From Kiritimatiellia bacterium (GTDB taxonomy: Bacteria; Verrucomicrobiota; Kiritimatiellia; CAIVKH01), in contig JANWZO010000006.1 in the NCBI GenBank assembly GCA_025054615.1, forward strand, positions 71,596-135,595: DNA of 64,000 bases. The letters are read 5' to 3'. This document shows positions 1 to 64,000 of this stretch, in pieces. The notes below the pieces were generated by a model. It was not told the origin of the DNA. It saw nothing but the letters and a program-made list of their open reading frames with translations, and made no database searches. The stretch's first letter is position 1, and every line of letters starts with the position of its first letter. Both the position numbers and the translations under genes were made by a program.

Positions 1-25
1 CGACAGCCTCTAATTGGGTGGTAAT

Positions 26-1174
26 GTGACGAGAACAGCCGCCTTCCGACTCGGGATCGGCGGGGTGGCTGTCGCTGCCGCGTTTTCCTTTTGCATCGGT
101 TGTGCCACCCAGGCCCTTGAAAGGGCGCGCCGTGATTTTTACAGCGGCAATTTCGATGAGGCCGAGCGACGTCTGGAGCGCAGATTTCCGGACCAGGATC
201 GCGTGCTCTACCTGATGGAGCGCGGGACCATCCGAATGTTTCAAGGCGAATACGCTCGCGCCGTACGCGACTTCATCGATGCCTATGACCGCCTCGTCGA
301 CCTGGAGACGTACAGTATTACTCGGGGGGGCGCCTCATTCGTAGTCAATGACACGGTTCAGGATTTCAGGGGGTTTCCGTATGAACGGACCCTCCTCCAT
401 GCCTTTGCGGCGAAATGCCATTTCGCCTTGGGGCAATGGGAGGAGGCCGCCGTTGAGGCTCGACGCCTGCTCCAGTCGCTCGATCCGGATGCACTCCGAG
501 GTTATCCCGATGATGCCTACTCAAGATATGTGGCAGGGGCTGCCTTCGAACTTACTGGCGACCGATCAAATGCAAGGCTTCAATATCAGAAAGCCGCTGA
601 GTTGGCGCCGGCGGCACGGATCGAACCGGACAGCGGACGGCCCGGCGGCGGGGCCGCTCCGCCAGGCGGTGTGGAACTCCTCGTCTTTGTGATGATGGGC
701 CGAGCCCCGCGCTTCGAATCGGCGATCATGCCTGATATCCCGACCTATGCCGAGATTTTCGCAGGTTCCCAAAAGCTTGGCCGATCGTATCCGCTCACGG
801 ATACGGCAGAGCTCGCCGCGAAATCTTATGAAAAAGACGCTGCACGCCAGATTGCCAAGACAGCGGCTCGGATCGCTGCGAAAGAGGCGATTTCCCATCA
901 GCTTTCGCGCGAAGATCCGCTGCTTGGTGACCTTGCCCGACTGATTTTGATCGGACTGCTGGAAAAGCCGGATACACGGCGCTGGGAAACCCTTCCCCGC
1001 TATCTGCAGGTTGCCCGCGTCTCCTGCCCGGCGGATTTGCGATCCTACACGGTAGAGTTCAAGACCGAGTCTGGGATTACCCTTTCGAAGCGTGAAATTT
1101 CATTCCCGCTCCAACGGAACGGCAGACTCATCGTCTCCTTTGTCCGAGATATCGAAGGATCTCCAGGGGGATAA
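26..1174 (+). CDS. COG3014-like TPR lipoprotein, function unknown
   Basis: About 382 residues. The N-terminus has a hydrophobic stretch ending in FCIGC, which reads as a lipoprotein signal with Cys26 as the likely lipidated residue, although Cys at -3 is atypical. The mature part starts with helical repeats (RARRDFYSGNFDEAERRL, then LYLMERGTIRMFQGEYARA) typical of TPR/Sel1-like packing. A central stretch (FVVNDTVQDFRGFPYERTL, then ALGQWEEAAVEARRL) resembles the uncharacterised lipoprotein family COG3014. It probably sits in the outer or inner membrane facing the periplasm. The open frame begins with TTG at 14; GTG at 26 is preferred because it has a GGTGG stretch just upstream and leaves a normal signal peptide. 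No partner gene lies beside it in the window. Function unknown. Confidence 0.7.
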   Translation: MTRTAAFRLGIGGVAVAAAFSFCIGCATQALERARRDFYSGNFDEAERRLERRFPDQDRVLYLMERGTIRMFQGEYARAVRDFIDAYDRLVDLETYSITRGGASFVVNDTVQDFRGFPYERTLLHAFAAKCHFALGQWEEAAVEARRLLQSLDPDALRGYPDDAYSRYVAGAAFELTGDRSNARLQYQKAAELAPAARIEPDSGRPGGGAAPPGGVELLVFVMMGRAPRFESAIMPDIPTYAEIFAGSQKLGRSYPLTDTAELAAKSYEKDAARQIAKTAARIAAKEAISHQLSREDPLLGDLARLILIGLLEKPDTRRWETLPRYLQVARVSCPADLRSYTVEFKTESGITLSKREISFPLQRNGRLIVSFVRDIEGSPGG

Positions 1175-1354
1175 ATAAACAACAGGCCTCAACACCGCGT
1201 CCCCTGTTGATCCGCCCGAACCGAGATTGCGAATGGATCTCGAGTCGCTCGAAGACTTTCCGCTCAACCCTCGAAATCGCCGCGAGGGCATTCCCTCAAC
1301 TGCGGAGCCTTCCTCTCGCGGCAATTTATAGAGGACGCCGGCGGCCCATTTTTA
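1175..1354. other. Convergent intergenic gap with weak hairpin
   Basis: This is the space between two tail-to-tail genes. A 7-bp stem (CAACAGG at 1180-1186 with CCTGTTG at 1203-1209, 16-nt loop) follows the lipoprotein stop codon directly and could end its transcript, but no T-tract follows. Nothing else is recognisable. Confidence 0.3.
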
Positions 1355-4300
1355 TTACGGGACTCGCACTCGCACGCGGAAGAAGGCGTTTGTCGCAGGC
1401 AGATCGATCAGGTTGGTAATCGTCCCGGAGCCGAATTTATCCACCTGTCCGGCAACGTTCGACCACCAATGAGCGGGCAGGTTGTCTGTCCACTGCAGGG
1501 TGTACAGCCGCCCGGTTGAACTCGGGAAGAAGACCCAGGCGTTGGTTCCAACCGCTATTGACTGAACTGCAAAGGGCGCGTTTGATGCCATCGGGTTTGA
1601 ATCGGTCACCCATTCCTCCCAATTCAGAATGCCGTCATTGTCGGCGTCTTGTAATTCGTTCGTCTGGCCGTTGGTAATGTTCTGCTGGGCCCAGATCTGG
1701 TATGGCGTGAGGGTCGGGGCGCTGTACTGCTCAATTTCAAGCACCGCAATGCTGTACGCATCCGAGAACCCTTTGCCGCCAGTCCCGTCAAGCTGGACCG
1801 AGCCGAGGAATGTGAAGTTGGTCGTCAGCGGTTCGAATTCCCACCGGTAGAGGTAATCGACGGAACCGCCGCGGCTGATGCCATACACGTGGCGTCGCGT
1901 CCGGCTGACGTCAAAGAACCATTCACCGGGATCTGAAGCGCTGTTGCCAACGGCGCCGAAATCGTAGACGCGCACGACGCCCGCGGTGTAGTTGCCCGCG
2001 GGTTGATACATCGGCACCACATAAAATCCGTTCGGTTGATTCGAATGGGCGCTCGGGATGATCGCGCCGTTGGAGATCGGGAAGATCCCGCGCGGATCGA
2101 GCTTGTTCGTGCCGCCGGGCGCGAAAAAGCCCAGTGTATCGCCGAATCCCCCCAGCGACCCATCGGGATTGATCATCCAGCGTCGCACCGAGGCGTTTGC
2201 GCCATGGCCCGGCGCAAGCAAGTAGGTCACCCCGCCATGAACCGCCACCGCCAGATATCCGGCCTGCCAGTTCTCACCCAGCATAAAGTTGGTGGTCATT
2301 CCCGATGCCGTGGCTGTAAATCCCTGCATCCGGAAGGTAATGGAATTCGTCGACCCCTCCGAACTTACATAGACACGGTGCACCGGACCATCTCGGAACG
2401 TTGCCACGGGCCGGCGGTTGAAGGCAGTCTGGTCAACAAATGTTGCCTGCCCTACCAGCGTGGTTGTGCTGATGCGATACTGTCGGACTATATCGTCCCC
2501 GATCGTGACGACGAAGAGATACTCGCCGTCATCCGACAGGGCGATTCCGCGAACGGTGTTCAGATTGGTCGCAAAATTCACCCACGTTACGCCCTCATCA
2601 TCGCTGACGCGGACACGGCTGCTTGTTCCGGCCAAATCCGCAATAAAGATTCGCCTCGTGTATTGAGGTGGAGGCAAAACATTGATACTGGCGGTGGCCG
2701 GCCCGCTCGTCACGCAGCCGTCGCTAACCCGGAACTGGAAGCTATCCGTTCCCGTATAATTCGTGGGGGCGGTATAGACAAATGAGCCCGTATTTGTATC
2801 GAAACTGTTGATCGTCCCGTAGGACGGCGATGAGGCCAATATGAATTTCAGACCCCCGCTGTCCGGATCATACGCGGTCAACTGAAGGCCGGTGGCTACG
2901 CCCGCAACGGCGGTGAAGGAGAGATTGCTGACCGCCGGTGCAATGTTATCTTCGCAACCCGCATATGCCTGGCACAAGTAATTGGAATTCTGACTTTCGA
3001 TCGTCAGCCACCAGCACATGTTGGTGCCGCGGCAGTTCGGACAGGTGCTTTCGATGCGCATCACCCATGGGCCATGCGCCGGCGAGCCATCGAACATGGA
3101 GAAACAACATTGATACGGCTTGTAAGGCGTGACGATATAAGGCGGCCAGTTACTAGCAAACATCTGCACCGGCGCTTCGTCGTCCCACGTCGTAGGAATC
3201 ACGCCCGCATGGCATTCGTTTGTCCCATAATTGATGCCTGTGCCCACGGTTTCGACGTGGAGGGTCGCCATGCTAGGGCTACGCAGAAAGAGATCAATTT
3301 GGGCGATATTCCAGTGGGTCACGCGCGCGTGCATATTGACATCCCGCACGACATGGCCCGGCAGATTCACGAAATTGGTCGACAATGTTACGCCAACATT
3401 CGGCCAGCTTCCCGTCCTGATATCGACCGGCGTGTCGACCGCATAAAAGACGTTCGTCACCGGCGGCTCCAAATATCCCACTGTTCGCCAGAAGGAGTAT
3501 TCGTATGACTTGCCGTTCGCCGTGTAGGTGAGCTTGAATTCGATTGGAGTGCCGCACGCAACGCCGTTGCCCACCTTGTAGCGGAAGGGGGAGATATTGG
3601 TCGACATCGCAAAGGGCGCCGTATTCGGGAAATCATTGGAGGGCGTCAGAATCATCACGCCCGGCGTCGGCGTGCTTAATACCGCCGTCACACCGGTCAA
3701 TGTGGTGTTGAGGGCGTTTTTCAGAACAAAGTACTCCTGCCAGGTCTCGCCGGGATCGAGAAAGACGTTGGTGTTGCCCACCTCGATGACCGCGGTATTC
3801 GTGTGAATCGCCACTTCGCGGCGGACGAACATGATCGAGGTGCGGTCCGGCACACGTGAGAACTGCTGATTGTTGGAAATGAATTCGGTCGACATCCATC
3901 CGCGTTCATTTTCAACGTAGACCATCGCGTACTTTCCGGCGCCCTGGCCACCCTGCTCGGTGTTATTTTGCGCCAGGTCCAACAAATTGATGCGGATATC
4001 ACCCGTCTTCTCGGACAGAAGCGCCTGGAAGGTGAAGCGGGCGCTGAACACCGCCGATTTGATATTCGTATAGGAGACGACGAACCAACGATCCGGGGCC
4101 GTTCCGATCACTCCATATCGCACAGACCCGCCCGGCGCTGATGGGTCATGATCGCGCGAGTACACCGCGATCACAGCATTCTGATACGTGGGGTCCGGCG
4201 GATACCCACCTGCCGTTTTATCCATTCGATTGCTGATGAATCCCAGCACACCGTTGGCGCCAATGAAAATCTGCGTATACGTCACCCCATAAAATTCAAA

Positions 4301-6031
4301 CGGGAACGGTAAGGGGACGGCTTTGAAATCCTCATCGCCCAGCACGATCGGTGTATGGCCGGTGGGCGAAACCCATGAAAACGGGATACCCGTGATGAGA
4401 CGGTAGTTATGATCCACCTGAATCTTTCGGGTGCGCGTTCGCCGTTCGCCGTTAGCGCTCCATGCATCGAACTGAATCTCATGCACCCCTATGTTCGAAA
4501 ACACATAGCTGGTATGAAAAGTGTAGCTGGTATGGCTACCGGCTAAAATCCAGCGATTGCTGACGGTCCACTTCGAAATATTCGTGATGGTCACAGCCAG
4601 CGGCGGGTCACCGGCCGTAAAACGATAAGACTGGTAAAAGACCTGCGAATAGGGGTAGACTACAAAATTGGGCAGCGGTCCCGGAGCGTTGGTCAGCGCA
4701 TTCGGCAAATTCGCACGGCCTTCCGAGAGACAGGCATCCTCCAGCTCCTCGAGAAAATCGACATTGGTCAGCAAGCGGCGATAGAGATTGGTGTAATGCT
4801 CGCCGGGAAAATGGGCTTTCATCAGCGCGAGGATGCCGGCGACCATTGGCGTGGCCATCGAGGTGCCGCTCAAGCTATCATAGTTTACCGAGCGCGTCGT
4901 ATTCGACATCGCTCGCGTCATGGTTGTCGGCATCGTGCTCCAGATGGCCGCTCCCGGCGCCCCAATGTCAACCGTATCAAATCCGAAATTTGAAAAAGGC
5001 GCGCCCCTATCTTCTCGTGTCGTGGCCATCACCGAAAGAACATTGTCGACAAGATAGCCCGACGGATAGTTGGTGACCTCCTGCGTGTCCACATTATCGT
5101 TGCCTGCCGCGGCAACAAACATCACGCCATTGCTCGCGGTCCATTTAATCGTATTGAGCAGAGCGGAGCTGTATTCGGGACCACCCCAGCTATTGTTGAG
5201 AATCGTCGCCCCATTGGAGACGGCGTAGAGAATGCCCGCGATCGCGTCGGACACGAATCCGACGCCGTTGCTGTTCAAAAACTTGATGCCCATCAGCTTT
5301 ACCTGCCACGCCACGCCGACAACACCGGTGTTGTTGTTCCCGACGGCCCCGATGGTGCCCGCCACATGGGTGCCGTGAAAATGGTCGTCCATGGGATTCC
5401 CGTTCGTGACGATGCAATTGATGCCGTAAATGTCGTCCACATACCCGTTGTTGTCGTCGTCCAGTCCATTCACCGACTCCAGCGGGTTGGACCACATGTT
5501 CGCGCGCAAGTCGGGATGGTTGTAATCAATCCCGGTATCGATCACGGCCACGATGATGTTCGATGCGCTGTTTCGGATGGCCCAGCCCTCGGGCGCGTCG
5601 ATGTCCGCGTCCTCTACGCCGTTGCTCTGGCCCGTGTTGTGCATGCCCCACAAGGCGCCGGATAGATATAGCGGGTCATTGGGGTGGAGACTCGAAATCC
5701 GCACCTGGTAATCGGGCTCAACATACTCGTACAAACCGCTCGCGCGAAGTCTCTCGATGGCGGAGGTGACGGACTGGCCCTTCCCAAGCTGTATGATTTG
5801 CAGGCCGCCAACCTCGCCAACTTCCTTGCGCACCGTACCAACTGACCGAACCGCCTGCGAAAGTTTCAGGCGATTAGTCTTCAACACGGATTCTTTCGGT
5901 TTCGCGATGATACGGTCGGCCCGGATAACAGAGCCTTCGAGCATGACAGTCGGAGGATCGCTAGCGAATACGGAGATCGCACCAGTGGCGATAACAATGC
6001 AGAGCCGATTGAAGGAGCGTAAATAATACAT
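1355..6031 (-). CDS. Large secreted subtilisin-like (S8) serine protease
   Basis: 1558 residues. A signal peptide (about 1-23) is followed by an inhibitor-I9-like propeptide (to about 110) and an S8 catalytic domain with Asp165 (VIDTGID), His219 (HGTHVAGT), oxyanion Asn311 (AAGND) and Ser391 (SGTSMATP), so the triad is intact. After it come beta-rich regions, a proprotein-convertase-type P-domain with several Cys residues around 870-1010, a cadherin/Ig-like segment (Y-T-G-T-D-S-F-Q-F), a seven-bladed-propeller-like stretch, and near the C-terminus a Ca-binding repeat (DADNDGILNWEEW). The tail after it ends in FFRVRV, a layout common in exported PVC proteins. It is probably exported and cell-surface or extracellular, degrading protein. 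The gene is monocistronic, with ATG at 6031. Confidence 0.88.
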   Translation of the reverse strand: MYYLRSFNRLCIVIATGAISVFASDPPTVMLEGSVIRADRIIAKPKESVLKTNRLKLSQAVRSVGTVRKEVGEVGGLQIIQLGKGQSVTSAIERLRASGLYEYVEPDYQVRISSLHPNDPLYLSGALWGMHNTGQSNGVEDADIDAPEGWAIRNSASNIIVAVIDTGIDYNHPDLRANMWSNPLESVNGLDDDNNGYVDDIYGINCIVTNGNPMDDHFHGTHVAGTIGAVGNNNTGVVGVAWQVKLMGIKFLNSNGVGFVSDAIAGILYAVSNGATILNNSWGGPEYSSALLNTIKWTASNGVMFVAAAGNDNVDTQEVTNYPSGYLVDNVLSVMATTREDRGAPFSNFGFDTVDIGAPGAAIWSTMPTTMTRAMSNTTRSVNYDSLSGTSMATPMVAGILALMKAHFPGEHYTNLYRRLLTNVDFLEELEDACLSEGRANLPNALTNAPGPLPNFVVYPYSQVFYQSYRFTAGDPPLAVTITNISKWTVSNRWILAGSHTSYTFHTSYVFSNIGVHEIQFDAWSANGERRTRTRKIQVDHNYRLITGIPFSWVSPTGHTPIVLGDEDFKAVPLPFPFEFYGVTYTQIFIGANGVLGFISNRMDKTAGGYPPDPTYQNAVIAVYSRDHDPSAPGGSVRYGVIGTAPDRWFVVSYTNIKSAVFSARFTFQALLSEKTGDIRINLLDLAQNNTEQGGQGAGKYAMVYVENERGWMSTEFISNNQQFSRVPDRTSIMFVRREVAIHTNTAVIEVGNTNVFLDPGETWQEYFVLKNALNTTLTGVTAVLSTPTPGVMILTPSNDFPNTAPFAMSTNISPFRYKVGNGVACGTPIEFKLTYTANGKSYEYSFWRTVGYLEPPVTNVFYAVDTPVDIRTGSWPNVGVTLSTNFVNLPGHVVRDVNMHARVTHWNIAQIDLFLRSPSMATLHVETVGTGINYGTNECHAGVIPTTWDDEAPVQMFASNWPPYIVTPYKPYQCCFSMFDGSPAHGPWVMRIESTCPNCRGTNMCWWLTIESQNSNYLCQAYAGCEDNIAPAVSNLSFTAVAGVATGLQLTAYDPDSGGLKFILASSPSYGTINSFDTNTGSFVYTAPTNYTGTDSFQFRVSDGCVTSGPATASINVLPPPQYTRRIFIADLAGTSSRVRVSDDEGVTWVNFATNLNTVRGIALSDDGEYLFVVTIGDDIVRQYRISTTTLVGQATFVDQTAFNRRPVATFRDGPVHRVYVSSEGSTNSITFRMQGFTATASGMTTNFMLGENWQAGYLAVAVHGGVTYLLAPGHGANASVRRWMINPDGSLGGFGDTLGFFAPGGTNKLDPRGIFPISNGAIIPSAHSNQPNGFYVVPMYQPAGNYTAGVVRVYDFGAVGNSASDPGEWFFDVSRTRRHVYGISRGGSVDYLYRWEFEPLTTNFTFLGSVQLDGTGGKGFSDAYSIAVLEIEQYSAPTLTPYQIWAQQNITNGQTNELQDADNDGILNWEEWVTDSNPMASNAPFAVQSIAVGTNAWVFFPSSTGRLYTLQWTDNLPAHWWSNVAGQVDKFGSGTITNLIDLPATNAFFRVRVRVP

Positions 6032-6224
6032 AAGATTTTTTTACCTTATATGTTAATCTTTTACACAACCCTATCGCTGTTGCCTCCGTCCGGCCACCGC
6101 TATTGGTAAGTCAACAGGTCGCGGTTTGACAGAGATACAACCCCTTGTAGATCATGCACATTACAATGATCTCGCAATCATCGGATCCGAGCGACAATTT
6201 CGGAAGTATACTATTTGAAGAGAC
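6032..6224. other. Intergenic region upstream of the protease gene
   Basis: AT-rich just upstream of the protease start, with an AAGGT ribosome-site-like stretch 11 nt before its ATG and a possible TATAAG box, but no convincing -35 hexamer. No RNA gene or repeat is visible. Confidence 0.3.
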
Positions 6225-6734
6225 TTACTCTTCTTCGAATTCAACCTGCGGCTCTGCATTAATGAGCGGTTCCGCCCTAAAATCCGGTCGGCGGATCTTC
6301 CCTCCGGACTCGGCAATCCAAACTCCGGCCATAGTTGACGCAGCGCAAAACAGGAGCGATACGACCGCTGCCAGCACCACCCACTTTTCCCGACGCAGCG
6401 CAAGGATGAGTCCTAGCGTCGAAATTCCAGCCGATGCATAGAGGATTTTGGACCAGCGATGGGCGCGCTGCTCGTGGATTTCGAGGAATTCGCCTGCCCC
6501 AGGGTCCAGCCATCCGGCCACCGCACCTCTTTCATATCGCTCATAGGCCGCCTCGCCGGTGGCCATGACGAAAGGGGTGGTCCACCCCGCAAAGGCCGCG
6601 ATCGCAAGGCCTGACACGATCGTGGGTCGGGACCTCGTCAGCAACCCGATGATCAGCGGGAATATGGCAAACAGGGCCCCTAGGAACGGCAGGTGGTTCA
6701 GCGCCAAATGAAGATGTTCCGGCGTTGTATTCAC
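6225..6734 (-). CDS. Four-helix membrane protein (DUF2231-like)
   Basis: 169 residues with about four hydrophobic helices. The start HLHLALNHLPFLG, with His residues at the edge of the first helix, resembles the DUF2231 family of predicted membrane proteins, where such His residues may bind haem. The C-terminus is acidic (PQVEFEEE) and soluble. The start is GTG at 6734. It stands alone, 37 nt after the SDR gene in transcriptional order. Family assignment is tentative and no function is assigned. Confidence 0.6.
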   Translation of the reverse strand: MNTTPEHLHLALNHLPFLGALFAIFPLIIGLLTRSRPTIVSGLAIAAFAGWTTPFVMATGEAAYERYERGAVAGWLDPGAGEFLEIHEQRAHRWSKILYASAGISTLGLILALRREKWVVLAAVVSLLFCAASTMAGVWIAESGGKIRRPDFRAEPLINAEPQVEFEEE

Positions 6735-6771
6735 GGATCGAATATTCTCAGAACATGTTCGCAGCTAACAA

Positions 6772-7509
6772 CTAAAAATTGATTCGGCGCATCAAAAAGC
6801 GGGGCAAACGACGGATCACCCACATCACGAGGCCCCACGGCCGCGGTGTGTAGACCACGGGCTGCCCCCGTTCAATCGCCCGCAACACATCCCGAGCCAC
6901 CGATTCCGGCTCTCCCGCGAAGGGCGGCGGCTTGAGACCGGCGGTCATCGCCGTTTTTACAAAGCCCGGTTTGATACAAACCACGACCAAACCATTCCGC
7001 CTCTCCGCATGATCCAGTGCCTCCAAATAATAGGATAGACCGGCCTTCGTTGCCCCATAGAGGATGACTGGCTTTCGTCCCCGATCCCCTGCGACGGAGC
7101 TGAACACGCAAAGGGTCCCGCCCCCCTGTTTTTTGAGCCGACTCCTCGCCTCTTCGCAGAACAGGATGGTGTTGGTGAAATTGACCGAAAGCATTTCGGA
7201 TAGTTTCTCGCGATTCTGCTCCAACCGGTCCTGCGTATCGAAAATTCCCGCTGTAACGACCACGGCATCGACGCGACCCAGAACCGACCACGCCTGATCG
7301 AGAGCCAGTCCAAAGGTTGCCGGTTCCCGGAGGTCGCAAATTTCGAAACCCACCGGAGCGCGGCCATATCGCGCCTCCAGGTCACTTGCGCAGCGTTCGA
7401 GGGATTCTCGATTTCTGCCCAAAAGAAATAGCGAATGCCCGCGCGCGGCCATTAGTCGGGCGAGCGCCTGACCCATACCCTGCGTCGCTCCCAAAATCAT
7501 CGCATTCAT
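6772..7509 (-). CDS. Short-chain dehydrogenase, DprE2-like
   Basis: 245 residues from ATG at 7509. A Rossmann fold starts at once with a GATQGMG nucleotide-binding motif; the catalytic YGATK motif follows near the middle, with an upstream VFSSVAG serine. Together with its neighbour it matches the actinobacterial pair DprE1/DprE2, which epimerises decaprenylphosphoryl-ribose at C2 through a keto intermediate; this gene would do the NAD(P)H-dependent reduction. The start codon overlaps the stop of the oxidase gene (ATGA at 7506-7509), so the two are translationally coupled. A longer frame to 7590 only overlaps the oxidase gene. The lipid-sugar substrate here is inference; plain SDR is the safe call. 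Confidence 0.8.
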   Translation of the reverse strand: MNAMILGATQGMGQALARLMAARGHSLFLLGRNRESLERCASDLEARYGRAPVGFEICDLREPATFGLALDQAWSVLGRVDAVVVTAGIFDTQDRLEQNREKLSEMLSVNFTNTILFCEEARSRLKKQGGGTLCVFSSVAGDRGRKPVILYGATKAGLSYYLEALDHAERRNGLVVVCIKPGFVKTAMTAGLKPPPFAGEPESVARDVLRAIERGQPVVYTPRPWGLVMWVIRRLPRFLMRRINF

Positions 7510-8861
7510 GGTCGATCTCCAAACAGGCGGACGGACTGAGCGCTCCGCAGGCGCCCCTCCGGGTCCAGAGCGCGGCGAACAGCCAGCCAACGCTCGAGCC
7601 GGGGCTCCATATCCCGAAATTCCTCGGCCGTCGTAAATAGATCTTTCGTCAAATAAATTCGACCGCCCAGTTCAATCACCTTTCGATTCAGCGTGCGAAC
7701 CAGCTCGCCGGTTCCGCGCCGAATCGGAATATCGAGTGCGATCGAAATCCCCGGCTTCGGAAATGACAACACACCCTTCCCTTCAGCTCCGCAATCCTTG
7801 ATCACGCTTAAAAACGAACTGCCCCCTAGTCCGGTCATCGTTTCAAAAAAGGTGCGCACTCCCTTCCCGCCATCGTCCACCGGAAGAACGCATTGATACT
7901 GGGTGAATCCTTCCGGACCATAGGCGCGGTTCCACTCGAGGATCGAGTCGAGCGGATAAAAAAATTTGATCGGGTCTGTGAGCCGAGACCTCTCGAGGGG
8001 CACATGAGTTTGATAGATGAATTCGTTCATCGCCCGCACTGCCGCTGGCGACAGCAGGGATGATGGCAGGTCGACGGGAAACGTGATCTTCCCCCGCTGC
8101 CGGAGACGGCGACCCCGCGCTTCGTCAGGCTCGGCCCATCTCCCGCAAATCAAAATTCCCCGACCCATGGAGCGACCCCGGGCCAGACAATCCACCCATC
8201 CCACGGTAAACGGCCATCGGCGAGCCGCATCTCGCAATCCCTCGAGAAATCCATCGAGGGAGGGAATGCGGCGGGATTCACACCAGATCCATGCGGTAGG
8301 AACACGAACCAGGGGGAATTCGACTTCCAGAATATGGCCCGTCAGGCCCATGCCCCCCACGGTCGCCCAGAAAATTTCGGATTCCCGATCAGGCCCGCAT
8401 TCGATCACGCGCCCGTCTGGCAGCCGCATTCGCAACGATAAAACGTGCGATCCGAACGTGCCCGCCACATGGTGATTTTTGCCATGCACATCCGACGCCA
8501 CCATCCCCCCCAACGTCACATACTGCGTTCCCGGCGACACCGGAACGAACCAACCCTCCCGGAGGAACAAGTCATTCAGGGCCTTCAGACTCAAACCGGC
8601 TTCGGCGCGGAGTCGGCCGGTCCGTCGGTCGAACGACAAAATGCGGTCTGCCGGAGCCGTGCCAACAACCAAGTCCTGTTCTGAGGCCGGCACCGCCGAA
8701 TCCCCGTAACTGCGGCCCAGCCCTCGCATGAGGCGCGCGTGGGGCGAAACTTTTTCCAAATCGGCCGACTCGAGCCAGCGGCCCATCCTACCCACTCGTC
8801 CCCAGCCGCATAGAAAAGCGGGTCGGCCCAACTCTATCGCTGGCGGCAAACGTTCAGACAC
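7506..8861 (-). CDS. FAD-linked oxidase, DprE1-like
   Basis: 451 residues, GTG start at 8861. The N-terminal FAD-binding domain carries GRSYGDSA and GKNHHVAGTFG, matching the FAD-contact motifs of DprE1 (decaprenylphosphoryl-beta-D-ribose 2-oxidase). The C-terminal substrate domain holds SFPKPGISIALDIPI and IYLTKD. Lys406 corresponds to the catalytic Lys418 of M. tuberculosis DprE1, and Ala375 sits exactly 31 residues before it, where the mycobacterial enzyme has Cys387. It would oxidise a polyprenyl-phospho-sugar at C2 on the cytoplasmic or membrane face, with the downstream SDR completing the epimerisation. D-arabinono-lactone-oxidase-like enzymes share this fold, but the motif match favours DprE1. 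Confidence 0.82.
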   Translation of the reverse strand: MSERLPPAIELGRPAFLCGWGRVGRMGRWLESADLEKVSPHARLMRGLGRSYGDSAVPASEQDLVVGTAPADRILSFDRRTGRLRAEAGLSLKALNDLFLREGWFVPVSPGTQYVTLGGMVASDVHGKNHHVAGTFGSHVLSLRMRLPDGRVIECGPDRESEIFWATVGGMGLTGHILEVEFPLVRVPTAWIWCESRRIPSLDGFLEGLRDAARRWPFTVGWVDCLARGRSMGRGILICGRWAEPDEARGRRLRQRGKITFPVDLPSSLLSPAAVRAMNEFIYQTHVPLERSRLTDPIKFFYPLDSILEWNRAYGPEGFTQYQCVLPVDDGGKGVRTFFETMTGLGGSSFLSVIKDCGAEGKGVLSFPKPGISIALDIPIRRGTGELVRTLNRKVIELGGRIYLTKDLFTTAEEFRDMEPRLERWLAVRRALDPEGRLRSAQSVRLFGDRP

Positions 8862-9046
8862 GCTGAAACTATTGGCGCCCCTCCATCCCGACTCAAGCGG
8901 TGTTTTGATTCAACGAATTGAAGCGGCAACATGCGAATGTAAAGCGGCCGCAAGGCACCTCCTAACTATCCGGCGGCGCGTCAGGGTTCATTCGTGCATG
9001 GTATCGTTCGCTCCCGCGGTGGATCCGCTCGCATCCGGTGTGTACA

Positions 9047-10465
9047 ATGGATGTCATGGGATGTGTACCCGGATCGGAAAGAGCGCGGTGGTGGCTCGCC
9101 TTAGTGGCCTTCTCGGTGGCGATGGGGGCTTTGGAAGGGATCGTGGTGGTCTATCTGCGCGAGCTGTATTACCCGGACGGTTTCTCATTTCCCCTGCGCG
9201 CCATGCCGGAACGGATCTACGCTATCGAGATTCTGCGCGAGGCGTGTACCCTGGTCATGCTGGCCGGTGTTGCTGCCCTGGCGGCCCGCGGCTTCCTCCG
9301 TCAATTCGCCGTCTTCTTGTGGACGTTTGCGATGTGGGATGTGGTCTACTACGTGTTGCTCAAATGGGCCCTAGACTGGCCAGAGTCGCTGTTCACCTGG
9401 GACATCCTCTTTCTCATACCGATTCCCTGGGTCGGACCCGTTGCGGCGCCGCTTCTATACTGCATCGCCATGAGTGCAGTCGGCGCGGGAGCGTGGCGGC
9501 TGGCCGACATCGGCCTTCCCCTGCGGCTCCGCGAAATCCTCCTGATGGCGGTCAGTGCTTGTCTGGTTTTGTACGCATTCATGGAAGAGCCTTTTCGCGT
9601 CATCGCGACAGCTATTTCCGGTGAACCGGATCGCTCGAGGCATGCGGCGCTTGCGGCGGCAGCTTTCCAATCGTATATCCCCCAACGCTTTCTGTGGCCG
9701 GTATTTCTGGCCGGATGGGCGTCGGGGCTCGCGGCAGCCGCCTCCATGCTCGCGCGCTCAAAAGGTACAAGTTGGATCCGCTGCGAGATAGTCGCCTGTA
9801 AGGGCGTAGGCGCGAGCGCGCGAGCCGCCACCGCAGATCGCCAATTCCGAGCACTCTGCGCATCGACCTTTGATCCGCGCGAAATCGCGCAGTTCGCGGA
9901 ATACGGGGTCGTAGCGATAGACCTCCGCCAATTTTTGCTGGCGGACATTTCCGCGTTCCAGCGGCAAGAAGCCGCTGGGACAAATATTGCCGATGTGGTC
10001 CACGAAACAGAATCCGCACCCCGCATTGACCGGCTGGCCGGACATCATCAATCGCGGGCGAACACCGGGCGGCAAATCGCGACTGCGCCTTACCGCATAA
10101 CAGCGAAAATGTTGAGCCTCGGTGACCTTTACGATGAATGGCGCTGTCAACGAAAGGTCGTAGAGTTTGCGGAACAATTCGCGCATTTGATCGGCCGTGC
10201 AACCCTCCAGTTCCGCGCCGCGACCGGTGGGCACAAGGAAAAAGACCTCCCAAAAAACAATCTCGAGCCTGCGCATCAGCTCGGCCAGCGCATCAAATTC
10301 ATCGAAGTTCCACGCGCCAAACACGGTATTGATCTGCAACGGAATGCCGGCCTCATGTGCCCACATAACCCCCTGCATTGCTTTTGCGAACGTGCCCTCG
10401 ACCTTGCGAAATGCGTCGTGCCGCTCGGCCGTGGACGCATCGATGCTGATCGCAACCTGATCTAA
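9047..10465 (+). CDS. Multi-pass membrane protein with long antisense read-through
   Basis: The N-terminal 235 residues or so (to about 9760) contain six to seven hydrophobic helices (WWLALVAFSVAMGALEGIVV, FAMWDVVYYVLLKWALDW, ILFLIPIPWVGPVAAPLLYC) and look like a real integral membrane protein of unknown family. There is no in-frame stop until 10465, so the last 235 or so codons lie antisense inside the radical-SAM gene and have no recognisable fold. Either the protein has a novel tail, or the native stop was lost by a frameshift; a +1 shift near 9760 would end at 9791. The start is uncertain: GTG 9038, ATG 9047 or ATG 9056. Only the N-terminal half is supported. Confidence 0.5.
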   Translation: MDVMGCVPGSERARWWLALVAFSVAMGALEGIVVVYLRELYYPDGFSFPLRAMPERIYAIEILREACTLVMLAGVAALAARGFLRQFAVFLWTFAMWDVVYYVLLKWALDWPESLFTWDILFLIPIPWVGPVAAPLLYCIAMSAVGAGAWRLADIGLPLRLREILLMAVSACLVLYAFMEEPFRVIATAISGEPDRSRHAALAAAAFQSYIPQRFLWPVFLAGWASGLAAAASMLARSKGTSWIRCEIVACKGVGASARAATADRQFRALCASTFDPREIAQFAEYGVVAIDLRQFLLADISAFQRQEAAGTNIADVVHETESAPRIDRLAGHHQSRANTGRQIATAPYRITAKMLSLGDLYDEWRCQRKVVEFAEQFAHLIGRATLQFRAATGGHKEKDLPKNNLEPAHQLGQRIKFIEVPRAKHGIDLQRNAGLMCPHNPLHCFCERALDLAKCVVPLGRGRIDADRNLI

Positions 10466-10798
10466 ACCCGCCCTGCGCAGCGAGAACATGCGTTCGCGGG
10501 TCAGGCGTGGCGTCGCCGCCGGTATCGCGGCCGGTCTGAGGCCGATCTGTTTGGCATGGCGGATCAGTTCTTCGAGGTCATCTCGCTGCAACGGGTCGCC
10601 GCCGGTAAATACGACCAACGGCGTACCCATGTCCCGGACCTGGTCAAGCAACGCTCGCCCTTCATCCAAGGTCAGCTCGCGGGGATCGCGCCGATTTTCG
10701 GCCGAAGCCCGACAGTGGCGGCAGGCCAGTTCGCAGGCCCGGGTGACTTCCCAAATCACCAACAGCGGGGCCCGGTCAAAATCGACGTCAAATTTCAC
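9758..10798 (-). CDS. Radical SAM/SPASM protein (AhbD/NirJ-related)
   Basis: About 346 residues from GTG 10798; TTG 10864 would add 22 residues lying wholly within the regulator gene. CELACRHC near the N-terminus is the CxxxCxxC motif for the radical-SAM [4Fe-4S] cluster, and TGGDPL is the SAM-binding GGE-type motif. The C-terminal half has a SPASM-type Cys set (CGFC, GNICPSG, CAECSELAICGG) for auxiliary clusters. VFFLVPTGRG is typical of the TIGR04053-like branch related to haem-synthesis enzymes AhbD/NirJ, but peptide-modifying relatives exist. It overlaps the upstream Rrf2 gene by 11 nt, forming a two-gene unit divergent from the cbb3 oxidase operon, which makes a role in haem or respiratory maturation plausible (inference). 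Confidence 0.75.
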   Translation of the reverse strand: MKFDVDFDRAPLLVIWEVTRACELACRHCRASAENRRDPRELTLDEGRALLDQVRDMGTPLVVFTGGDPLQRDDLEELIRHAKQIGLRPAAIPAATPRLTRERMFSLRRAGLDQVAISIDASTAERHDAFRKVEGTFAKAMQGVMWAHEAGIPLQINTVFGAWNFDEFDALAELMRRLEIVFWEVFFLVPTGRGAELEGCTADQMRELFRKLYDLSLTAPFIVKVTEAQHFRCYAVRRSRDLPPGVRPRLMMSGQPVNAGCGFCFVDHIGNICPSGFLPLERGNVRQQKLAEVYRYDPVFRELRDFARIKGRCAECSELAICGGGSRARAYALTGDYLAADPTCTF

Positions 10799-11264
10799 GG
10801 GGGACAGGTTCAAATTTGATTCGCAGCCGACGGTACCGGCACGCCGGCGAGGGCACCTTCGCAACAGGCCGCTCCAGAATTCGGGCGATCGTCCATCGGG
10901 ACAAAACCGCTCGGCACGATTCTTTCAATTCCCACATCGCCTGGTGCCAGCCGCACATTAGGGGCACGCGCTCAGGAGGAACCTCCGCGCAGTAGTTGCC
11001 GCGCACAGCGCCCTGGCAGGCTTCGACGACGTCCAGCAACGTGATGTCGCTCGGCGCACGGGCCAGTTCAAAACCGCCGGATGCGCCGCGGTGGGCGCGA
11101 ATGATGCCCGCCAGCGCAAGTTGCCGAAATACTTTGGCCAGATAACTGGGCGATTCCTCGAGCCGCTCGGCAACCTCCTGCGGGTTAACCCGATGCCCTT
11201 CGGGCTGTTGCGCCATATACAACACGCTTTGCAGGCCCAGCTCGGTGGTTTTGGTCATCAGCAT
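10788..11264 (-). CDS. Rrf2-family regulator with three Cys
   Basis: 158 residues from ATG 11264 (ATG 11258 also possible). The winged helix-turn-helix (EVAERLEESPSYLAKVFRQL, then GASGGFELAR) is the standard Rrf2 DNA-binding domain. Three Cys follow (NYC, LMC and ESC, about residues 94-120), the usual place for a [2Fe-2S] or [4Fe-4S] cluster in NsrR/IscR/RirA. It probably senses nitric oxide, redox state or Fe-S supply and controls itself, the radical-SAM gene and perhaps the divergent cco operon across the 98-nt shared region. The Cys spacing does not identify the subtype. Confidence 0.8.
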   Translation of the reverse strand: MLMTKTTELGLQSVLYMAQQPEGHRVNPQEVAERLEESPSYLAKVFRQLALAGIIRAHRGASGGFELARAPSDITLLDVVEACQGAVRGNYCAEVPPERVPLMCGWHQAMWELKESCRAVLSRWTIARILERPVAKVPSPACRYRRLRIKFEPVPREI

Positions 11265-11288
11265 GCGATTTAGCCTAAATGGCAAAAT

Positions 11289-11300
11289 TTGGATATTCAA
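11289..11300. promoter_or_regulatory. Candidate operator dyad between rrf2 and ccoI
   Basis: TTGGATATTCAA is a 12-bp dyad with one mismatched pair in the short divergent region, beside the -10 box of the regulator promoter. Its placement fits an Rrf2 binding site. It lacks the spacing of an FNR box. Binding is inference. Confidence 0.35.
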
Positions 11301-11301
11301 G

Positions 11302-11329
11302 ATCATATTTATACATTTTTTGCTTGCAA
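11302..11329 (-). promoter_or_regulatory. Candidate promoter for rrf2/radical-SAM unit
   Basis: Read on the minus strand, TTGCAA (11324-11329) and TATGAT (11302-11307) are separated by 16 nt and lie about 40 nt before the regulator ATG. The match to sigma-70 boxes is moderate. Confidence 0.45.
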
Positions 11330-11362
11330 CGCGAGCTCAGAGATGCCTAGTGTCGCGGTGTC

Positions 11363-13819
11363 ATGGCGGCGCACTCGCCACAAACGTCCCCACCATCCGT
11401 CGTCTCGACGGCGCTCGGCGCGTGCTGCGCACACTGCGGATCGCCCTGCTCCGACGACCGCTATCGCTGCGATGACCTGCTGTTCTGCTGCGCCGGATGT
11501 CGCTCCGTCTACCAGATCCTGCAATCCAGCGGGCTCGGCCGATTCTACGCGCTCGAGCATCAACCGGGGATCAGGATCGGTGAGACGCCGCCGCCGGATC
11601 GGTTCGCCTTTCTCGATGCAGGAACGCTCCGCGAACAGCTCGCTGATTACGCCGACGAACGCGTCACGCGCGTGACGCTTCGCATTCCAGCTATTCATTG
11701 CCTCGCCTGCGTGTGGCTGCTCGAGAACCTGTTTCGACTCGAGCCGGCCATCGGCGCCTCGCGAGTGAATTTCCCGCGCAAAGAGCTGACGTTGTCCTTC
11801 GATCACACCCGACTGCCCTTCAGCCGCATGGCGCACCTGCTGGCGTCGCTGGGGTATGAGCCGGACATCAATCTCGGCGCGCTGAGGGAACGAGAGGCCC
11901 GCGGCGCCACGCTGCAGCGCAATCTCTGGCTCCGGATTGGCGTGGCGGGCTTTGCGTTTGGAAACATCATGCTGCTGAGTTTTCCCTCGTATCTGGGCCT
12001 CAAAGAGGGAGAATCTTTCCGGCCCTTTTTCGGCTGGTTGAGTTTTGGCCTTGCGCTGCCGGTGCTGCTGTTTAGCGCCTCTGAGTTCTGGCGCGGCGCA
12101 TGGCGCGGTCTGCGCCATCGCATGTTGACGATCGATTTCCCGCTCGCGCTCGGATTGGCCGCGCTCTTTTTGCAAAGCGCTTACGATGTCGCCACCGGCG
12201 CCACCGAGGGCTACTTTGATTCCTTCGCGGGGCTCGTGTTCTTTCTGCTGTGCGGCCGATGGTTCCAACAGCGAAGCTACGACTGGCTCTCGTTCGACCG
12301 CGATTATAAATCGTATTTCCCGCTCTCCGTCCTACGCGTCGAAAACGGCGCCGCGCGCCCGATCCCGCTGACCGACTTGCGCGTCGGGGATCGCATCCGG
12401 GTGCGCAACGGCGAGATCGTGCCGGCGGACGCCCGCCTCGTTCAGGGAATCGCCCGGCTCGACTATTCATTCGTGACCGGTGAATCAGAGCCGGTCGCGC
12501 GCGCGCCGGGAGACTTGGTCTACGCCGGCGCGCGCCAGGTTGGCGGCGCGATCGAGTTGGAGACGGTCAAGGAAACTTCAAGAAGCTATCTCGCCTCCCT
12601 ATGGGATCACGAGGCGTTCCGAAAGACTCGGGATACTTCGCTGCACAACATGACCAACCGCGCCGGGCGCATCTTCACAGTCGCGGTGCTGTTGTTCGCT
12701 GCCGCCGCCGGCTTGTGGTGGTGGGTCCATGACCGCGCGAGTGCGCCGCGGGTCTTCGCCTCGATTCTCGTCGTCGCCTGTCCTTGCGCGCTGGCCTTGT
12801 CCGCGCCTTTTGCGCTGGGCGCCGCGCTGCGCCTGTTGGCGCGCCATCGAGTGTTTGTGAAAAACACGGACACGATCGAAAATTTGGCGAGGGCGAACAC
12901 GGTAGTGCTCGATAAAACCGGAACGCTGACTCACGCGCGGCCCCTCGCGCGCTTCATCGGCGCATCGCTCTCTCCCAAGGAACAGCTCGCCGCCCGCTCG
13001 GTGGCCGCCTACTCCACACATCCAATCAGCCGCGCGATTGCGGCGGATCTGATGGAGCTCTCGTCGGTGGATGACTTCTCGGAAGTCGAAGGCCGCGGCA
13101 TTCGCGGCTGCGCGCTCGGCCTCAACATCGTGATCGGGTCCGCCGACTGGCTGGTGGAAAATGACATCCCGCCCTCCGATCTGATCCCGACTGGCGCGGC
13201 GGGCCTCGCCGTCAACGGCGTGTACCGCGGATATTTTGCGATCGAAGCCGCGCCGCGGACCGATATTCCGGCACTCGCTCGTTCGCTCGCGCGCAGATTC
13301 CGTCTAATGCTGCTCAGCGGCGATCGGGATACGGAACGGCTGAAATTCGCCGAGTGGCTTGGCGATGCGGCCGAGCTGCGTTTCCACCAAACGCCGACCG
13401 ACAAGTTGGAAGCCATTCGCGAACAGCAGGCGCGCGGCGCGCGCGTCGTTATGGTTGGCGACGGATTGAACGACGCCGGCGCGCTTAAGCAGGCGGATGT
13501 CGGCATCGCCGTCACGGAACGCGCCTCTACGTTTTCGCCGGCAAGCGATGTGATTCTGGAGGCCGTAAATATCGGGCGACTTCCTGATTTGTTCACGTTT
13601 GCGCGTCGGGCCGTCGGTGTCGTGTACGCGAGTTTCGTAATTTCGATTGCCTACAACATCGCGGGCCTGTCGTTCGCTGCATCCGGCCGGCTGACGCCGA
13701 TGATTTCCGCCATCTTGATGCCGATGAGCTCTTTCTCTGTCATTTCGATCGCGCTGTTGGGCACCCGTTGGGTGGCGGCGAGATCGGGTTGGGGTGCGGT
13801 TCGGGAGGAACGAAGATGA
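11363..13819 (+). CDS. ccoI: Copper-type P1B ATPase for cbb3 assembly (CcoI)
   Basis: 818 residues. A Cys-rich N-terminal metal-binding region (CAHCGSPC, FCCAGC) precedes an HMA-like domain with CLAC in place of the usual CxxC loop sequence. Eight membrane helices follow, with the transport motif CPC (VACPCALAL), the phosphorylation motif DKTGTL and the hinge motif GDGLNDAGAL. It exports Cu(I) across the cytoplasmic membrane so that CuB can be inserted into the cbb3 oxidase. First gene of the cco operon; its stop overlaps the start of ccoS (ATGA). The first ATG after the divergent promoter region is used as start. FixI is a synonym. Confidence 0.92.
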   Translation: MAAHSPQTSPPSVVSTALGACCAHCGSPCSDDRYRCDDLLFCCAGCRSVYQILQSSGLGRFYALEHQPGIRIGETPPPDRFAFLDAGTLREQLADYADERVTRVTLRIPAIHCLACVWLLENLFRLEPAIGASRVNFPRKELTLSFDHTRLPFSRMAHLLASLGYEPDINLGALREREARGATLQRNLWLRIGVAGFAFGNIMLLSFPSYLGLKEGESFRPFFGWLSFGLALPVLLFSASEFWRGAWRGLRHRMLTIDFPLALGLAALFLQSAYDVATGATEGYFDSFAGLVFFLLCGRWFQQRSYDWLSFDRDYKSYFPLSVLRVENGAARPIPLTDLRVGDRIRVRNGEIVPADARLVQGIARLDYSFVTGESEPVARAPGDLVYAGARQVGGAIELETVKETSRSYLASLWDHEAFRKTRDTSLHNMTNRAGRIFTVAVLLFAAAAGLWWWVHDRASAPRVFASILVVACPCALALSAPFALGAALRLLARHRVFVKNTDTIENLARANTVVLDKTGTLTHARPLARFIGASLSPKEQLAARSVAAYSTHPISRAIAADLMELSSVDDFSEVEGRGIRGCALGLNIVIGSADWLVENDIPPSDLIPTGAAGLAVNGVYRGYFAIEAAPRTDIPALARSLARRFRLMLLSGDRDTERLKFAEWLGDAAELRFHQTPTDKLEAIREQQARGARVVMVGDGLNDAGALKQADVGIAVTERASTFSPASDVILEAVNIGRLPDLFTFARRAVGVVYASFVISIAYNIAGLSFAASGRLTPMISAILMPMSSFSVISIALLGTRWVAARSGWGAVREERR

Positions 13820-13992
13820 GCGTGCTGTTTGTGCTGATGATGGCGAGTCTGGGCGTCGCGATCGTTTTTCTGCTGGCCTTTTTGTGGTCGGTTCGAGCCG
13901 GCCAGTTCGACGACACCGGCACGCCGCCGATGCGTGTGCTCGGTGAAGAAGACTCGATCCCATCGCAATCCACGAGGAGAGAGCAGCCATGA
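13816..13992 (+). CDS. ccoS: cbb3 oxidase maturation protein CcoS
   Basis: 58 residues: one N-terminal membrane helix (VLMMASLGVAIVFLLAFLW) followed by the short conserved RAGQFDD motif of CcoS and a polar tail. CcoS is needed to load haem and copper into CcoN. The start is ATG 13816, preceded by GGAGGAA. It overlaps both the ccoI stop and, at its own end, the ccoNO start (ATGA at 13989-13992), so translation is coupled on both sides. Length and place are normal for the family. Confidence 0.9.
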   Translation: MSVLFVLMMASLGVAIVFLLAFLWSVRAGQFDDTGTPPMRVLGEEDSIPSQSTRREQP

Positions 13993-16145
13993 ATATGGAA
14001 ACCATCCGCTATGACAACCGCCTCGTGCGGGCCTTCGCCTTTGCGACGGTGTTCTGGGGCATCGTCGGCATGCTCGCGGGGGTCATTATTGCGCTTCAGA
14101 TTTTTATTCCGGAGGCCAACCTCGGCTTGCCGTGGACGACCTTCGGGCGGCTTCGTCCCCTGCACACCAATGCAGTGATTTTTGCCTTTGTCGGCAACGG
14201 CATTTTCACCGGCGTCTATTATTCGCTGCAGCGTCTATGCAAGACGCGCATGTTCAGCGATACACTGGGATGGATCCACTTCTGGGGGTGGCAACTGATT
14301 ATCGTCGCCGCGGCGATCACGCTGCCGCTGGGGTACACGACCGGAAAGGAATATGCCGAGCTTGAGTGGCCGATCGATATCGCGATTACACTGGTGTGGG
14401 TCGTCTTCGCAATCAACTTGTTCGGCACGCTCGCAAAGCGGCGCGAAAGGCACATGTACGTCGCGATCTGGTTTTATATCTCCACCGTCGTCACGGTGGC
14501 CGTACTGCACATTTTTAATTCGTTCGAGCTGCCCCTCTCCTGGCTCAAGAGCTATTCGATCTACGCCGGCGTACAGGACGCGCTCATCCAATGGTGGTAC
14601 GGCCATAACGCGGTGGCCTTTTTCCTGACTACGCCCTATTTGGGCCTCATGTACTATTTCATCCCGAAGGCGTCCGGCCGCCCGGTCTTTTCCTACCGGC
14701 TCTCGATCATCCACTTCTGGGCGCTGATTTTCATCTACATCTGGGCCGGCCCGCATCATCTGCTCTATTCCGCGACGCCCGACTGGGCGCAATCGCTCGG
14801 CATGGTCTTTTCCGTCATGCTCGTCGCGCCGTCGTGGGGCGGCACGCTGAATGGGCTATTGACGCTCCGCGGCGCGTGGGACAAGGTGCGCCAGGATCCG
14901 GTGCTCAAGTTCCTCGTCGTGGCCGTCACCGCCTACGGTATGGCGACGATCGAGGGCCCAATCCTGTCCGTCAAAAGCGTCAACGCCCTCTCGCATTTTA
15001 CGGATTGGACGATCGCCCACGCACATAACGGCGCGCTCGGGTGGAACGGGTTCCTCACCTTCGGCATGCTCTACTGGCTGATTCCCCGGCTTTACAACAC
15101 ATCGCTCTGGTCCAACAAACTCGCCACATGGCACTTCTGGATCGGGCTGATCGGCATGATGTTTTACCTGATCCCAATCTACTGGACAGGTGTCACGCAG
15201 GGGCTCATGTGGAAGCAGTTCACGCCGGACGGCTTTCTGCAGTACCCGAATTTCCTCGAAACCCTGCTACAACTCATCCCGATGTACATCCTGCGCGCAA
15301 TCGGCGGGTCGCTTTATCTATTTGGCGCCATCTTGATGGCCTACAATCTCTACCGCACTGCGAAACAAGGCCAATTTGCGCCGGACGTCGAGGTTCAGGT
15401 GCCCGCCGAAATGGCGCCCGTTCTCAAAGAAGACGACGCGCATCCGTACCGGCACCGATGGTTGGAGCGGAAACCGTTCTGGTTCACCGTGCTTGCGCTC
15501 ATCGCGATTCTGATCGGCGGCATCGTCGAGGCTGTCCCGACGTTCGTCATCCGCTCAAATATTCCGACCATTTCTTCCGTTCGCCCCTATACCCCGCTCG
15601 AGCTGCATGGCCGCGACATCTACATTCGCGAAGGCTGCGTCAACTGCCACTCGCAGCTCGTCCGCCCGTTCCGCTCTGAAACCGAGCGCTATGGCGAATA
15701 TTCCAAATCCGGAGAATACGTCTACGACCATCCGTTCCTGTGGGGCTCGAAACGAACCGGACCGGACCTGCACCGGATCGGCAAGAAATATCCGAACGCG
15801 TGGCACGCCCGGCATATGGAAGACCCACGCTCCACCTCGCCCGGTTCCGTGATGCCGCCCTATCCATGGCTGCTGAAGAACAAGCTCGATACCCGCTCTA
15901 CCGCAGCAAAGATTAAACTCATGCGGAAGCTCGGCGTCCCCTACCCGCCCGGCTACGAATACCAGGCGATGGCTGACCTGAAAAAGCAGGCCCAGGAGAT
16001 CTCCGAAGACCTCAAACGAAACATGGTGCCGGTCGAACCGGACCGCGAAATCATCGCGCTCATCGCCTACCTGCAGCGCCTCGGCACCGACATCCAGGCC
16101 GAGCGTGAAGCGGAGAAAAAACATCTCGCCGGAGCCTCGCTATGA
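13989..16145 (+). CDS. ccoNO: Fused cbb3 oxidase subunits I and II (CcoNO)
   Basis: 718 residues. Residues 1 to about 470 are the CcoN catalytic subunit with 12 or so helices and the haem/CuB ligands in RPLHTNAV, WWYGHNAVAFF, GPHHLLYS and AHAHNGALGWN. After a short linker (about 470-495) comes a CcoO part: one membrane anchor (FTVLALIAILIGGIVEAV) and a single c-type haem site, Cys550-x-x-Cys553-His554, with a following VMPPYPWL methionine. In proteobacteria these are two proteins; fusions are known in Bacteroidetes and relatives. It is the terminal oxidase for microaerobic respiration, reducing O2 and pumping protons in the inner membrane. Overlaps ccoS and ccoQ by ATGA. Confidence 0.95.
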   Translation: MNMETIRYDNRLVRAFAFATVFWGIVGMLAGVIIALQIFIPEANLGLPWTTFGRLRPLHTNAVIFAFVGNGIFTGVYYSLQRLCKTRMFSDTLGWIHFWGWQLIIVAAAITLPLGYTTGKEYAELEWPIDIAITLVWVVFAINLFGTLAKRRERHMYVAIWFYISTVVTVAVLHIFNSFELPLSWLKSYSIYAGVQDALIQWWYGHNAVAFFLTTPYLGLMYYFIPKASGRPVFSYRLSIIHFWALIFIYIWAGPHHLLYSATPDWAQSLGMVFSVMLVAPSWGGTLNGLLTLRGAWDKVRQDPVLKFLVVAVTAYGMATIEGPILSVKSVNALSHFTDWTIAHAHNGALGWNGFLTFGMLYWLIPRLYNTSLWSNKLATWHFWIGLIGMMFYLIPIYWTGVTQGLMWKQFTPDGFLQYPNFLETLLQLIPMYILRAIGGSLYLFGAILMAYNLYRTAKQGQFAPDVEVQVPAEMAPVLKEDDAHPYRHRWLERKPFWFTVLALIAILIGGIVEAVPTFVIRSNIPTISSVRPYTPLELHGRDIYIREGCVNCHSQLVRPFRSETERYGEYSKSGEYVYDHPFLWGSKRTGPDLHRIGKKYPNAWHARHMEDPRSTSPGSVMPPYPWLLKNKLDTRSTAAKIKLMRKLGVPYPPGYEYQAMADLKKQAQEISEDLKRNMVPVEPDREIIALIAYLQRLGTDIQAEREAEKKHLAGASL

Positions 16146-16336
16146 TCCGAAATGTGTTGGAGCACATCCCGGGAATTGGCGCGTTTCCGGCCATTTCACT
16201 CGTCATTTTTGTCCTCATCTTCGCGGGATTGCTTTGCTGGGTGTTCTCAATGAGCCGACGACAGGTCGAGCACGCCAGCCGCTTGCCTCTCGAAGATGGC
16301 TCGCCGTCTGAAGGAGATCGCCGCCATGAAACGTGA
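16142..16336 (+). CDS. ccoQ: cbb3 oxidase small subunit (CcoQ-like)
   Basis: 64 residues with a single membrane helix (AISLVIFVLIFAGLLCWVF) and a charged C-terminus with SRRQVEHASRLPL. Small size, a single helix and position between ccoNO and ccoP identify it as the CcoQ/FixQ stabilising subunit; sequence alone would not. The start overlaps the ccoNO stop (ATGA) and its end overlaps the ccoP start by 11 nt. Confidence 0.8.
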   Translation: MIRNVLEHIPGIGAFPAISLVIFVLIFAGLLCWVFSMSRRQVEHASRLPLEDGSPSEGDRRHET

Positions 16337-16895
16337 TTATGAAGAGAAGCCGATGGCCGGCCACGAGGTGGACGGCATCAACGAGCTCGATAATCAACTA
16401 CCGCGCTGGTGGGTTTGGCTGTTCAACCTGACGATCATATTTTCAGTCATCTACGTGCTCTACTTCGACGTCTTCAAAATCGGCGATTCACAGGCCGCGC
16501 AGTATGAAAAAGAGGTGGCGCGCGCCCGGAAACAGCAGGCCGCGCCAGCCCCCGCGCTCGCCGCTGTCGCCGCCTCACTCGACGAGCCATCCGCCGACCC
16601 GCAAATCCTCGCCAAGGGCAAGGGCATTTATGTCGCCAATTGCGCCGTCTGCCATGCGCCCGACGGCGGCGGCCTCATCGGCCCCAACCTCTGCGATGAT
16701 TACTTCATCCACGGCCCGACCTTCGCCGATTCGGTACACATCATCCGGGAAGGCGTCCCCGCCAAGGGCATGATTCCGTGGAAAAACACGTTGCGCCCGG
16801 CCGACATCCACGCCGTGGCCAGCTACATTTTCAGCCTACGCGGCACCGCGCCCGCGAACCCGAAAGCGCCGGAAGGTGTGAAGGCGGAGGGATAA
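16326..16895 (+). CDS. ccoP: Mono-haem cbb3 oxidase subunit III (CcoP)
   Basis: 189 residues from ATG 16326; an in-frame codon at 16296 would lie wholly inside ccoQ. The N-terminus has the CcoP signature (HEVDGINELDNQLPRWWVW) leading into one membrane helix, then an Ala/Pro/Gln linker and a single cytochrome c domain with Cys106-x-x-Cys109-His110 and a distal MIPW methionine. Classical CcoP has about 300 residues and two haems; here the second haem domain is absent. It passes electrons from soluble cytochrome c to CcoO haem. A 139-nt gap with palindromes separates it from ccoG. Confidence 0.92.
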   Translation: MKRDYEEKPMAGHEVDGINELDNQLPRWWVWLFNLTIIFSVIYVLYFDVFKIGDSQAAQYEKEVARARKQQAAPAPALAAVAASLDEPSADPQILAKGKGIYVANCAVCHAPDGGGLIGPNLCDDYFIHGPTFADSVHIIREGVPAKGMIPWKNTLRPADIHAVASYIFSLRGTAPANPKAPEGVKAEG

Positions 16896-17034
16896 GGCAG
16901 CCGTCCGCCGGAGCAAATTTTTACAGAATCTGTAAATTCCATACGATGGAAGCCACAAAAAAATTTTTTACAGACCATGGAAATTTTCGCTCCGACGCGG
17001 GAACCATCGTTCTTCCACCCGCATCCAAAGTCCG
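16896..17034. promoter_or_regulatory. ccoP-ccoG gap with palindromic element, copy 1
   Basis: This is the only sizeable gap in the cco operon. It holds TTCCATACGATGGAA at 16937-16951 (perfect 6-bp arms), then an A7T6 tract, then TTACAGACCATGGAA at 16968-16982 (a decayed version of the same palindrome). The centres are 31 bp apart. A second copy of the whole arrangement lies at 25249-25294. It could be a composite operator or processing site for the ccoG-ccoH-safE end of the operon. No regulator is identified. Confidence 0.55.
16920..16936. repeat. 17-bp palindrome directly before copy 1
   Basis: TTTACAG and CTGTAAA form perfect 7-bp arms around AAT. It abuts the TTCCAT palindrome and has no counterpart at copy 2. 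Confidence 0.5.
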
Positions 17035-18462
17035 ATGAGCAGCGCGATTCCGGCCGTCGACTACGGAGATTTCCGCAACCAAATCCCGACCGCGGACCGC
17101 TTGGGCCGCCGCATTTGGATCTACCCGCGCAAGCCCGCCGGGCGCTTTTACCGCTGGCGCACCTGGGTTTCGTGGCTGCTGCTCGGCATATTTGCGGCGG
17201 GCCCTTTCATCCGCATCGATGGCGTCCCTCTGCTGTTGTTTGACATCCCGGAGCGAAAATTTGCGCTGTTTGGCCAGATTTTCTGGCCGCAGGACCTCTA
17301 CATTTTCGCGCTACTGCTATTGACGATCTTTGTAATGATTGTGCTGTTCACCGCCGTCTTCGGACGGATCTGGTGTGGATGGGCCTGCCCGCAGACGATT
17401 TTCATGGAAATGGTCTTCCGCAAAATCGAACACGCCATCGAAGGGGACGGGCCGCGACAGCGCGCGTTTGACGCCTCGCCATGGACACCCCAAAAAATTG
17501 CGAAGAAAACGTTGAAGCACGGGATTTTCCTTCTCGTCTCGTGGGTCGCCGCCAATTGGCTGTCCACCTACTTCGTCGGTCTGGATGATTGGTGGGCCTT
17601 CATTTCGGGCACTCCCTTCCAGCAGCCCGGCGCGCTGATCGCCCTGATCCTGTTCACGCTGCTCTTTTACGGAATTTTCGCGCGTTTTCGTGAACAGGCC
17701 TGCACGTTCATCTGCCCTTACGGACGTTTGCAATCGGTATTGCTCGACAACGACTCGCTAATCGTCGCCTACGATCACCGCCGCGGAGAGGCGCGGGGAC
17801 GCTTCAGCAAAGGACAAACGCGCGAGCAGCGCCGCGAGGCCGGCATTGGCGACTGCATCGATTGCGGGCTTTGCGTGGATGTTTGCCCCACCGGCATCGA
17901 CATCCGCAACGGATTGCAGATGGAGTGCGTGCACTGCACCGCGTGTATCGATGCGTGCGACAGCGTAATGGATCGGCTCCGCTTCCCTCGCGGGCTGATC
18001 CGTTACGCCTCGCAGCGAAATATTGCCGAGGGCCGCCCGTTCCGTCCGAATGCGCGAATGGCGCTCTACACGATTCTCTTGCTCGCGCTGACGGGTGTGC
18101 TCGCGGGAATTCTAATCACGCGCGACAATGTCGAGACCCAAATCCTGCGCGCGCCCGGCTCGATGTTTCAGGAAATGCCCGGCGGCGAGATCGGGAACCT
18201 ATTTTTGGTCAAGGTCGTCAACAAGACGCCGCGCGAAATACCAGTCGATTTGCGCATCGAGTCGCCGCCCGACGCGAGATTGACGTTGGCCGGTGGTGCG
18301 CTCGTTGCGCCGCGCGAGGGTCTCGCGCAGTCCGCCGCGGTCATCTCCGCGCCGCGCGGGCGGTTCATCGACGGGAATCTACCGATCGAAATCGGCGTGT
18401 ATGAAAACGGCGAGCGCGTCCGCGTGCGAAAAACCAACCTCGTTGGCCCTGCGACGCCATGA
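17035..18462 (+). CDS. ccoG: cbb3 oxidase assembly ferredoxin (CcoG)
   Basis: 475 residues. About five membrane helices carry Cys motifs at their edges (WCGWACPQTIFMEM, FICPYGR), followed by a ferredoxin-like region with two [4Fe-4S] motifs (CIDCGLCVDVCP and CVHCTACIDACD), another helix near residue 345 and a C-terminal Ig-like FixG domain. CcoG reduces Cu(II) to Cu(I) during CuB delivery to cbb3 oxidase and is related to NapH/NosR ferredoxins. The stop overlaps the ccoH start (ATGA). Also called FixG/RdxA. Confidence 0.93.
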   Translation: MSSAIPAVDYGDFRNQIPTADRLGRRIWIYPRKPAGRFYRWRTWVSWLLLGIFAAGPFIRIDGVPLLLFDIPERKFALFGQIFWPQDLYIFALLLLTIFVMIVLFTAVFGRIWCGWACPQTIFMEMVFRKIEHAIEGDGPRQRAFDASPWTPQKIAKKTLKHGIFLLVSWVAANWLSTYFVGLDDWWAFISGTPFQQPGALIALILFTLLFYGIFARFREQACTFICPYGRLQSVLLDNDSLIVAYDHRRGEARGRFSKGQTREQRREAGIGDCIDCGLCVDVCPTGIDIRNGLQMECVHCTACIDACDSVMDRLRFPRGLIRYASQRNIAEGRPFRPNARMALYTILLLALTGVLAGILITRDNVETQILRAPGSMFQEMPGGEIGNLFLVKVVNKTPREIPVDLRIESPPDARLTLAGGALVAPREGLAQSAAVISAPRGRFIDGNLPIEIGVYENGERVRVRKTNLVGPATP

Positions 18463-18896
18463 ACGCGCCGCGCAATCCATGGCCGTGGGGCATCGGACTG
18501 TTCCTCGCCGCGTTTTTTGTGTCCATGATTATCTTCGTCGTCTGGTCCCTGGGCCACCGGCAGGATTTAGTGGCGGAAAACTACTACGAGCGCGACCTGA
18601 CCCATCAGGAGACCATCGACAGCCTAGCCCGAGCTCAGGAACTCGGTTACCCCACACTGGTCCGCTTGCAAGACGGCAGCTTCGAGGTTCGGATCCAACC
18701 AGGCGCAAGCAACCCGGTGTTGACGCTCTATCGTCCCTCTGATGCGAGGCTTGACATCACCAACCGGCTCGAGGTTGACGAACTGGGTCAAGGCCGCTGG
18801 GATCCACCACGTCTGGAGCCGGGCCGCTGGCGAGCGATTCTCGAATGGGAGGCGGAAGGCCTTCGATACCGGAGTGAGATGGATTTCGCGCAATGA
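18459..18896 (+). CDS. ccoH: FixH/CcoH family cbb3 accessory protein
   Basis: 145 residues: one N-terminal membrane helix (GIGLFLAAFFVSMIIFVVW), then the family-typical segment VAENYYERDLTHQETIDSL and a periplasmic Ig-like domain. FixH/CcoH stays bound to the assembled cbb3 oxidase and helps its maturation. Start ATGA-coupled to ccoG, end ATGA-coupled to the safE-like gene. Length matches the family. Confidence 0.87.
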   Translation: MNAPRNPWPWGIGLFLAAFFVSMIIFVVWSLGHRQDLVAENYYERDLTHQETIDSLARAQELGYPTLVRLQDGSFEVRIQPGASNPVLTLYRPSDARLDITNRLEVDELGQGRWDPPRLEPGRWRAILEWEAEGLRYRSEMDFAQ

Positions 18897-19618
18897 ACGC
18901 ATACTGGATGAGCGCGCTTGTTCTGGGAGTGGCCGGCAGCCTTCACTGCGCGGGTATGTGCGGTCCGCTCGCGCTGGCGCTTCCACGGGCGGACGGGTTG
19001 AGCCGGCGTAAACTTGTCTTCGGGCGGCTGCTGTACAATGTCGGACGAGCCATGACCTATGCGGCCCTAGGGGCCGTTTTCGGTGGAATCGGCCATTCAT
19101 TGAACCTGGCAGGACTGCAGCGGGCTGTTTCCATCCTGTGCGGGGTGCTTCTCCTGCTCTATGCATCAGGCGCCCTCCTGCCTGCTGTCCCACGTGGGCT
19201 TTCCGTCTGGATCACCCGAGCGATGACCCCTCTGCAACAGATCATGGTGAGTCGCCTGCGGAGCGGATCTTTGGGCAATTTGTTTGTCATCGGCATGATC
19301 AATGGCCTTCTTCCCTGCGGGCTTGTATACATCGCTCTGGCGGGGGCGGTCGCAACCGGTACCTCCTGGCATGGCGCCCTCTTCATGTTTTTGTTTGGAC
19401 TTGGGACGGCTCCCCTGATCTTTGCTCTCGGCCTGGCCGGACCCTCGCTGCATGCCCGGCTCAGAGGGCGCTTTCGCGCTGTGCTCCCTGCGACCATAGC
19501 CCTTCTCGGCGTTTGGTTCGTGCTCCGGGGATCCAATTTGGGAATTCCGCTGCTCAGCCCTGGGCAAGCTCCGAACCATAGCTCACCCTCATGTTGCAGC
19601 GGCCATCTGGTAAGGTAG
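18893..19618 (+). CDS. SafE/TauE-like membrane protein of the cco operon
   Basis: 241 residues, about six helices in two three-helix repeats. The first helix carries SLHCAGMCGPL, the invariant Cys motif of the COG2836 branch (sulphite exporter TauE/SafE-like, UreH-2 domain), and the second repeat starts with INGLLPCGLVY. Members adjacent to ccoGH are thought to act in copper handling for cbb3 oxidase. The C-terminus ends with a Cys pair (SSPSCCSG) that might bind metal. Last gene of the operon. Transport substrate unproven. Confidence 0.82.
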   Translation: MNAYWMSALVLGVAGSLHCAGMCGPLALALPRADGLSRRKLVFGRLLYNVGRAMTYAALGAVFGGIGHSLNLAGLQRAVSILCGVLLLLYASGALLPAVPRGLSVWITRAMTPLQQIMVSRLRSGSLGNLFVIGMINGLLPCGLVYIALAGAVATGTSWHGALFMFLFGLGTAPLIFALGLAGPSLHARLRGRFRAVLPATIALLGVWFVLRGSNLGIPLLSPGQAPNHSSPSCCSGHLVR

Positions 19619-19805
19619 GTCTGACGAACCCGAGTAGAGATCCCGCTCCGAAGAACGCCAGATGCGGCGTGCCCAATCGCGGAGAGGCGACAGATCACGG
19701 GGAATAAAACGTTCTCCTCTTAGACGGTCAGACCGCTAAGGTCTGAGTTCAGAGCGCCTTCCGGGTCCTCGATGCGATAAGCGGCGACGAGCTCCGGCCA
19801 CTCGA
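19619..19805. other. Convergent gap after the cco operon
   Basis: Holds one strong inverted repeat at 19719-19740: arms CTTAG-CGGTC and GACCG-CTAAG around a single A, with one unpaired A in the left arm. It lies between two convergent genes and might be a two-way terminator, but no T-tract adjoins either side. An operator is the alternative. Confidence 0.35.
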
Positions 19806-21920
19806 TTAGAAATAAATCAGACCGGAAACGGAGAATCTCGCTTTACCACGTTCGTTTACAGAATCATCCGGCAACGTCTCCACAGGGAACCCAACGTCAA
19901 CGCGGATCGGCGTCGTCTTGGGTCCGAGGAGAAAACCAAATCCCCATCCTGAAACCGGTCCCTCTCCACCAAGCTCCCAAGAATTTATGGAGACGTCACC
20001 CCATTCATAGAACAAGGCCAGGGCGAGCCACTCCCGCAGCCTCCAACGCCCTTCCATTGCCGACCACATCATGCTGCCCGCACCGAGATTGACATCGTTT
20101 TCATAAATAGCGCCCACACTTCGATACGCAAAGGCCCTCAGCGTGTCGGTCCCTCCAAGATACAGTCGAATGGGCAGCGGCAGCTTCTCGGTCTCCACAC
20201 CCCCATCGGACGTGGCCCACCCCAGACGGGACTCCAGATCGATCCCTTTCGGCAACGGAATCACTAGAGTCAAGCGTGTATCGAAATAGATCCACGAAAG
20301 ATCGGAGGCCACGGCGTCCGAAGCGATCTTCAGGGTGGTTAACGAGTCGTAGTAGAATGGCGAGGCATAGCGATCCAATAGAAGATCCGAATAAAGGTTT
20401 GCCTCCATTCGGATCGGCAACAACGTTGCATCCATCGGAATGTTCTGAAGAAGTTCAGCCGCATTGGTGGACGTCGCGTAGGATTCATACATCAAAATTT
20501 CAGGCCCCGCCGACAGACGGCCGCGATCAACAAGGGGATAGGCCATCGCCGAGGACGCATTCAAGGTATCGATACCGAAACTATCGGTATATTTGTCGTT
20601 TTTTTCATAAAAGACACCCCCCTCGGCATCCCAGGTATTCATCAAAACTTGAGGGTAGGTCAGAGTAGATTCCGCGCGGAACCACCCCGATCCCACGGCG
20701 CCGCCCACGTTGGCATAAATCCGTTGCCCCCTCCATGGCGGTCCAAACGCAAAATTGCGTTCCCTCAACTCCGCGAACAGCGACGCGCCCATATCCGTGT
20801 TGTACTGAATGCCCACAGACGCGCTGCCCGACGGTTTCTCCTCTACCTGCACAAACACATCGAACAGCGACGGGGACTCCGTTTTGCGCCACTCCACCAA
20901 CATGGACTCAAAAATTCCGCTCTCTTCCAGGTTGCGTGTCCCCCGGACAATGCCCCTGCGACTGAATCGATCCCCCTCATTGATCGGAAACGCCCGGCGA
21001 ACCGCCGAGCGATAAACCCGCCGCGTACCAGAGATCTCGAAGCCTCGAAGTCGAGCGGGCGACGCCATGTCGATTTCCAAATCCACATTTCCGGTCCGCG
21101 TCCGAGAATCAAATGTGATCGATCGGCGGACTTCCGCAAAGGGATATCCCTGATCGTAACAGTACAACTGTGCGGTCGCGTGCAGACGCTCGATCAAACT
21201 GCGGCTTAGAACCTCACCCGATCTCCATTTCGCACGTTCTAGAATTTCCCTTCGATCGCGCAACGGCACCCCGCTGATCGAGGCATGCCCCGCCGCGTAA
21301 ACGGGTCCCTCTTCGATCTGCCAGACAATACGGTAGCCCCGTTTGCCGGGGAGATAGTCGACGCGCGGCTCTCTCACGACCGCATCCCAGTGACCTCTCT
21401 CCTGATAAAGCGCAACCAGCCGTTTCTGGTCCTCACCCAATTCGCCGCGCCGCAAAATGCTCGAACGGCTGAAATCGAATACCCCTCCATAATCCCTCAA
21501 CTTCACCGCCCGCCGGAGCGTGGAACCGTCAACCGCCCGCGCACCCAAGAAAACCATTTCCAGAATTCGTCCGCGTTGACCAGGTTCCGTGTCGAAAACA
21601 ATATCAATCCAGCCTGGCTCCGGACTCGACAGGGCCTTCCATCGGACTCTCGCGTCCGGATAAAAGTTTTCTTCCAGTTTGATCCGAAGCCGGTCGGCAA
21701 CGGCCTGAACTTCGGAGGGCTCGAACGCCTTGCCCTGCAAGGGCTCTACCAGTTGCCTCGCTGATTTTTTCCGAAGCGGCCACACCCCGCTGACCGAGAC
21801 GTCCCTGATGCGATATGCCGGCGGCACTCCGGATGCGGCTTCATCGCCACGCGATGACGCGCAAAACCCCATCAGAATCACCGCGGCGAATAATGCAGCC
21901 ATCACCTTCCCACACATCAT
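19806..21920 (-). CDS. Omp85-family outer-membrane protein (BamA/TamA-like)
   Basis: 704 residues from ATG 21920; the frame extends to 22034, but those codons would cover the preceding hairpin and lack a signal peptide. Signal peptide (LFAAVILMGFCASSRG), then three or four POTRA modules (starting YRIRDVSVSG, then AGHASISGVPL and LRGFEISGTRRVY) and a C-terminal 16-strand barrel of the surface-antigen type ending in FSVSGLIYF with a terminal aromatic residue. It would insert or export outer-membrane proteins; next to an autotransporter gene a dedicated role is possible. Whether it is the main BamA or a TamA/accessory form cannot be told. Confidence 0.85.
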   Translation of the reverse strand: MMCGKVMAALFAAVILMGFCASSRGDEAASGVPPAYRIRDVSVSGVWPLRKKSARQLVEPLQGKAFEPSEVQAVADRLRIKLEENFYPDARVRWKALSSPEPGWIDIVFDTEPGQRGRILEMVFLGARAVDGSTLRRAVKLRDYGGVFDFSRSSILRRGELGEDQKRLVALYQERGHWDAVVREPRVDYLPGKRGYRIVWQIEEGPVYAAGHASISGVPLRDRREILERAKWRSGEVLSRSLIERLHATAQLYCYDQGYPFAEVRRSITFDSRTRTGNVDLEIDMASPARLRGFEISGTRRVYRSAVRRAFPINEGDRFSRRGIVRGTRNLEESGIFESMLVEWRKTESPSLFDVFVQVEEKPSGSASVGIQYNTDMGASLFAELRERNFAFGPPWRGQRIYANVGGAVGSGWFRAESTLTYPQVLMNTWDAEGGVFYEKNDKYTDSFGIDTLNASSAMAYPLVDRGRLSAGPEILMYESYATSTNAAELLQNIPMDATLLPIRMEANLYSDLLLDRYASPFYYDSLTTLKIASDAVASDLSWIYFDTRLTLVIPLPKGIDLESRLGWATSDGGVETEKLPLPIRLYLGGTDTLRAFAYRSVGAIYENDVNLGAGSMMWSAMEGRWRLREWLALALFYEWGDVSINSWELGGEGPVSGWGFGFLLGPKTTPIRVDVGFPVETLPDDSVNERGKARFSVSGLIYF

Positions 21921-21991
21921 CAACCCTCTCGCTCGGAACTTCGAAGTGGAGGGACTTCCCTCTCCGCGCCCAACTCCACTCAAAATGCGAA

Positions 21992-22022
21992 GAGCGCCAG
22001 CGGAGCGAATCCGCTGGCGCTC
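21992..22022 (-). terminator. Hairpin terminator after the autotransporter gene
   Basis: A perfect 13-bp stem (GAGCGCCAGCGGA at 21992-22004 pairs with 22010-22022) with a 5-nt loop lies 18 nt after the stop at 22040 in the direction of transcription. Only a short T run follows further down, so termination is likely but of unknown strength. Confidence 0.65.
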
Positions 22023-22039
22023 CCGCATCCGCAATCTCT

Positions 22040-22889
22040 CTAGAATTTCACTTCGGCCGCTAGTCGCGCCAAAACGCTGTTCTCCGAATTTACGGCAATC
22101 CCCGCACTGACGTACAAACCATCCTCCGCGAAGGTCTTCGCATCCAGCGCGTGCGCCACATTTACACCGACTGCGCTTTCGCCCTCATACAACGCGACGC
22201 CAGCCGTCACCGTCGTGTCTCCCGTCTTCAACGACTGAATCGGACTCACAATCGCAGCCGCGGAAGCCACTCCGGCATAGGCGCGCGCCTGCGTCTTTTC
22301 CAGCCTTCGGCCCAGCTCGGCAATGTCGGCCGTGTTCTTTTCCACCTTCTTCTCCAGGTCGCTGACTCGCCGATTCACGCGGTCGATCCGCGCATTCAGG
22401 CGCGACTCCGTCCGTCTCAACTGCCGCACATTCACGGCATCGGTACCATTCCGTCCGTCGTCCACATTCGTCACTCGCCGCTCCATTCCAGGGGCACCCA
22501 CGCTGACCGTGTTCGGCTCGGTCGCCACGCTATTGGCGCCGAGCGCCACGCTGTTGTCTGCAAGCGCCGCGCTGTCTTCGCCCACAGCCACGCTGTTATT
22601 GCCGAACGCCAGCGCGTTATCTCCCAACGCCGTCGTCCGCTGTCCAACCGCCAGCGCGTTATTCCCGACGGCAACTGAGGACGCGGCCACAGCGCCGGCG
22701 CCGATCGCACTAAGCGAGCTAAACCCATTCGACAGCAATTCTGCAGAGTCCTAAAGCTTCATTGCCGAACCCAACCGCTGTACTGAAATCGCCAACATCT
22801 GAGTTACTACCGCCAAACGATGAGATCCCCTCGCCGCGCGCGAGATTATCATTTCCCACCGCCAACAATTTTCTAACCGATGGCAACAT
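22040..22889 (-). pseudogene. Frameshifted trimeric autotransporter adhesin (YadA-like)
   Basis: The last 232 codons (22040-22738) encode YadA head repeats (SVAVGNNALAVG, NSVALGANSVAT), a neck (NTVSVGAPGMERRVTNV then GTDAVNVRQL), a short coiled-coil stalk (LEKKVEKNTADIAELGRRL) and the four-strand membrane anchor ending LARLAAEVKF. Upstream head repeats continue in a different frame (22719-22889: VGNDNLARGEG, STAVGFGNEALG), and a third frame before it gives SLGKPNVAIG and then a stop. No signal peptide is found. So the 5' part is broken by at least two frameshifts, or the assembly is wrong here. TTG 22738 could still start a short product without a secretion signal. Confidence 0.7.
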
Positions 22890-23350
22890 TAGGCTTACCT
22901 AAAGAGTATTTCCAACCCCGCCCGGGTCGTGTTGTCCCATCGCCTAGAAACCGGAAAACAGCTGAGAAATCGCTGCAGATGCGATCTTATTCGACAGCGT
23001 TTTTTTGTATGGCCAGCTTTGACTCTTACTCGGTATTTGATCGCTCCACAATTCGACTGGAATGAATGGGACGCCTACACGGATTCGATCATCGATTGTA
23101 GAGACCATCCTCCATGATCTTGCGAGCCCCTCAAAACCTCTACAAAAGATTAGATCTTTAGAGACGTCGTCGCTCGAACGTTCAAAAGAAATTCGGCGAG
23201 TGGTTCGCAGGTTTGCATTCAACAAGTGGACGCCACGCTAGTATTCTGCTCTTCGATTTTTCGCGCTTGAACCTTCTGGCTGACTCCAAGGCGCAGCGCA
23301 TTGAAAATTAATGGCTAACTGACATTAGACACAGAGCCGTACGGGGCTCG
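22890..23350. other. Gap upstream of the broken adhesin
   Basis: About 460 nt without a credible gene. The part next to the adhesin reads in the third frame as SLGKPNVAIG, a head-repeat-like stretch, so some of it is decayed adhesin. Near 23334-23349 a 5-bp hairpin (GAGCC/GGCTC) just after the CsgG-like stop may be a weak terminator. The rest shows nothing recognisable. Confidence 0.4.
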
Positions 23351-24322
23351 TTACTTCGCGCGCACGATGGTGCCGGGCGCAGGGTTTTTCTCGCCGTCGC
23401 CGATCACCTCGGCGTAACTTACCTTTTCGGACACGCGCACGATTTTTAATCTGCCGATTTCCCCACCTTCCTCGACGCCGAGGATTTCACCGGTTGCCGG
23501 ATCGATCAGCTCTTCGCCTTGCTCCACCATCACAAGCTCCTGCCCTACTTCGACGCCGAATTCGCTGCCGCGGTTGATAATGATCTGGCCGTTTTTCGCC
23601 ACCTGCACCACGTTGCCTTCAAAGGGCATCTCCTTCATCTTCCCCGCCAAAAACGCGACGGCCTGATTGATAACATCCTGGGCCGCCTCCCCCATGGGTG
23701 TTTTTGCAAATCCACCCAGTTCACCGCCAAATCTTCCAGCGTAGCCCACTCGCAACCCCATGCTGCCAGCCTTGCCGGTCACCCTCTCTTTGGCCACAAT
23801 CTCACCGGTCGTGGTATCGGTCAGCGTGATGATGACCGTGAGCGTGGCTGAACTTTTCGCACCCCCGACCCGAAAACCGCCGATGTTGATGCCCGCATCG
23901 CCGCCGGACGTGTTTTCCCTCGCTTCGACGATCGCACCCGAAGCAATATATTTGGCCGGTCGAATTTTCCCGGTTTGCGCCACTTTCTGAGCCTTGGCCA
24001 TCCGCCCGCTCGCGGCGAGGTCTTGCTCCTCAATGATGTCTTTTAGTTGTTCGCGCTGAACGACCACGAAACGTCCGGAATCGAACAGCGCCGATTCCAG
24101 CATGACCGTAAGGTTATCGCCAAGATTCCATTGCCCATGCCAGCCGGACTCGTTTCGAAAACCTTTTACTCCGATGGCATGTTTGAGGCCCTTGTACTCC
24201 CCCAGATTCATCTGCGCGTTGCCCGACTCGGTCTTGGTCCCAGTCCCCCAGATGGCGCAGGCGGTATTACCTGAAATCAGAGAAAAAATGGCGCCTAAGA
24301 GAAAATAATTGACGGCTTTCAT
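23351..24322 (-). CDS. CsgG-like secretion/outer-membrane protein
   Basis: 323 residues with an N-terminal signal sequence (FLLGAIFSLISGNTACA). The core (IGVKGFRNESG, MLESALFDSGRFVVVQREQLKDI, ASGAIVEA, ATLTVIITLTDTTTGEIV) has the layout of CsgG, the nonameric outer-membrane curli export channel, and its relatives such as HfaB. No Cys follows the signal in lipobox position, so lipidation is doubtful. The last 85 residues (GNVVQVAKNGQIIINRGSEF and onward) form a small FlgT-C/SH3-like domain. No curli subunit gene is nearby. A strong AGGAGGTG ribosome site precedes the ATG. Export channel or periplasmic assembly role is inferred from the family. Confidence 0.78.
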   Translation of the reverse strand: MKAVNYFLLGAIFSLISGNTACAIWGTGTKTESGNAQMNLGEYKGLKHAIGVKGFRNESGWHGQWNLGDNLTVMLESALFDSGRFVVVQREQLKDIIEEQDLAASGRMAKAQKVAQTGKIRPAKYIASGAIVEARENTSGGDAGINIGGFRVGGAKSSATLTVIITLTDTTTGEIVAKERVTGKAGSMGLRVGYAGRFGGELGGFAKTPMGEAAQDVINQAVAFLAGKMKEMPFEGNVVQVAKNGQIIINRGSEFGVEVGQELVMVEQGEELIDPATGEILGVEEGGEIGRLKIVRVSEKVSYAEVIGDGEKNPAPGTIVRAK

Positions 24323-24430
24323 AACACCTCCTGAAATTCAAATACCAAGTTCGCAATCATCGATCAAGCCTCCATCGGCATCTTTTCGTATCGAGTTGAA
24401 GCCAGGGCGCGTTTGCGCGATGGTGAAGTC

Positions 24431-25222
24431 ATGTTCGGCGGACTGACCATTGCGCGTCCTTATGGGATTCCAATCAAGCTGCATTGGACGCTGCTGATTT
24501 TTCTGCCCTTCATCGCCTTCAACATGGCGGAGACACTGGGGGTCCGGTCGGCCGGCTGGGGTTGGCTCGCGGCCCTGGGGCTCCTCGCGAGTGTTGCCCT
24601 GCATGAGCTAGGGCATTCCTTGGTTGCGCGCGGGCGCGGTTATCCGGTTCGCGACATCGTGCTGACGCCGATTGGCGGAGTCGCTTTCCTCACCCGGTCG
24701 CCCCGCCGACCGACGGATGAACTGGTGATTGCAATCGCCGGACCGGTCGTGAGCATCGCTCTTGCCGTGCTTGCTTGGGCCGCCTCCCCGTGGTTTCTTG
24801 CCGCGGGCGCGTCGCATCTTGCGAACACCATCCATTTCCTGGGATCGATCAACCTTGCCCTGGCAGTGTTCAATATGTTGCCGAGTTTCCCGATGGATGG
24901 CGGACGTGTTTATCGCGCCTGGCTGGCCAATCGAGTCGGCCGGCTAGAGGCCACGCGGCGAGCGGTGCGCCTGGGCAGGATCTTTGCCGTGCTGTTTGCG
25001 ATCGTCGGTCTTTTCTCAACGAATCTGTTGCTGGTGGTGATTGCTTTTGTTGTCTGGCAGGCGGCCTCGGCGGAGTATCGCATGGTTCAAATGCAGGAGC
25101 GGCCTCCCTATCCACCGTTTGCAGGGTTTATTGATCCCTTGAGCGTATTCCAGACGCCAGCGAACCGCCGGGGGCCCGAGATTGTCGATGTCGAGGTCGG
25201 ACCGCCTCCCTACAAGCGCTGA
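24431..25222 (+). CDS. Site-2-type membrane metalloprotease (M50)
   Basis: 263 residues from ATG 24431 (TTG 24413 possible). Starts with the RPYGIPIKLHWTLLIFLP motif of the SpoIVFB/Rv-type S2P branch, then HELGH with the two zinc His and the catalytic Glu, and NMLPSFPMDGGRVYR with the third, Asp ligand, within about six helices. It cleaves membrane-embedded substrates such as anti-sigma factors. There is no PDZ or CBS domain; a short cytoplasmic tail ends in EVGPPPYKR. It stands alone at the start of a rightward gene run and its substrate is unknown. Confidence 0.85.
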   Translation: MFGGLTIARPYGIPIKLHWTLLIFLPFIAFNMAETLGVRSAGWGWLAALGLLASVALHELGHSLVARGRGYPVRDIVLTPIGGVAFLTRSPRRPTDELVIAIAGPVVSIALAVLAWAASPWFLAAGASHLANTIHFLGSINLALAVFNMLPSFPMDGGRVYRAWLANRVGRLEATRRAVRLGRIFAVLFAIVGLFSTNLLLVVIAFVVWQAASAEYRMVQMQERPPYPPFAGFIDPLSVFQTPANRRGPEIVDVEVGPPPYKR

Positions 25223-25248
25223 GCCTTGGTTTAGATACGGCGCGAAAT

Positions 25249-25294
25249 TTCCATCCTATGGAATCGCCGCGGAATTTTTTTACATACGATGGAA
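25249..25294. repeat. Palindromic element, copy 2
   Basis: TTCCATCCTATGGAA (25249-25263, perfect 6-bp arms), then an A2T7 tract, then TTACATACGATGGAA (25280-25294, one arm mismatch). Centres are 31 bp apart as in copy 1 (16937-16982), while the intervening sequence differs. It ends 19 nt before the methyltransferase ATG, so it probably overlaps that gene's promoter or leader. Confidence 0.6.
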
Positions 25295-25313
25295 CTTTCC
25301 AGATACTTTTGCC

Positions 25314-26096
25314 ATGGCATCGCAGACTTTCTCGAGCGGCCCAGAGCTGGCGGATGTGGAAACCGCATCCGCGTCCTATGCCGCGCGGTTTGCCGGTGAC
25401 GTGGGCCGGTGGATGCTGGAGCGGCAGGAGCGCCTGGTGCTGGAGGCGTTGCAGAGGGCCGGTGCGCGGAGCGTGCTCGATGTGGGTGGCGGCCACGGAC
25501 AGCTCGCCCGGCCGCTCGCGGACGCAGGATACGACGTCACGGTTCTAGGAAGCGAGTCGATATGCGCGGCCCGAATCGCGGACCTCGTTCAATCGAACCG
25601 ATGCCGTTTTGTCGTGGGCAGCGTCATCGCGCTTCCGTTCGCCGATCGGTCGTTTGACGCGGTCGTGACGGTCCGACTCCTGGCGCATTGCGAACGCTGG
25701 CGGATGCTGATCCGGGAATGCGCGCGGGTGGCGCGGCGAGTGGTCATCGTCGACTATCCGGTGGCCGGCGGCTTCAATTTGCTGGCGCCGTTCCTGTTCG
25801 AAGCGAAGAAAAAAATCGAGCAAAACACCCGGCGGTGGCGAAATTTCCGGCATGGGGAGGTCGCGGAGGCGTTCCGGCAGTTCGGATTCGAACCGGAGCG
25901 GCGGACGGGGCAGTTTTTCTGGCCGATGGGCCTTCATCGGGCAATCGGCCGGCTCGGCGTGTCAAAAGCCTTGGAATGGGCTCCGGAGCGACTGGGCGTT
26001 TCCGCGCGATTCGGAACGCCGGTGATCGCCGCCTACCGGCGAACTGACCGCCGTGGGGACGGGTTCGGGCTTGAAGCCGGGTTCACCGGCGCCTAG
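25314..26096 (+). CDS. Class I SAM-dependent methyltransferase
   Basis: 260 residues from ATG 25314; earlier in-frame codons would run through the palindromic element and into the M50 gene. Motif I is VLDVGGGHG, and the following acidic and FDAVVTVRLLAH motifs fit the methyltransferase-11 fold. The C-terminal part (FLFEAKKKIEQNTRRWRNF, then EVAEAFRQFGFEPERR) may recognise the acceptor. The substrate is unknown; small molecules and lipids are typical in this group. It is followed after 9 nt by the cvpA-like gene, so the two probably share a transcript. Confidence 0.75.
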   Translation: MASQTFSSGPELADVETASASYAARFAGDVGRWMLERQERLVLEALQRAGARSVLDVGGGHGQLARPLADAGYDVTVLGSESICAARIADLVQSNRCRFVVGSVIALPFADRSFDAVVTVRLLAHCERWRMLIRECARVARRVVIVDYPVAGGFNLLAPFLFEAKKKIEQNTRRWRNFRHGEVAEAFRQFGFEPERRTGQFFWPMGLHRAIGRLGVSKALEWAPERLGVSARFGTPVIAAYRRTDRRGDGFGLEAGFTGA

Positions 26097-26105
26097 GTTG
26101 TCATC

Positions 26106-26711
26106 ATGAGCTGGATGGGCTTGAATTTGGCGGACTGGTTTGTCCTCGCGTTTATGATCTTCGGTCTTACAGGGGGCATCCGCCGAGGGCTCTCGGGCGA
26201 GCTTACACGGATGTTGATCGCAGCCGGCTGTGTTGCCGCGGTTTGGCGTTTTTCGCGGCCCGCAGCCGACTGGGTCTCTACTCAAACTGGATGGACAGGC
26301 TCGGCCGCCCTTTTGACGGCGGCCGGAGCAGTGCTTCTGGCCGCGTATTTTTCGTTGACGCTCCTGAGGCTCGCAACCGCGGCTGTCTTTCAGTTCGCGT
26401 TCAAGGGCAGCGCTGAAAAAATTGGGGGCGCGCTCTGTGGGCTGATTCGCTCCGCCCTGGTGGCGGCACTGGTGCTGACCCTTCTGAGCGTGTTGCCGCA
26501 TGAGCCGCTTCACCGCCATGTGGCCGTCGAATCAAAGATCGGACGCGCTTTGTACGCATATACGGCGCCATGGCTCGATCGAATGGCCGAGAAGGTGCCG
26601 GAGTTGAACCTTCCGCGCCGCGAGACCTTGCCCGACGACCCGCCCATTGACTGGCTCGAAAACGACGGGACTTCCTGGGATGCGGCGCCCCTAGGGCCGA
26701 CGAAAAACTGA
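26106..26711 (+). CDS. CvpA-family membrane protein
   Basis: 201 residues. Four membrane helices open with NLADWFVLAFMIFGLTGGIRRG, the family-typical first helix and loop, and a conserved GGALCGLIRSALVAALVL segment. CvpA proteins were linked to colicin V production and envelope integrity in E. coli. The tail is soluble and Pro/Asp-rich. It lies 9 nt before dnaG and probably cotranscribes with it. Specific role unknown. Confidence 0.78.
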   Translation: MSWMGLNLADWFVLAFMIFGLTGGIRRGLSGELTRMLIAAGCVAAVWRFSRPAADWVSTQTGWTGSAALLTAAGAVLLAAYFSLTLLRLATAAVFQFAFKGSAEKIGGALCGLIRSALVAALVLTLLSVLPHEPLHRHVAVESKIGRALYAYTAPWLDRMAEKVPELNLPRRETLPDDPPIDWLENDGTSWDAAPLGPTKN

Positions 26712-26720
26712 ATCGCGGAC

Positions 26721-28508
26721 ATGGCGATCTCGCGCAAGACGGTTGAGGAAATCCGTCAACGAATCGACATCGTGGAACTGATCGGCTCCTATGTCTCTCT
26801 AAAGAGAGCCGGCGCGAATTACAAGGCGCTCTGCCCGTTTCACAAGGAAAAGACGCCGTCATTCATTGTCAATCCCGCGCGCCAGATTTTCCATTGTTTC
26901 GGATGCGGCGCAGGCGGCGACGCCTTCAAATTCATCATGCTCCATGACAACGTTTCGTTTTCCGAGGCCGTCCGGCTGCTCGCGGCGCGCGCGGGTGTCC
27001 CGGTCGAATTCGGAGGCGAAGAACCTGCTGCCGCCGGTCATAAAGATTTGCTGTTCCGGATCCACGACGCGGCGGCAGCGTTTTTCCGCGAAATCCTGCT
27101 CAGGAGTCCTACGGCAGACGCCGCCCGCGAATATTTGCGCCGGCGGCAGCTCGATCCGGAGATGGTTGACAGCTTCGGGCTCGGCTATGCGCCGGACGCT
27201 TACGACACCATGGAACGGCTCGCCAAAAAGCATGGTTTTCCGCTCGACGCGCTGGAGGCGTCCGGCCTACTCGCCCGAACCGAGTCTGGCAGGCGTTACG
27301 ACCGGTTTCGGAATCGGCTGATGTTTCCAATCCGCGACCCTGGCGGCCGGGTGATTGCTTTCAGCGGGCGCACGCTGTCCGAGGATGACAAGGTGCCAAA
27401 ATATCTCAACAGTCCCGAAACGCCCCTGTTCCGAAAAAACCGCACACTGTATGCGCTGGACCGGGCCCGGAAGGCGATCATCGAGCGGGGCGCGTGCCTG
27501 CTCTGCGAGGGGCAAATCGACGTGATCCGCTGCCACAGCGCCGGCTTCCAGCACGCGGTGGCTGCTCTGGGCACAGCCGTGACGCAGGAGCACGCCTCCC
27601 TCCTCAAGCGCTACACGGACCGCGTCATCCTGCTGATGGACGCCGACGCCGCGGGGCAGGCCTCGGCGCTGCGCGCCGCGGAGCTCTTTCTGGAGGCCGA
27701 ACTGGACGTGGAATTTGTCTCGCTTCCACCCGGCGAAGACCCGGACAGCCTTATCGTCAAGCGCGGCGGGGCCGCCCTGCAGGAGTCGTTGGACCGGGCG
27801 CGGGGACTGGTGGACTACCTGGTCGATGTGGCCGCCCGAGAGACGGACCTTGCAACCGACCGCGGGATCGGAATAGCCGCTCGCAATTCGCTCCGCGTGA
27901 TCCGGAGGGCGGCCGGTCCGATTATGCGAACCCGGCTCGTTCGCCGGCTTTCCGAGCGGTTGAATATTCCCGAGCATCGACTCATGGAAGAGTTGGATCG
28001 GCTGGAATCCGGCACGCGGACGGATGATTCCAAATCGGCCGAGCCGCCGCAGACCGCAACTCCGCTGCCGCCGGAGGAGTGGGAACTATTATGGCTTCTG
28101 GCGCACCGCCCGGACACGGCCGACCTCATCCGGCGCTATGTCTCGGCCGAGCACCTCGCTGACGAACGGACCCGCACGCTGCTGCCGGTGTTGTTGGAAC
28201 ATGGCGATCTCCTCGCCGCGGCACGCGCAGCGGGACGCGACTGTGTGGACGTGGCGAGCGAAATTCTCACCGACGCCAAACGCCCGGACAGCGACGAACA
28301 AGCCGTTGAGCGTGCCGCACAGGACCTTATTGTAGCTATCCGGCGAAAAGCACTGGAGCGAGCCCTACTGGCCGCCCAGCGGGCGCGCGAGCGAGCGGGC
28401 GCGGCGGAGCGCGAACAGCTCACTGAGGAAATTGCCAGCTTCAAATACCAACTGCACGCGCTGCGCGGCGGCTGGGAACGGGCCTCCCAGATTTTGGACT
28501 TGTTGTGA
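26721..28508 (+). CDS. dnaG: DNA primase
   Basis: 595 residues. The zinc-binding domain has Cys38, His41, Cys59 and Cys62 ([20 protein letters not shown]). The catalytic core with TOPRIM follows ([45 protein letters not shown]), with the metal-binding Glu and DxD. The C-terminal domain after residue 430 would bind the DnaB helicase. It makes RNA primers at the replication fork. It lies directly before rpoD, the usual macromolecular-synthesis operon order. Length is normal. Confidence 0.96.
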
Positions 28509-28534
28509 CCCGCTCAAAAACTCCGCGCAAGCCC

Positions 28535-28562
28535 TTGACGAATTCGCGGTTCTCCCTACTAT
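28535..28562 (+). promoter_or_regulatory. Candidate rpoD promoter
   Basis: TTGACG (28535-28540) and TACTAT (28557-28562) with a 16-nt spacer lie 26 nt after the dnaG stop and 52 nt before the rpoD ATG. A perfect TATAAT at 28578-28583 downstream has no good -35. Either allows rpoD expression apart from dnaG. Confidence 0.55.
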
Positions 28563-28614
28563 GCTGCTCCTTTTAGGTATAATAGGTGAATTCTATCATA
28601 GCGTGGAATCTGGA

Positions 28615-30351
<1,737 letters not shown>

Positions 30352-30431
30352 CAGGCTTCGGCCCGGCGAGAGCCGCTGGCTGCTCCGTCGACCGAGCGGG
30401 ACGCCAGCAGGTCCGCGAATTTCGATCCCAG
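30352..30431. other. Convergent gap after rpoD
   Basis: A 6-bp stem (GCTGGC at 30375-30380 with GCCAGC at 30403-30408) could slow both converging transcripts. No T-tract is present. Confidence 0.3.
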
Positions 30432-32015
30432 TTAGTGGTCAAGCGCGGCGCGCACGGCGGCGCCTAAGGCCTCGGTGGTGTAGGGCTTCTGGATCGTTTG
30501 CCGGATGCCGAGCTTGCGCGCCTCGACGATCCTCGACAAATCGGCAAATCCGCTGACAAGGACCGCCGGCTGGCCGGGGCGAATTTCGATCAACTTCTTG
30601 AACGTCTCCACGCCATCGAACTCGTCGCCCAGAACCAGATCAATCACCACCAGATCGATGCGCTGTGACTCGTCCCGGATCGAACTTTCGAACAGCCGGA
30701 CGGCTTCACGGCCGCTCGAGGCCCCGATGACCTCGTAGCCGAGATTGGACAGGATTTCACACGCACCGCGTCGGTGTTCGGCATTGTCATCCACGACCAA
30801 AATCCGTTCCGCCCCCGTATAATCGGGACGCAGAGAAAGAATTTCCGCACCCGACTCGACCGGCAAATAAACAGCGATGAGGCTCCCTTTTTCCGAGTTC
30901 ACGCGGGCATCCAGGAACCCGCCGTGGTCGGACACAATTCGGTGCACAAGGGCCATGGACAGCCCGCTGATGAAACGCCAGCCGCCACGCCGCGTCAGAT
31001 AGAACGGTTCGATCAGCCGATCCAAGTCCTGGTTCTCCCATTCCGGCCCCGTGTCCCGGAATGCAATGGACACGTATTCACCCGGTTTGCCGGAGCCATA
31101 TCGACCGATGGAATGCTCGAGCTGCTCGGCCGCTGTCTCGACGCTCACGATGCCTCCGCGCGACACCCGGTCGGCGCAAAGCGCCAGCAGGTGGAAGACG
31201 CACTTCTCCAGCGCCTTTTGCGACCCGTACACGGCGGGCAGCAAGGGGTCCAGGCGCAGTTCAATGAGGGCCTTGGTCCTGTACCCAAACATTCCGCGAT
31301 TTTGCGCATCGCGGACGCAGCGTTCGATCAATTCATTCAGGGAGACTGCCGCCTTTTCGTAGGATGTCACGCGGCCGATCGCCTCGAGATCGGCTAAGGC
31401 GGCACGCGCCCTTTCGATCTGGTCGACCGCCGTGCGCAGCGGCTCGAGCACGCTGTGTTCTGCCGGCAGAACATGCCGGATCGAGGCCAAGTGCTCTAGG
31501 GCGGGATCCAGCAATTTTTTCAGCTCCTCGGCGGCGCCGACCGCGAGTGTGGCCAGCGAGGCCATCCGTTCGGATCGAATGAGCAAATCCTGCATCTCGC
31601 GGCGTCGCGCCTCCACTCGCCCGCGCTCCTCCGCAAGGGCGCGCCGTAGGCGCTCCGCATCCAGGACGGTCTTTAGTCGATGGGCGACTTCGTCGGGGTC
31701 GGCCGGTTTCGCGATGTAGTCCGAGGCGCCCGAGCGCAGTGCGTCCATCACATTTCGGATGCTCGCGTGACCTGTGATCATGACAACGGCCGTCTCAGGC
31801 CATTCGGACTTGATCCGGCGAAGTACGTCGATGCCGTCCATATCCCCAAGGACAAGGTCGCAGAGCACCAGGTCCGCACGGCGGGTTCTGAGCATCTCGA
31901 GCGCCTGCTGTCCGCCGGAAGCAACCAGCACCGAGAACCCCTCGCGCGAAAGATCAGCCGCGAGACCGGTGCGAACGAGTTCGTCGTCGTCGATGACGAG
32001 TATGGTGGAGTTCAT
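30432..32015 (-). CDS. REC - degenerate kinase core - REC regulator
   Basis: 527 residues. Residues 1-120 are a receiver domain with the acidic pocket DDD near 9-11, phosphoacceptor Asp53 (LCDLVLGDMDG) and Lys in AKPA. A coiled coil leads to a histidine-kinase-like region (about 150-390) where the H-box reads GAAEELKKLLDP with no His, and the N-box reads FHLLALCADRV with no Asn, so it should lack both phosphotransfer and ATP hydrolysis. A second receiver follows (LVVDDNAEHR, VIDLVLGDEFDG, QKPYTTEAL). The start overlaps the stop of the multi-PAS kinase (ATGA at 32012-32015), its likely partner. Probably a phospho-sink or scaffold; no output domain is present. Confidence 0.8.
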   Translation of the reverse strand: MNSTILVIDDDELVRTGLAADLSREGFSVLVASGGQQALEMLRTRRADLVLCDLVLGDMDGIDVLRRIKSEWPETAVVMITGHASIRNVMDALRSGASDYIAKPADPDEVAHRLKTVLDAERLRRALAEERGRVEARRREMQDLLIRSERMASLATLAVGAAEELKKLLDPALEHLASIRHVLPAEHSVLEPLRTAVDQIERARAALADLEAIGRVTSYEKAAVSLNELIERCVRDAQNRGMFGYRTKALIELRLDPLLPAVYGSQKALEKCVFHLLALCADRVSRGGIVSVETAAEQLEHSIGRYGSGKPGEYVSIAFRDTGPEWENQDLDRLIEPFYLTRRGGWRFISGLSMALVHRIVSDHGGFLDARVNSEKGSLIAVYLPVESGAEILSLRPDYTGAERILVVDDNAEHRRGACEILSNLGYEVIGASSGREAVRLFESSIRDESQRIDLVVIDLVLGDEFDGVETFKKLIEIRPGQPAVLVSGFADLSRIVEARKLGIRQTIQKPYTTEALGAAVRAALDH

Positions 32016-34690
32016 GGATTTACCTCTCGCAAGGGTAGCTCGACGATGAAAGTCGCCCCGCGGCCGACCTGACTTTCGACCGTGATTTTCCCATTTTTAC
32101 TGCGGATCAACGACTCGGCCACGCTGAGACCCAAGCCGGTGCCTTTTGTTCCCTTTGTCGTAAAGAACGGAAGGAAGATACGGCTCAGAATGTCCGGCGG
32201 GATCCCCGGCCCCGTATCCGAAATGCGGATCGTGCCGGTTCGGGCTCCGGCCTCGCCCACCAACGTGATCTGCCCGCCGTCGGGCATAGCGTCCCGGGCA
32301 TTGATCAGCAGATTCAGCAGCACTTGGATCAGCTCCTGCCGAGGGATCGCAAGAATCATGCGCGACGCAGGGAAACGGCTTTCGACAAGGATTTTCGACT
32401 TTTTCATCGGCTCGGCGAGGAGCTGGAGAACGAATTCGGCGCATTCGCGCGCATCGGCGGACTCGACCGATTTTTCGCTCGACCCCAGGTAGAGCAGCTT
32501 GCGCACCAACGACGCGATGGATTCGATGCCGCGTTCAACCATTTGGAGGTTGTGTTGCGCGGACGACTCCCCAGGCAGGGCCCGACCGATCGCCCGCACA
32601 TGGCTCAACATGCCCTGCAGCGGGTTATTGATTTCGTGGGCGATCCCCGCCGCAAGCAGGCCGAGGGAATTCAAACGGTCGGCCCGCTCCATGATTTCCC
32701 GTTGCTCCGCTCGGCTTCGAAGCTGTTCTTCCTCCGCCCTCTTGCGCAGCACCATGTTCGCCAGAAGCGAACAGAAGACCACCACGATTTCCTGGACGAT
32801 TGAATCCGGCGGGGCGCGGCTGATCGCCGTGTCGTTGCAAAAGGCGCCAATCACCTCTTGGGCGCTGGACTGAATGGGGGTAATCGCCACCCACCCGGGC
32901 GGAAGTTCTTCAATGTGGTCTGTCCGCCAGACGCGATGTGGTTCGACGGACAATATCCATCGCTTCTCATGAGAGCCGCGGGGTTTCAACCGTTCACGCC
33001 AAACCTCATCGACGGCGAACACGAGCTTGTGTTCATCCGTGGTCTCGCCTTGGAGTCCGGTTCCGTATGTGCCATGCAGTCGGTCGCCCTCCAGAACAAG
33101 AATGCCACAGCGTTCCAGGCGCAACCGTTCGCGGGCAAGTTCGACCGCCCGCAGGTAGAGCGCGTCTTCTGTCGGGCAGGCGAACAGGTCGTCTGCCATG
33201 GCCAGGACCGTGCGAAGCCCCTCCAGGAGCGCCTGCTGCGCCTGTTCGGCCTGCTTGCGCTCGGTGATGTCGAGGACAACGCCTTGGTAATGGGACACTT
33301 TTCCGTCCGCTCCGCGCCGCGTCCAGGTGCGATCCTCGACCCATCGCACTTCGCCGCCCTTTTGGATGATTCGGTATTCCTGGATGTAGTTGTCGATCCC
33401 TCCCTCGGTGTAGTGGCGCACTTCGTCCGCCACACGCGCCAGGTCATCGGGGTGGATAACCTGTGCGTAGGGGATGCGGCCGCTGGTCAAATCCTCGGCG
33501 GAGTATCCCCACTGCGCCACATTTTCGGAGACATACTCGACTGGCCATCCTGGCTCATTGCGCCAGAGAAACACTATCGCGGGACCGCGCGAGATGATGT
33601 GTTCCAGTTCTTTTCGGCGGGCCTGTTCGCGCTGAATCTGCTCCGCCTGCTCCTTTTCGCGCGAGATGTCCTCGGCAACGCTGACAAGATGGGTTATTTC
33701 GCCCGCGGAGTTGCGAATCGGCGAAATGACTGTCCGCACCCAGAAGAGATCGCTGTTCTTGCGCCGGTTGAGTATTTCGCCGCGCCATTCGTTGCCCGCG
33801 AGAATGGTGGCCCACATCTGCTGATAGAAGGCAGGGCCGTGCGCTCCCGAGCGGAGGATCCGCGGCGTCTGCCCAATCGCCTCATCCAGCGTATAGCCGG
33901 TGATTTCGGTAAATCTCGGATTGACATATTCAATTTTACCAGCGCGGTCGGTGATGACCACCATGTGAGGGCTCTGTTCCACCGCTCGCGAGAGCTGCCG
34001 AATCCTCTCCTCCTTTGCCCGCGATTCCGTGATGTCGCGCGCGATACTCAGCGTGCCAACAACAGCGCCCTGACGCTCCCTCAACGGAACGATTGTGACA
34101 GAGGCCCACGTCTCGCGTCCGTCCAGCCACTCTTCCCGCACGGCCCTGCCGACGATCGGTTTGCCGCTTCGGATGACGGCTTGTTCCTCTCGCCGGAGGA
34201 ACTGGGCGCATTCTTCGGTGTAAAAATCAAAATCACTCCGACCGACCACTTCGTCCGGACGAGACAGTTTGAAGGTTTCTGCAACGGACCGACTCGCGCG
34301 AATATAGCGGCTGTCCAAATCCTTGAACGAAATTCGGTCGACCGAACTCTGCATCAAGGATTCGATGAGATTTCGTTCCTTGATCAATTCCTCGTTCAGC
34401 CGCAGGCGCTTGGTCAATTCTTCGATCGTGTCTCGCGCCATCTGGCGGTAGATTTGCAACGCGAGGAAGGCCATGACCCCGGTGATGGTGCAACTCACGA
34501 CCACCGCGTTGAGGCGCGACTGCCACACCGGCATCGTGGGGAAAAACCGTTCCTCCAACCCCTTGTAAAGCAGCATCAGCAGCGCTGTGATAGCGACGGT
34601 CACCGACACGGGCTTGAGGTATCCCGCGCGACGCGGGTCCCGAATCCACGAAGTGAACCGATAAACGAACGGAAGCATCAAACGCCTCAA
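32012..34690 (-). CDS. Membrane sensor histidine kinase, PAS-PAS-PAS-GAF
   Basis: 892 residues. Two N-terminal helices (VSVTVAITALLMLLYKGL and VVVSCTITGVMAFLAL) bracket a short periplasmic loop. Three PAS/PAC modules follow (starting near ESLMQSSVDRI, AVEQSPHMVVITDRAG and RGPAIVFLWRNEPG), then a GAF domain, then HisKA (GIAHEINNPL, His about 685) and HATPase (N-box NLLINARDAM, G1 DTGPGIPPD, G2 GTGLGLSV). All catalytic motifs are intact. It senses a cytosolic or membrane signal, possibly redox, and phosphorylates a receiver, most simply the coupled downstream REC-pseudokinase-REC protein. Confidence 0.9.
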   Translation of the reverse strand: MRRLMLPFVYRFTSWIRDPRRAGYLKPVSVTVAITALLMLLYKGLEERFFPTMPVWQSRLNAVVVSCTITGVMAFLALQIYRQMARDTIEELTKRLRLNEELIKERNLIESLMQSSVDRISFKDLDSRYIRASRSVAETFKLSRPDEVVGRSDFDFYTEECAQFLRREEQAVIRSGKPIVGRAVREEWLDGRETWASVTIVPLRERQGAVVGTLSIARDITESRAKEERIRQLSRAVEQSPHMVVITDRAGKIEYVNPRFTEITGYTLDEAIGQTPRILRSGAHGPAFYQQMWATILAGNEWRGEILNRRKNSDLFWVRTVISPIRNSAGEITHLVSVAEDISREKEQAEQIQREQARRKELEHIISRGPAIVFLWRNEPGWPVEYVSENVAQWGYSAEDLTSGRIPYAQVIHPDDLARVADEVRHYTEGGIDNYIQEYRIIQKGGEVRWVEDRTWTRRGADGKVSHYQGVVLDITERKQAEQAQQALLEGLRTVLAMADDLFACPTEDALYLRAVELARERLRLERCGILVLEGDRLHGTYGTGLQGETTDEHKLVFAVDEVWRERLKPRGSHEKRWILSVEPHRVWRTDHIEELPPGWVAITPIQSSAQEVIGAFCNDTAISRAPPDSIVQEIVVVFCSLLANMVLRKRAEEEQLRSRAEQREIMERADRLNSLGLLAAGIAHEINNPLQGMLSHVRAIGRALPGESSAQHNLQMVERGIESIASLVRKLLYLGSSEKSVESADARECAEFVLQLLAEPMKKSKILVESRFPASRMILAIPRQELIQVLLNLLINARDAMPDGGQITLVGEAGARTGTIRISDTGPGIPPDILSRIFLPFFTTKGTKGTGLGLSVAESLIRSKNGKITVESQVGRGATFIVELPLREVNP

Positions 34691-34745
34691 GCCATGTTAG
34701 GACCACCTCGTGAGGGAGGCAACCGCACAGGTGGCGCACCGCGCA
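34691..34745. other. Short gap between sufU and the kinase gene
   Basis: 55 nt with CCACCT and AGGTGG arms that could pair. There is no clear terminator, so the suf transcript may continue into the kinase genes. Confidence 0.3.
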
Positions 34746-35186
34746 CTAACTGGCCGATTCGCGCTCCAGTCGCGACAGGGCAGTTTCCAGCGCGTGCCAG
34801 GGCATTGTAGCGCATTTGACGCGGATGGGAAACGATCGCACGCCACGGAGGGCCGCGAGTTCGCCGAGCTCGCTCTCTGGCAATTCAGGACCGCCCCGCA
34901 TCATCCGGATGAAGTCGCCGGCGAACCGCTTGCATTCGTCCACCGTGGCGCCGTACGCCCGTTCGGCCATCATCGAAGCGGAGGCGGTGCAGATTGCACA
35001 ACCCTGAACGTCAATAGCGATATCCTCCACCTTCCGGTCACGGAGGCGGGCCATAAGTTTGATGCGGTCGCCGCAGACGGGATTCTCCTCGTCCACAATC
35101 GCCTCTCCATCCGGGATGGGTCGCCTTCGGCGAGGGTGCCGATAATGATCCAGGATGATGTCCTGGTACAGATCATCCAGTTCCAC
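34746..35186 (-). CDS. sufU: SUF sulphur-transfer/scaffold protein SufU
   Basis: 146 residues from GTG 35186, which overlaps the sufS end by 14 nt (a longer frame reaches 35234). IscU-like fold with Cys38, Asp40, Cys63 and Cys125, matching the B. subtilis SufU zinc/sulphur ligands Cys41, Asp43, Cys66 and Cys128 with identical spacing. The LDHYRHPRR motif near the start and the insertion between the second and third Cys also fit SufU rather than IscU. It accepts persulphide sulphur from SufS for SufBCD. Last gene of the suf operon. Confidence 0.9.
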   Translation of the reverse strand: MELDDLYQDIILDHYRHPRRRRPIPDGEAIVDEENPVCGDRIKLMARLRDRKVEDIAIDVQGCAICTASASMMAERAYGATVDECKRFAGDFIRMMRGGPELPESELGELAALRGVRSFPIRVKCATMPWHALETALSRLERESAS

Positions 35187-36435
35187 GGCCAAAAAAGTCC
35201 CTCGCGCGCAAGAGCGATCGCGCCAGCGCGTCAATTTCGTCTGTCGTATTGTAAAGGTACATCGAAGCGCGGCTCAGGGCTTGGACGCCCAGTCGCCGAA
35301 GCAGAGGCTGGGCGCACATGTGTCCGGCGCGAATCGCGATGCCGTCGCGGTCGACAAAATGCGCAAGGTCATGGGGATGAATTCCTGCCATCTCAAAGGA
35401 GATCGCGCCACCGCGCTCCGGCGCGCACCCGTAAATGGTCAGGCCGGGAATCTCAGCGAGTCGCATCCTCGCATGGGCAGCCAATTCGCGCTCGTATTCG
35501 TGAACCGCCTCGAGCCCAAGATTCAGCAGATACTCCGCCGCGGCCCCAAGTCCGACGGCGCCCGCAATATTCGGCGTTCCCGCCTCGAACTTGTGGGGCG
35601 GCTCAGCCCATGTTGACTCCGGAATCGTGACCCGGCTGATCATCTCGCCGCCGCCGAGAAAAGGGTCCATCTCGTCGAGGCGCTCCGCTTTGATGTAGAG
35701 GGCGCCGATCCCAGTCGGCCCGCACATTTTGTGGCCGGAAAAGGCCAGAAAATCGCAATCGAGCGCCTGAACATCGACCGGCATGTGCGGCACGCTCTGG
35801 GCGCCGTCGACCAGAACCGCGGCGCCGACCGCACGAGCGCGCCGACTCAATTCCCGAACCGGATTGACCGTCCCCAGCACGTTTGAGACGTGCGTGAAGG
35901 CGAACAATTTGACGCGCCCGGTGAGCAGCCGATCAAACGCGTCGAGGTCCAGCTCACCGCGATCCGTGACCGGCACCGCCGCCACAGAGGCGCCGACTCG
36001 CCGGGCGAGCATCTGCCAGGGCACGAGGTTGCTGTGGTGCTCCATCTCAGTTACGAGAATGACGTCGCCGGCGCCAATGTGGCGATCGCCCCACGCGTGA
36101 GCCACCAGATTGATCGCCTCGGTCGCTCCGCGCGTGAAAACGACGCAGCGCTCTTCGGGCGCGTTCAATAGGCGAGCCACCGATCGTCGCGCCTGCTCAT
36201 ACGCGTCAGTCGCCTCCTCCGCGAGGCGGTGAATGGCGCGATGCACGTTGGCATTCGACTCGAGGTAAAAGCGTTGCATCGCGTCGAGAACGGCGCGCGG
36301 CTTCTGAGACGTGGCGGCATTGTCCAGGTATATGAGGCGCCGCCCGGGGTACACCTCGCGGTCCAGGATCGGGAAATCTCTCCGAACCGCGGCGACATCG
36401 AGGCCCCTTGCATGCGCTGGCGGCGCTAGATTCAT
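35173..36435 (-). CDS. sufS: Cysteine desulphurase SufS
   Basis: 420 residues, group II desulphurase. PLP-binding Lys is in FSGHKMCGPTG, the PLP-contact region includes TEMEHHSNLVPWQ and the catalytic Cys is in RAGHMCAQPLL, within the short active-site loop typical of SufS. It takes sulphur from cysteine and hands it to SufU. ATG at 36435 follows the Rieske stop by 7 nt; its 3' end overlaps sufU. Confidence 0.95.
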   Translation of the reverse strand: MNLAPPAHARGLDVAAVRRDFPILDREVYPGRRLIYLDNAATSQKPRAVLDAMQRFYLESNANVHRAIHRLAEEATDAYEQARRSVARLLNAPEERCVVFTRGATEAINLVAHAWGDRHIGAGDVILVTEMEHHSNLVPWQMLARRVGASVAAVPVTDRGELDLDAFDRLLTGRVKLFAFTHVSNVLGTVNPVRELSRRARAVGAAVLVDGAQSVPHMPVDVQALDCDFLAFSGHKMCGPTGIGALYIKAERLDEMDPFLGGGEMISRVTIPESTWAEPPHKFEAGTPNIAGAVGLGAAAEYLLNLGLEAVHEYERELAAHARMRLAEIPGLTIYGCAPERGGAISFEMAGIHPHDLAHFVDRDGIAIRAGHMCAQPLLRRLGVQALSRASMYLYNTTDEIDALARSLLRARDFFGRGTG

Positions 36436-36442
36436 GGGCGGC

Positions 36443-36754
36443 TCAGACCTTCAGGAAAATCCGATCTCCTTCGACCTTCAAGTCATAACGCCGGATCGGC
36501 CGAACCGCCGGCAGGCTCAAATTTCGTCCGGTCTTCAGGCAAAAACGAGCGCCGTGCAGAGGACATTCAATCTGATGGTCGGTCACCTCGCCGTGAAACA
36601 TCGACGCCTTCTGGTGACTGCACCACACGCTGATGGCGTAAAAGCCGTCGCTTCGGCGGAAAATACCAATCTGGTGGCTACCTCCTAAATCGACCATTTT
36701 CCGATCGGTCTGGTCGAATTCGGACACCCGGGCGACTTCCTGCCACTCGCTCAT
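36443..36754 (-). CDS. Rieske-type ferredoxin in the suf operon
   Basis: 103 residues. The two cluster motifs are WCSHQ (Cys-x-His) and CPLHGARF (Cys-x-x-His), with the fold otherwise that of small biphenyl-dioxygenase-type ferredoxins. The start ATG 36754 overlaps the sufD stop (ATGA); a longer open frame upstream lies inside sufD. A Rieske protein between sufD and sufS is common in many suf operons and may supply electrons for cluster assembly. Exact function not established. Confidence 0.88.
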   Translation of the reverse strand: MSEWQEVARVSEFDQTDRKMVDLGGSHQIGIFRRSDGFYAISVWCSHQKASMFHGEVTDHQIECPLHGARFCLKTGRNLSLPAVRPIRRYDLKVEGDRIFLKV

Positions 36755-38067
36755 ACAGCATCTCCCACCTTTCGGCGGACGTCTTCGCGGACCCGCTCGC
36801 GCATGAACTCGTATGGCACACGCGCGATCACCTCTTCGAAAAAGCCCATGACGAGCATCTGGCGGGCCTCCGCGTCGGACAGGCCGCGCGCCCGCAGATA
36901 AAATAGTTGATTCGGGTCGATGTTCCCGATCGTGGCGCCGTGGCTGCATTTGAGATCGTCGGCGTCAATCTGCAAACCGGGTAGTGAATCGGCGCGCGCG
37001 CCCTCGCTGAGGATCAGATTGTTGTTCATCTGGTAAGCGTCGACCTTGATCGCGCCCGGGGCGGCTTCGATGATGCCCTGATATACGGAATGCCCGCTGT
37101 CCTTGACAGCCCCCTTGTAGAGGAGGTTGCTATAGGTATGAGGGGCGGAGTGAAGTTGGAGAGTTTTCTGGTCGACGCGCTGATTCCCGCTCGCGAAAAA
37201 CAATCCGCTCATGAAGGCATTCGCGTTGGGCTCGTGGACGTCGCAGGAGACCATCATCTTGCTGACCCGGCCCCCCAGTAGCAGCGTGACCCATTCCACA
37301 CGGGCGTCGCGTTCCGCTCGCACCCAATCCTCCCCAATGTGATAGGTTTGGCCCCCCCACTCCTGGAGCGATGCCGAGCGCAACGAGGCGCCCGCGCAGG
37401 CATACAGTTCCCGGGACGAGATTGCCAGCAAGTCTTTGTCGGCGGGCGATTCGTAATGTTCCGCGAGAGTCAAGCGACCGCCGCGGTCAACGATCGCGAG
37501 CAGACGCGGCACGACAGCTCGGCCGGCATGAGCATGCGAGTACCGAACGAAAACACCGCGATCGACGCCGCGATTCGGCGGCACGTAGATGAACAACCCG
37601 ATTTGCCAAAAGGCATCCGCAAGCAGGCTGAATTTCCGCGCCTCCTTGACGCGGGCCGGCCCTTGCAGATAGCGACTGACCAGCTCCGGGTGCTGAACAG
37701 CCGCATCCGCGAGCGTTGTCACCACAATCTCGCCCCGGGCAATCGCGCCTGAGGCATCCAGGATAGACAGGGCCTCGTCGCCCACACTCACCACCACATC
37801 AAACTCCGCATCCCAAGGTCCGGGCGCGTACGCGCTATCCTGGCGGGCGGGAACCGGGGCTGGGGAGAACTGTTCAAACGGAAACAGGGACGGGTCAGTC
37901 CGCCTCCATTCGTCATCCCGCGCGGTGGGCGCGGGAAGTTCCAGATAGGCCGCGAAGGCGGCGTCCCGCTTCGATTTTAGAAGCGGCGGTTCGGCCACGC
38001 GGGGACGCGCACCCTCGCTGAAGCCGGGGATGACGTGGGCAAGACTCTCAAGTTGTGCCGTGGTCAT
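36751..38067 (-). CDS. sufD: Fe-S cluster assembly protein SufD
   Basis: 438 residues. The beta-helix core is followed by the SufB/D C-terminal motif (KCSHGATIGNIDPNQLFYL, then ARGLSDAEARQMLVMGFFEE). It forms the SufBC2D scaffold complex, providing the partner face of the SufB cluster site. ATG 38067 is preceded by GGAGGAC. 12 nt separate it from sufB. Sequence from about 50 to 90 is Pro/Ala-rich, as in other SufD. Confidence 0.92.
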   Translation of the reverse strand: MTTAQLESLAHVIPGFSEGARPRVAEPPLLKSKRDAAFAAYLELPAPTARDDEWRRTDPSLFPFEQFSPAPVPARQDSAYAPGPWDAEFDVVVSVGDEALSILDASGAIARGEIVVTTLADAAVQHPELVSRYLQGPARVKEARKFSLLADAFWQIGLFIYVPPNRGVDRGVFVRYSHAHAGRAVVPRLLAIVDRGGRLTLAEHYESPADKDLLAISSRELYACAGASLRSASLQEWGGQTYHIGEDWVRAERDARVEWVTLLLGGRVSKMMVSCDVHEPNANAFMSGLFFASGNQRVDQKTLQLHSAPHTYSNLLYKGAVKDSGHSVYQGIIEAAPGAIKVDAYQMNNNLILSEGARADSLPGLQIDADDLKCSHGATIGNIDPNQLFYLRARGLSDAEARQMLVMGFFEEVIARVPYEFMRERVREDVRRKVGDAV

Positions 38068-38079
38068 AAAGTCCTCCGA

Positions 38080-39531
38080 TCAGCCGACACTGTGTTCCAG
38101 CTTGATCTCCAGAAGCTTGACCGCTTCAACGGAAAACTCGAGCGGCAGCTCCTTAAACACCTCCTTGCAAAAGCCGTTGACGATGAGCGAGGTGGCGCTC
38201 TCCTCATCGATCCCTCGGCTCTGTACGTAGAATAATTGTTCTTCGCTGATCTTCGACGTCGTCGCCTCGTGCTCCGTGATCGCGGTCGAGGTCTCGGCCT
38301 CGATTACGGGATAGGTGTTGGCCGTGCACTTGCTCCCGATGAGCATGGAGTCGCAGCAGGTGTGATTTCGCGCGTGCAGGGCGGTGGGGAGAATTTGCAC
38401 GAGACCCCGGTAGGTGTTCACCGATTCGCCGGCGGAAATTCCCTTGGAAATGATCGTGCTCTTCGTGTGCGCCCCGATGTGAATCATTTTCGTGCCGGTG
38501 TCCGCCTGCATTTTCTTGTTGGTGAAAGCGACGGAATAAAATTCACCAACGGAATGATCCCCCTCGAGGATTACGCTCGGATACTTCCACGTGATGGCGG
38601 CGCCGACCTCGACCTGCGTCCAGGAGATTTTAGAATAGCGGCCGCGGCAGTGCCCGCGCTTGGTCACAAAATTGTAGATGCCGCCCTGGCCCTGCTCGTC
38701 GCCGGAATACCAGTTCTGCACAGTCGAATATTTGATCTCCGCGTGGTCGAGCGCAATCAGCTCCACGACCGCCGCATGGAGTTGGTTCGTATCGCGCATC
38801 GGCGCGGTGCAGCCCTCAATGTAGGACACGTAGGCCCCCTCCTCTGCGACGATCAACGTGCGTTCGAACTGCCCCGTATCCCGCGCGTTGATGCGGAAAT
38901 AGGTCGAGAGTTCCACGGGGCACCGGACGCCTTTGGGGATGTAGCAGAAGGAACCGTCGCTGAAGACCGCGGAGTTGAGCGCGGCGAAGAAGTTGTCGCC
39001 GGGCGGCACCACGGTGCCCAGATATTTACGAACTAGCTCTGGGTGGTTTTGGATTGCCTCGGACATCGAACAAAAAATGATTCCAAGCTCCGCGAGCATT
39101 TCGCGGTGCGTGGTGGCAACCGACACGCTGTCGAACACCGCATCCACCGCCACGCCCGCCAGTCGCTCTCGCTCATGGAGAGGCACGCCGAGCCGCTCAA
39201 AGGTTTTCAACAGCTCGGGATCAGCCTCGACACCTCCCGCGGACGCCGATTTGGGGGCCGAGTAGTAGCGAATGTTCTGATAATCGATTGGCGGATAGTT
39301 AACCTTGGCCCAATGAGGCTCCTTCATCGTCTGCCACTTTCGGAAGGCCTTCAATCGCCACTCGGTCATCCACTCCGGCTCATTCTTTTTCGCCGAAATG
39401 GCCCGAATGATGTCCTCGTTCAGGCCTTTGGGCAGCTCGTCGGTTGGGATGTCGGTGACAAAGCCGTACTGATACTCCTGAACCAGCTTGCTATCGGTTT
39501 CGAGTTTGTGAGCGGTCTCCGCCGTATTCAT
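38080..39531 (-). CDS. sufB: Fe-S cluster scaffold SufB
   Basis: 483 residues from ATG 39531, chosen because GGAGATGG precedes it; the frame continues to 39597 into the sufC end. Conserved SufB blocks are present: [49 protein letters not shown] and the C-terminal [17 protein letters not shown]. It is the scaffold on which the [4Fe-4S] cluster is built, and the most conserved Suf protein. Length matches the family (470-495). Confidence 0.95.
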
Positions 39532-39553
39532 GCCATCTCCCTCCGCAGACTCG

Positions 39554-40330
39554 TTAGACAAGGACTTCTTTGCCAAATCGGTCGCGAATCCAGTCATACC
39601 CGTTGAGCTCGACCTCCTTGACTAGTTCGGGGCCGCCGGAGAGCGCAATCCGGCCGTCGATCAGGACGTGCAGATGATCAGGCTTGATATAATTCAGAAT
39701 CCGCTCGTAGTGCGTGATGACCAACAGCCCGAAATTCGGGCCGATCATCCGGTTCACTCCTTTGGCGACAATCCGCAGCGCATCGATGTCCAAACCGGAA
39801 TCGGTCTCGTCGAGGATCGCCAGCGAAGGCTTCAGCATCAGCATCTGAAGAATTTCCATTCGCTTCTTCTCGCCACCCGAGAACCCGTCATTCAAAAACC
39901 GGTTCAAAAACTCCTCATTCATTTCGAAGAACTTCAGATTTTCCCGAAGCTCCTTCAAAAATTCAGCGGGCTTGACCGCATCCTTCCCAAATCGGGCTTC
40001 GGCTGCGCTCTTGAGAAATTTGGCCACGCTGATCCCGGGGATGGCCACCGGATACTGAAAGGCCAGGAACAAGCCCAGACGCGCGCGCTCGTCCGGCTCC
40101 AGCTCGAGGATGTTCCGCCCGCGAAAGATCACCTCGCCTTCGGTAACTTCATAGGCCGGGTGGCCCATAATCACGCTGGACAATGTACTTTTGCCCGACC
40201 CGTTAGGACCCATCAGGGCATGGATTTCTCCGGGATTGATCACGAGGTCCACGCCCTTGAGGATTTCCTTCTCTTCCGTTCTCGCGCGAAGGTTTCGAAT
40301 TTCAAAGAATGGCGTCTGATCGGTCGTCAT
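39554..40330 (-). CDS. sufC: Fe-S assembly ATPase SufC
   Basis: 258 residues. ABC-type ATPase with Walker A ([10 protein letters not shown]), Q-loop, signature [10 protein letters not shown] and Walker B ([12 protein letters not shown]). It drives conformational changes of SufBCD. A strong GAGAGGAGATG stretch precedes the ATG. Gene order sufC-sufB-sufD is the most usual one. Confidence 0.96.
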
Positions 40331-40400
40331 ATTTCATCTCCTCTCTCGTCAACGTGCCGCCTGACTGCGAATTTATTGCATCGCGTCCGGCGCCTGAGCC

Positions 40401-40787
40401 TTACAAATCAAATCCCAGTTCAAGCCTCACCTCTTCCGACATTTTGTCCGGTCCCCACGGTGGGTCCCAAACCACATTCACCTTGGCGTCAGTGATGCCC
40501 TTCAAGCTTTTCAGCGTGTCCTTGACCTGGTGGATTAAGTAAGGGCCGTAGGGGCATCCGGGCGACGTCAAGGTCATGTCCACCTCGAGTGACGGACCAC
40601 TTATGCGGATATCGTAAACGAGACCAAGGTCGACAATATTCATATGCAGTTCCGGGTCAAAAATGCCGCGAAGGATTTCGCGGACCTGGTCCGGCGTCCA
40701 CACCACATCGTTTGAGGGCATGCCAGCCCCCTCCGACGGGGCGCCCGTCTGCTCTGGCGATATGGAATCTTGAAGTTGATCAGTCAT
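40401..40787 (-). CDS. sufT: SufT-like MIP18 (DUF59) Fe-S maturation factor
   Basis: 128 residues from ATG 40787, which overlaps the regulator stop (ATGA). A MIP18/PaaD-type domain: FDPELHMNIVDLGLVYDI near the middle, then TLTSPGCPYGPYLI with the conserved Cys, and VNVVWDPPWGPDKMSEEVR. Relatives (SufT, CIA2/MIP18, PaaD) help mature Fe-S proteins or deliver clusters. Place within suf operon supports SufT. The N-terminal 30 residues are disordered and variable. Confidence 0.88.
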   Translation of the reverse strand: MTDQLQDSISPEQTGAPSEGAGMPSNDVVWTPDQVREILRGIFDPELHMNIVDLGLVYDIRISGPSLEVDMTLTSPGCPYGPYLIHQVKDTLKSLKGITDAKVNVVWDPPWGPDKMSEEVRLELGFDL

Positions 40788-41209
40788 CGAACCATTCCCT
40801 GACTGGAAAAGCCACGAAATTGCTCGAGCGGAATTGAATAGATGAACTGCTGCAGCCGAGATTGCATCGCCTGCATCGGCTCTCGGATCGTACAATAACA
40901 AAGTTGATCGCAATCCGACGGATTTGCCTGGCAGTCCGTCAATCGGATCGGACCCTCCACGGCTTCGATGACCATTCCCAAGTTTAGGCTCTCGAGCGGC
41001 CGTGCCAGCCGATAACCGCCGCGCACGCCGGGCGTGGACTGTACAATCGACGCCCGCGCCAGCGCCTGAAGAACCTTGCCCAACAATTCAGCAGGAATCT
41101 GATAGCGCTCGGCAATGCCCTTCGACGAACACCACTCGGATGGCTTCGCCTCAGCCATGTGCAGGATCGCCATCACCGCGTATTCCACCCGTTTGGTCAA
41201 CGACAGCAT
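40784..41209 (-). CDS. Rrf2-family suf regulator (IscR/SufR-type)
   Basis: 141 residues. The winged HTH (IPAELLGKVLQAL, GVRGGYRLARPL) is standard Rrf2. Cys93, Cys100, Cys104 and Cys106 lie in the cluster-binding segment; three of them could hold a [2Fe-2S] or [4Fe-4S] cluster like IscR/RirA. First gene of the suf operon, so it probably represses the operon when clusters are in supply. A dyad lies 8 nt before the ATG within the leader. The start is ATG 41209; another ATG at 41221 adds four residues. Confidence 0.87.
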   Translation of the reverse strand: MLSLTKRVEYAVMAILHMAEAKPSEWCSSKGIAERYQIPAELLGKVLQALARASIVQSTPGVRGGYRLARPLESLNLGMVIEAVEGPIRLTDCQANPSDCDQLCYCTIREPMQAMQSRLQQFIYSIPLEQFRGFSSQGMVR

Positions 41210-41216
41210 AATTCCG

Positions 41217-41229
41217 GACAAATTTTGTC
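41217..41229. promoter_or_regulatory. Candidate suf operator dyad
   Basis: GACAAATTTTGTC has perfect 6-bp arms around one T; one more matching pair outside makes about 17 bp with one mismatch. It lies in the leader of the regulator gene at about +30 of the predicted transcript. Autoregulation by the Rrf2 protein is inference. Confidence 0.45.
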
Positions 41230-41266
41230 TGCATTTCGTTAAAAAAAATCGAAATAGTCAGAGGAA

Positions 41267-41295
41267 CTTATACTTTTTATCCCCCCTCATGTCAA
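41267..41295 (-). promoter_or_regulatory. Strong sigma-70 promoter of the suf operon
   Basis: On the minus strand TTGACA (41290-41295, perfect) and TATAAG (41267-41272) are 17 nt apart. The -35 box overlaps the start codon of the divergent membrane-protein gene (ATG 41289), and a TATACT for the plus strand overlaps the -10 (41269-41274), so the two promoters probably compete. Confidence 0.75.
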
Positions 41296-41726
41296 TGGTC
41301 GAGCATTGGTTAAATACGATTGAGCTGACAGCCTCAGCTGCCATGTTTGGCGTGATATGGATGGTTCAACTCCTAGTCTATCCGTCATTCCGCGACGTAA
41401 GGTCTGACAAGTGGGAATTCTATCACAGACGCCACACGAGGCGGATCACCTTCCTAGTCGCCCCTCTGATGCTCCTGGAAGCTGTCGCCGGCATTGCACT
41501 CTGGATTCAAGCGGAGGTCCTTTCTGTCGCACGATGCGGAGCGATCGGCTGTCTCGCGATACTGTGGCTTTCAACTTTTTTTATTCAAGTTCCTCTGCAC
41601 CAAGTCGTTGAAAGAGGTTTTGCTCTTACAGCCATCGAAAAATTGATACAAACGAACTGGATCCGAACCGTTGCGTGGACCCTCAAGCTGATTTTTGTAC
41701 TCGTAGATTACACACAACACTCCTAA
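41289..41726 (+). CDS. Four-helix membrane protein, unknown family
   Basis: 145 residues from ATG 41289 (ATG 41295 also possible; longer frames run through the suf promoter). Four helices with polar motifs at their edges: WMVQLLVYPSFRDV, EFYHRRHTRRITF and FFIQVPLHQVVERG. The YHxxH pattern and QxxxYP motif recur in an unnamed PVC membrane family, as far as I recall. No ribosome site is seen; a TATACT box 15 nt before ATG suggests a very short leader. It is divergent from suf and shares its promoter region; a link to Fe-S stress is speculation. Confidence 0.65.
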   Translation: MSMVEHWLNTIELTASAAMFGVIWMVQLLVYPSFRDVRSDKWEFYHRRHTRRITFLVAPLMLLEAVAGIALWIQAEVLSVARCGAIGCLAILWLSTFFIQVPLHQVVERGFALTAIEKLIQTNWIRTVAWTLKLIFVLVDYTQHS

Positions 41727-41989
41727 TGGCCACTAGCTTGATCGAGTATCGGTAGCGGCGAGGAAGTGCGTCGGGGCCTGCCGGAATCGATAGGGAGTTC
41801 ATGCTTTCTCGCATTCGTTCTGGGTCCCAATAAATAATCTGCCGTATGCCGGTACCTACCTCCGAGGGGTCGTGACATTCCGAGTCGGGACAAGTCGACC
41901 CGTTTTCGAAGCTGACCCGTCGAAAAGAAGGTCTGCGGTGGAAATTTCCAACTTTTTTCATATTCTGAACGAAATGAAGGAGTAACCGA
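41727..41989. other. Gap before the aminopeptidase gene
   Basis: 263 nt without a gene. Near its end there is a GGAAATTTCC palindrome (41940-41949) and a good GAAGGAG ribosome site for the next gene. Nothing else is recognisable. Confidence 0.35.
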
Positions 41990-43078
41990 ATGATTTCCGA
42001 CCCGCGAATCCGAAAATTTGCGCAACTGCTCGTCCATTATTCCATTTATGCCCGCAAGGGCGAAACCATTGGAGTGGAGGGACCCGACACCGCCGCGCCC
42101 CTCATTCAGGACGTATATGAAGAACTTCTCAGAGCGGGCGCTTTTCCCGTCATTCGGATGGTACCGGCCGCCGCCACCGAAATTTTTTTCAAACACGGGC
42201 AGCCGGAGCACTTTGACACCGTGCCGCGGTTCGAAACCGCGTATGCCAAAGCCGTGGACGGCACCATCCGAATCATGGGCAGCACGAACACCCGCGCGCT
42301 CTCCAGCGTAGACCCCTCGCGGATCGCGCGTTTCACAAAAGCCCGCCGACCGGTCCGCCGAATCCTTCTCAGAAAAAAGTGGTCGCTCACGCTCTTCCCC
42401 ACCGAGGCTTATGCACAAGATGCGGAAATGAGCCTGTCGGAATTCGCTGAATTCGTATTCCGGGCAAATCTCCTGCACCTTGAGGACCCTATTCGCGGCT
42501 GGCAAGAGGAGGAAAAAAAGCAGAAAAAGCTTATTGCCCGTCTACGCAACGCGAACGAAATCCGGATCGTGGGCCCTGATACGGACCTTCGCATGTCGGT
42601 CAAGGGGCGAACCTTTGTCCCCTCGGTGGCCACCCACAACGTACCCAGCGGCGAAATCTTCACCGGTCCCGTGGAAGATTCCGTCGAGGGCCATATCCGG
42701 TACGACTTTCCCGTTTGCGAAGGGGGCCGAGAGATCGATGGCATCCGATTGGTCTTTCGCAAAGGCCGCGTCGTGGAGGCCTCCGCCTCCAAGAATGAGG
42801 AATATCTGCTCAAAATGCTGGATATGGACGCGGGCGCCCGGCGGCTCGGCGAACTTGGGATCGGCACCAACTACGACATTCAGCGTTTCATCAAGAATAT
42901 TCTGTTCGACGAGAAAATCGGCGGCACCGTGCACCTCGCCCTCGGGGAATCCTACCCTGAGACTGGCGGCCGAAACAAATCGGGTCTCCATTGGGACATG
43001 ATCAAAGACCTCCGCCGAGGAGGCGCGATCTATGTGGATGGGCGGCTGTTTCAGAAAGACGGGCAATTCGTGGAATGA
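41990..43078 (+). CDS. M29-family aminopeptidase
   Basis: 362 residues. Peptidase family M29 (AmpS/thermophilic aminopeptidase T type): metal-ligand blocks GEIFTGPVEDSVEGHI, HLALGESYPETGGRN and KSGLHWDMIKDLRRGG carry the conserved Glu, His and Asp. Cytoplasmic two-metal aminopeptidase that trims N-terminal residues. It is a little short of the usual 370-410 residues but no block is missing. Start ATG follows GAAGGAG. A hairpin lies between its stop and purB. Confidence 0.87.
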   Translation: MISDPRIRKFAQLLVHYSIYARKGETIGVEGPDTAAPLIQDVYEELLRAGAFPVIRMVPAAATEIFFKHGQPEHFDTVPRFETAYAKAVDGTIRIMGSTNTRALSSVDPSRIARFTKARRPVRRILLRKKWSLTLFPTEAYAQDAEMSLSEFAEFVFRANLLHLEDPIRGWQEEEKKQKKLIARLRNANEIRIVGPDTDLRMSVKGRTFVPSVATHNVPSGEIFTGPVEDSVEGHIRYDFPVCEGGREIDGIRLVFRKGRVVEASASKNEEYLLKMLDMDAGARRLGELGIGTNYDIQRFIKNILFDEKIGGTVHLALGESYPETGGRNKSGLHWDMIKDLRRGGAIYVDGRLFQKDGQFVE

Positions 43079-43098
43079 TCGGCCGCCGGCCAAGCCGC

Positions 43099-43121
43099 CG
43101 CGGAAAAATTGTTTTTCCGCG
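43099..43121. repeat. Perfect inverted repeat between aminopeptidase and purB
   Basis: CGCGGAAAAA and TTTTTCCGCG are 10-bp perfect arms around TTG. The stem is followed by no T-tract, so as a terminator it is unusual; it could be an mRNA-stability hairpin. It lies 21 nt after the aminopeptidase stop. Confidence 0.5.
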
Positions 43122-43169
43122 TCGCGATGCGTTTGATAGGACTGCAAGCGCCAAAAGGGGTTGCTGCCG

Positions 43170-44462
43170 ATGATTCCTCGATACTCGCGGCCCGAGATGA
43201 GCCGCATCTGGACCGACGAGCACAAATTTTCGATATGGCTCAAGGTCGAGCTGCTCGCCTGCGAGGCGCTGCACCGGCTCGGCCAGATTCCCGACCGGGA
43301 TTTCCAGAACATCGTCAAAAAGGCACGATTCGATACCGCGCGCATCGAGGAAATCGAGCGCGAGGTCAACCATGACGTCATCGCGTTTCTCACCTGTGTG
43401 GCTGAAAACGTCGGACCGTCCGCCCGCTTCATTCACAAGGGCCTCACCAGCTCGGACGTCATTGACACCGCGCTGGCCGTCCAGATGGTGCAAGCGGCGG
43501 ACCTGCTGATCAGCGACGTGAAGGCCGTGCGCAGAGCGGCCGCCGCTCAGGCGAGGCGGCACAAATACACCCCGATGATTGGCCGGTCTCACGGCGTACA
43601 CGCTGAGCCAATCACCTTCGGCCTCAAAATGGCGTTGATGTATGATGAATTCGGCCGCGTCCAGCGCCGCCTTGAAATCGCACGTGAAACCGTTCGGGTC
43701 GGTCAACTGTCCGGGGCGGTCGGCACCCACGCTCACCTCGACCCCCGCGTCGAGGCATTCGTTTGCAAAAAACTCGGCCTGAAACCGGCGCCCATCTCAA
43801 CCCAGATTCTCCAGCGCGATCTCCATGCGGAATACTTTTCCGCCCTTGCGCTGGCGGCGTGTTCCATCGAACGGTGGGCCACCGAATTTCGCCACCTCCA
43901 GCGGACGGAGGTTCGGGAGGTTGAGGAGTTTTTTGCCGAGGGCCAGAAAGGCTCCTCCGCGATGCCGCACAAACGCAATCCCATCCTGGGCGAGCGGCTT
44001 TGCGGACTCGCGCGCCTGGTTCGAAGCTACGCGATCGCAGGGATGGAAAACGTTGCGCTGTGGCACGAGCGGGACATCTCCCACTCCTCGGTCGAACGCG
44101 TTGCGCTGCCGGACGCCACCATCGCGCTCGACTACATGCTCGACAAACTCGCGTTCCTCGTTCGGACACTCACCGTGTATCCCGATGCAATGCGAAAAAA
44201 CCTTGAGCTGACCCGCGGATTGATCCACTCGCAACAGGCCCTGCTCCTGCTCACCGAAAAGGGCATCAGCCGCGAGGTGGCATACCGGGTCGTCCAGCGC
44301 AATGCCATGCGCGCGTGGCGGACGGGCGAACATTTCAAGGACCTCCTCGCCGCAGATCCCGAAATCGCAGACAAGGTTACGCCTGAGGATCTCGACACGG
44401 TATTCGACATCTCGATCCATTTCAAACACGTGGACCGCATTTTCAAAGCTGTGGGGCTCTAA
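43170..44462 (+). CDS. purB: Adenylosuccinate lyase
   Basis: 430 residues from ATG 43170 (AAAGGGG nine nt upstream; TTG 43161 is less likely). Fumarase/aspartase superfamily: catalytic His in IGRSHGVHAEPITFG, a TSSDVIDTALA block and the signature GSSAMPHKRNP with the catalytic Ser loop. It makes AICAR from SAICAR, and AMP from adenylosuccinate. Followed 3 nt later by purM, forming a purine pair that leads into the biotin genes. Confidence 0.95.
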   Translation: MIPRYSRPEMSRIWTDEHKFSIWLKVELLACEALHRLGQIPDRDFQNIVKKARFDTARIEEIEREVNHDVIAFLTCVAENVGPSARFIHKGLTSSDVIDTALAVQMVQAADLLISDVKAVRRAAAAQARRHKYTPMIGRSHGVHAEPITFGLKMALMYDEFGRVQRRLEIARETVRVGQLSGAVGTHAHLDPRVEAFVCKKLGLKPAPISTQILQRDLHAEYFSALALAACSIERWATEFRHLQRTEVREVEEFFAEGQKGSSAMPHKRNPILGERLCGLARLVRSYAIAGMENVALWHERDISHSSVERVALPDATIALDYMLDKLAFLVRTLTVYPDAMRKNLELTRGLIHSQQALLLLTEKGISREVAYRVVQRNAMRAWRTGEHFKDLLAADPEIADKVTPEDLDTVFDISIHFKHVDRIFKAVGL

Positions 44463-44465
44463 ACC

Positions 44466-45494
44466 ATGAACCGATCCTCATCCGCCTACTCCGCCGCCGG
44501 CGTTGATATCGACGCCAAAATGTCCGTCCTCGCGAGGTTGAAAAAACGAATCGCCGCCACGCGCACTGCAGGAGTGACCGGCGCATGGGGTTCCTTCGGC
44601 GGATTGTTTCGGTCGCCAGGCAAGAGCCACCTGCTGGTCAGCAGTACCGACGGCGTGGGGACCAAGTTGAAGGTTGCGGTCCGCGCAGGTCGGCACGACA
44701 CCGTCGGCCGGGACCTCGTCAATCATTGTGTCAACGACATTCTCGTCCAAGGCGCCAGGCCGCTGTTTTTTCTGGATTACATCGGCATGAGTCGGATCGA
44801 TGCGCCGGTGTTGGAACAAATCGTCGGGGGCATTTGTGCCGCCTGCAAGGAAAACGGCTGTGCACTGATTGGCGGTGAAACGGCCGAATTGCCAGACCTC
44901 TATCCGGACGGCGAGTACGACCTTGTCGGGACCATCGTCGGCTCGGTCAAACGCTCAGAGCTCATCACGGGCGAGGAGATTCGCCGCGGGGACGTCCTGA
45001 TCGGGCTGCCCTCCAGCGGCCTTCACACCAACGGCTACTCGCTCGCTCGGGCGGTTGTCTTCCGCAAGGCGCAACTCGAGTGCGATGACATCTTTCCCGG
45101 GACTGACCAAACCGTCGCCGATGTCCTTCTCGCTGTCCACCGCAGCTACCTCAAACCGGTCTCAGCGTTGATGAAAAAAATTCGCATCCGCGGCATGGCC
45201 CACATCACGGGCGGAGGCTTCCCGGACAATCTTCCCCGCATCCTGCCCCGCCGGGTCAATGCGGTCATCGACCGTTCGGCGTGGTCGCCTCCGGCCGTCT
45301 TCCAGTTCATCCAGGAAACCGGCGGCATCGACCGGGACGAGATGTACCGCGTGTTCAACATGGGCATCGGTTTGGTGATCGTGGTTCGACCGGAGGACGA
45401 ATCACGCGCCTTGTCCATCCTCGTAAAATCTGGCGAATCCCCCTGTGTCATCGGCCGAATTGAGCGGGGCAGCGGCAAGGCGATCCTTCTCTGA
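44466..45494 (+). CDS. purM: Phosphoribosylformylglycinamidine cyclo-ligase (AIR synthetase)
   Basis: 342 residues. Starts with SAAGVDIDAKMS and STDGVGTKLK, the PurM N-terminal blocks; GGETAELPDLY and HITGGGFPDNLPR follow. Forms 5-aminoimidazole ribonucleotide in purine synthesis. 16 nt before bioF; cotranscription with purB and the biotin genes is likely, with no known metabolic reason. Confidence 0.95.
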   Translation: MNRSSSAYSAAGVDIDAKMSVLARLKKRIAATRTAGVTGAWGSFGGLFRSPGKSHLLVSSTDGVGTKLKVAVRAGRHDTVGRDLVNHCVNDILVQGARPLFFLDYIGMSRIDAPVLEQIVGGICAACKENGCALIGGETAELPDLYPDGEYDLVGTIVGSVKRSELITGEEIRRGDVLIGLPSSGLHTNGYSLARAVVFRKAQLECDDIFPGTDQTVADVLLAVHRSYLKPVSALMKKIRIRGMAHITGGGFPDNLPRILPRRVNAVIDRSAWSPPAVFQFIQETGGIDRDEMYRVFNMGIGLVIVVRPEDESRALSILVKSGESPCVIGRIERGSGKAILL

Positions 45495-45510
45495 CGGCAT
45501 ATCCGTTTTA

Positions 45511-46668
45511 ATGCCCGATTGGATCGAGCACGCCTTAGAAGAGATTCGCTCGAGGTCCGAGTGGCGGTCGATCGAATCCTGGAGCGCTCCCGGTCCATAT
45601 CTGGAAAGGGAAGGCCGTCGATTTCTCAATCTGGCGAGCAACGACTATCTGGGCCTCAGCGCACACCCGAGCGTTCGCGAAGCGGCCGCTCGCGCGGCCC
45701 GCGAAGTCGCCCCAGGTTCCACGGCGTCGCGCCTGCTCGCCGGATCGACTGACCTTCATATTCGTTTCGAAGGTCTTCTCGCGCAGTGGCGCGGCCATCC
45801 CGCCGCGCTGACTTTCAGCAGCGGGTATCTTGCCGCCCTTGGGGTGATTCCCATCCTCGCGGAACACGGAGACCTCATCCTCGCGGACCGCCTGAGTCAC
45901 GCCTGTCTGCTGGATGCCGTGCGGCTCAGCGGCGCCCGCTTCTTCCGTTTCCGCCACAATGACCTCCACGACCTGGTCCGCCGTCTAGAACGCCGCCGTG
46001 ACTACCGGAGGTGTCTGATCGTCACCGAATCCGTGTTCAGCATGGATGGCGATTCCCCGCCCCTCCCCCAACTCCTCGAAGTCGCGCGCCAATACGAAGC
46101 CATCTTGCTCGTCGACGAAGCCCATGCGCTCGGCGTGCTGGGTCCCCGGGGCGCCGGCCTGACGGCAGATGAGCCCGCAAGCGGATCCTTTCTGATTTCC
46201 ATGGGCACGATGGGCAAATCACTCGGCGCCGCCGGCGGCTTCGTCACCTGCTCGACGAACATGCGGGATCTCCTCGTCAACCGTGCAAGAACCTTCATCT
46301 TCGATACAGCCCCTCCTCCGCCCGTCATCGCGGCCGCAGAGGCGTCCGTCCGGCTGATCCAAGCCAATCCACATTGGCCAGCCGAGCTCTGCCGAAAAGC
46401 CACGTCATTGCGCGAACGCCTTGCCAACGCCGGGATCTCCGTCGGGTCCGCGACCAGCCATATCTTGCCCGTCTTTGTCGGCGACAACGAGAAGGCTCTG
46501 CGGATCGCTGCCTTTTTGAAGGAAGAGGGAATACTGGCGCCGGCGATACGTCCGCCGACCGTTCCGGCGGGCACCGCCCGCCTGCGTCTGTCAGTGAGCC
46601 TCGCCCATGACGATCGCGACCTGGAGCGGGCGGCTCAGTGCATCGTCCACGCCTTCGAGCAATGTTGA
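45511..46668 (+). CDS. bioF: 8-amino-7-oxononanoate synthase
   Basis: 385 residues from ATG 45511. PLP-dependent alpha-oxoamine synthase: NDYLGLSAHP at the start, DEAHALGVLGPRGAG in the middle and PLP Lys in GTMGKSLGAAGG. Condenses pimeloyl-ACP and alanine, first committed step of the biotin rings. CoA-using relatives (KBL, SPT, HemA) share the fold, but the bioH/bioC/bioD neighbours settle it. The stop overlaps the bioH start by 7 nt. Confidence 0.93.
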   Translation: MPDWIEHALEEIRSRSEWRSIESWSAPGPYLEREGRRFLNLASNDYLGLSAHPSVREAAARAAREVAPGSTASRLLAGSTDLHIRFEGLLAQWRGHPAALTFSSGYLAALGVIPILAEHGDLILADRLSHACLLDAVRLSGARFFRFRHNDLHDLVRRLERRRDYRRCLIVTESVFSMDGDSPPLPQLLEVARQYEAILLVDEAHALGVLGPRGAGLTADEPASGSFLISMGTMGKSLGAAGGFVTCSTNMRDLLVNRARTFIFDTAPPPPVIAAAEASVRLIQANPHWPAELCRKATSLRERLANAGISVGSATSHILPVFVGDNEKALRIAAFLKEEGILAPAIRPPTVPAGTARLRLSVSLAHDDRDLERAAQCIVHAFEQC

Positions 46669-47318
46669 CCCGCGCCTTTCTGTTTTCTGGATGGGCGTTT
46701 CCGGAATCCTCCCTGGAGCCGATTGTCCGCGCGGCGGGGCTGGAGCTCGAAATGATCGATCCAGGCCGCGCCGATCTCTGGATCGGGTGGTCGCTCGGCG
46801 CCATCCGCGCATTGGAGAAAGCCGCCGATAAGCCGTTGATTTTGATCTCGGCCAGCGCGCGCTTTTGCGGCGATGGCGATTGGCCCGGCCTCTCGATCGC
46901 CCGGGTACGTGCGCTGAGGCGCCTGCTCAGCCAGAATCCCGAGGACGCACTGTCTCGCTTCCACCAACTCACATCGCCCCACGCGGCCCCGGAAACGATA
47001 GCAACCCGTGTCCGCTCAAGCATTGCCATTGGGATCGATCCGCTGTTGAATGGGCTTATGGAGCTCGAACGGATCGATGCCCGAGCCCGGCTTCCAACAT
47101 GCCGTGTGCCCGCGTTGTTCTTGCATGGGACGCGCGATGCGGTGATCCCAGCAGACGCTGGACGCAGGACAGCAGCGCTCATGCCCAACGCCCGATTCCT
47201 CGAGCATCCGCACGGGGACCATGACCTGCCGCTGTCCGACCCGGAATGGCTCGTCGGTCGGATCCGAGATTACCTCGCCACTCTTGAGTTCGGGCACAAA
47301 TCGCCGACCTCCATATGA
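46662..47318 (+). CDS. bioH: Pimeloyl-ACP methyl ester esterase, BioH-like
   Basis: 218 residues. A small alpha/beta hydrolase with nucleophile Ser in IGWSLGAI (BioH has GWSLGG), Asp in HGTRDAVIP and His in HPHGDHDLP, so the triad is complete. It lies between bioF and bioC and should release pimeloyl-ACP from its methyl ester, ending the BioC-dependent detour. It is shorter than E. coli BioH (256) and could be classed as BioG or another isofunctional esterase. The end overlaps bioC (ATGA). Confidence 0.8.
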   Translation: MLTRAFLFSGWAFPESSLEPIVRAAGLELEMIDPGRADLWIGWSLGAIRALEKAADKPLILISASARFCGDGDWPGLSIARVRALRRLLSQNPEDALSRFHQLTSPHAAPETIATRVRSSIAIGIDPLLNGLMELERIDARARLPTCRVPALFLHGTRDAVIPADAGRRTAALMPNARFLEHPHGDHDLPLSDPEWLVGRIRDYLATLEFGHKSPTSI

Positions 47319-48112
47319 AAACGACCGCACTGGATCGCCACCAGCGCGCGCGTTTCTCCGCAGCGGCTCCGACTTATGAGGATGCCGCGCTGGTCCAGCG
47401 GCAGGCGGCGGATCGACTGCTGGAGAGATGGCCCGACTCGACGCCGCCGACCCGCGTTCTCGATGTGGGCTGCGGCACAGGCCACCTGACCCGTCGAATC
47501 GCCGAAAAATGGCCCGGAGCCATCGTCATCGGAATCGACCACGCGCCAGGGATGATCGAAGAGGCCCGACGACGAACCGATACCCACGCGCGAATCCTCT
47601 TCGTTTGCGAGGACGCATTCAGGTTCCGGCCCGATGAATCGTTCGACGCCGTGCTCAGCTCAAGCACCTTGCACTGGCTACAACCCATCGATGAGGCGTG
47701 CAGGGCATTCGCGGGTTATCTGCGGCAGGCAGGCCGGATTGGCGTCTCGCTCATGCTTTCCGGGACGCTTCGCGAATTGAAGGAGGCGCGCCGCGCCATC
47801 GCACCCGATGCGTCCCCCCCGGCCGACCTGCCAACGGAACCCAGCGTCGAAAAGGCCCTACGATCTGCAGGCTTTCACTTGGACGCTATCGACGTGGAGG
47901 AACATGTCGTTCTCCGTCCCTCCATTCGAGAGATTTTCGACATGCTTCGAAAATCTGGAGTGACCGGAGGTATTTTTTCCAGAGGCGATCGCCCGTTGAA
48001 CCGGCGGGAGTTGATTCGCGTCGCAGAGTGGTATGAGCAAAATTATCGCGATGCGGAGGGCGTCCGTGCAACCTATCGGATCGGGTATTACTGGGGGCGC
48101 CTCGATATTTGA
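47315..48112 (+). CDS. bioC: Malonyl-ACP O-methyltransferase
   Basis: 265 residues. The AxxFSxxAPTYEDAALVQRQ start is typical of BioC, motif I is VLDVGCGTGHLT and a VLSSSTLHWLQPID block follows. It methylates malonyl-ACP with SAM to disguise it as a fatty-acid primer for pimelate synthesis. Coupled with bioH by ATGA; its last 47 nt overlap the bioD start. Confidence 0.9.
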   Translation: MKTTALDRHQRARFSAAAPTYEDAALVQRQAADRLLERWPDSTPPTRVLDVGCGTGHLTRRIAEKWPGAIVIGIDHAPGMIEEARRRTDTHARILFVCEDAFRFRPDESFDAVLSSSTLHWLQPIDEACRAFAGYLRQAGRIGVSLMLSGTLRELKEARRAIAPDASPPADLPTEPSVEKALRSAGFHLDAIDVEEHVVLRPSIREIFDMLRKSGVTGGIFSRGDRPLNRRELIRVAEWYEQNYRDAEGVRATYRIGYYWGRLDI

Positions 48113-48788
48113 CCGGGGCGTCATTGTCGCGGGCACTGACACGGGAGTCGGGAAAACATTTGTCACTGCCGTGGTTCTCTGCTCTGTTCGGCGGCGCGGC
48201 CTTCGCGCGGTACCCATGAAGCCGGTTCAGACGGGGTGCTTGCCTGATCGCCGCGCGCCAGATCTGGATTTTTGTTTGGAGGCCGCCGGGCTTCGGACAG
48301 AGCCCGCCCTTTACGACCTGCTGGCGCCTTACCGCTTTTTGCTGCCTGCCTCGCCACACCTCGCGGCGGCGCGCGAAGGTGCGACCGTTTCCCTCGAGCA
48401 CGTCGTCCGCTGTGTCCGCGAGGTCCAATCCCGAGGACTTATTCCGATTATCGAGGCGGCGGGCGGGCTCCTCGTGCCGTGGACGGAAGAATGCCTCCAA
48501 ATCGATGCCCTCATGCGCCTGGACCTGCCGTGGATCCTGGTGGCCCGCGCCGGGCTTGGCACGCTCAACCACACGCTGCTGTCGGTAGAAGCACTACAGG
48601 CGCGCGGCGGGATATTGGCGCGCATTTATTTGAACGACACCCGAGGGTCGCCCGGGCTTATCGAGGAGGATAACGCACGAATTTTGAGACAGTTTCTCCC
48701 CCGGGTCGATATTCGACAGATTCCCTTCACCGCGGACCCGTCGCCAGCTTCTGCTGCCGCGATCGCTGCAGAATTCGAACCGGGCTGA
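48066..48788 (+). CDS. bioD: Dethiobiotin synthetase
   Basis: 240 residues from GTG 48066, chosen because GGAGGG lies five nt before it; ATG 48033 would add 11 residues. P-loop GTDTGVGKTFV, then MKPVQTGC with the catalytic Lys, and EAAGGLLVPW. Closes the ureido ring from DAPA, CO2 and ATP. The DAPA-making bioA and the biotin synthase bioB are not in the window. The stop directly abuts the stop of the opposite gene. Confidence 0.93.
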   Translation: MQPIGSGITGGASIFDRGVIVAGTDTGVGKTFVTAVVLCSVRRRGLRAVPMKPVQTGCLPDRRAPDLDFCLEAAGLRTEPALYDLLAPYRFLLPASPHLAAAREGATVSLEHVVRCVREVQSRGLIPIIEAAGGLLVPWTEECLQIDALMRLDLPWILVARAGLGTLNHTLLSVEALQARGGILARIYLNDTRGSPGLIEEDNARILRQFLPRVDIRQIPFTADPSPASAAAIAAEFEPG

Positions 48789-49913
48789 TCAGCGCATCCG
48801 GTATAGAAGAACCCCGCCCGCAATTTGCGCGCCGATCACCGGAATCCAGGCGATCAAATCCGGCCGGTATTCGGGGTATTTCACCAGAGAATTCGCCACC
48901 ACGATGAACAGGTAAAAGACGAACACCAGCAGCAGGCTGATGCCCACGCCGATGGTGGATTCCTTCCGTTTGGACCGCATGCCCAGTGGAATGGCCAGCA
49001 ACGTGAAGGCAAAGCAGGAAATCGACAGCGCCAACCGCTTGTTGGCCTCGACTGCCACACTCATCCGCTGCCGATCGACATCTTCCGCCTTGAGTTCGGG
49101 AAAGCCTTTCCTGACATCCTGCATGGCCTCAATCAGCTCCCGAAATGTCATGTCCGAAACCTTCCGGCGCACAGGTCTCCTCTGCAGGTCGGCAAAATCA
49201 AGGCGGATGGGATAATGGCTCGCATTGAGGTAGTGCGTCTGGCCGGCCTCACGCCCTTTCTTTTCCCGGCGGTCGATACGCACCTCATAGAGGTCAATGA
49301 ACATGACTTTTGCCTGGCGGTCGGTTCGGATCGCGCCGTGCTTGGCGCGGATGTGCGTGTCGGCGCCCTGAGCGCCCAGTTCGTAAACAATCACATCCGT
49401 CACGCGGTTTCCCGACCGCTCGCCAACGTAAATGCTGAGGCCCGGGAAATCCTTCACAAAACGCCCCGCCTCCAGCAGGTTCACCGGATCCTCCACCCCC
49501 AGTTGCACCAGGACCTTTCGCATCGCGTGCCGGGCGCGGGGCGCTATCTCCGCCGTGATCCATATGCAGAGCAGCGACAGCAACACAGACAGCAGGATGA
49601 TGGGCGCGATAATTTGCCAAAGGCTCATGCCGGAGGCGCGCATGGCCGTCAGCTCCCCGTCGAAGGAGAGCCGGCCGAACAGCAGCAGCGTCGCCGTCAG
49701 CACACTCATCGGCAGCGTAAAGGTAAGAAGGTATGGAACATTCAGGGCAAAGATCTGGAGGAGGATGGACCCGGATACGCCGCGCGCGCCCAGGTCGATG
49801 GCTCGCACTACGGCACCGAGACTCATCACGAACGTGATGACCAGCAGCGTCATCCCGAACGCGATGAGATAGTCCGTCATCAGGTAACGGTGCAGGACAC
49901 GCACAACCGTCAC
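48789..49913 (-). CDS. LptF/LptG-family LPS export permease
   Basis: 374 residues from GTG 49913. N-terminal three helices (YLIAFGMTLLVITFVMSLG and ALNVPYLLTFTLPMSVLTAT), a periplasmic jellyroll domain (about 130-270) and three C-terminal helices; the RHYLMTDYL start is typical of YjgP/YjgQ. It would move lipopolysaccharide from the inner membrane with LptB and a partner. Only one of the two permeases is present here. The start overlaps the folD stop (GTGA). LptF or LptG cannot be told apart from sequence alone. Confidence 0.87.
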   Translation of the reverse strand: MTVVRVLHRYLMTDYLIAFGMTLLVITFVMSLGAVVRAIDLGARGVSGSILLQIFALNVPYLLTFTLPMSVLTATLLLFGRLSFDGELTAMRASGMSLWQIIAPIILLSVLLSLLCIWITAEIAPRARHAMRKVLVQLGVEDPVNLLEAGRFVKDFPGLSIYVGERSGNRVTDVIVYELGAQGADTHIRAKHGAIRTDRQAKVMFIDLYEVRIDRREKKGREAGQTHYLNASHYPIRLDFADLQRRPVRRKVSDMTFRELIEAMQDVRKGFPELKAEDVDRQRMSVAVEANKRLALSISCFAFTLLAIPLGMRSKRKESTIGVGISLLLVFVFYLFIVVANSLVKYPEYRPDLIAWIPVIGAQIAGGVLLYRMR

Positions 49914-50806
49914 CCCTCCGGCGCCAGGCCCTCCAGCCTACGGGCCGCTTTGACAGTGTTGAACAGCAGCATGGCGATGGTCATCGGCCCTACGCCGCCA
50001 GGCACGGGCGTAATTGCGGAGGCGCGATGCAGGAGACTGTCAAAATCGACGTCACCCACGAGCCGATATCCCCTCGGGTGCGACGGATCCTCGACACGAT
50101 TCACCCCGACATCAATGACCACCGCCCCCGGCCGCACCATGTCCGCGGTCAGCGTCCCAGGTCGCCCCGCCGCCGCGATCACAATATCCGCGCGGCGCGT
50201 GTGTTCCGCCAGATCCCGACTGCCGGTGTGGCACAGCGTTACAGTCGCGTTGCCGAGCGGATGCCTCATGGAAAGAAGAATCGACAGCGGCCGCCCCACG
50301 ATGTGGCTCCGACCGATCACCACAGCGTGCGCGCCGGCTACGGTGATGCCGCTCCGGTACAGCAACTGCAAAATGCCGTGCGGCGTACACGGCCAGTACG
50401 ACGGCAACCCGAGAACCAGCCGGCCCACATTGACGGGATGAAATCCGTCGACGTCCTTGTCAGGATTTATCGTGCCGATCACTTCGTCCTGAACAGCGGG
50501 ATCGGGGAGCGGGAGCTGAACAAGGATTCCGTGGATGAGCGGATCCTCGTTGAAGGCTCGAACGGCGTCGAGAATCTCCCTGCGCGCCGCTGATTCCGGC
50601 AGGTGGACCTCTTTCGAAACCATGCCGATCTCCGCGCAGGCCCGCTCCTTCGCCGTGACATACGAGCGAGAGGCCGGGTGATTGCCGACCAGCAACACGC
50701 CAAGACCCGGCACGATTCCCCGGGCGCGGAGCGACGCAACCTCACCGGCAAGCTCATCGCGAATCTGAGCCGCCACGGCCCGGCCGTCTAAAATCCTTGC
50801 AGTCAA
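49910..50806 (-). CDS. folD: Methylene-THF dehydrogenase/cyclohydrolase
   Basis: 298 residues from TTG 50806, where GGAG lies eight nt upstream and the protein begins TARILDGR as in other FolD; GTG 50830 is an alternative. Blocks: SYVTAKERACAEIG (catalytic Lys), GILVQLPLP, DKDVDGFHPVN, IGRSHIVGRPLS (NADP binding) and PVPGGVGPMTIAML. Makes formyl-THF from methylene-THF for purines and formyl-Met. Followed at once by the LPS permease gene. Confidence 0.95.
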   Translation of the reverse strand: MTARILDGRAVAAQIRDELAGEVASLRARGIVPGLGVLLVGNHPASRSYVTAKERACAEIGMVSKEVHLPESAARREILDAVRAFNEDPLIHGILVQLPLPDPAVQDEVIGTINPDKDVDGFHPVNVGRLVLGLPSYWPCTPHGILQLLYRSGITVAGAHAVVIGRSHIVGRPLSILLSMRHPLGNATVTLCHTGSRDLAEHTRRADIVIAAAGRPGTLTADMVRPGAVVIDVGVNRVEDPSHPRGYRLVGDVDFDSLLHRASAITPVPGGVGPMTIAMLLFNTVKAARRLEGLAPEG

Positions 50807-50830
50807 GCAATCTACTCCATTGAAAAGCAC

Positions 50831-51542
50831 TCAACGCTAACGACTTTCATTCGGCTTCGCAACCCTGGCGAGCATGTTTGTCATGAAGCTTTGAAAATGT
50901 GCCCTTGCGAACTCGCTAGAAAAGTCCCCGTGGCGGCGAAGGGAGAACCGCGACAATGAGAGAACTTCGAAGGAATGAGAACGCGCGACCGAAACTGAAG
51001 GCGTCGGCGATAAGGGAAGGAATGCTTGAGGGTATGCCGAACGAGACGCGGAGTTTAAAGCGGCAGCTCCGTCTTCAGCGTCATCTTGTTAATACGTAGC
51101 CAGGCTCGATGAGCCCGGAGGTTCGATCTCGGAATGTCCGAGGTCAACGACGCCGACTACATATTCCGTTGTCCGCTGTAGCCGGGGGGCGTAAGCCTGG
51201 GAAATTTCCGGCACCGACGACGCCGGCTGGAGTGTCTCCCTAAATGTCTTATTTACTGTCGCCAACGGCTCGGATTAAGAACTGCGATATAGATGAACAG
51301 ATTCGGGGCGGGGAGGCGCGCTCACACGCTAAGGACGAGCGATGATAATTTCGAGCGTGACGATGAAGATAAAGAATACATCTCAGGTCAGAGTGCAGGT
51401 TGAGAGGGAATTCAAACAGCGACGGTCTGGAGGGGCAAGCGGGCTAAGCGTCGGCATCGCCTCCGCCCACCCATCCGGTAAGGGGACACATCCAACGACT
51501 CAACACTGGGCACATTTATAAGGAGTTTTGGCACGTCGCCCC
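50831..51542. other. 712-nt region with no recognisable gene
   Basis: The largest non-coding gap in the window, between the VWA gene end and folD. There is no long ORF, tRNA, or conserved-core match to RNase P, SRP, tmRNA or 6S that I can see. It holds short repeats of GACGACGCCGG type near 51155-51230 and a GGGAAATTTCC palindrome near 51199. It might be a decayed gene or an unknown RNA. Confidence 0.4.
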
Positions 51543-53273
51543 TCACCGTCGCGGAACGTGGTCACCATAGCCGTACGGAAGAGAGAGCCCGTAGCGGCCA
51601 CCAAACGACCGGATTTCCTCCGCGAGCTGGGGGTCTCCCGACCGAGCATGCTCGCTGATGAGATGGAGGACCCGCTGCCATGCCCAAGAAGTGCGGAGGT
51701 CAGGACCGCCCGCCGTTGCGGCCTGAAGATCGATTGAAAAAACGATGTCCATAAGTTCCCGGCCGCTGCGTCCTACAATTTGAAACGCGGCATTTGTGAT
51801 GGAGCGGTCGGCGCAGCCGTACAATAGAAGCGGCCGATCTTGAAACAGCGGCGTCAGCAGCCGTGGATAAACGTCCTCTTCGCGAATGCCGCTGAACCGG
51901 TAACGAAGGTCCGCCAGAAGCGGGCGGCTCGTCTCTCGGGCGCAAGTCTCCATAGCGCCCACTAGTTGGTCGTCGTCGGGGACGATCCACGAACCGCCCC
52001 GGTTCAGAAGGCTCAACAGGTCAAGCAAATATCGGTTCGCGCGGCGGCCGGCCCCGATGGTGAACACCGACGCCCGCCCATCGTTCGCGTGAGTGAAACG
52101 CTCCATGATTTCCGAAGTGGCCGTCATGCCCACGGTCGGCCGGCCATCTGTGATCAGAAAGACAAGCAGAGGTCGGTTCGGTTCCCTCGGCAGACGGGTG
52201 GCCGTATCGAGCGATGCAAAAATGTCGGTGTTTCCGACCGCCCGCATCGCATCAATGAACGCGAGCGCCCGCCGCCGCGTTTGTTCGCTCATCTCAACCC
52301 AGGGTTGCTCGAAACAAAAGGCGACTCGATCGCTGAAGGACGCGACCTGAAACCGATCGTGGCGCCCGACAAAGTCGAGCCACCTTCGCAACCCCCGTTT
52401 GCAATCGGCCAGCCGGGCCGGCGTCATACTTTCCGAGCAATCCTGAAGAAAAAGAACGTCTTTAGGCATGACGGCCAGCCGCTCCTCCGCAGGCTTTAGG
52501 CGAACGCTGAAATAGATCGGTTCAGATTCGTCACGCGGACGAAACGCCGATACCTCGATCGAAAGGCCGGCTTCCGCAGCCCGAAGAGCATTGGTAACAG
52601 GCGGCGGATCCATCGTCAGGATGGCCAAAGGCTGCGCCGGCCGGATTTCGATTCTACCCCGCCCGGGGAGGGCGCCGGTTGTCGGCCAGCCGAGATTTCG
52701 GGCGAGGAATTCCGCGCTTTGCCCAGCGGTTCCACCTCCCCACGACGCGGGATCAGTGGCCGGTTCCACGGGCAGAGTGATGTCGGGAACCTTCGCTCGG
52801 CGTTGGATCGCCTCCGTCAATCGACGAGGTAGGCGGGCAATTCGGTCGTCGACCAAGCGATCGGTGATTTGGAGGATCTCCTCGCGGCCCTGCCAGCCAG
52901 GGGAAGCATCCGCTGGCAGTTCAGGCGGAAAGGGCGCAATGGCGCGCAGAAATTCCAGGTTCCCGGCCAGATCGGGCGGCGGGGGCGAGGGAAATGCCGC
53001 ATCAACTTGCTCATCCGCCACAGCATCGAGAGCTGCAATTACCTCGGCGCCGGATGTCGATCCTTGAAATTGGCGGGGCGCCTGCTCGTCTTCAAGGAAT
53101 ACATCGCCAAGGGCGATCGACGGATAATCCGGAAGATCCAGGTCGCCGACAAGTCGGCCGATGGGGATGGGAGGCAGACGCTCCAAGAGGAGCGCATGCA
53201 ACACGAGGGAAAGCAATCCTGCGGCAATGGCCGCTCGGGTACGGGCGCCCATTACGTCAGCAACCTGTTTCAT
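51543..53273 (-). CDS. VWA-domain protein with N-terminal membrane anchor
   Basis: 576 residues. One N-terminal helix (AAIAAGLLSLVLHALLL), a Pro/Ala-rich stretch of about 200 residues, then a von Willebrand A domain (about 285-450) with an intact MIDAS: DCSESM, Thr in GNTDIFASL and Asp in ITDGRPT. The C-terminal region (HVPRR end) has a beta-sandwich like other large VWA proteins. Anchored in the inner membrane, mostly periplasmic or cytoplasmic side unknown. It lies 22 nt after rho in the same direction. Substrate or partner unknown. Confidence 0.75.
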   Translation of the reverse strand: MKQVADVMGARTRAAIAAGLLSLVLHALLLERLPPIPIGRLVGDLDLPDYPSIALGDVFLEDEQAPRQFQGSTSGAEVIAALDAVADEQVDAAFPSPPPPDLAGNLEFLRAIAPFPPELPADASPGWQGREEILQITDRLVDDRIARLPRRLTEAIQRRAKVPDITLPVEPATDPASWGGGTAGQSAEFLARNLGWPTTGALPGRGRIEIRPAQPLAILTMDPPPVTNALRAAEAGLSIEVSAFRPRDESEPIYFSVRLKPAEERLAVMPKDVLFLQDCSESMTPARLADCKRGLRRWLDFVGRHDRFQVASFSDRVAFCFEQPWVEMSEQTRRRALAFIDAMRAVGNTDIFASLDTATRLPREPNRPLLVFLITDGRPTVGMTATSEIMERFTHANDGRASVFTIGAGRRANRYLLDLLSLLNRGGSWIVPDDDQLVGAMETCARETSRPLLADLRYRFSGIREEDVYPRLLTPLFQDRPLLLYGCADRSITNAAFQIVGRSGRELMDIVFSIDLQAATAGGPDLRTSWAWQRVLHLISEHARSGDPQLAEEIRSFGGRYGLSLPYGYGDHVPRR

Positions 53274-53295
53274 GGCGCCCCGCCCGTGCCGGAAT

Positions 53296-54975
53296 TCATC
53301 CCTGGAGGGTCATCAAGAATTCCGCATTGCTCTTCGTTTTCTTGAGGCGGTTGACGATCAGCTCCATCGCCTCAACCGGCTGAACCCCGTTCAGCGCCTT
53401 GCGCAGAATCCAGATTTTTGCGAGTTCGTCGGGGTGCAGCAGCAGCTCTTCCTTGCGGGTACCCGATTTCTCGATGTTGATGGCGGGAAAAATCCGCTTG
53501 TCTACGAGGTGCCGATCCAGCATGAGCTCCATGTTGCCCGTGCCTTTGAATTCCTCGAAGATGACCTCGTCCATCCGGCTTCCGGTGTCGATCAGCGCCG
53601 TGGCGATAATGGTAAGGCTGCCGCCGCCCTCAATGTTGCGGGCGGCGCCGAAGAAGCGCTTCGGTTTGTGCAGCGCGTTGGCATCGACGCCACCGGAGAG
53701 GATCTTGCCACTGTGAGGCTGGACGGTGTTGTACGCGCGGGCCAGGCGAGTAATGGAATCAAGCAGGATCACGACATCTTTTCCGCACTCCACCATTCGC
53801 TTGGCCATTTCGATGACAATCTCGGCGACCTGGATGTGGCGCTCCGGTGGCTCATCGAAGGTAGAGCTCAGGACCTGGGCCTTCGTATTGCGCTCCATGT
53901 CCGTCACTTCTTCCGGGCGCTCGTCGATCAGCAGAACGATCAGGTGCGCCTCGGGATGATTGGCGGAGATGCTGTTCGCAATTTGTTGAAGCAGAACGGT
54001 CTTGCCCGTGCGGGGCGGCGCTACGATCAACCCTCGCTGGCCGAATCCAATCGGCGTAAGGATATCCATCACGCGCATGGAGATGTCGGTCGGCTTCGTC
54101 TCGAGGTGAATGCGGCGGTCCGGGAACAGCGGAGTCAGATTCTCAAAGGGAACCTTTGAACGCTGCTTTTCGGGCGGCTCGCCGTTGATGCGGTCAACTT
54201 TGTAAAGGGCAAAGAAACGCTCCTTGTCTTTTGGAGGACGGATCTCGCCCTCGATGTAGTCGCCCGTCCTCAGCGCAAAGCGACGGATCTGGGATGGCGA
54301 GACATAAAGGTCTTCCGGGCAGGGCAGATAGTTGTTCAGGGGCGATCGGAGGAATCCGAACCCATCGGGCAGGATCTCCAGCACACCGCGGCCGAACATC
54401 TGGCCGCCGAGGCGCGCATTGGCCCGAAGAATTTCGAAAATCAACTCGTGCTTGCGAAGCGCGCCAAGCTCGACGAGGCCGTAACTGTCGGCCATCGCCT
54501 TAAGCTCCGGAACGGACATCATTTGAAGCTCATAGAGTTTCAACACCCGCGGCTCGCCCGAAGGACGGGATGGCGTGACGGGCGTCTCAACGGACGGCGC
54601 CGCACCTCCATTCGGCTCTGACGCGGATATGGCCGGCTCCTGAACGGGGACAGAGGCCGTCTCCCTGGCTGGGGACGCCTCCGAAAACGATTCGGTCGTT
54701 GAGGAGGTCTGAGTCTCCAGCGGCAAGGCCGTTTCGCCCGAGGTTTTTTCGCGTGTTGGATCGACAGCCGCCGGCGCATCTCCCATCTCCGCAGTCGAAG
54801 CCGCATCGCTGGAAGCGGGGATCTCTTCCGGACCACGTAACGATGACCGCGGCTCCCACTCTTCCGATTGAGCGGCGCCGCTGTTCCGATGCCCTCCGTA
54901 GTGTCGGTGATACCGTCCGGGCCTTCGCCCGCGTCGGCCGCCAAAAGAGTTAGATGGTTTTTGTTCGTCCGGCAT
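53296..54975 (-). CDS. rho: Transcription termination factor Rho, extended N-terminus
   Basis: 559 residues from ATG 54975, with AAGGAG eight nt upstream; it overlaps the coaE end by 26 nt. About 150 residues of Gly/Arg then Ser/Thr/Pro/Glu-rich low-complexity sequence precede the Rho N-terminal domain ([20 protein letters not shown]), the RNA-binding cold-shock fold ([19 protein letters not shown]) and the ATPase with Walker A ([12 protein letters not shown]), the Q/R loops and [20 protein letters not shown]. Hexameric RNA helicase ending transcription. E. coli Rho has 419 residues, so the extension is the odd part. Confidence 0.95.
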
Positions 54976-55579
54976 ACTCGATGCTCCTTCTCTCCAACCG
55001 GCGCCAGTGTTGTTCAACCAGCGCTTTCAAATCTTCCAATGTGCCATTGTTTTCCAAAACGACATTGGCGCATGCGGCTTTTCGATCAATCGGCCATTGC
55101 GCCTTGCGAACTGCTTGGATACGCTCCGGCGCCCATCCGCGAGCCGCCAACCGCGCGTCTGCAATCGAATCCCGCGCCACCACGCACCAGATTTCATCCC
55201 ATCCCTCATCGAAACCGACTTCAAACAACAACGGGATGAGAGCCGCTCCCCCGCCTGATTCCCGCCGCACGCTATCGCGCCAGGCCACGATTTCTTCCCG
55301 CACCCGCGGGTGGATTGCATGTTCGAGGGCCTCGCGATCGCGCGCGTTGGCAAAAACGCGCCCGGCAATCGCGCACCGGTCAATCGAACCGTCCGCCAAC
55401 ACGACGGCCGGGCCGAAAAGGGAAATTAATTTCGCCCGCACTAGTGGATCATCTCTCATTAGCCGGTGAGCGACGCTGTCGGCATCGATCACCGACACAC
55501 CCATTTCCGCAAGGATGCGGCCCGTTTCCGATTTGCCGCACCCGACACCTCCCGTGACCGCTATGACCGGCGCACTCAT
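54950..55579 (-). CDS. coaE: Dephospho-CoA kinase
   Basis: 209 residues from ATG 55579, which overlaps the upstream stop (ATGA). P-loop [11 protein letters not shown], then [10 protein letters not shown], the dephospho-CoA-binding Asp, and [13 protein letters not shown]. Last step of coenzyme A synthesis, phosphorylating the ribose 3'-OH. Normal length. Confidence 0.93.
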
Positions 55580-57621
55580 TTTGCGTCCGGGCGGCCCTGA
55601 CGAAAGCCGGCCGCCTCCAACGAGGCGCACAGCGAGATGAGCTCAAGGGCGCGCGCCTGCCTGGGAAATGTCTCCAGCGCCTTAAACGCCGCGTCGCGCG
55701 CAACCTTCAGGTCGCCGCGCTGGAAGGCTTTTTCCGCGGCCGCCAGATTTCGAAGCGCCATCGCCTCGTCCTCGGCCGTTACCATCCTAAATACGGCGTA
55801 TTTCACGTTTCGATACAGAGGGATGAACCACGTTCGGTTGTCCGGATCAAATTCGAAGCCCCGAGCCGCCGCATCCGGCCGCGGGTGGAGGGCATTCACG
55901 AAATAGCGCATCTGCAGTTCGGGATTGAACCGCGAAAACTCGCCAAACGAATGGACATAGTATTTTGCCCCGAGCGAATCCGCCCAATCTCGAAACTCTT
56001 TTTCCGTTTTCAAGAACAACGCCTCACCGTATTCGCGCACCCGGTTCCGAATGTCGGCCGATTCAAATTTCGGGTGCAATAAAATCGCGCACTTCCCATA
56101 CGCAGCGATCGTCCCGCTGACGCCAAAATTCGCCAGCACCGGGTGCGGCGATACATGGCGCGCCAACCAGGTTGTCAGCTCATGCAATTCCTTATAATAC
56201 ACATTGACTCGTCCCCAACGTTCGGGAACCCGCATCGTATGGGCGGCCTCCACGAGAAGGCCGGCGCCCAACAGCCCTCCAGCTAACATCCGCAAAAACC
56301 ATGAGCCGTTGCGAATCGATGCCCAGCCCGCCCCTAAAAGCATGCAGCCAAAAAGGGATAGATATACGTGAAACCGGGCAAATAACCAATAGGCAACAGC
56401 CGAAACGGTCGCCGCGAAAATCAGCTCACATGTGTAAAAATCAAGCGACCTGTTGCGAAGTACAACTAATAGAACGATCGCGAGAAATGTCAACACCAAT
56501 AGCGCGGGAAATATTTGCGCGGCATCGCGCCAGGTCACCGAGTTTAGGGCGGGAACCCAAAGGATCCGCTGGTCGAAAGTCAGCAGGGACGGGTCTTCGG
56601 GCTTGCGGTTCAAGAAGCGGATCTTCGCTAGGAACAAGTCGGTGAAATGGCTGTATGCGCCCGGCGGCGCAAGGCGTTCGTGCAAGGCCGAAATCGCGCC
56701 GAACGCCACCAGAATCACGCCGAGTCGAAGCACAACTCTCCGTCCCGTCAACAGCGGCGACGACTTGGCCCGACCCATCAGCGTTTCCACGAGGTCAGAA
56801 ATCGCCAATCCATGGGCCAGCGCCATAATGCTTGACGTTCCCCATCCCTGAGCAGAGTGATACGGATTCAGCAGCGCGACTGCGCACAGGGCGGCATATT
56901 CTGACCATGCTGCGAACCGATCCGTCGTGTCTCCGCGAAGCCGCCGCCACAGGCGGAACACGAGCCGCAGCCCGATGTAGTACTGGACGAGATCCCATGT
57001 GCACAGCGCGCCTGCCAAAGCGGCTGCGGACACCCCGTGCGCCAGCCATCGGCGATGCCGAATCACGACCGAATCGCTGAAGGCCAGCGCGGCCCCATGT
57101 AGCGCAAGGAGGGGGATCGCGAAATTCTCGTGCGACAATTCGAGGCCCGTCGATCGTAGCACACTCGAAATCGAAACGGCGTAAAAACCCATCGACCACG
57201 CGGCCGCCGTCCATGATCGGTAGCGCCAGAACAGTCCGAGGCCAACGAGCGGGATAGCGAGAGAAAACCATCCCGCCTCAATCCGGCGGAGACGGTCGGC
57301 GAAAGGGATGCTATCGGGAAATCGCCTCGCAAGGGCCGCATAGACATATTCCGCTCCCGCTGTATACGTTCTCCACGGGTTGATTCCCTCGGGATATTGG
57401 ACCATCGGATCATGAGTGGGAAGCTGACCCGTGTCGTGGACGATTTTGATACGCCGGTAATACAGAGCGCTTTCGAGCGTGAATGGCAAATTGGGGCCGA
57501 TGACGCGGTATTGAGCCTCGACAATTCCTCGGCGCGCCACATAGGCCAGCGAATAAAAACCGGCCATCGCGATTAGAATGGAGAGATACTTCAGCCAGGG
57601 AATCGACGAGGGTACACGCAT
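55576..57621 (-). CDS. Multi-pass GT-C-like membrane protein with TPR tail
   Basis: 681 residues from ATG 57621 (TTG 57639 overlaps the upstream stop, TTGA). About 12 helices from residue 10 to 470, with a first loop (PTHDPMVQYPEGINPW) that resembles the acidic YP-G motif of GT-C/STT3-type glycosyltransferases and a LSHENFAIPL segment. The soluble C-terminal part (470-640) is STT3-tail-like, with a final TPR (EKAFQRGDLKVARDAAFKAL). It may transfer sugars from a polyprenyl carrier in the periplasm, but catalytic motifs are not decisive. Belongs to the exonuclease-coaE-rho gene run. Confidence 0.6.
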   Translation of the reverse strand: MRVPSSIPWLKYLSILIAMAGFYSLAYVARRGIVEAQYRVIGPNLPFTLESALYYRRIKIVHDTGQLPTHDPMVQYPEGINPWRTYTAGAEYVYAALARRFPDSIPFADRLRRIEAGWFSLAIPLVGLGLFWRYRSWTAAAWSMGFYAVSISSVLRSTGLELSHENFAIPLLALHGAALAFSDSVVIRHRRWLAHGVSAAALAGALCTWDLVQYYIGLRLVFRLWRRLRGDTTDRFAAWSEYAALCAVALLNPYHSAQGWGTSSIMALAHGLAISDLVETLMGRAKSSPLLTGRRVVLRLGVILVAFGAISALHERLAPPGAYSHFTDLFLAKIRFLNRKPEDPSLLTFDQRILWVPALNSVTWRDAAQIFPALLVLTFLAIVLLVVLRNRSLDFYTCELIFAATVSAVAYWLFARFHVYLSLFGCMLLGAGWASIRNGSWFLRMLAGGLLGAGLLVEAAHTMRVPERWGRVNVYYKELHELTTWLARHVSPHPVLANFGVSGTIAAYGKCAILLHPKFESADIRNRVREYGEALFLKTEKEFRDWADSLGAKYYVHSFGEFSRFNPELQMRYFVNALHPRPDAAARGFEFDPDNRTWFIPLYRNVKYAVFRMVTAEDEAMALRNLAAAEKAFQRGDLKVARDAAFKALETFPRQARALELISLCASLEAAGFRQGRPDAK

Positions 57622-57635
57622 GTCAACCCGGCATA

Positions 57636-58571
57636 TCAAAACAGGGACATTTGGGAGGAATCGCTGACGACCGGGGCGAGCGAGGGCATATCCAATCTTC
57701 CGAAGAGCGCCGACAGTTTTGCCGCATCCGGTCGTTTGACCGCCAGCGAGTCGAAGGGCGGCAACGGCCCAAGATTTCTCTTTAGCACAATCATCGCCCG
57801 ATTCCTCCGCACCTGGTCTGCGGCATTCTCAAGCGACTCTTTCAATCGATCCACATCCAGACGGTCGAGATTCGAATACAAGGCGTCGATCGATCCAAAC
57901 TCCTCGATCAATCGTGCCGCAGTCTTCGGGCCGACGCCTGGGACGCCCGGGATGTTATCCACAGCATCTCCTGCGAGGGCGAGCCAGTCCGGAATCTGAT
58001 CCGGTCGAACTCCTGTTTTTTCGCGGATTTCACTCGGGCCAAGCACCGGAGCGTTTTTCGTCGGCGCCACCAGAGAAATCCGGTCGGATACTATCTGATA
58101 AAGGTCTTTGTCGTTGGAAGCGATCCACACCCGTGCGCCTTGTCCGGCGGCCTGGCACGCCAGCGAAGCGAGCACATCATCGGCCTCTTCGCCGTCGATT
58201 CGAAACCTGCAGACGGACTCGGCATCCAGAAATTCTTCGATCAGGGGAAGCTGGCGGGCCAAAGCATCCGGCATGGGGGGCCGTTGTGCCTTGTATTCGG
58301 GCAATTGATTCATTCGATCCGCGGGCAGTCCACCATCAAAGACGGCCGCGGCATGGGTTGGCTGAAATCGCTCGCAGAGAAGACGGACTGCCTTGACGAA
58401 GCCGAGCAGTGCATGGGTGGGCGTGCCATCACGGGCATGCAAGGGCGGAATCGCGTGAAAGGCGCGATACGCCAACGCCAAGGCATCAATCAGGACTAAC
58501 GATGGATTGCTCAACACTTCCCGCCGAATCGCCTGCCCGTTTACCCGCGCCGCAGGGAAAACATCGGACAA
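57636..58571 (-). CDS. Stand-alone 5'-3' exonuclease (PolA N-terminal domain type)
   Basis: Up to 311 residues. Contains the PIN-like metal centre (LIDALALAYRAFHA, AAVFDGGLP, EADDVLASLA, ASNDKDLYQIV) and the helix-hairpin-helix (GDAVDNIPGVPGVGPKTAARLI) of the PolA 5' nuclease, but ends where the polymerase would begin. It removes RNA primers or flaps. The start is uncertain: TTG 58571, or GTG 58517 / TTG 58514 just before SNPSLVLIDA. The end overlaps the next gene by TTGA. Flap endonucleases ExoIX/Xni are alternatives; these are shorter. Confidence 0.85.
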   Translation of the reverse strand: MSDVFPAARVNGQAIRREVLSNPSLVLIDALALAYRAFHAIPPLHARDGTPTHALLGFVKAVRLLCERFQPTHAAAVFDGGLPADRMNQLPEYKAQRPPMPDALARQLPLIEEFLDAESVCRFRIDGEEADDVLASLACQAAGQGARVWIASNDKDLYQIVSDRISLVAPTKNAPVLGPSEIREKTGVRPDQIPDWLALAGDAVDNIPGVPGVGPKTAARLIEEFGSIDALYSNLDRLDVDRLKESLENAADQVRRNRAMIVLKRNLGPLPPFDSLAVKRPDAAKLSALFGRLDMPSLAPVVSDSSQMSLF

Positions 58572-58653
58572 TAACGTTCTAGCGCGGACCGGCCGCAGTC
58601 TGCTGACCAGACCAGCTCTGGGAATCCGGCAGAGGTTCGACGGCGGGTCAGCC
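58572..58653. other. Gap between secretin and exonuclease genes
   Basis: 82 nt. No clear terminator; the leftward pilus transcript may end here. Confidence 0.3.
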
Positions 58654-61600
58654 TCAGGGCTTGGCCGCGACGTCTTCCGCCTCGGGCTGGATTTCGCCGC
58701 GATTGATCGGTTTGCCGGCCGGGTCCACCAAGCGCGCCGTTACGAAGATCAACAAATTCTTTTTACGGCTATATTCCGCTTCATTGCGGAAGAGACGTCC
58801 CAAAACCGGAATGTCGCCCAGGAACGGAATCTTGTCCTTAACCCGAACCAAATCTTCTCGAATCAAACCGCCCATGACTACAGTTTGGCCGTCCCAGATC
58901 ACGATGCTCGTCGTCACATTCCGGCTGGAGAAGATCGGCTGCGGAATATTGAAGGTAAATGTCTGGTCGCCAACAAACAGCCCGGTGACGGGATCGGGAC
59001 GTGGAATGCTGATGCTCGAGCCGTACTGGATCCAGTCCACCAGTTCGGACACTTCGGGCACCATGACAAGGTCGATCGTATAGCCATCCGGTCCGACCGT
59101 TGGCGTGACATTCAAAATCACGCCGGTTTCGCGGGTCTGGAAATTGCCGGGCGTCACAACTGGAGGTGTCGTCACGCTCCCGGATTCATTGAACTGGGGC
59201 TGTGTCGTTTCAAATTCGGAGGGGTAGATGATTTCGCGGACCACCTGAATTTGCGCATTCACGCCGCTTCGCGTGGTCACTCGGGGGGCCGACAGCAGAT
59301 CCGTTCCACCATGTTGAGACAGCGCGTTGATGACAATCGACAATTCCGGGTTGGTGAGGACACTGGCAAAGGTCGCGATGCCGCCCAGCGGCGTCACCCC
59401 GGTCCCTACCAGCGTGCTCGGGAAGGGTTCAATCGTGCCCGTCGCGCTATTTCGGGCCATAAACCGCAATCCCTTGGTGACCCCCAGCGGATCCGCGTTC
59501 ATTTGAATCCGCTCGCTGCCTGCAGCGCCAAAGGGACCTTTTCGAGATGCAATTTCCCAGTTGTCGGTCAAAATCCACTGCAGACCGAGTTCTTCAAGAT
59601 CATCCTGGGCAATTTCAACAAAACGCGCCTCGATTTCTACCTGGTTCGGGATCACGTTGAGGCGAGACAAAATCCGTTCAAAGACCTCAAGGTTTTCGGG
59701 CGTATTCGCCACGATCAACTGGCTGATGGTGGGATTGTACGTAATGGAGGTTCCTTGCGGGAATGGTACACCGGCTCGCTCAAAGAACTCTTTGACATCT
59801 GCTTTCTTGAATTGAGTACTCTTTGCCCCCATTTCGACAAATCCCGTCTGTTGCTGGGCCGATTCGTCTTTTTCAACGATCACATCGAGGATAGAAGGCT
59901 GAACAGGGTACATGCGGGTGATCACTCGGCCGGTCGGCATGTTCTCCGGCGTGATCATGACCACATTTTCTTCGATCCGGAATTTCAGGCGAGCCACTTC
60001 CGTGATGTACTTGATCGCATCCAGCAAGGAGATGCGCCGCAAGGTAAGTGTGATTGTCGGGACGCCCACTGACGGCGCAGGAGCGGTGAAATCCTGTGGA
60101 GGCGCACCGAAATCAGTGCCGAAGTCTCCTCCGAAGTTGTCCATGCCTTCGCCCTGATCGAGAGCGGGGGCAGGCGCGGGCGGGGGAGCCGCCGTCGCTT
60201 CGAGGACGTTCGGATTCAGGATGATGTTGACGCCCACTCCGTCCTTATCCTGCTTGATACTTTCCTCGCGCAAATAATTGATCACGTCATTGATGTTAGC
60301 CTGGCGAAAATCAATAACGGGAATAATGATGCTTTCCATCTTGGCCTGGAGTTTTTGGGCGGCAGTCTGCGTCTCAACAGCCCCTCGGGCCACAACCGCT
60401 TCCGGTAAAACCGCCTCCGCCTTGACGGGCGGCGTCCAACTGTCGCGGACCTCCTCAATCAGCTTCGCAACCGTGGCTTCCCTCTCTTTCGAACGGATCG
60501 AATATCGAATCTCATCAATTCGGCGAAGATATTTCATCGCATCGACGTTGTATTCGTCCTTGGCCAGGACACTTTCAAAGCGGGCTTCGGCCGAGTTATA
60601 ATCGCGCGCGTTAAAAAATTCCTTTCCTTCCCGAAGAAGCTGCTCAATCGTTTTCTGTTTCTCGACATATTCCGGACGCTTCTTGACGGGGACCGGTTTT
60701 GCACGAGCTGCGGCTTCCTTTTCTTCCGCCCGAGATATCTTTTTATCCAACGATTTGATTTTCTTCGGGTCCCCGCCAGCGGCCTTGGCGGCTTCAATCG
60801 CCTCACGAGCAATTTTGAGATCCCGGCGCTCATAGGCCTGCTCGGCACGCCGGGTCTGTGCCTCGGCCAAGCCGGCGGCAACCTCGGCGATCAGAGCCAT
60901 ATTCGCTTCCCGCACCGGTAATTTCACTTGAGCCTCCGCCAGTTCGCGGATCGCCTCGTCGTATCGGCCCTCCCGCAAGGCCACAAGACCACGCTCCGCG
61001 GCCAACCGACCCTCGACCTCGCGCGCTTGTCGGCGAATTTCCTCCTGCTGCGCAACGAGCGCCGCCTGCGCCGGACCGGCATCAGCGGGCAATTCCGCAG
61101 GGACCCCCTCGGCTGTCGGAGCCGCGGGTTCACCTTCCTGTTGAGCCACCGCCTCTTCGCCAGGCGCCACAGTTGGTTGCGCCTCCTCGGCCTCTGGCTG
61201 CGCAGCGGCTTCTTCAGCCGGCTGATCCGCGGCCGGCTGCGCGGCGACCTGCTCCGGCGAACCAAGAAGCGCCTCGAGGTCAATGTCCTCGGCCAAAGCC
61301 TGAGCCGCATCTTCGGCCGCTGGTGCTTCGGCTGCAGGCTCCTCCGCCTGAGCCTGATCGGTCGGTTCCACCACCGCCTCTTGGACCGGGGCTGTTTCTA
61401 CTGCAGGCGCAGATTCGGCCGGAGTCGCCACCCCCGCAGCGCCTTCCTCACCACCTTCCATGGCAGCCTCGCCGGCGCCGACGTTCCCTTCAGCCTCTTG
61501 AACAGCACCTGGCTGCTCTTGCGTCACAGATTGTTCCTGAGTAACTGGTTGCTCTTGAGTCACAGATACTGCCGGCGATGTGACGAGAAGTTCGGAAATC

Positions 61601-61686
61601 ACCGCGTCGATATCCTGCGCCCGAGCGTAAAAGATCAGAGCCAGACCGATTGCTGCCAGAACGACGTGGGTCTTAGTCACGCTCAT
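58654..61686 (-). CDS. Secretin of PVC type IV pilus/type II system (Amuc_1098-like)
   Basis: 1010 residues. Signal-like start (THVVLAAIGLALIFYARAQD), then about 170 residues of Ala/Glu/Gln/Pro-rich low-complexity sequence including a repeated VTQEQ motif, then a TPR region (about 210-400: EVEGRLAAERGLVALREGRY, FNARDYNSAEARFESVL), N-domains, and a C-terminal secretin barrel (VVMGGLIREDLVRVKDKIPF, LGDIPVLGRLFRN). Forms the outer-membrane gate. The last gene of the cluster, with AAGGAG eight nt before ATG. It matches Akkermansia Amuc_1098 in order, as I recall; sequence comparison was not possible here. Confidence 0.88.
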   Translation of the reverse strand: MSVTKTHVVLAAIGLALIFYARAQDIDAVISELLVTSPAVSVTQEQPVTQEQSVTQEQPGAVQEAEGNVGAGEAAMEGGEEGAAGVATPAESAPAVETAPVQEAVVEPTDQAQAEEPAAEAPAAEDAAQALAEDIDLEALLGSPEQVAAQPAADQPAEEAAAQPEAEEAQPTVAPGEEAVAQQEGEPAAPTAEGVPAELPADAGPAQAALVAQQEEIRRQAREVEGRLAAERGLVALREGRYDEAIRELAEAQVKLPVREANMALIAEVAAGLAEAQTRRAEQAYERRDLKIAREAIEAAKAAGGDPKKIKSLDKKISRAEEKEAAARAKPVPVKKRPEYVEKQKTIEQLLREGKEFFNARDYNSAEARFESVLAKDEYNVDAMKYLRRIDEIRYSIRSKEREATVAKLIEEVRDSWTPPVKAEAVLPEAVVARGAVETQTAAQKLQAKMESIIIPVIDFRQANINDVINYLREESIKQDKDGVGVNIILNPNVLEATAAPPPAPAPALDQGEGMDNFGGDFGTDFGAPPQDFTAPAPSVGVPTITLTLRRISLLDAIKYITEVARLKFRIEENVVMITPENMPTGRVITRMYPVQPSILDVIVEKDESAQQQTGFVEMGAKSTQFKKADVKEFFERAGVPFPQGTSITYNPTISQLIVANTPENLEVFERILSRLNVIPNQVEIEARFVEIAQDDLEELGLQWILTDNWEIASRKGPFGAAGSERIQMNADPLGVTKGLRFMARNSATGTIEPFPSTLVGTGVTPLGGIATFASVLTNPELSIVINALSQHGGTDLLSAPRVTTRSGVNAQIQVVREIIYPSEFETTQPQFNESGSVTTPPVVTPGNFQTRETGVILNVTPTVGPDGYTIDLVMVPEVSELVDWIQYGSSISIPRPDPVTGLFVGDQTFTFNIPQPIFSSRNVTTSIVIWDGQTVVMGGLIREDLVRVKDKIPFLGDIPVLGRLFRNEAEYSRKKNLLIFVTARLVDPAGKPINRGEIQPEAEDVAAKP

Positions 61687-61752
61687 GGGGACTGTCTCCT
61701 TGATTCTTCCAAACCTTGATGCTTCCTCCGGGGGACCATATCGACTCCGCGA

Positions 61753-62787
61753 TCATGGCCCCAAAGCGGGCGATGGGCTTCCCTCCAGGGGAGTGCCCAT
61801 TAACCGTTCACGCTCTTCCGGTGAAATCAAGGTGACCGTGGCCGTCTTGTCAGTTTGTTCTTCGCGTAATACGACACGATCTTCTCGAATGTCAATGACT
61901 TTGTACCGAGTCTCCCGGAGCGTCAGCGTATCATTGACCCGTACGCGGTACCGGGAGCCGTCGAGAAGCAAAATCATGAACGCCGTTCGTGCTTCATCGG
62001 TAATTTGGCGGCCGCGCACGAGGCGGAAGCTCTGGCCGCCACGCTGCAGGACAAGCGTGGGACCGGCCGGGGCATTCGTCTCATAAGAGGCAACGCGGAA
62101 GCCTTCAACTTCGTCCCCGATTGATACGAAATACGTCCGCTCGCTGCCGCGGGTATTAAGTTGAAAACGCTCGCCAGATATGCCGGCAAAAATAAATCGG
62201 AAGGGGTCGGTTACGGTGCGTATTAGCCTAAGCTTGGCGACTGAGGGCGGAAAGCTGGCCGCATCTTTCGGGTCGGTTTGGGCCAGAAATTCTTCCAAGT
62301 TGGAATAGGCGTCCCCATCGGTGTCCGCCATGGCATCCGCCGGATCGAAGGGATTCATCGAAAGCGCCACCTCGTGTTTATCCGGAATGCCGTCGCCATC
62401 GCTGTCCGGATCAACTTCGATCTTGGGTTGCTCTCGGCCAGTGAAAGGATCCTGCGTCGCTGCAAAGGGAATCGGCGCGCCGTCGGGGATACTCGCCACG
62501 CGGAGCTCGCCGACCAGAAACCGCTTAGCCTCAGCCATCGCCTGATACGGTTTTGATAAATTCCGGATCAGACTTGTCACCAGCGTATCGTCGAGCGGTT
62601 GAGCCTCGCGCGCAACCTGCCCTGCCTCGCGATTGATCTGTTCGCGAATGCCCTGCCTCTGCGTCTCCACCCGTGAAATGAGGACGAGACCCGAAATGAG
62701 CATCGCAAGCAGAGCCGTCGAAAGGGCCAGCTTGTCGTAATTCTGTTCAATCCAGGATCCGCCGGGCCGTTTCACGGAGACCTTCAC
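61753..62787 (-). CDS. Amuc_1099-like pilus-cluster protein with Ca-binding repeats
   Basis: 344 residues from GTG 62787 (GTGA overlap with the gene above, strong GGAGGAAAC ribosome site). One N-terminal helix (ALSTALLAMLISGLVLIS), a coiled coil, then thrombospondin-type-3-like Ca-binding repeats (DPDSDGDGIPDKHE and ADTDGDAYSNLEEF), then a C-terminal beta domain of PilP-like character (TLTLRETRYKVIDIREDRVV, an SH3-like stretch). It probably bridges the inner-membrane platform to the secretin, as PilP does. Family placement rests on order and layout. Confidence 0.75.
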   Translation of the reverse strand: MKVSVKRPGGSWIEQNYDKLALSTALLAMLISGLVLISRVETQRQGIREQINREAGQVAREAQPLDDTLVTSLIRNLSKPYQAMAEAKRFLVGELRVASIPDGAPIPFAATQDPFTGREQPKIEVDPDSDGDGIPDKHEVALSMNPFDPADAMADTDGDAYSNLEEFLAQTDPKDAASFPPSVAKLRLIRTVTDPFRFIFAGISGERFQLNTRGSERTYFVSIGDEVEGFRVASYETNAPAGPTLVLQRGGQSFRLVRGRQITDEARTAFMILLLDGSRYRVRVNDTLTLRETRYKVIDIREDRVVLREEQTDKTATVTLISPEERERLMGTPLEGSPSPALGP

Positions 62788-63743
62788 GGCGTTTCCTCCT
62801 TTAAATCCTTCACGAACTGGTACACATCGATGACCAAATCCGCTTGAACCAATTCTCGCCCAGCGATCACGCGCTCTTCATGCGTCGGATACCGAACGAT
62901 GGCCGTCGGGCTGCCCGCCTCGCCCGTGATTGGGCTGACCGGTTGCGCTCTTCCAATTTTTTCCGCGATCGTATTGGAAAGGCGCACATCGGCGACCGCG
63001 GCAATCAGCGGACCTCGGGCGAGGCTATTGAGAACCTCCCAGATCGCCGCATCGCGGGCCGTAAACGAAACCCGGACACGCTCGACCCGGTAAAGGTCAT
63101 TCTCGGACGGCATGGGAAGATCCACTGCCGGAAGCTGTGTTTCCTGTTCCGCCAGTGCGGCGCGGCGGCGGCGAACGGGCTCGGCCTGTTCGACCGGCGC
63201 CTGTGCAGGGGCTTCAAACGCCTGTCGCTCCACGTGAAGGATGGAAGAGACGCGTGCTTGAATCAATAGGTTGCAGAGGGACTCCAGCGTCTTGAGCTGC
63301 GAAACCAACCGAGGAATCGCATCAGACGAAGGAATTTCGCCAGCCAGGTATTGCGGCATCCCCAATGAAAACCTATCGGGAAGTTGCACTCCGGCCTCCA
63401 TGGCCTTCTGCACGATCCGCGCGATAGTTTTTTCCAGTAACGGCGCAAAATCAGCCGCCTCAATCGCCTCCTCCTGAAAACGACCCGCCTCGAGCACGCG
63501 TTGCACCTCGCTCGCTTTGGAACGCAGCGTTTCGAGGTTTTCACCGACTTTTCGGATATTTGCCTCCGACGGATAGGGATCCCGCCGGGACAGCATTTCG
63601 AGGCTGCGAAGAACGCTCTCGAGGGAGTCGTTCGCGCGGCGATATTGAGAGCGCGCCTGGAAGAGGAAGATGAGCGCCGCGACCAAGAACAGCAAGGCCA
63701 CCCCGCCGCCGATGAAAAGAACAGAATGTTTGCGCCAGTTCAT
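62784..63743 (-). CDS. Amuc_1100-like pilus-cluster protein (PilO-like)
   Basis: 319 residues from ATG 63743, ATGA-coupled to the gene upstream; the frame extends to 63848 but lies inside that gene. One membrane helix (VLFIGGGVALLFLVAALIFL), then a long coiled coil (YRRANDSLESVLRSLEMLS onward) and a C-terminal ferredoxin-like domain. This is the layout of Amuc_1100, the Akkermansia pilus-associated outer-membrane-extract protein known to engage TLR2, and of PilO-type platform proteins. The ligand role cannot be assumed for this bacterium. Confidence 0.72.
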   Translation of the reverse strand: MNWRKHSVLFIGGGVALLFLVAALIFLFQARSQYRRANDSLESVLRSLEMLSRRDPYPSEANIRKVGENLETLRSKASEVQRVLEAGRFQEEAIEAADFAPLLEKTIARIVQKAMEAGVQLPDRFSLGMPQYLAGEIPSSDAIPRLVSQLKTLESLCNLLIQARVSSILHVERQAFEAPAQAPVEQAEPVRRRRAALAEQETQLPAVDLPMPSENDLYRVERVRVSFTARDAAIWEVLNSLARGPLIAAVADVRLSNTIAEKIGRAQPVSPITGEAGSPTAIVRYPTHEERVIAGRELVQADLVIDVYQFVKDLKEETP

Positions 63744-64000
63744 GGCAAGAGGGGCTCCTTCAGCGCCACGCGAATTTTGAACTGACGGACGAAGAGATCC
63801 GAGGCCGGCGTCGGCAGCCACGTGATTTCCGTGGACGGGGCGACCCAATCCAATGCACGGAGGCGGTCACGGAACTCTCGTATGGGGGTTGCGGACTTCA
63901 CGACGTCGAGATACCCAACTCCTTCGATGTCGATTGCCAACAGCGCGCCGGGGGGCGCATCGCCGGCCGGCTGCTGTTCAGCGGCAGGGTCCGGCGCCGG
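63740..64000 (-). CDS. Partial gene, likely PilN/PilM-type pilus platform protein
   Basis: The last 86 codons of a gene that enters from beyond 64000. The visible part starts in an Ala/Pro/Glu-rich linker and continues into a beta/alpha domain (IDIEGVGYLDVVKSATPIRE, DLFVRQFKIRVALK) that reads like the end of a fimbrial-assembly or PilN-type ferredoxin-like domain. The stop overlaps the next start (ATGA). In Akkermansia the corresponding neighbour of Amuc_1100 is PilM-like Amuc_1101; with only the tail present this cannot be decided. Confidence 0.6.
   Translation of the reverse strand, partial: PAPDPAAEQQPAGDAPPGALLAIDIEGVGYLDVVKSATPIREFRDRLRALDWVAPSTEITWLPTPASDLFVRQFKIRVALKEPLLP

Follow-up and report, generated by a model that had tools for sequence, protein, structure and literature searches.

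The window, that is, the whole stretch of 64,000 nucleotides of DNA analyzed here, contains two arrays of palindromes, each flanked on both sides by genes of the + strand. Array 1 is located between a gene encoding a putative cytochrome c subunit, ccoP-like by sequence (16296..16895), and ccoG (17035..18462; TIGR02745, E=2.7e-124). Direct reading of the letters, together with a symmetric weight matrix, places three sites in this array: TTTACAGAATCTGTAAA (16920-16936, centre 16928), TTCCATACGATGGAA (16937-16951, or 16936..16952 if written as (A)TTCCATACGATGGAA(G); centre 16944), and TTACAGACCATGGAA (16968-16982, centre 16975), the 17-bp form of which, TTTACAGACCATGGAAA (16967..16983), carries an A-for-C variant half-site (TTTACA) that is included in the matrix of this genome. 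Array 2, read in the same manner, comprises TTCCATCCTATGGAA (25249-25263; 17-bp form TTTCCATCCTATGGAAT, 25248..25264; centre 25256) and TTACATACGATGGAA (25280-25294; 17-bp form TTTACATACGATGGAAC, 25279..25295; centre 25287). It follows a gene for a putative membrane protein, site-2-protease-like by sequence (24431..25222), and ends 18 bp ahead of the start of a gene for a SAM-dependent methyltransferase (25314..26096), the top NCBIfam matches of which are all under the curated cut-offs.

In a sequence-only reading of the window, the element had been described as two palindromes with centres 31 bp apart, present in two copies. Both copies are real, with centre distances of exactly 31 bp seen directly in the letters (16944->16975 and 25256->25287). 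Both pairs stand, but the account understates the whole, and the third palindrome of array 1, centred 16 bp upstream of the next site, had been overlooked. The copies had also been placed upstream of rightward genes, which is correct for ccoG and the methyltransferase gene; however, each array also lies just past the preceding gene of the same strand (24 bp after the stop of the ccoP-like gene for array 1, and 25 bp after that of the site-2-protease-like gene for array 2), so that the upstream position is only half of the context. Between the sites centred at 16944 and 16975 there is an A7T6 tract (CAAAAAAATTTTTT) that is common to three arrays of this genome (the other two being L005 and L011), and which may mark strong DNA bending or be left over from copying.

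In the genome to which the window belongs (G000; 2.48 Mb in 51 contigs), there are 150 perfect TTCCATNNNATGGAA sites, one of them being TTCCATACGATGGAA at centre 16944, compared with ~0.05 expected and 0 in the reversed control, a count well above the chance level that had been considered in the sequence-only reading. Pairs of the form TTCCAN5TGGAA-N14..18-TTCCAN5TGGAA number 82 (control 0, ~3e-6 expected). The symmetric matrix derived from 457 kb of this genome reads TTT[C/A]CA[T/G]NNN[A/C]TG[G/T]AAA. Within the same 457 kb, the centre-to-centre distances are 16 (counted nine times), 31/32, 47/48, 62-64, 93/94, and 124/125 bp, which form a lattice of ~15.7-bp multiples, or one and a half helical turns.

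In the class Kiritimatiellae, the general element takes the form (T)TTCCA-N5-TGGAA(A), a palindrome of 17 bp that repeats at 31-33 bp, that is, at three helical turns. Across the named collection (84,980 species), the pair pattern was found in five metagenome-assembled genomes, and all three of those carrying a taxonomic label belong to Kiritimatiellae. In the phylum, 48 of 388 genomes contain TTCCAN5TGGAA pairs, with the reversed control at 0 throughout. The proposed scan of related genomes thus yielded pairs across the class, but outside it only one of 257 Verrucomicrobiota-type genomes was positive (three pairs). With the broader pattern TTCCN7GGAA, pairs are present in 60 of 117 good-quality genomes of the class, the highest counts being 1,358 in G079 and 1,048 in G006. 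All genomes surveyed are draft metagenome assemblies, and the array-free families may hold dialects that the scans did not recognise; those of G116, G012, G004, and G018 surfaced only through de novo scans of palindromic pairs.

Arrays were also seen in viral sequences, where 18 matches in phage or provirus contigs include ~12 that look genuine by eye; no common binding gene was recognised among the contigs with these 18 matches. Two related phage or provirus contigs from IMG/VR (L235:3034-3330 and L236:2786-2977) carry arrays of 7-9 sites just 5' of a large-terminase-like gene, in the same place and with differing sequences. Spacings of 22 bp, or two turns, are also present in these two arrays.

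The arrays contain two, and sometimes three to seven, sites. Nearest-neighbour distances in six independent genome sets are nearly all 31/32(33) bp, with phase counts of 20+16 of 42 in the window genome, 62 at 32 bp and 9 at 33 bp in G079, 12+10 in G006/G035, 22+2 in family f8, 14+20 in family f26, and 11+12 in the others; departures are found at 16, 22, 30, and 62-65 bp. The phase is therefore fixed and does not vary freely, and since most spacers are unrelated between loci, the combination of conserved spacing and free spacer sequence noted earlier for the two window copies extends to all six sets. A fixed phase that is kept without conservation of the spacer points to two dimers bound on one face of the DNA, in agreement with the earlier proposal that a DNA-bound dimer pair is the selecting agent, and binding by dimers is, in our view, very probable. 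The palindromes are flanked by A/T, with T on the 5' side and A on the 3' side of the AT-rich stem. No reverse-complement covariation was seen between the two sites of a pair, which indicates that paired sites do not act as a single hairpin.

Although most spacers have diverged, near-identical ones occur at distant loci more often than the column-shuffled expectation in several genomes (31/1879 vs. 2.4 expected in G079, and 41/181 vs. 0.5 expected in the RGIG3636-type). An orthologous array differs between G066 and G086 by exactly one 31-bp unit, and there is direct similarity between the sites within pairs. The near-identical distant spacers, the 31-bp unit difference, and the similarity within pairs indicate that copying has a part in the growth and spread of arrays, after which the spacers diverge while the sites and their phase stay.

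The half-sites differ between sister species (TTCCA, TTACG, GTCCA, TTCCG), leaving the architecture unchanged. The dialect of G079 is TTCCAAT..ATTGGAA, that of G006/G035 is TTCCAAG..CTTGGAA, and family f26 uses TTCCAC/T; TTCCGA is found in G018, TTACG in G116 (116 pairs), and GTCCA in G012, G004, and G094. Common to all dialects are T at -6 and C at -4. Switches occur even within a genus (G116 with TTACG vs. G110, G076, and G192 with TTCCA; G012 with GTCCA vs. G038 with TTCCA), and G122 contains two dialects, TTCC (18) and TTACG (4). In G116 one gap holds three TTACG sites, whereas the corresponding gap contains a single TTTTCCACGCCGCGGAAAA in G192 and is free of sites in G076, a comparison indicating that array positions turn over, with too few such cases to count. 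Family f26 has further dispersed short repeats, of GGGACGGCACGCCGTGCCGTCC type and CAATATCCAATG type, which are distinct from the arrays (G116, L187:5150-5242 and 16471-16536).

The gene context was analyzed with a simple gene-calling script in 457 kb of the window genome, ~330 kb of G079, and 110 kb of G006. Of 20 arrays in the window genome, 18 are intergenic, with a single one of these in a convergent gap, and 17 are in gaps that border the start of one or more downstream genes; the neighbouring genes are a housekeeping mixture. Among the gaps of at least 100 bp in G079, arrays occupy 10/14 convergent, 18/26 divergent, and 38/76 tandem ones, and in the tandem gaps they have a median position 29 bp from the 3' end and 68 bp from the next start. 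Seventy gaps of G079 contain exactly one array and none contains two, compared with 14.5 expected to have two or more. The distances between arrays are also more even than would follow from gaps matched by type and length, with a CV of 0.47 vs. 0.80 in G079 (P<1/3000; minimum distance 1.16 kb) and of 0.53 vs. 0.88 in G006 (P=0.011). In the window genome the arrays are sparse, with a mean distance of ~23 kb, and the test for even spacing (P=0.077) is consistent with the same tendency, though not significant. Array density among relatives ranges from ~3.8 kb to 23 kb.

Two observations concern arrays that enter coding sequences. Two sites at a distance of 32 bp are located within the predicted coding sequence of nadE (NAD synthase) in the window genome (G000:C2:23307-23355, L051), which shows that the element can be tolerated inside a protein. 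In turn, read-through of arrays at gene ends creates repetitive C-terminal tails such as FSKAWK...FFQALEK (G006, L080:2199-2310; G066, L085:7080-7265). The palindrome has an open frame in these dialects, so that some annotated C termini in the class may be translated arrays.

The search for a co-occurring regulator, suggested by the sequence-only reading, did not yield the binding protein among the candidates examined, namely ParB, Y1_Tnp, Lrp, and the flanks of the longest arrays. ParB is universal and does not discriminate array-bearing genomes. All 20 array-bearing genomes tested have a full-domain Lrp/AsnC protein, but so do 11 of 19 array-free ones, and the recognition helix of this protein is nearly identical across differing dialects and in array-free genomes, and thus does not track the dialect. 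In G078 and G138 (family f31; L171 and L173), the class-wide 159-aa Lrp/AsnC protein has apparently lost the helix-turn-helix and retains the sensor domain only. The flanks of the longest arrays share no DNA-binding gene that could provide a clue of autoregulation.

The Competence domain of ComEC is present in 40 of 41 genomes. A ComEC open frame of at least 649 aa, a length criterion set post hoc once the split had been noticed in the search, is found in 21/23 array-bearing and in 3/18 array-free genomes; the association (Fisher 2e-6 by genome and 2.5e-4 by family, with phylogeny not corrected for) may reflect shared ancestry, as the array-free families may be one or a few clades. The exceptions are family f2, with a long ComEC and no detected arrays, and G026 and G024, which bear arrays and have no long ComEC. 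ComEC has ~500-600 aa in families f10, f24, f25, f28, f31, f34, and f37 and in G071, and ~650-850 aa elsewhere in the class; the frames of ~500-600 aa are possibly devoid of the metallo-beta-lactamase domain. Most array-free families fall in this 500-600 aa size range, and G071, with its short ComEC, has no arrays in a genus (g45, family f30) whose array counts run from 0 to 64. Some species that have a short ComEC are transformable.

Taken as a whole, the element of the window belongs to a family of paired palindromes that is dispersed over the genomes of Kiritimatiellae and extends across the class, and this family would serve, with a probability of roughly 0.4, in DNA uptake or self-recognition. 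Each 17-bp palindrome (core TTCCA-N5-TGGAA in the window genome) would most likely be occupied by a homodimer, and the two dimers of an array (in some arrays three to seven) would bind cooperatively at three helical turns from each other on one face of the DNA. The element would then be an address mark spread over the whole chromosome and not an operator of a promoter; the placement of the arrays argues against the latter, and we consider a non-operator role highly probable. The most likely use of such a mark would be the recognition of own DNA, as by a DNA-uptake sequence with species dialects, in which the array would be the signal and its reader a dimeric receptor with a link to the competence machinery; biased uptake followed by recombination would spread and space the arrays.

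Dialects with a shared core, even spacing at the kb scale, independence of orientation, and the long ComEC together resemble the DUS and USS of Neisseriaceae and Pasteurellaceae, which tentatively makes uptake or self-recognition the leading role, ahead of nucleoid anchors. Those signals likewise occur in hundreds to thousands of copies, regularly spaced at the kb scale and in any gene orientation, have dialects that are one or a few bases apart, and are accompanied by a competence channel gene in the genome. They are, however, short and asymmetric, whereas here two or more 17-bp palindromes are placed exactly three turns apart; USS does have helically spaced flanking segments. The spacing of USS is ~1 kb (PMC7811141), and the dialects of DUS share a core (PMC3630211). 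Counting against the uptake reading are the copying of spacers and the direct similarity within pairs, neither of which is needed by point-mutation models of uptake sequences.

We can speculate that the class uses an undescribed self-recognition code, in which evenly spaced arrays would be read by a dimeric receptor and switches of dialect would gate the exchange of DNA; such a code, somewhat doubtful as a whole, would be a DNA-uptake-type signal with an origin independent of Neisseriaceae and Pasteurellaceae and, equally tentatively, with a different architecture. Nothing relevant was found in the literature on the motif or on palindromes in the class Kiritimatiellae, which is almost wholly uncultured, so that an evenly spaced, phased, and putatively protein-readable chromosome mark appears to be present there with no description found. 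If the mark is an uptake signal, self-DNA recognition would have arisen independently here, each genome would carry a dialect that can be read, and barriers to gene exchange in uncultured lineages would be predictable from sequence.

The alternative that survives best, although rather unlikely, is that the arrays are sites of nucleoid architecture, at which a class-specific protein would anchor loops or domains at regular intervals, with about one array per inter-gene gap. Placement independent of orientation, the single array per gap, the over-even spacing, the helical phasing, and the A/T-flanked palindromes would all suit such anchors. They do not by themselves predict that sister species switch dialect, that one genome can have two, that many families of the class lack arrays, or that arrays are associated with ComEC, and the range of densities among relatives also speaks against them. 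Sites such as matS and those of Noc and SlmA are dispersed palindromes bound by dimers, single, distributed at the macrodomain scale, and stable in sequence. The Kiritimatiellae arrays share with them the dispersed, orientation-independent palindromes and presumably also binding by dimers, but differ in being phased, in having dialects, and in their evenness at the kb scale. If architectural, the arrays would provide a sequence-defined map of chromosome anchors. With either role, uptake or anchoring, sister species with switched half-sites provide a natural experiment on the joint change of a DNA-binding protein and its hundreds of sites, as well as a sharp criterion for finding that protein.

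An origin as REP-like selfish palindromes, which would be copied and have no host role or only a secondary one, is improbable, even though it would account for the high copy number, the intergenic location, the lineage-specific sequence and position, and the marks of copying, i.e., the excess of near-identical distant spacers and the exact 31-bp gain or loss between G066 and G086. REP/BIME elements are defined by a stem-loop with a GTAG or CGTC tag at one end (PMC3733652), and this tag is absent from the aligned elements. Y1_Tnp/RAYT is missing in G046, which has ~100 pairs, is present only as a fragment in the window genome, and occurs in array-free genomes. Selfish insertion also does not predict a strict phase with mostly diverged spacers, which is retained even where the spacers of an array have diverged fully, nor the mutual exclusion and even spacing of arrays. 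The resemblance to REP, BIME, and REPIN (PMC2817692, PMC3733652) lies in numerous palindromes outside genes that change fast between species and are in some cases arranged in regular arrays; the sites in Kiritimatiellae differ, however, in being symmetric, with no alternating orientation, no correlation with Y1_Tnp, a strict 31/32-bp helical phase, and divergent gaps used as often as convergent ones.

The operator or regulon implied by the upstream position in the sequence-only reading, for example that of a global transcription factor such as the single-copy Lrp/AsnC regulator, is very unlikely. Phased dimer sites, the many gaps with a downstream gene start in the window genome, and the presence of full-domain Lrp in all 20 array-bearing genomes tested would agree with it, but in G079 the gaps of all three types are occupied, convergent as much as divergent, with no preference for gene starts. 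In addition, the arrays are over-even, the neighbouring genes are housekeeping ones, and the recognition helix of Lrp does not follow the dialect. Palindrome pairs ~31-32 bp apart that bind cooperating dimers are also known as NrdR boxes and NtrC enhancer pairs; these control few promoters and have a conserved consensus, whereas the Kiritimatiellae arrays occupy hundreds of gaps and show no preference for promoters. An assignment as NrdR boxes, which are located at ribonucleotide reductase genes, was rejected, with varied housekeeping genes as neighbours and a consensus unlike that of the NrdR box. A promoter element was considered as well, since the TTTACA half is -35-like, yet it is found on either side whatever the direction of the gene; the sole promoter-like match at array 1 falls within the array itself.

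Transcription terminators or RNA hairpins, to which the location near gene 3' ends and the possible long hairpin folding of the G079 pairs might point, can practically be dismissed, as the polarity is wrong for terminators (a T-run before and an A-run after an AT-rich stem), the folding advantage of the window arrays over shuffles is small (z -1.2 to -2.0), paired sites do not covary as reverse complements, and divergent gaps are occupied. No intrinsic terminator, for which a stable GC-rich stem and then a U-tract would be expected, was called at the ccoG-side array, and Rfam gave no match save a tRNA.

Elsewhere in the window, an open reading frame of the - strand (22040-22738) contains repeated motifs of LGDNALAFGNNSVAVG type and resembles, by eye, the head of a YadA-like trimeric autotransporter.
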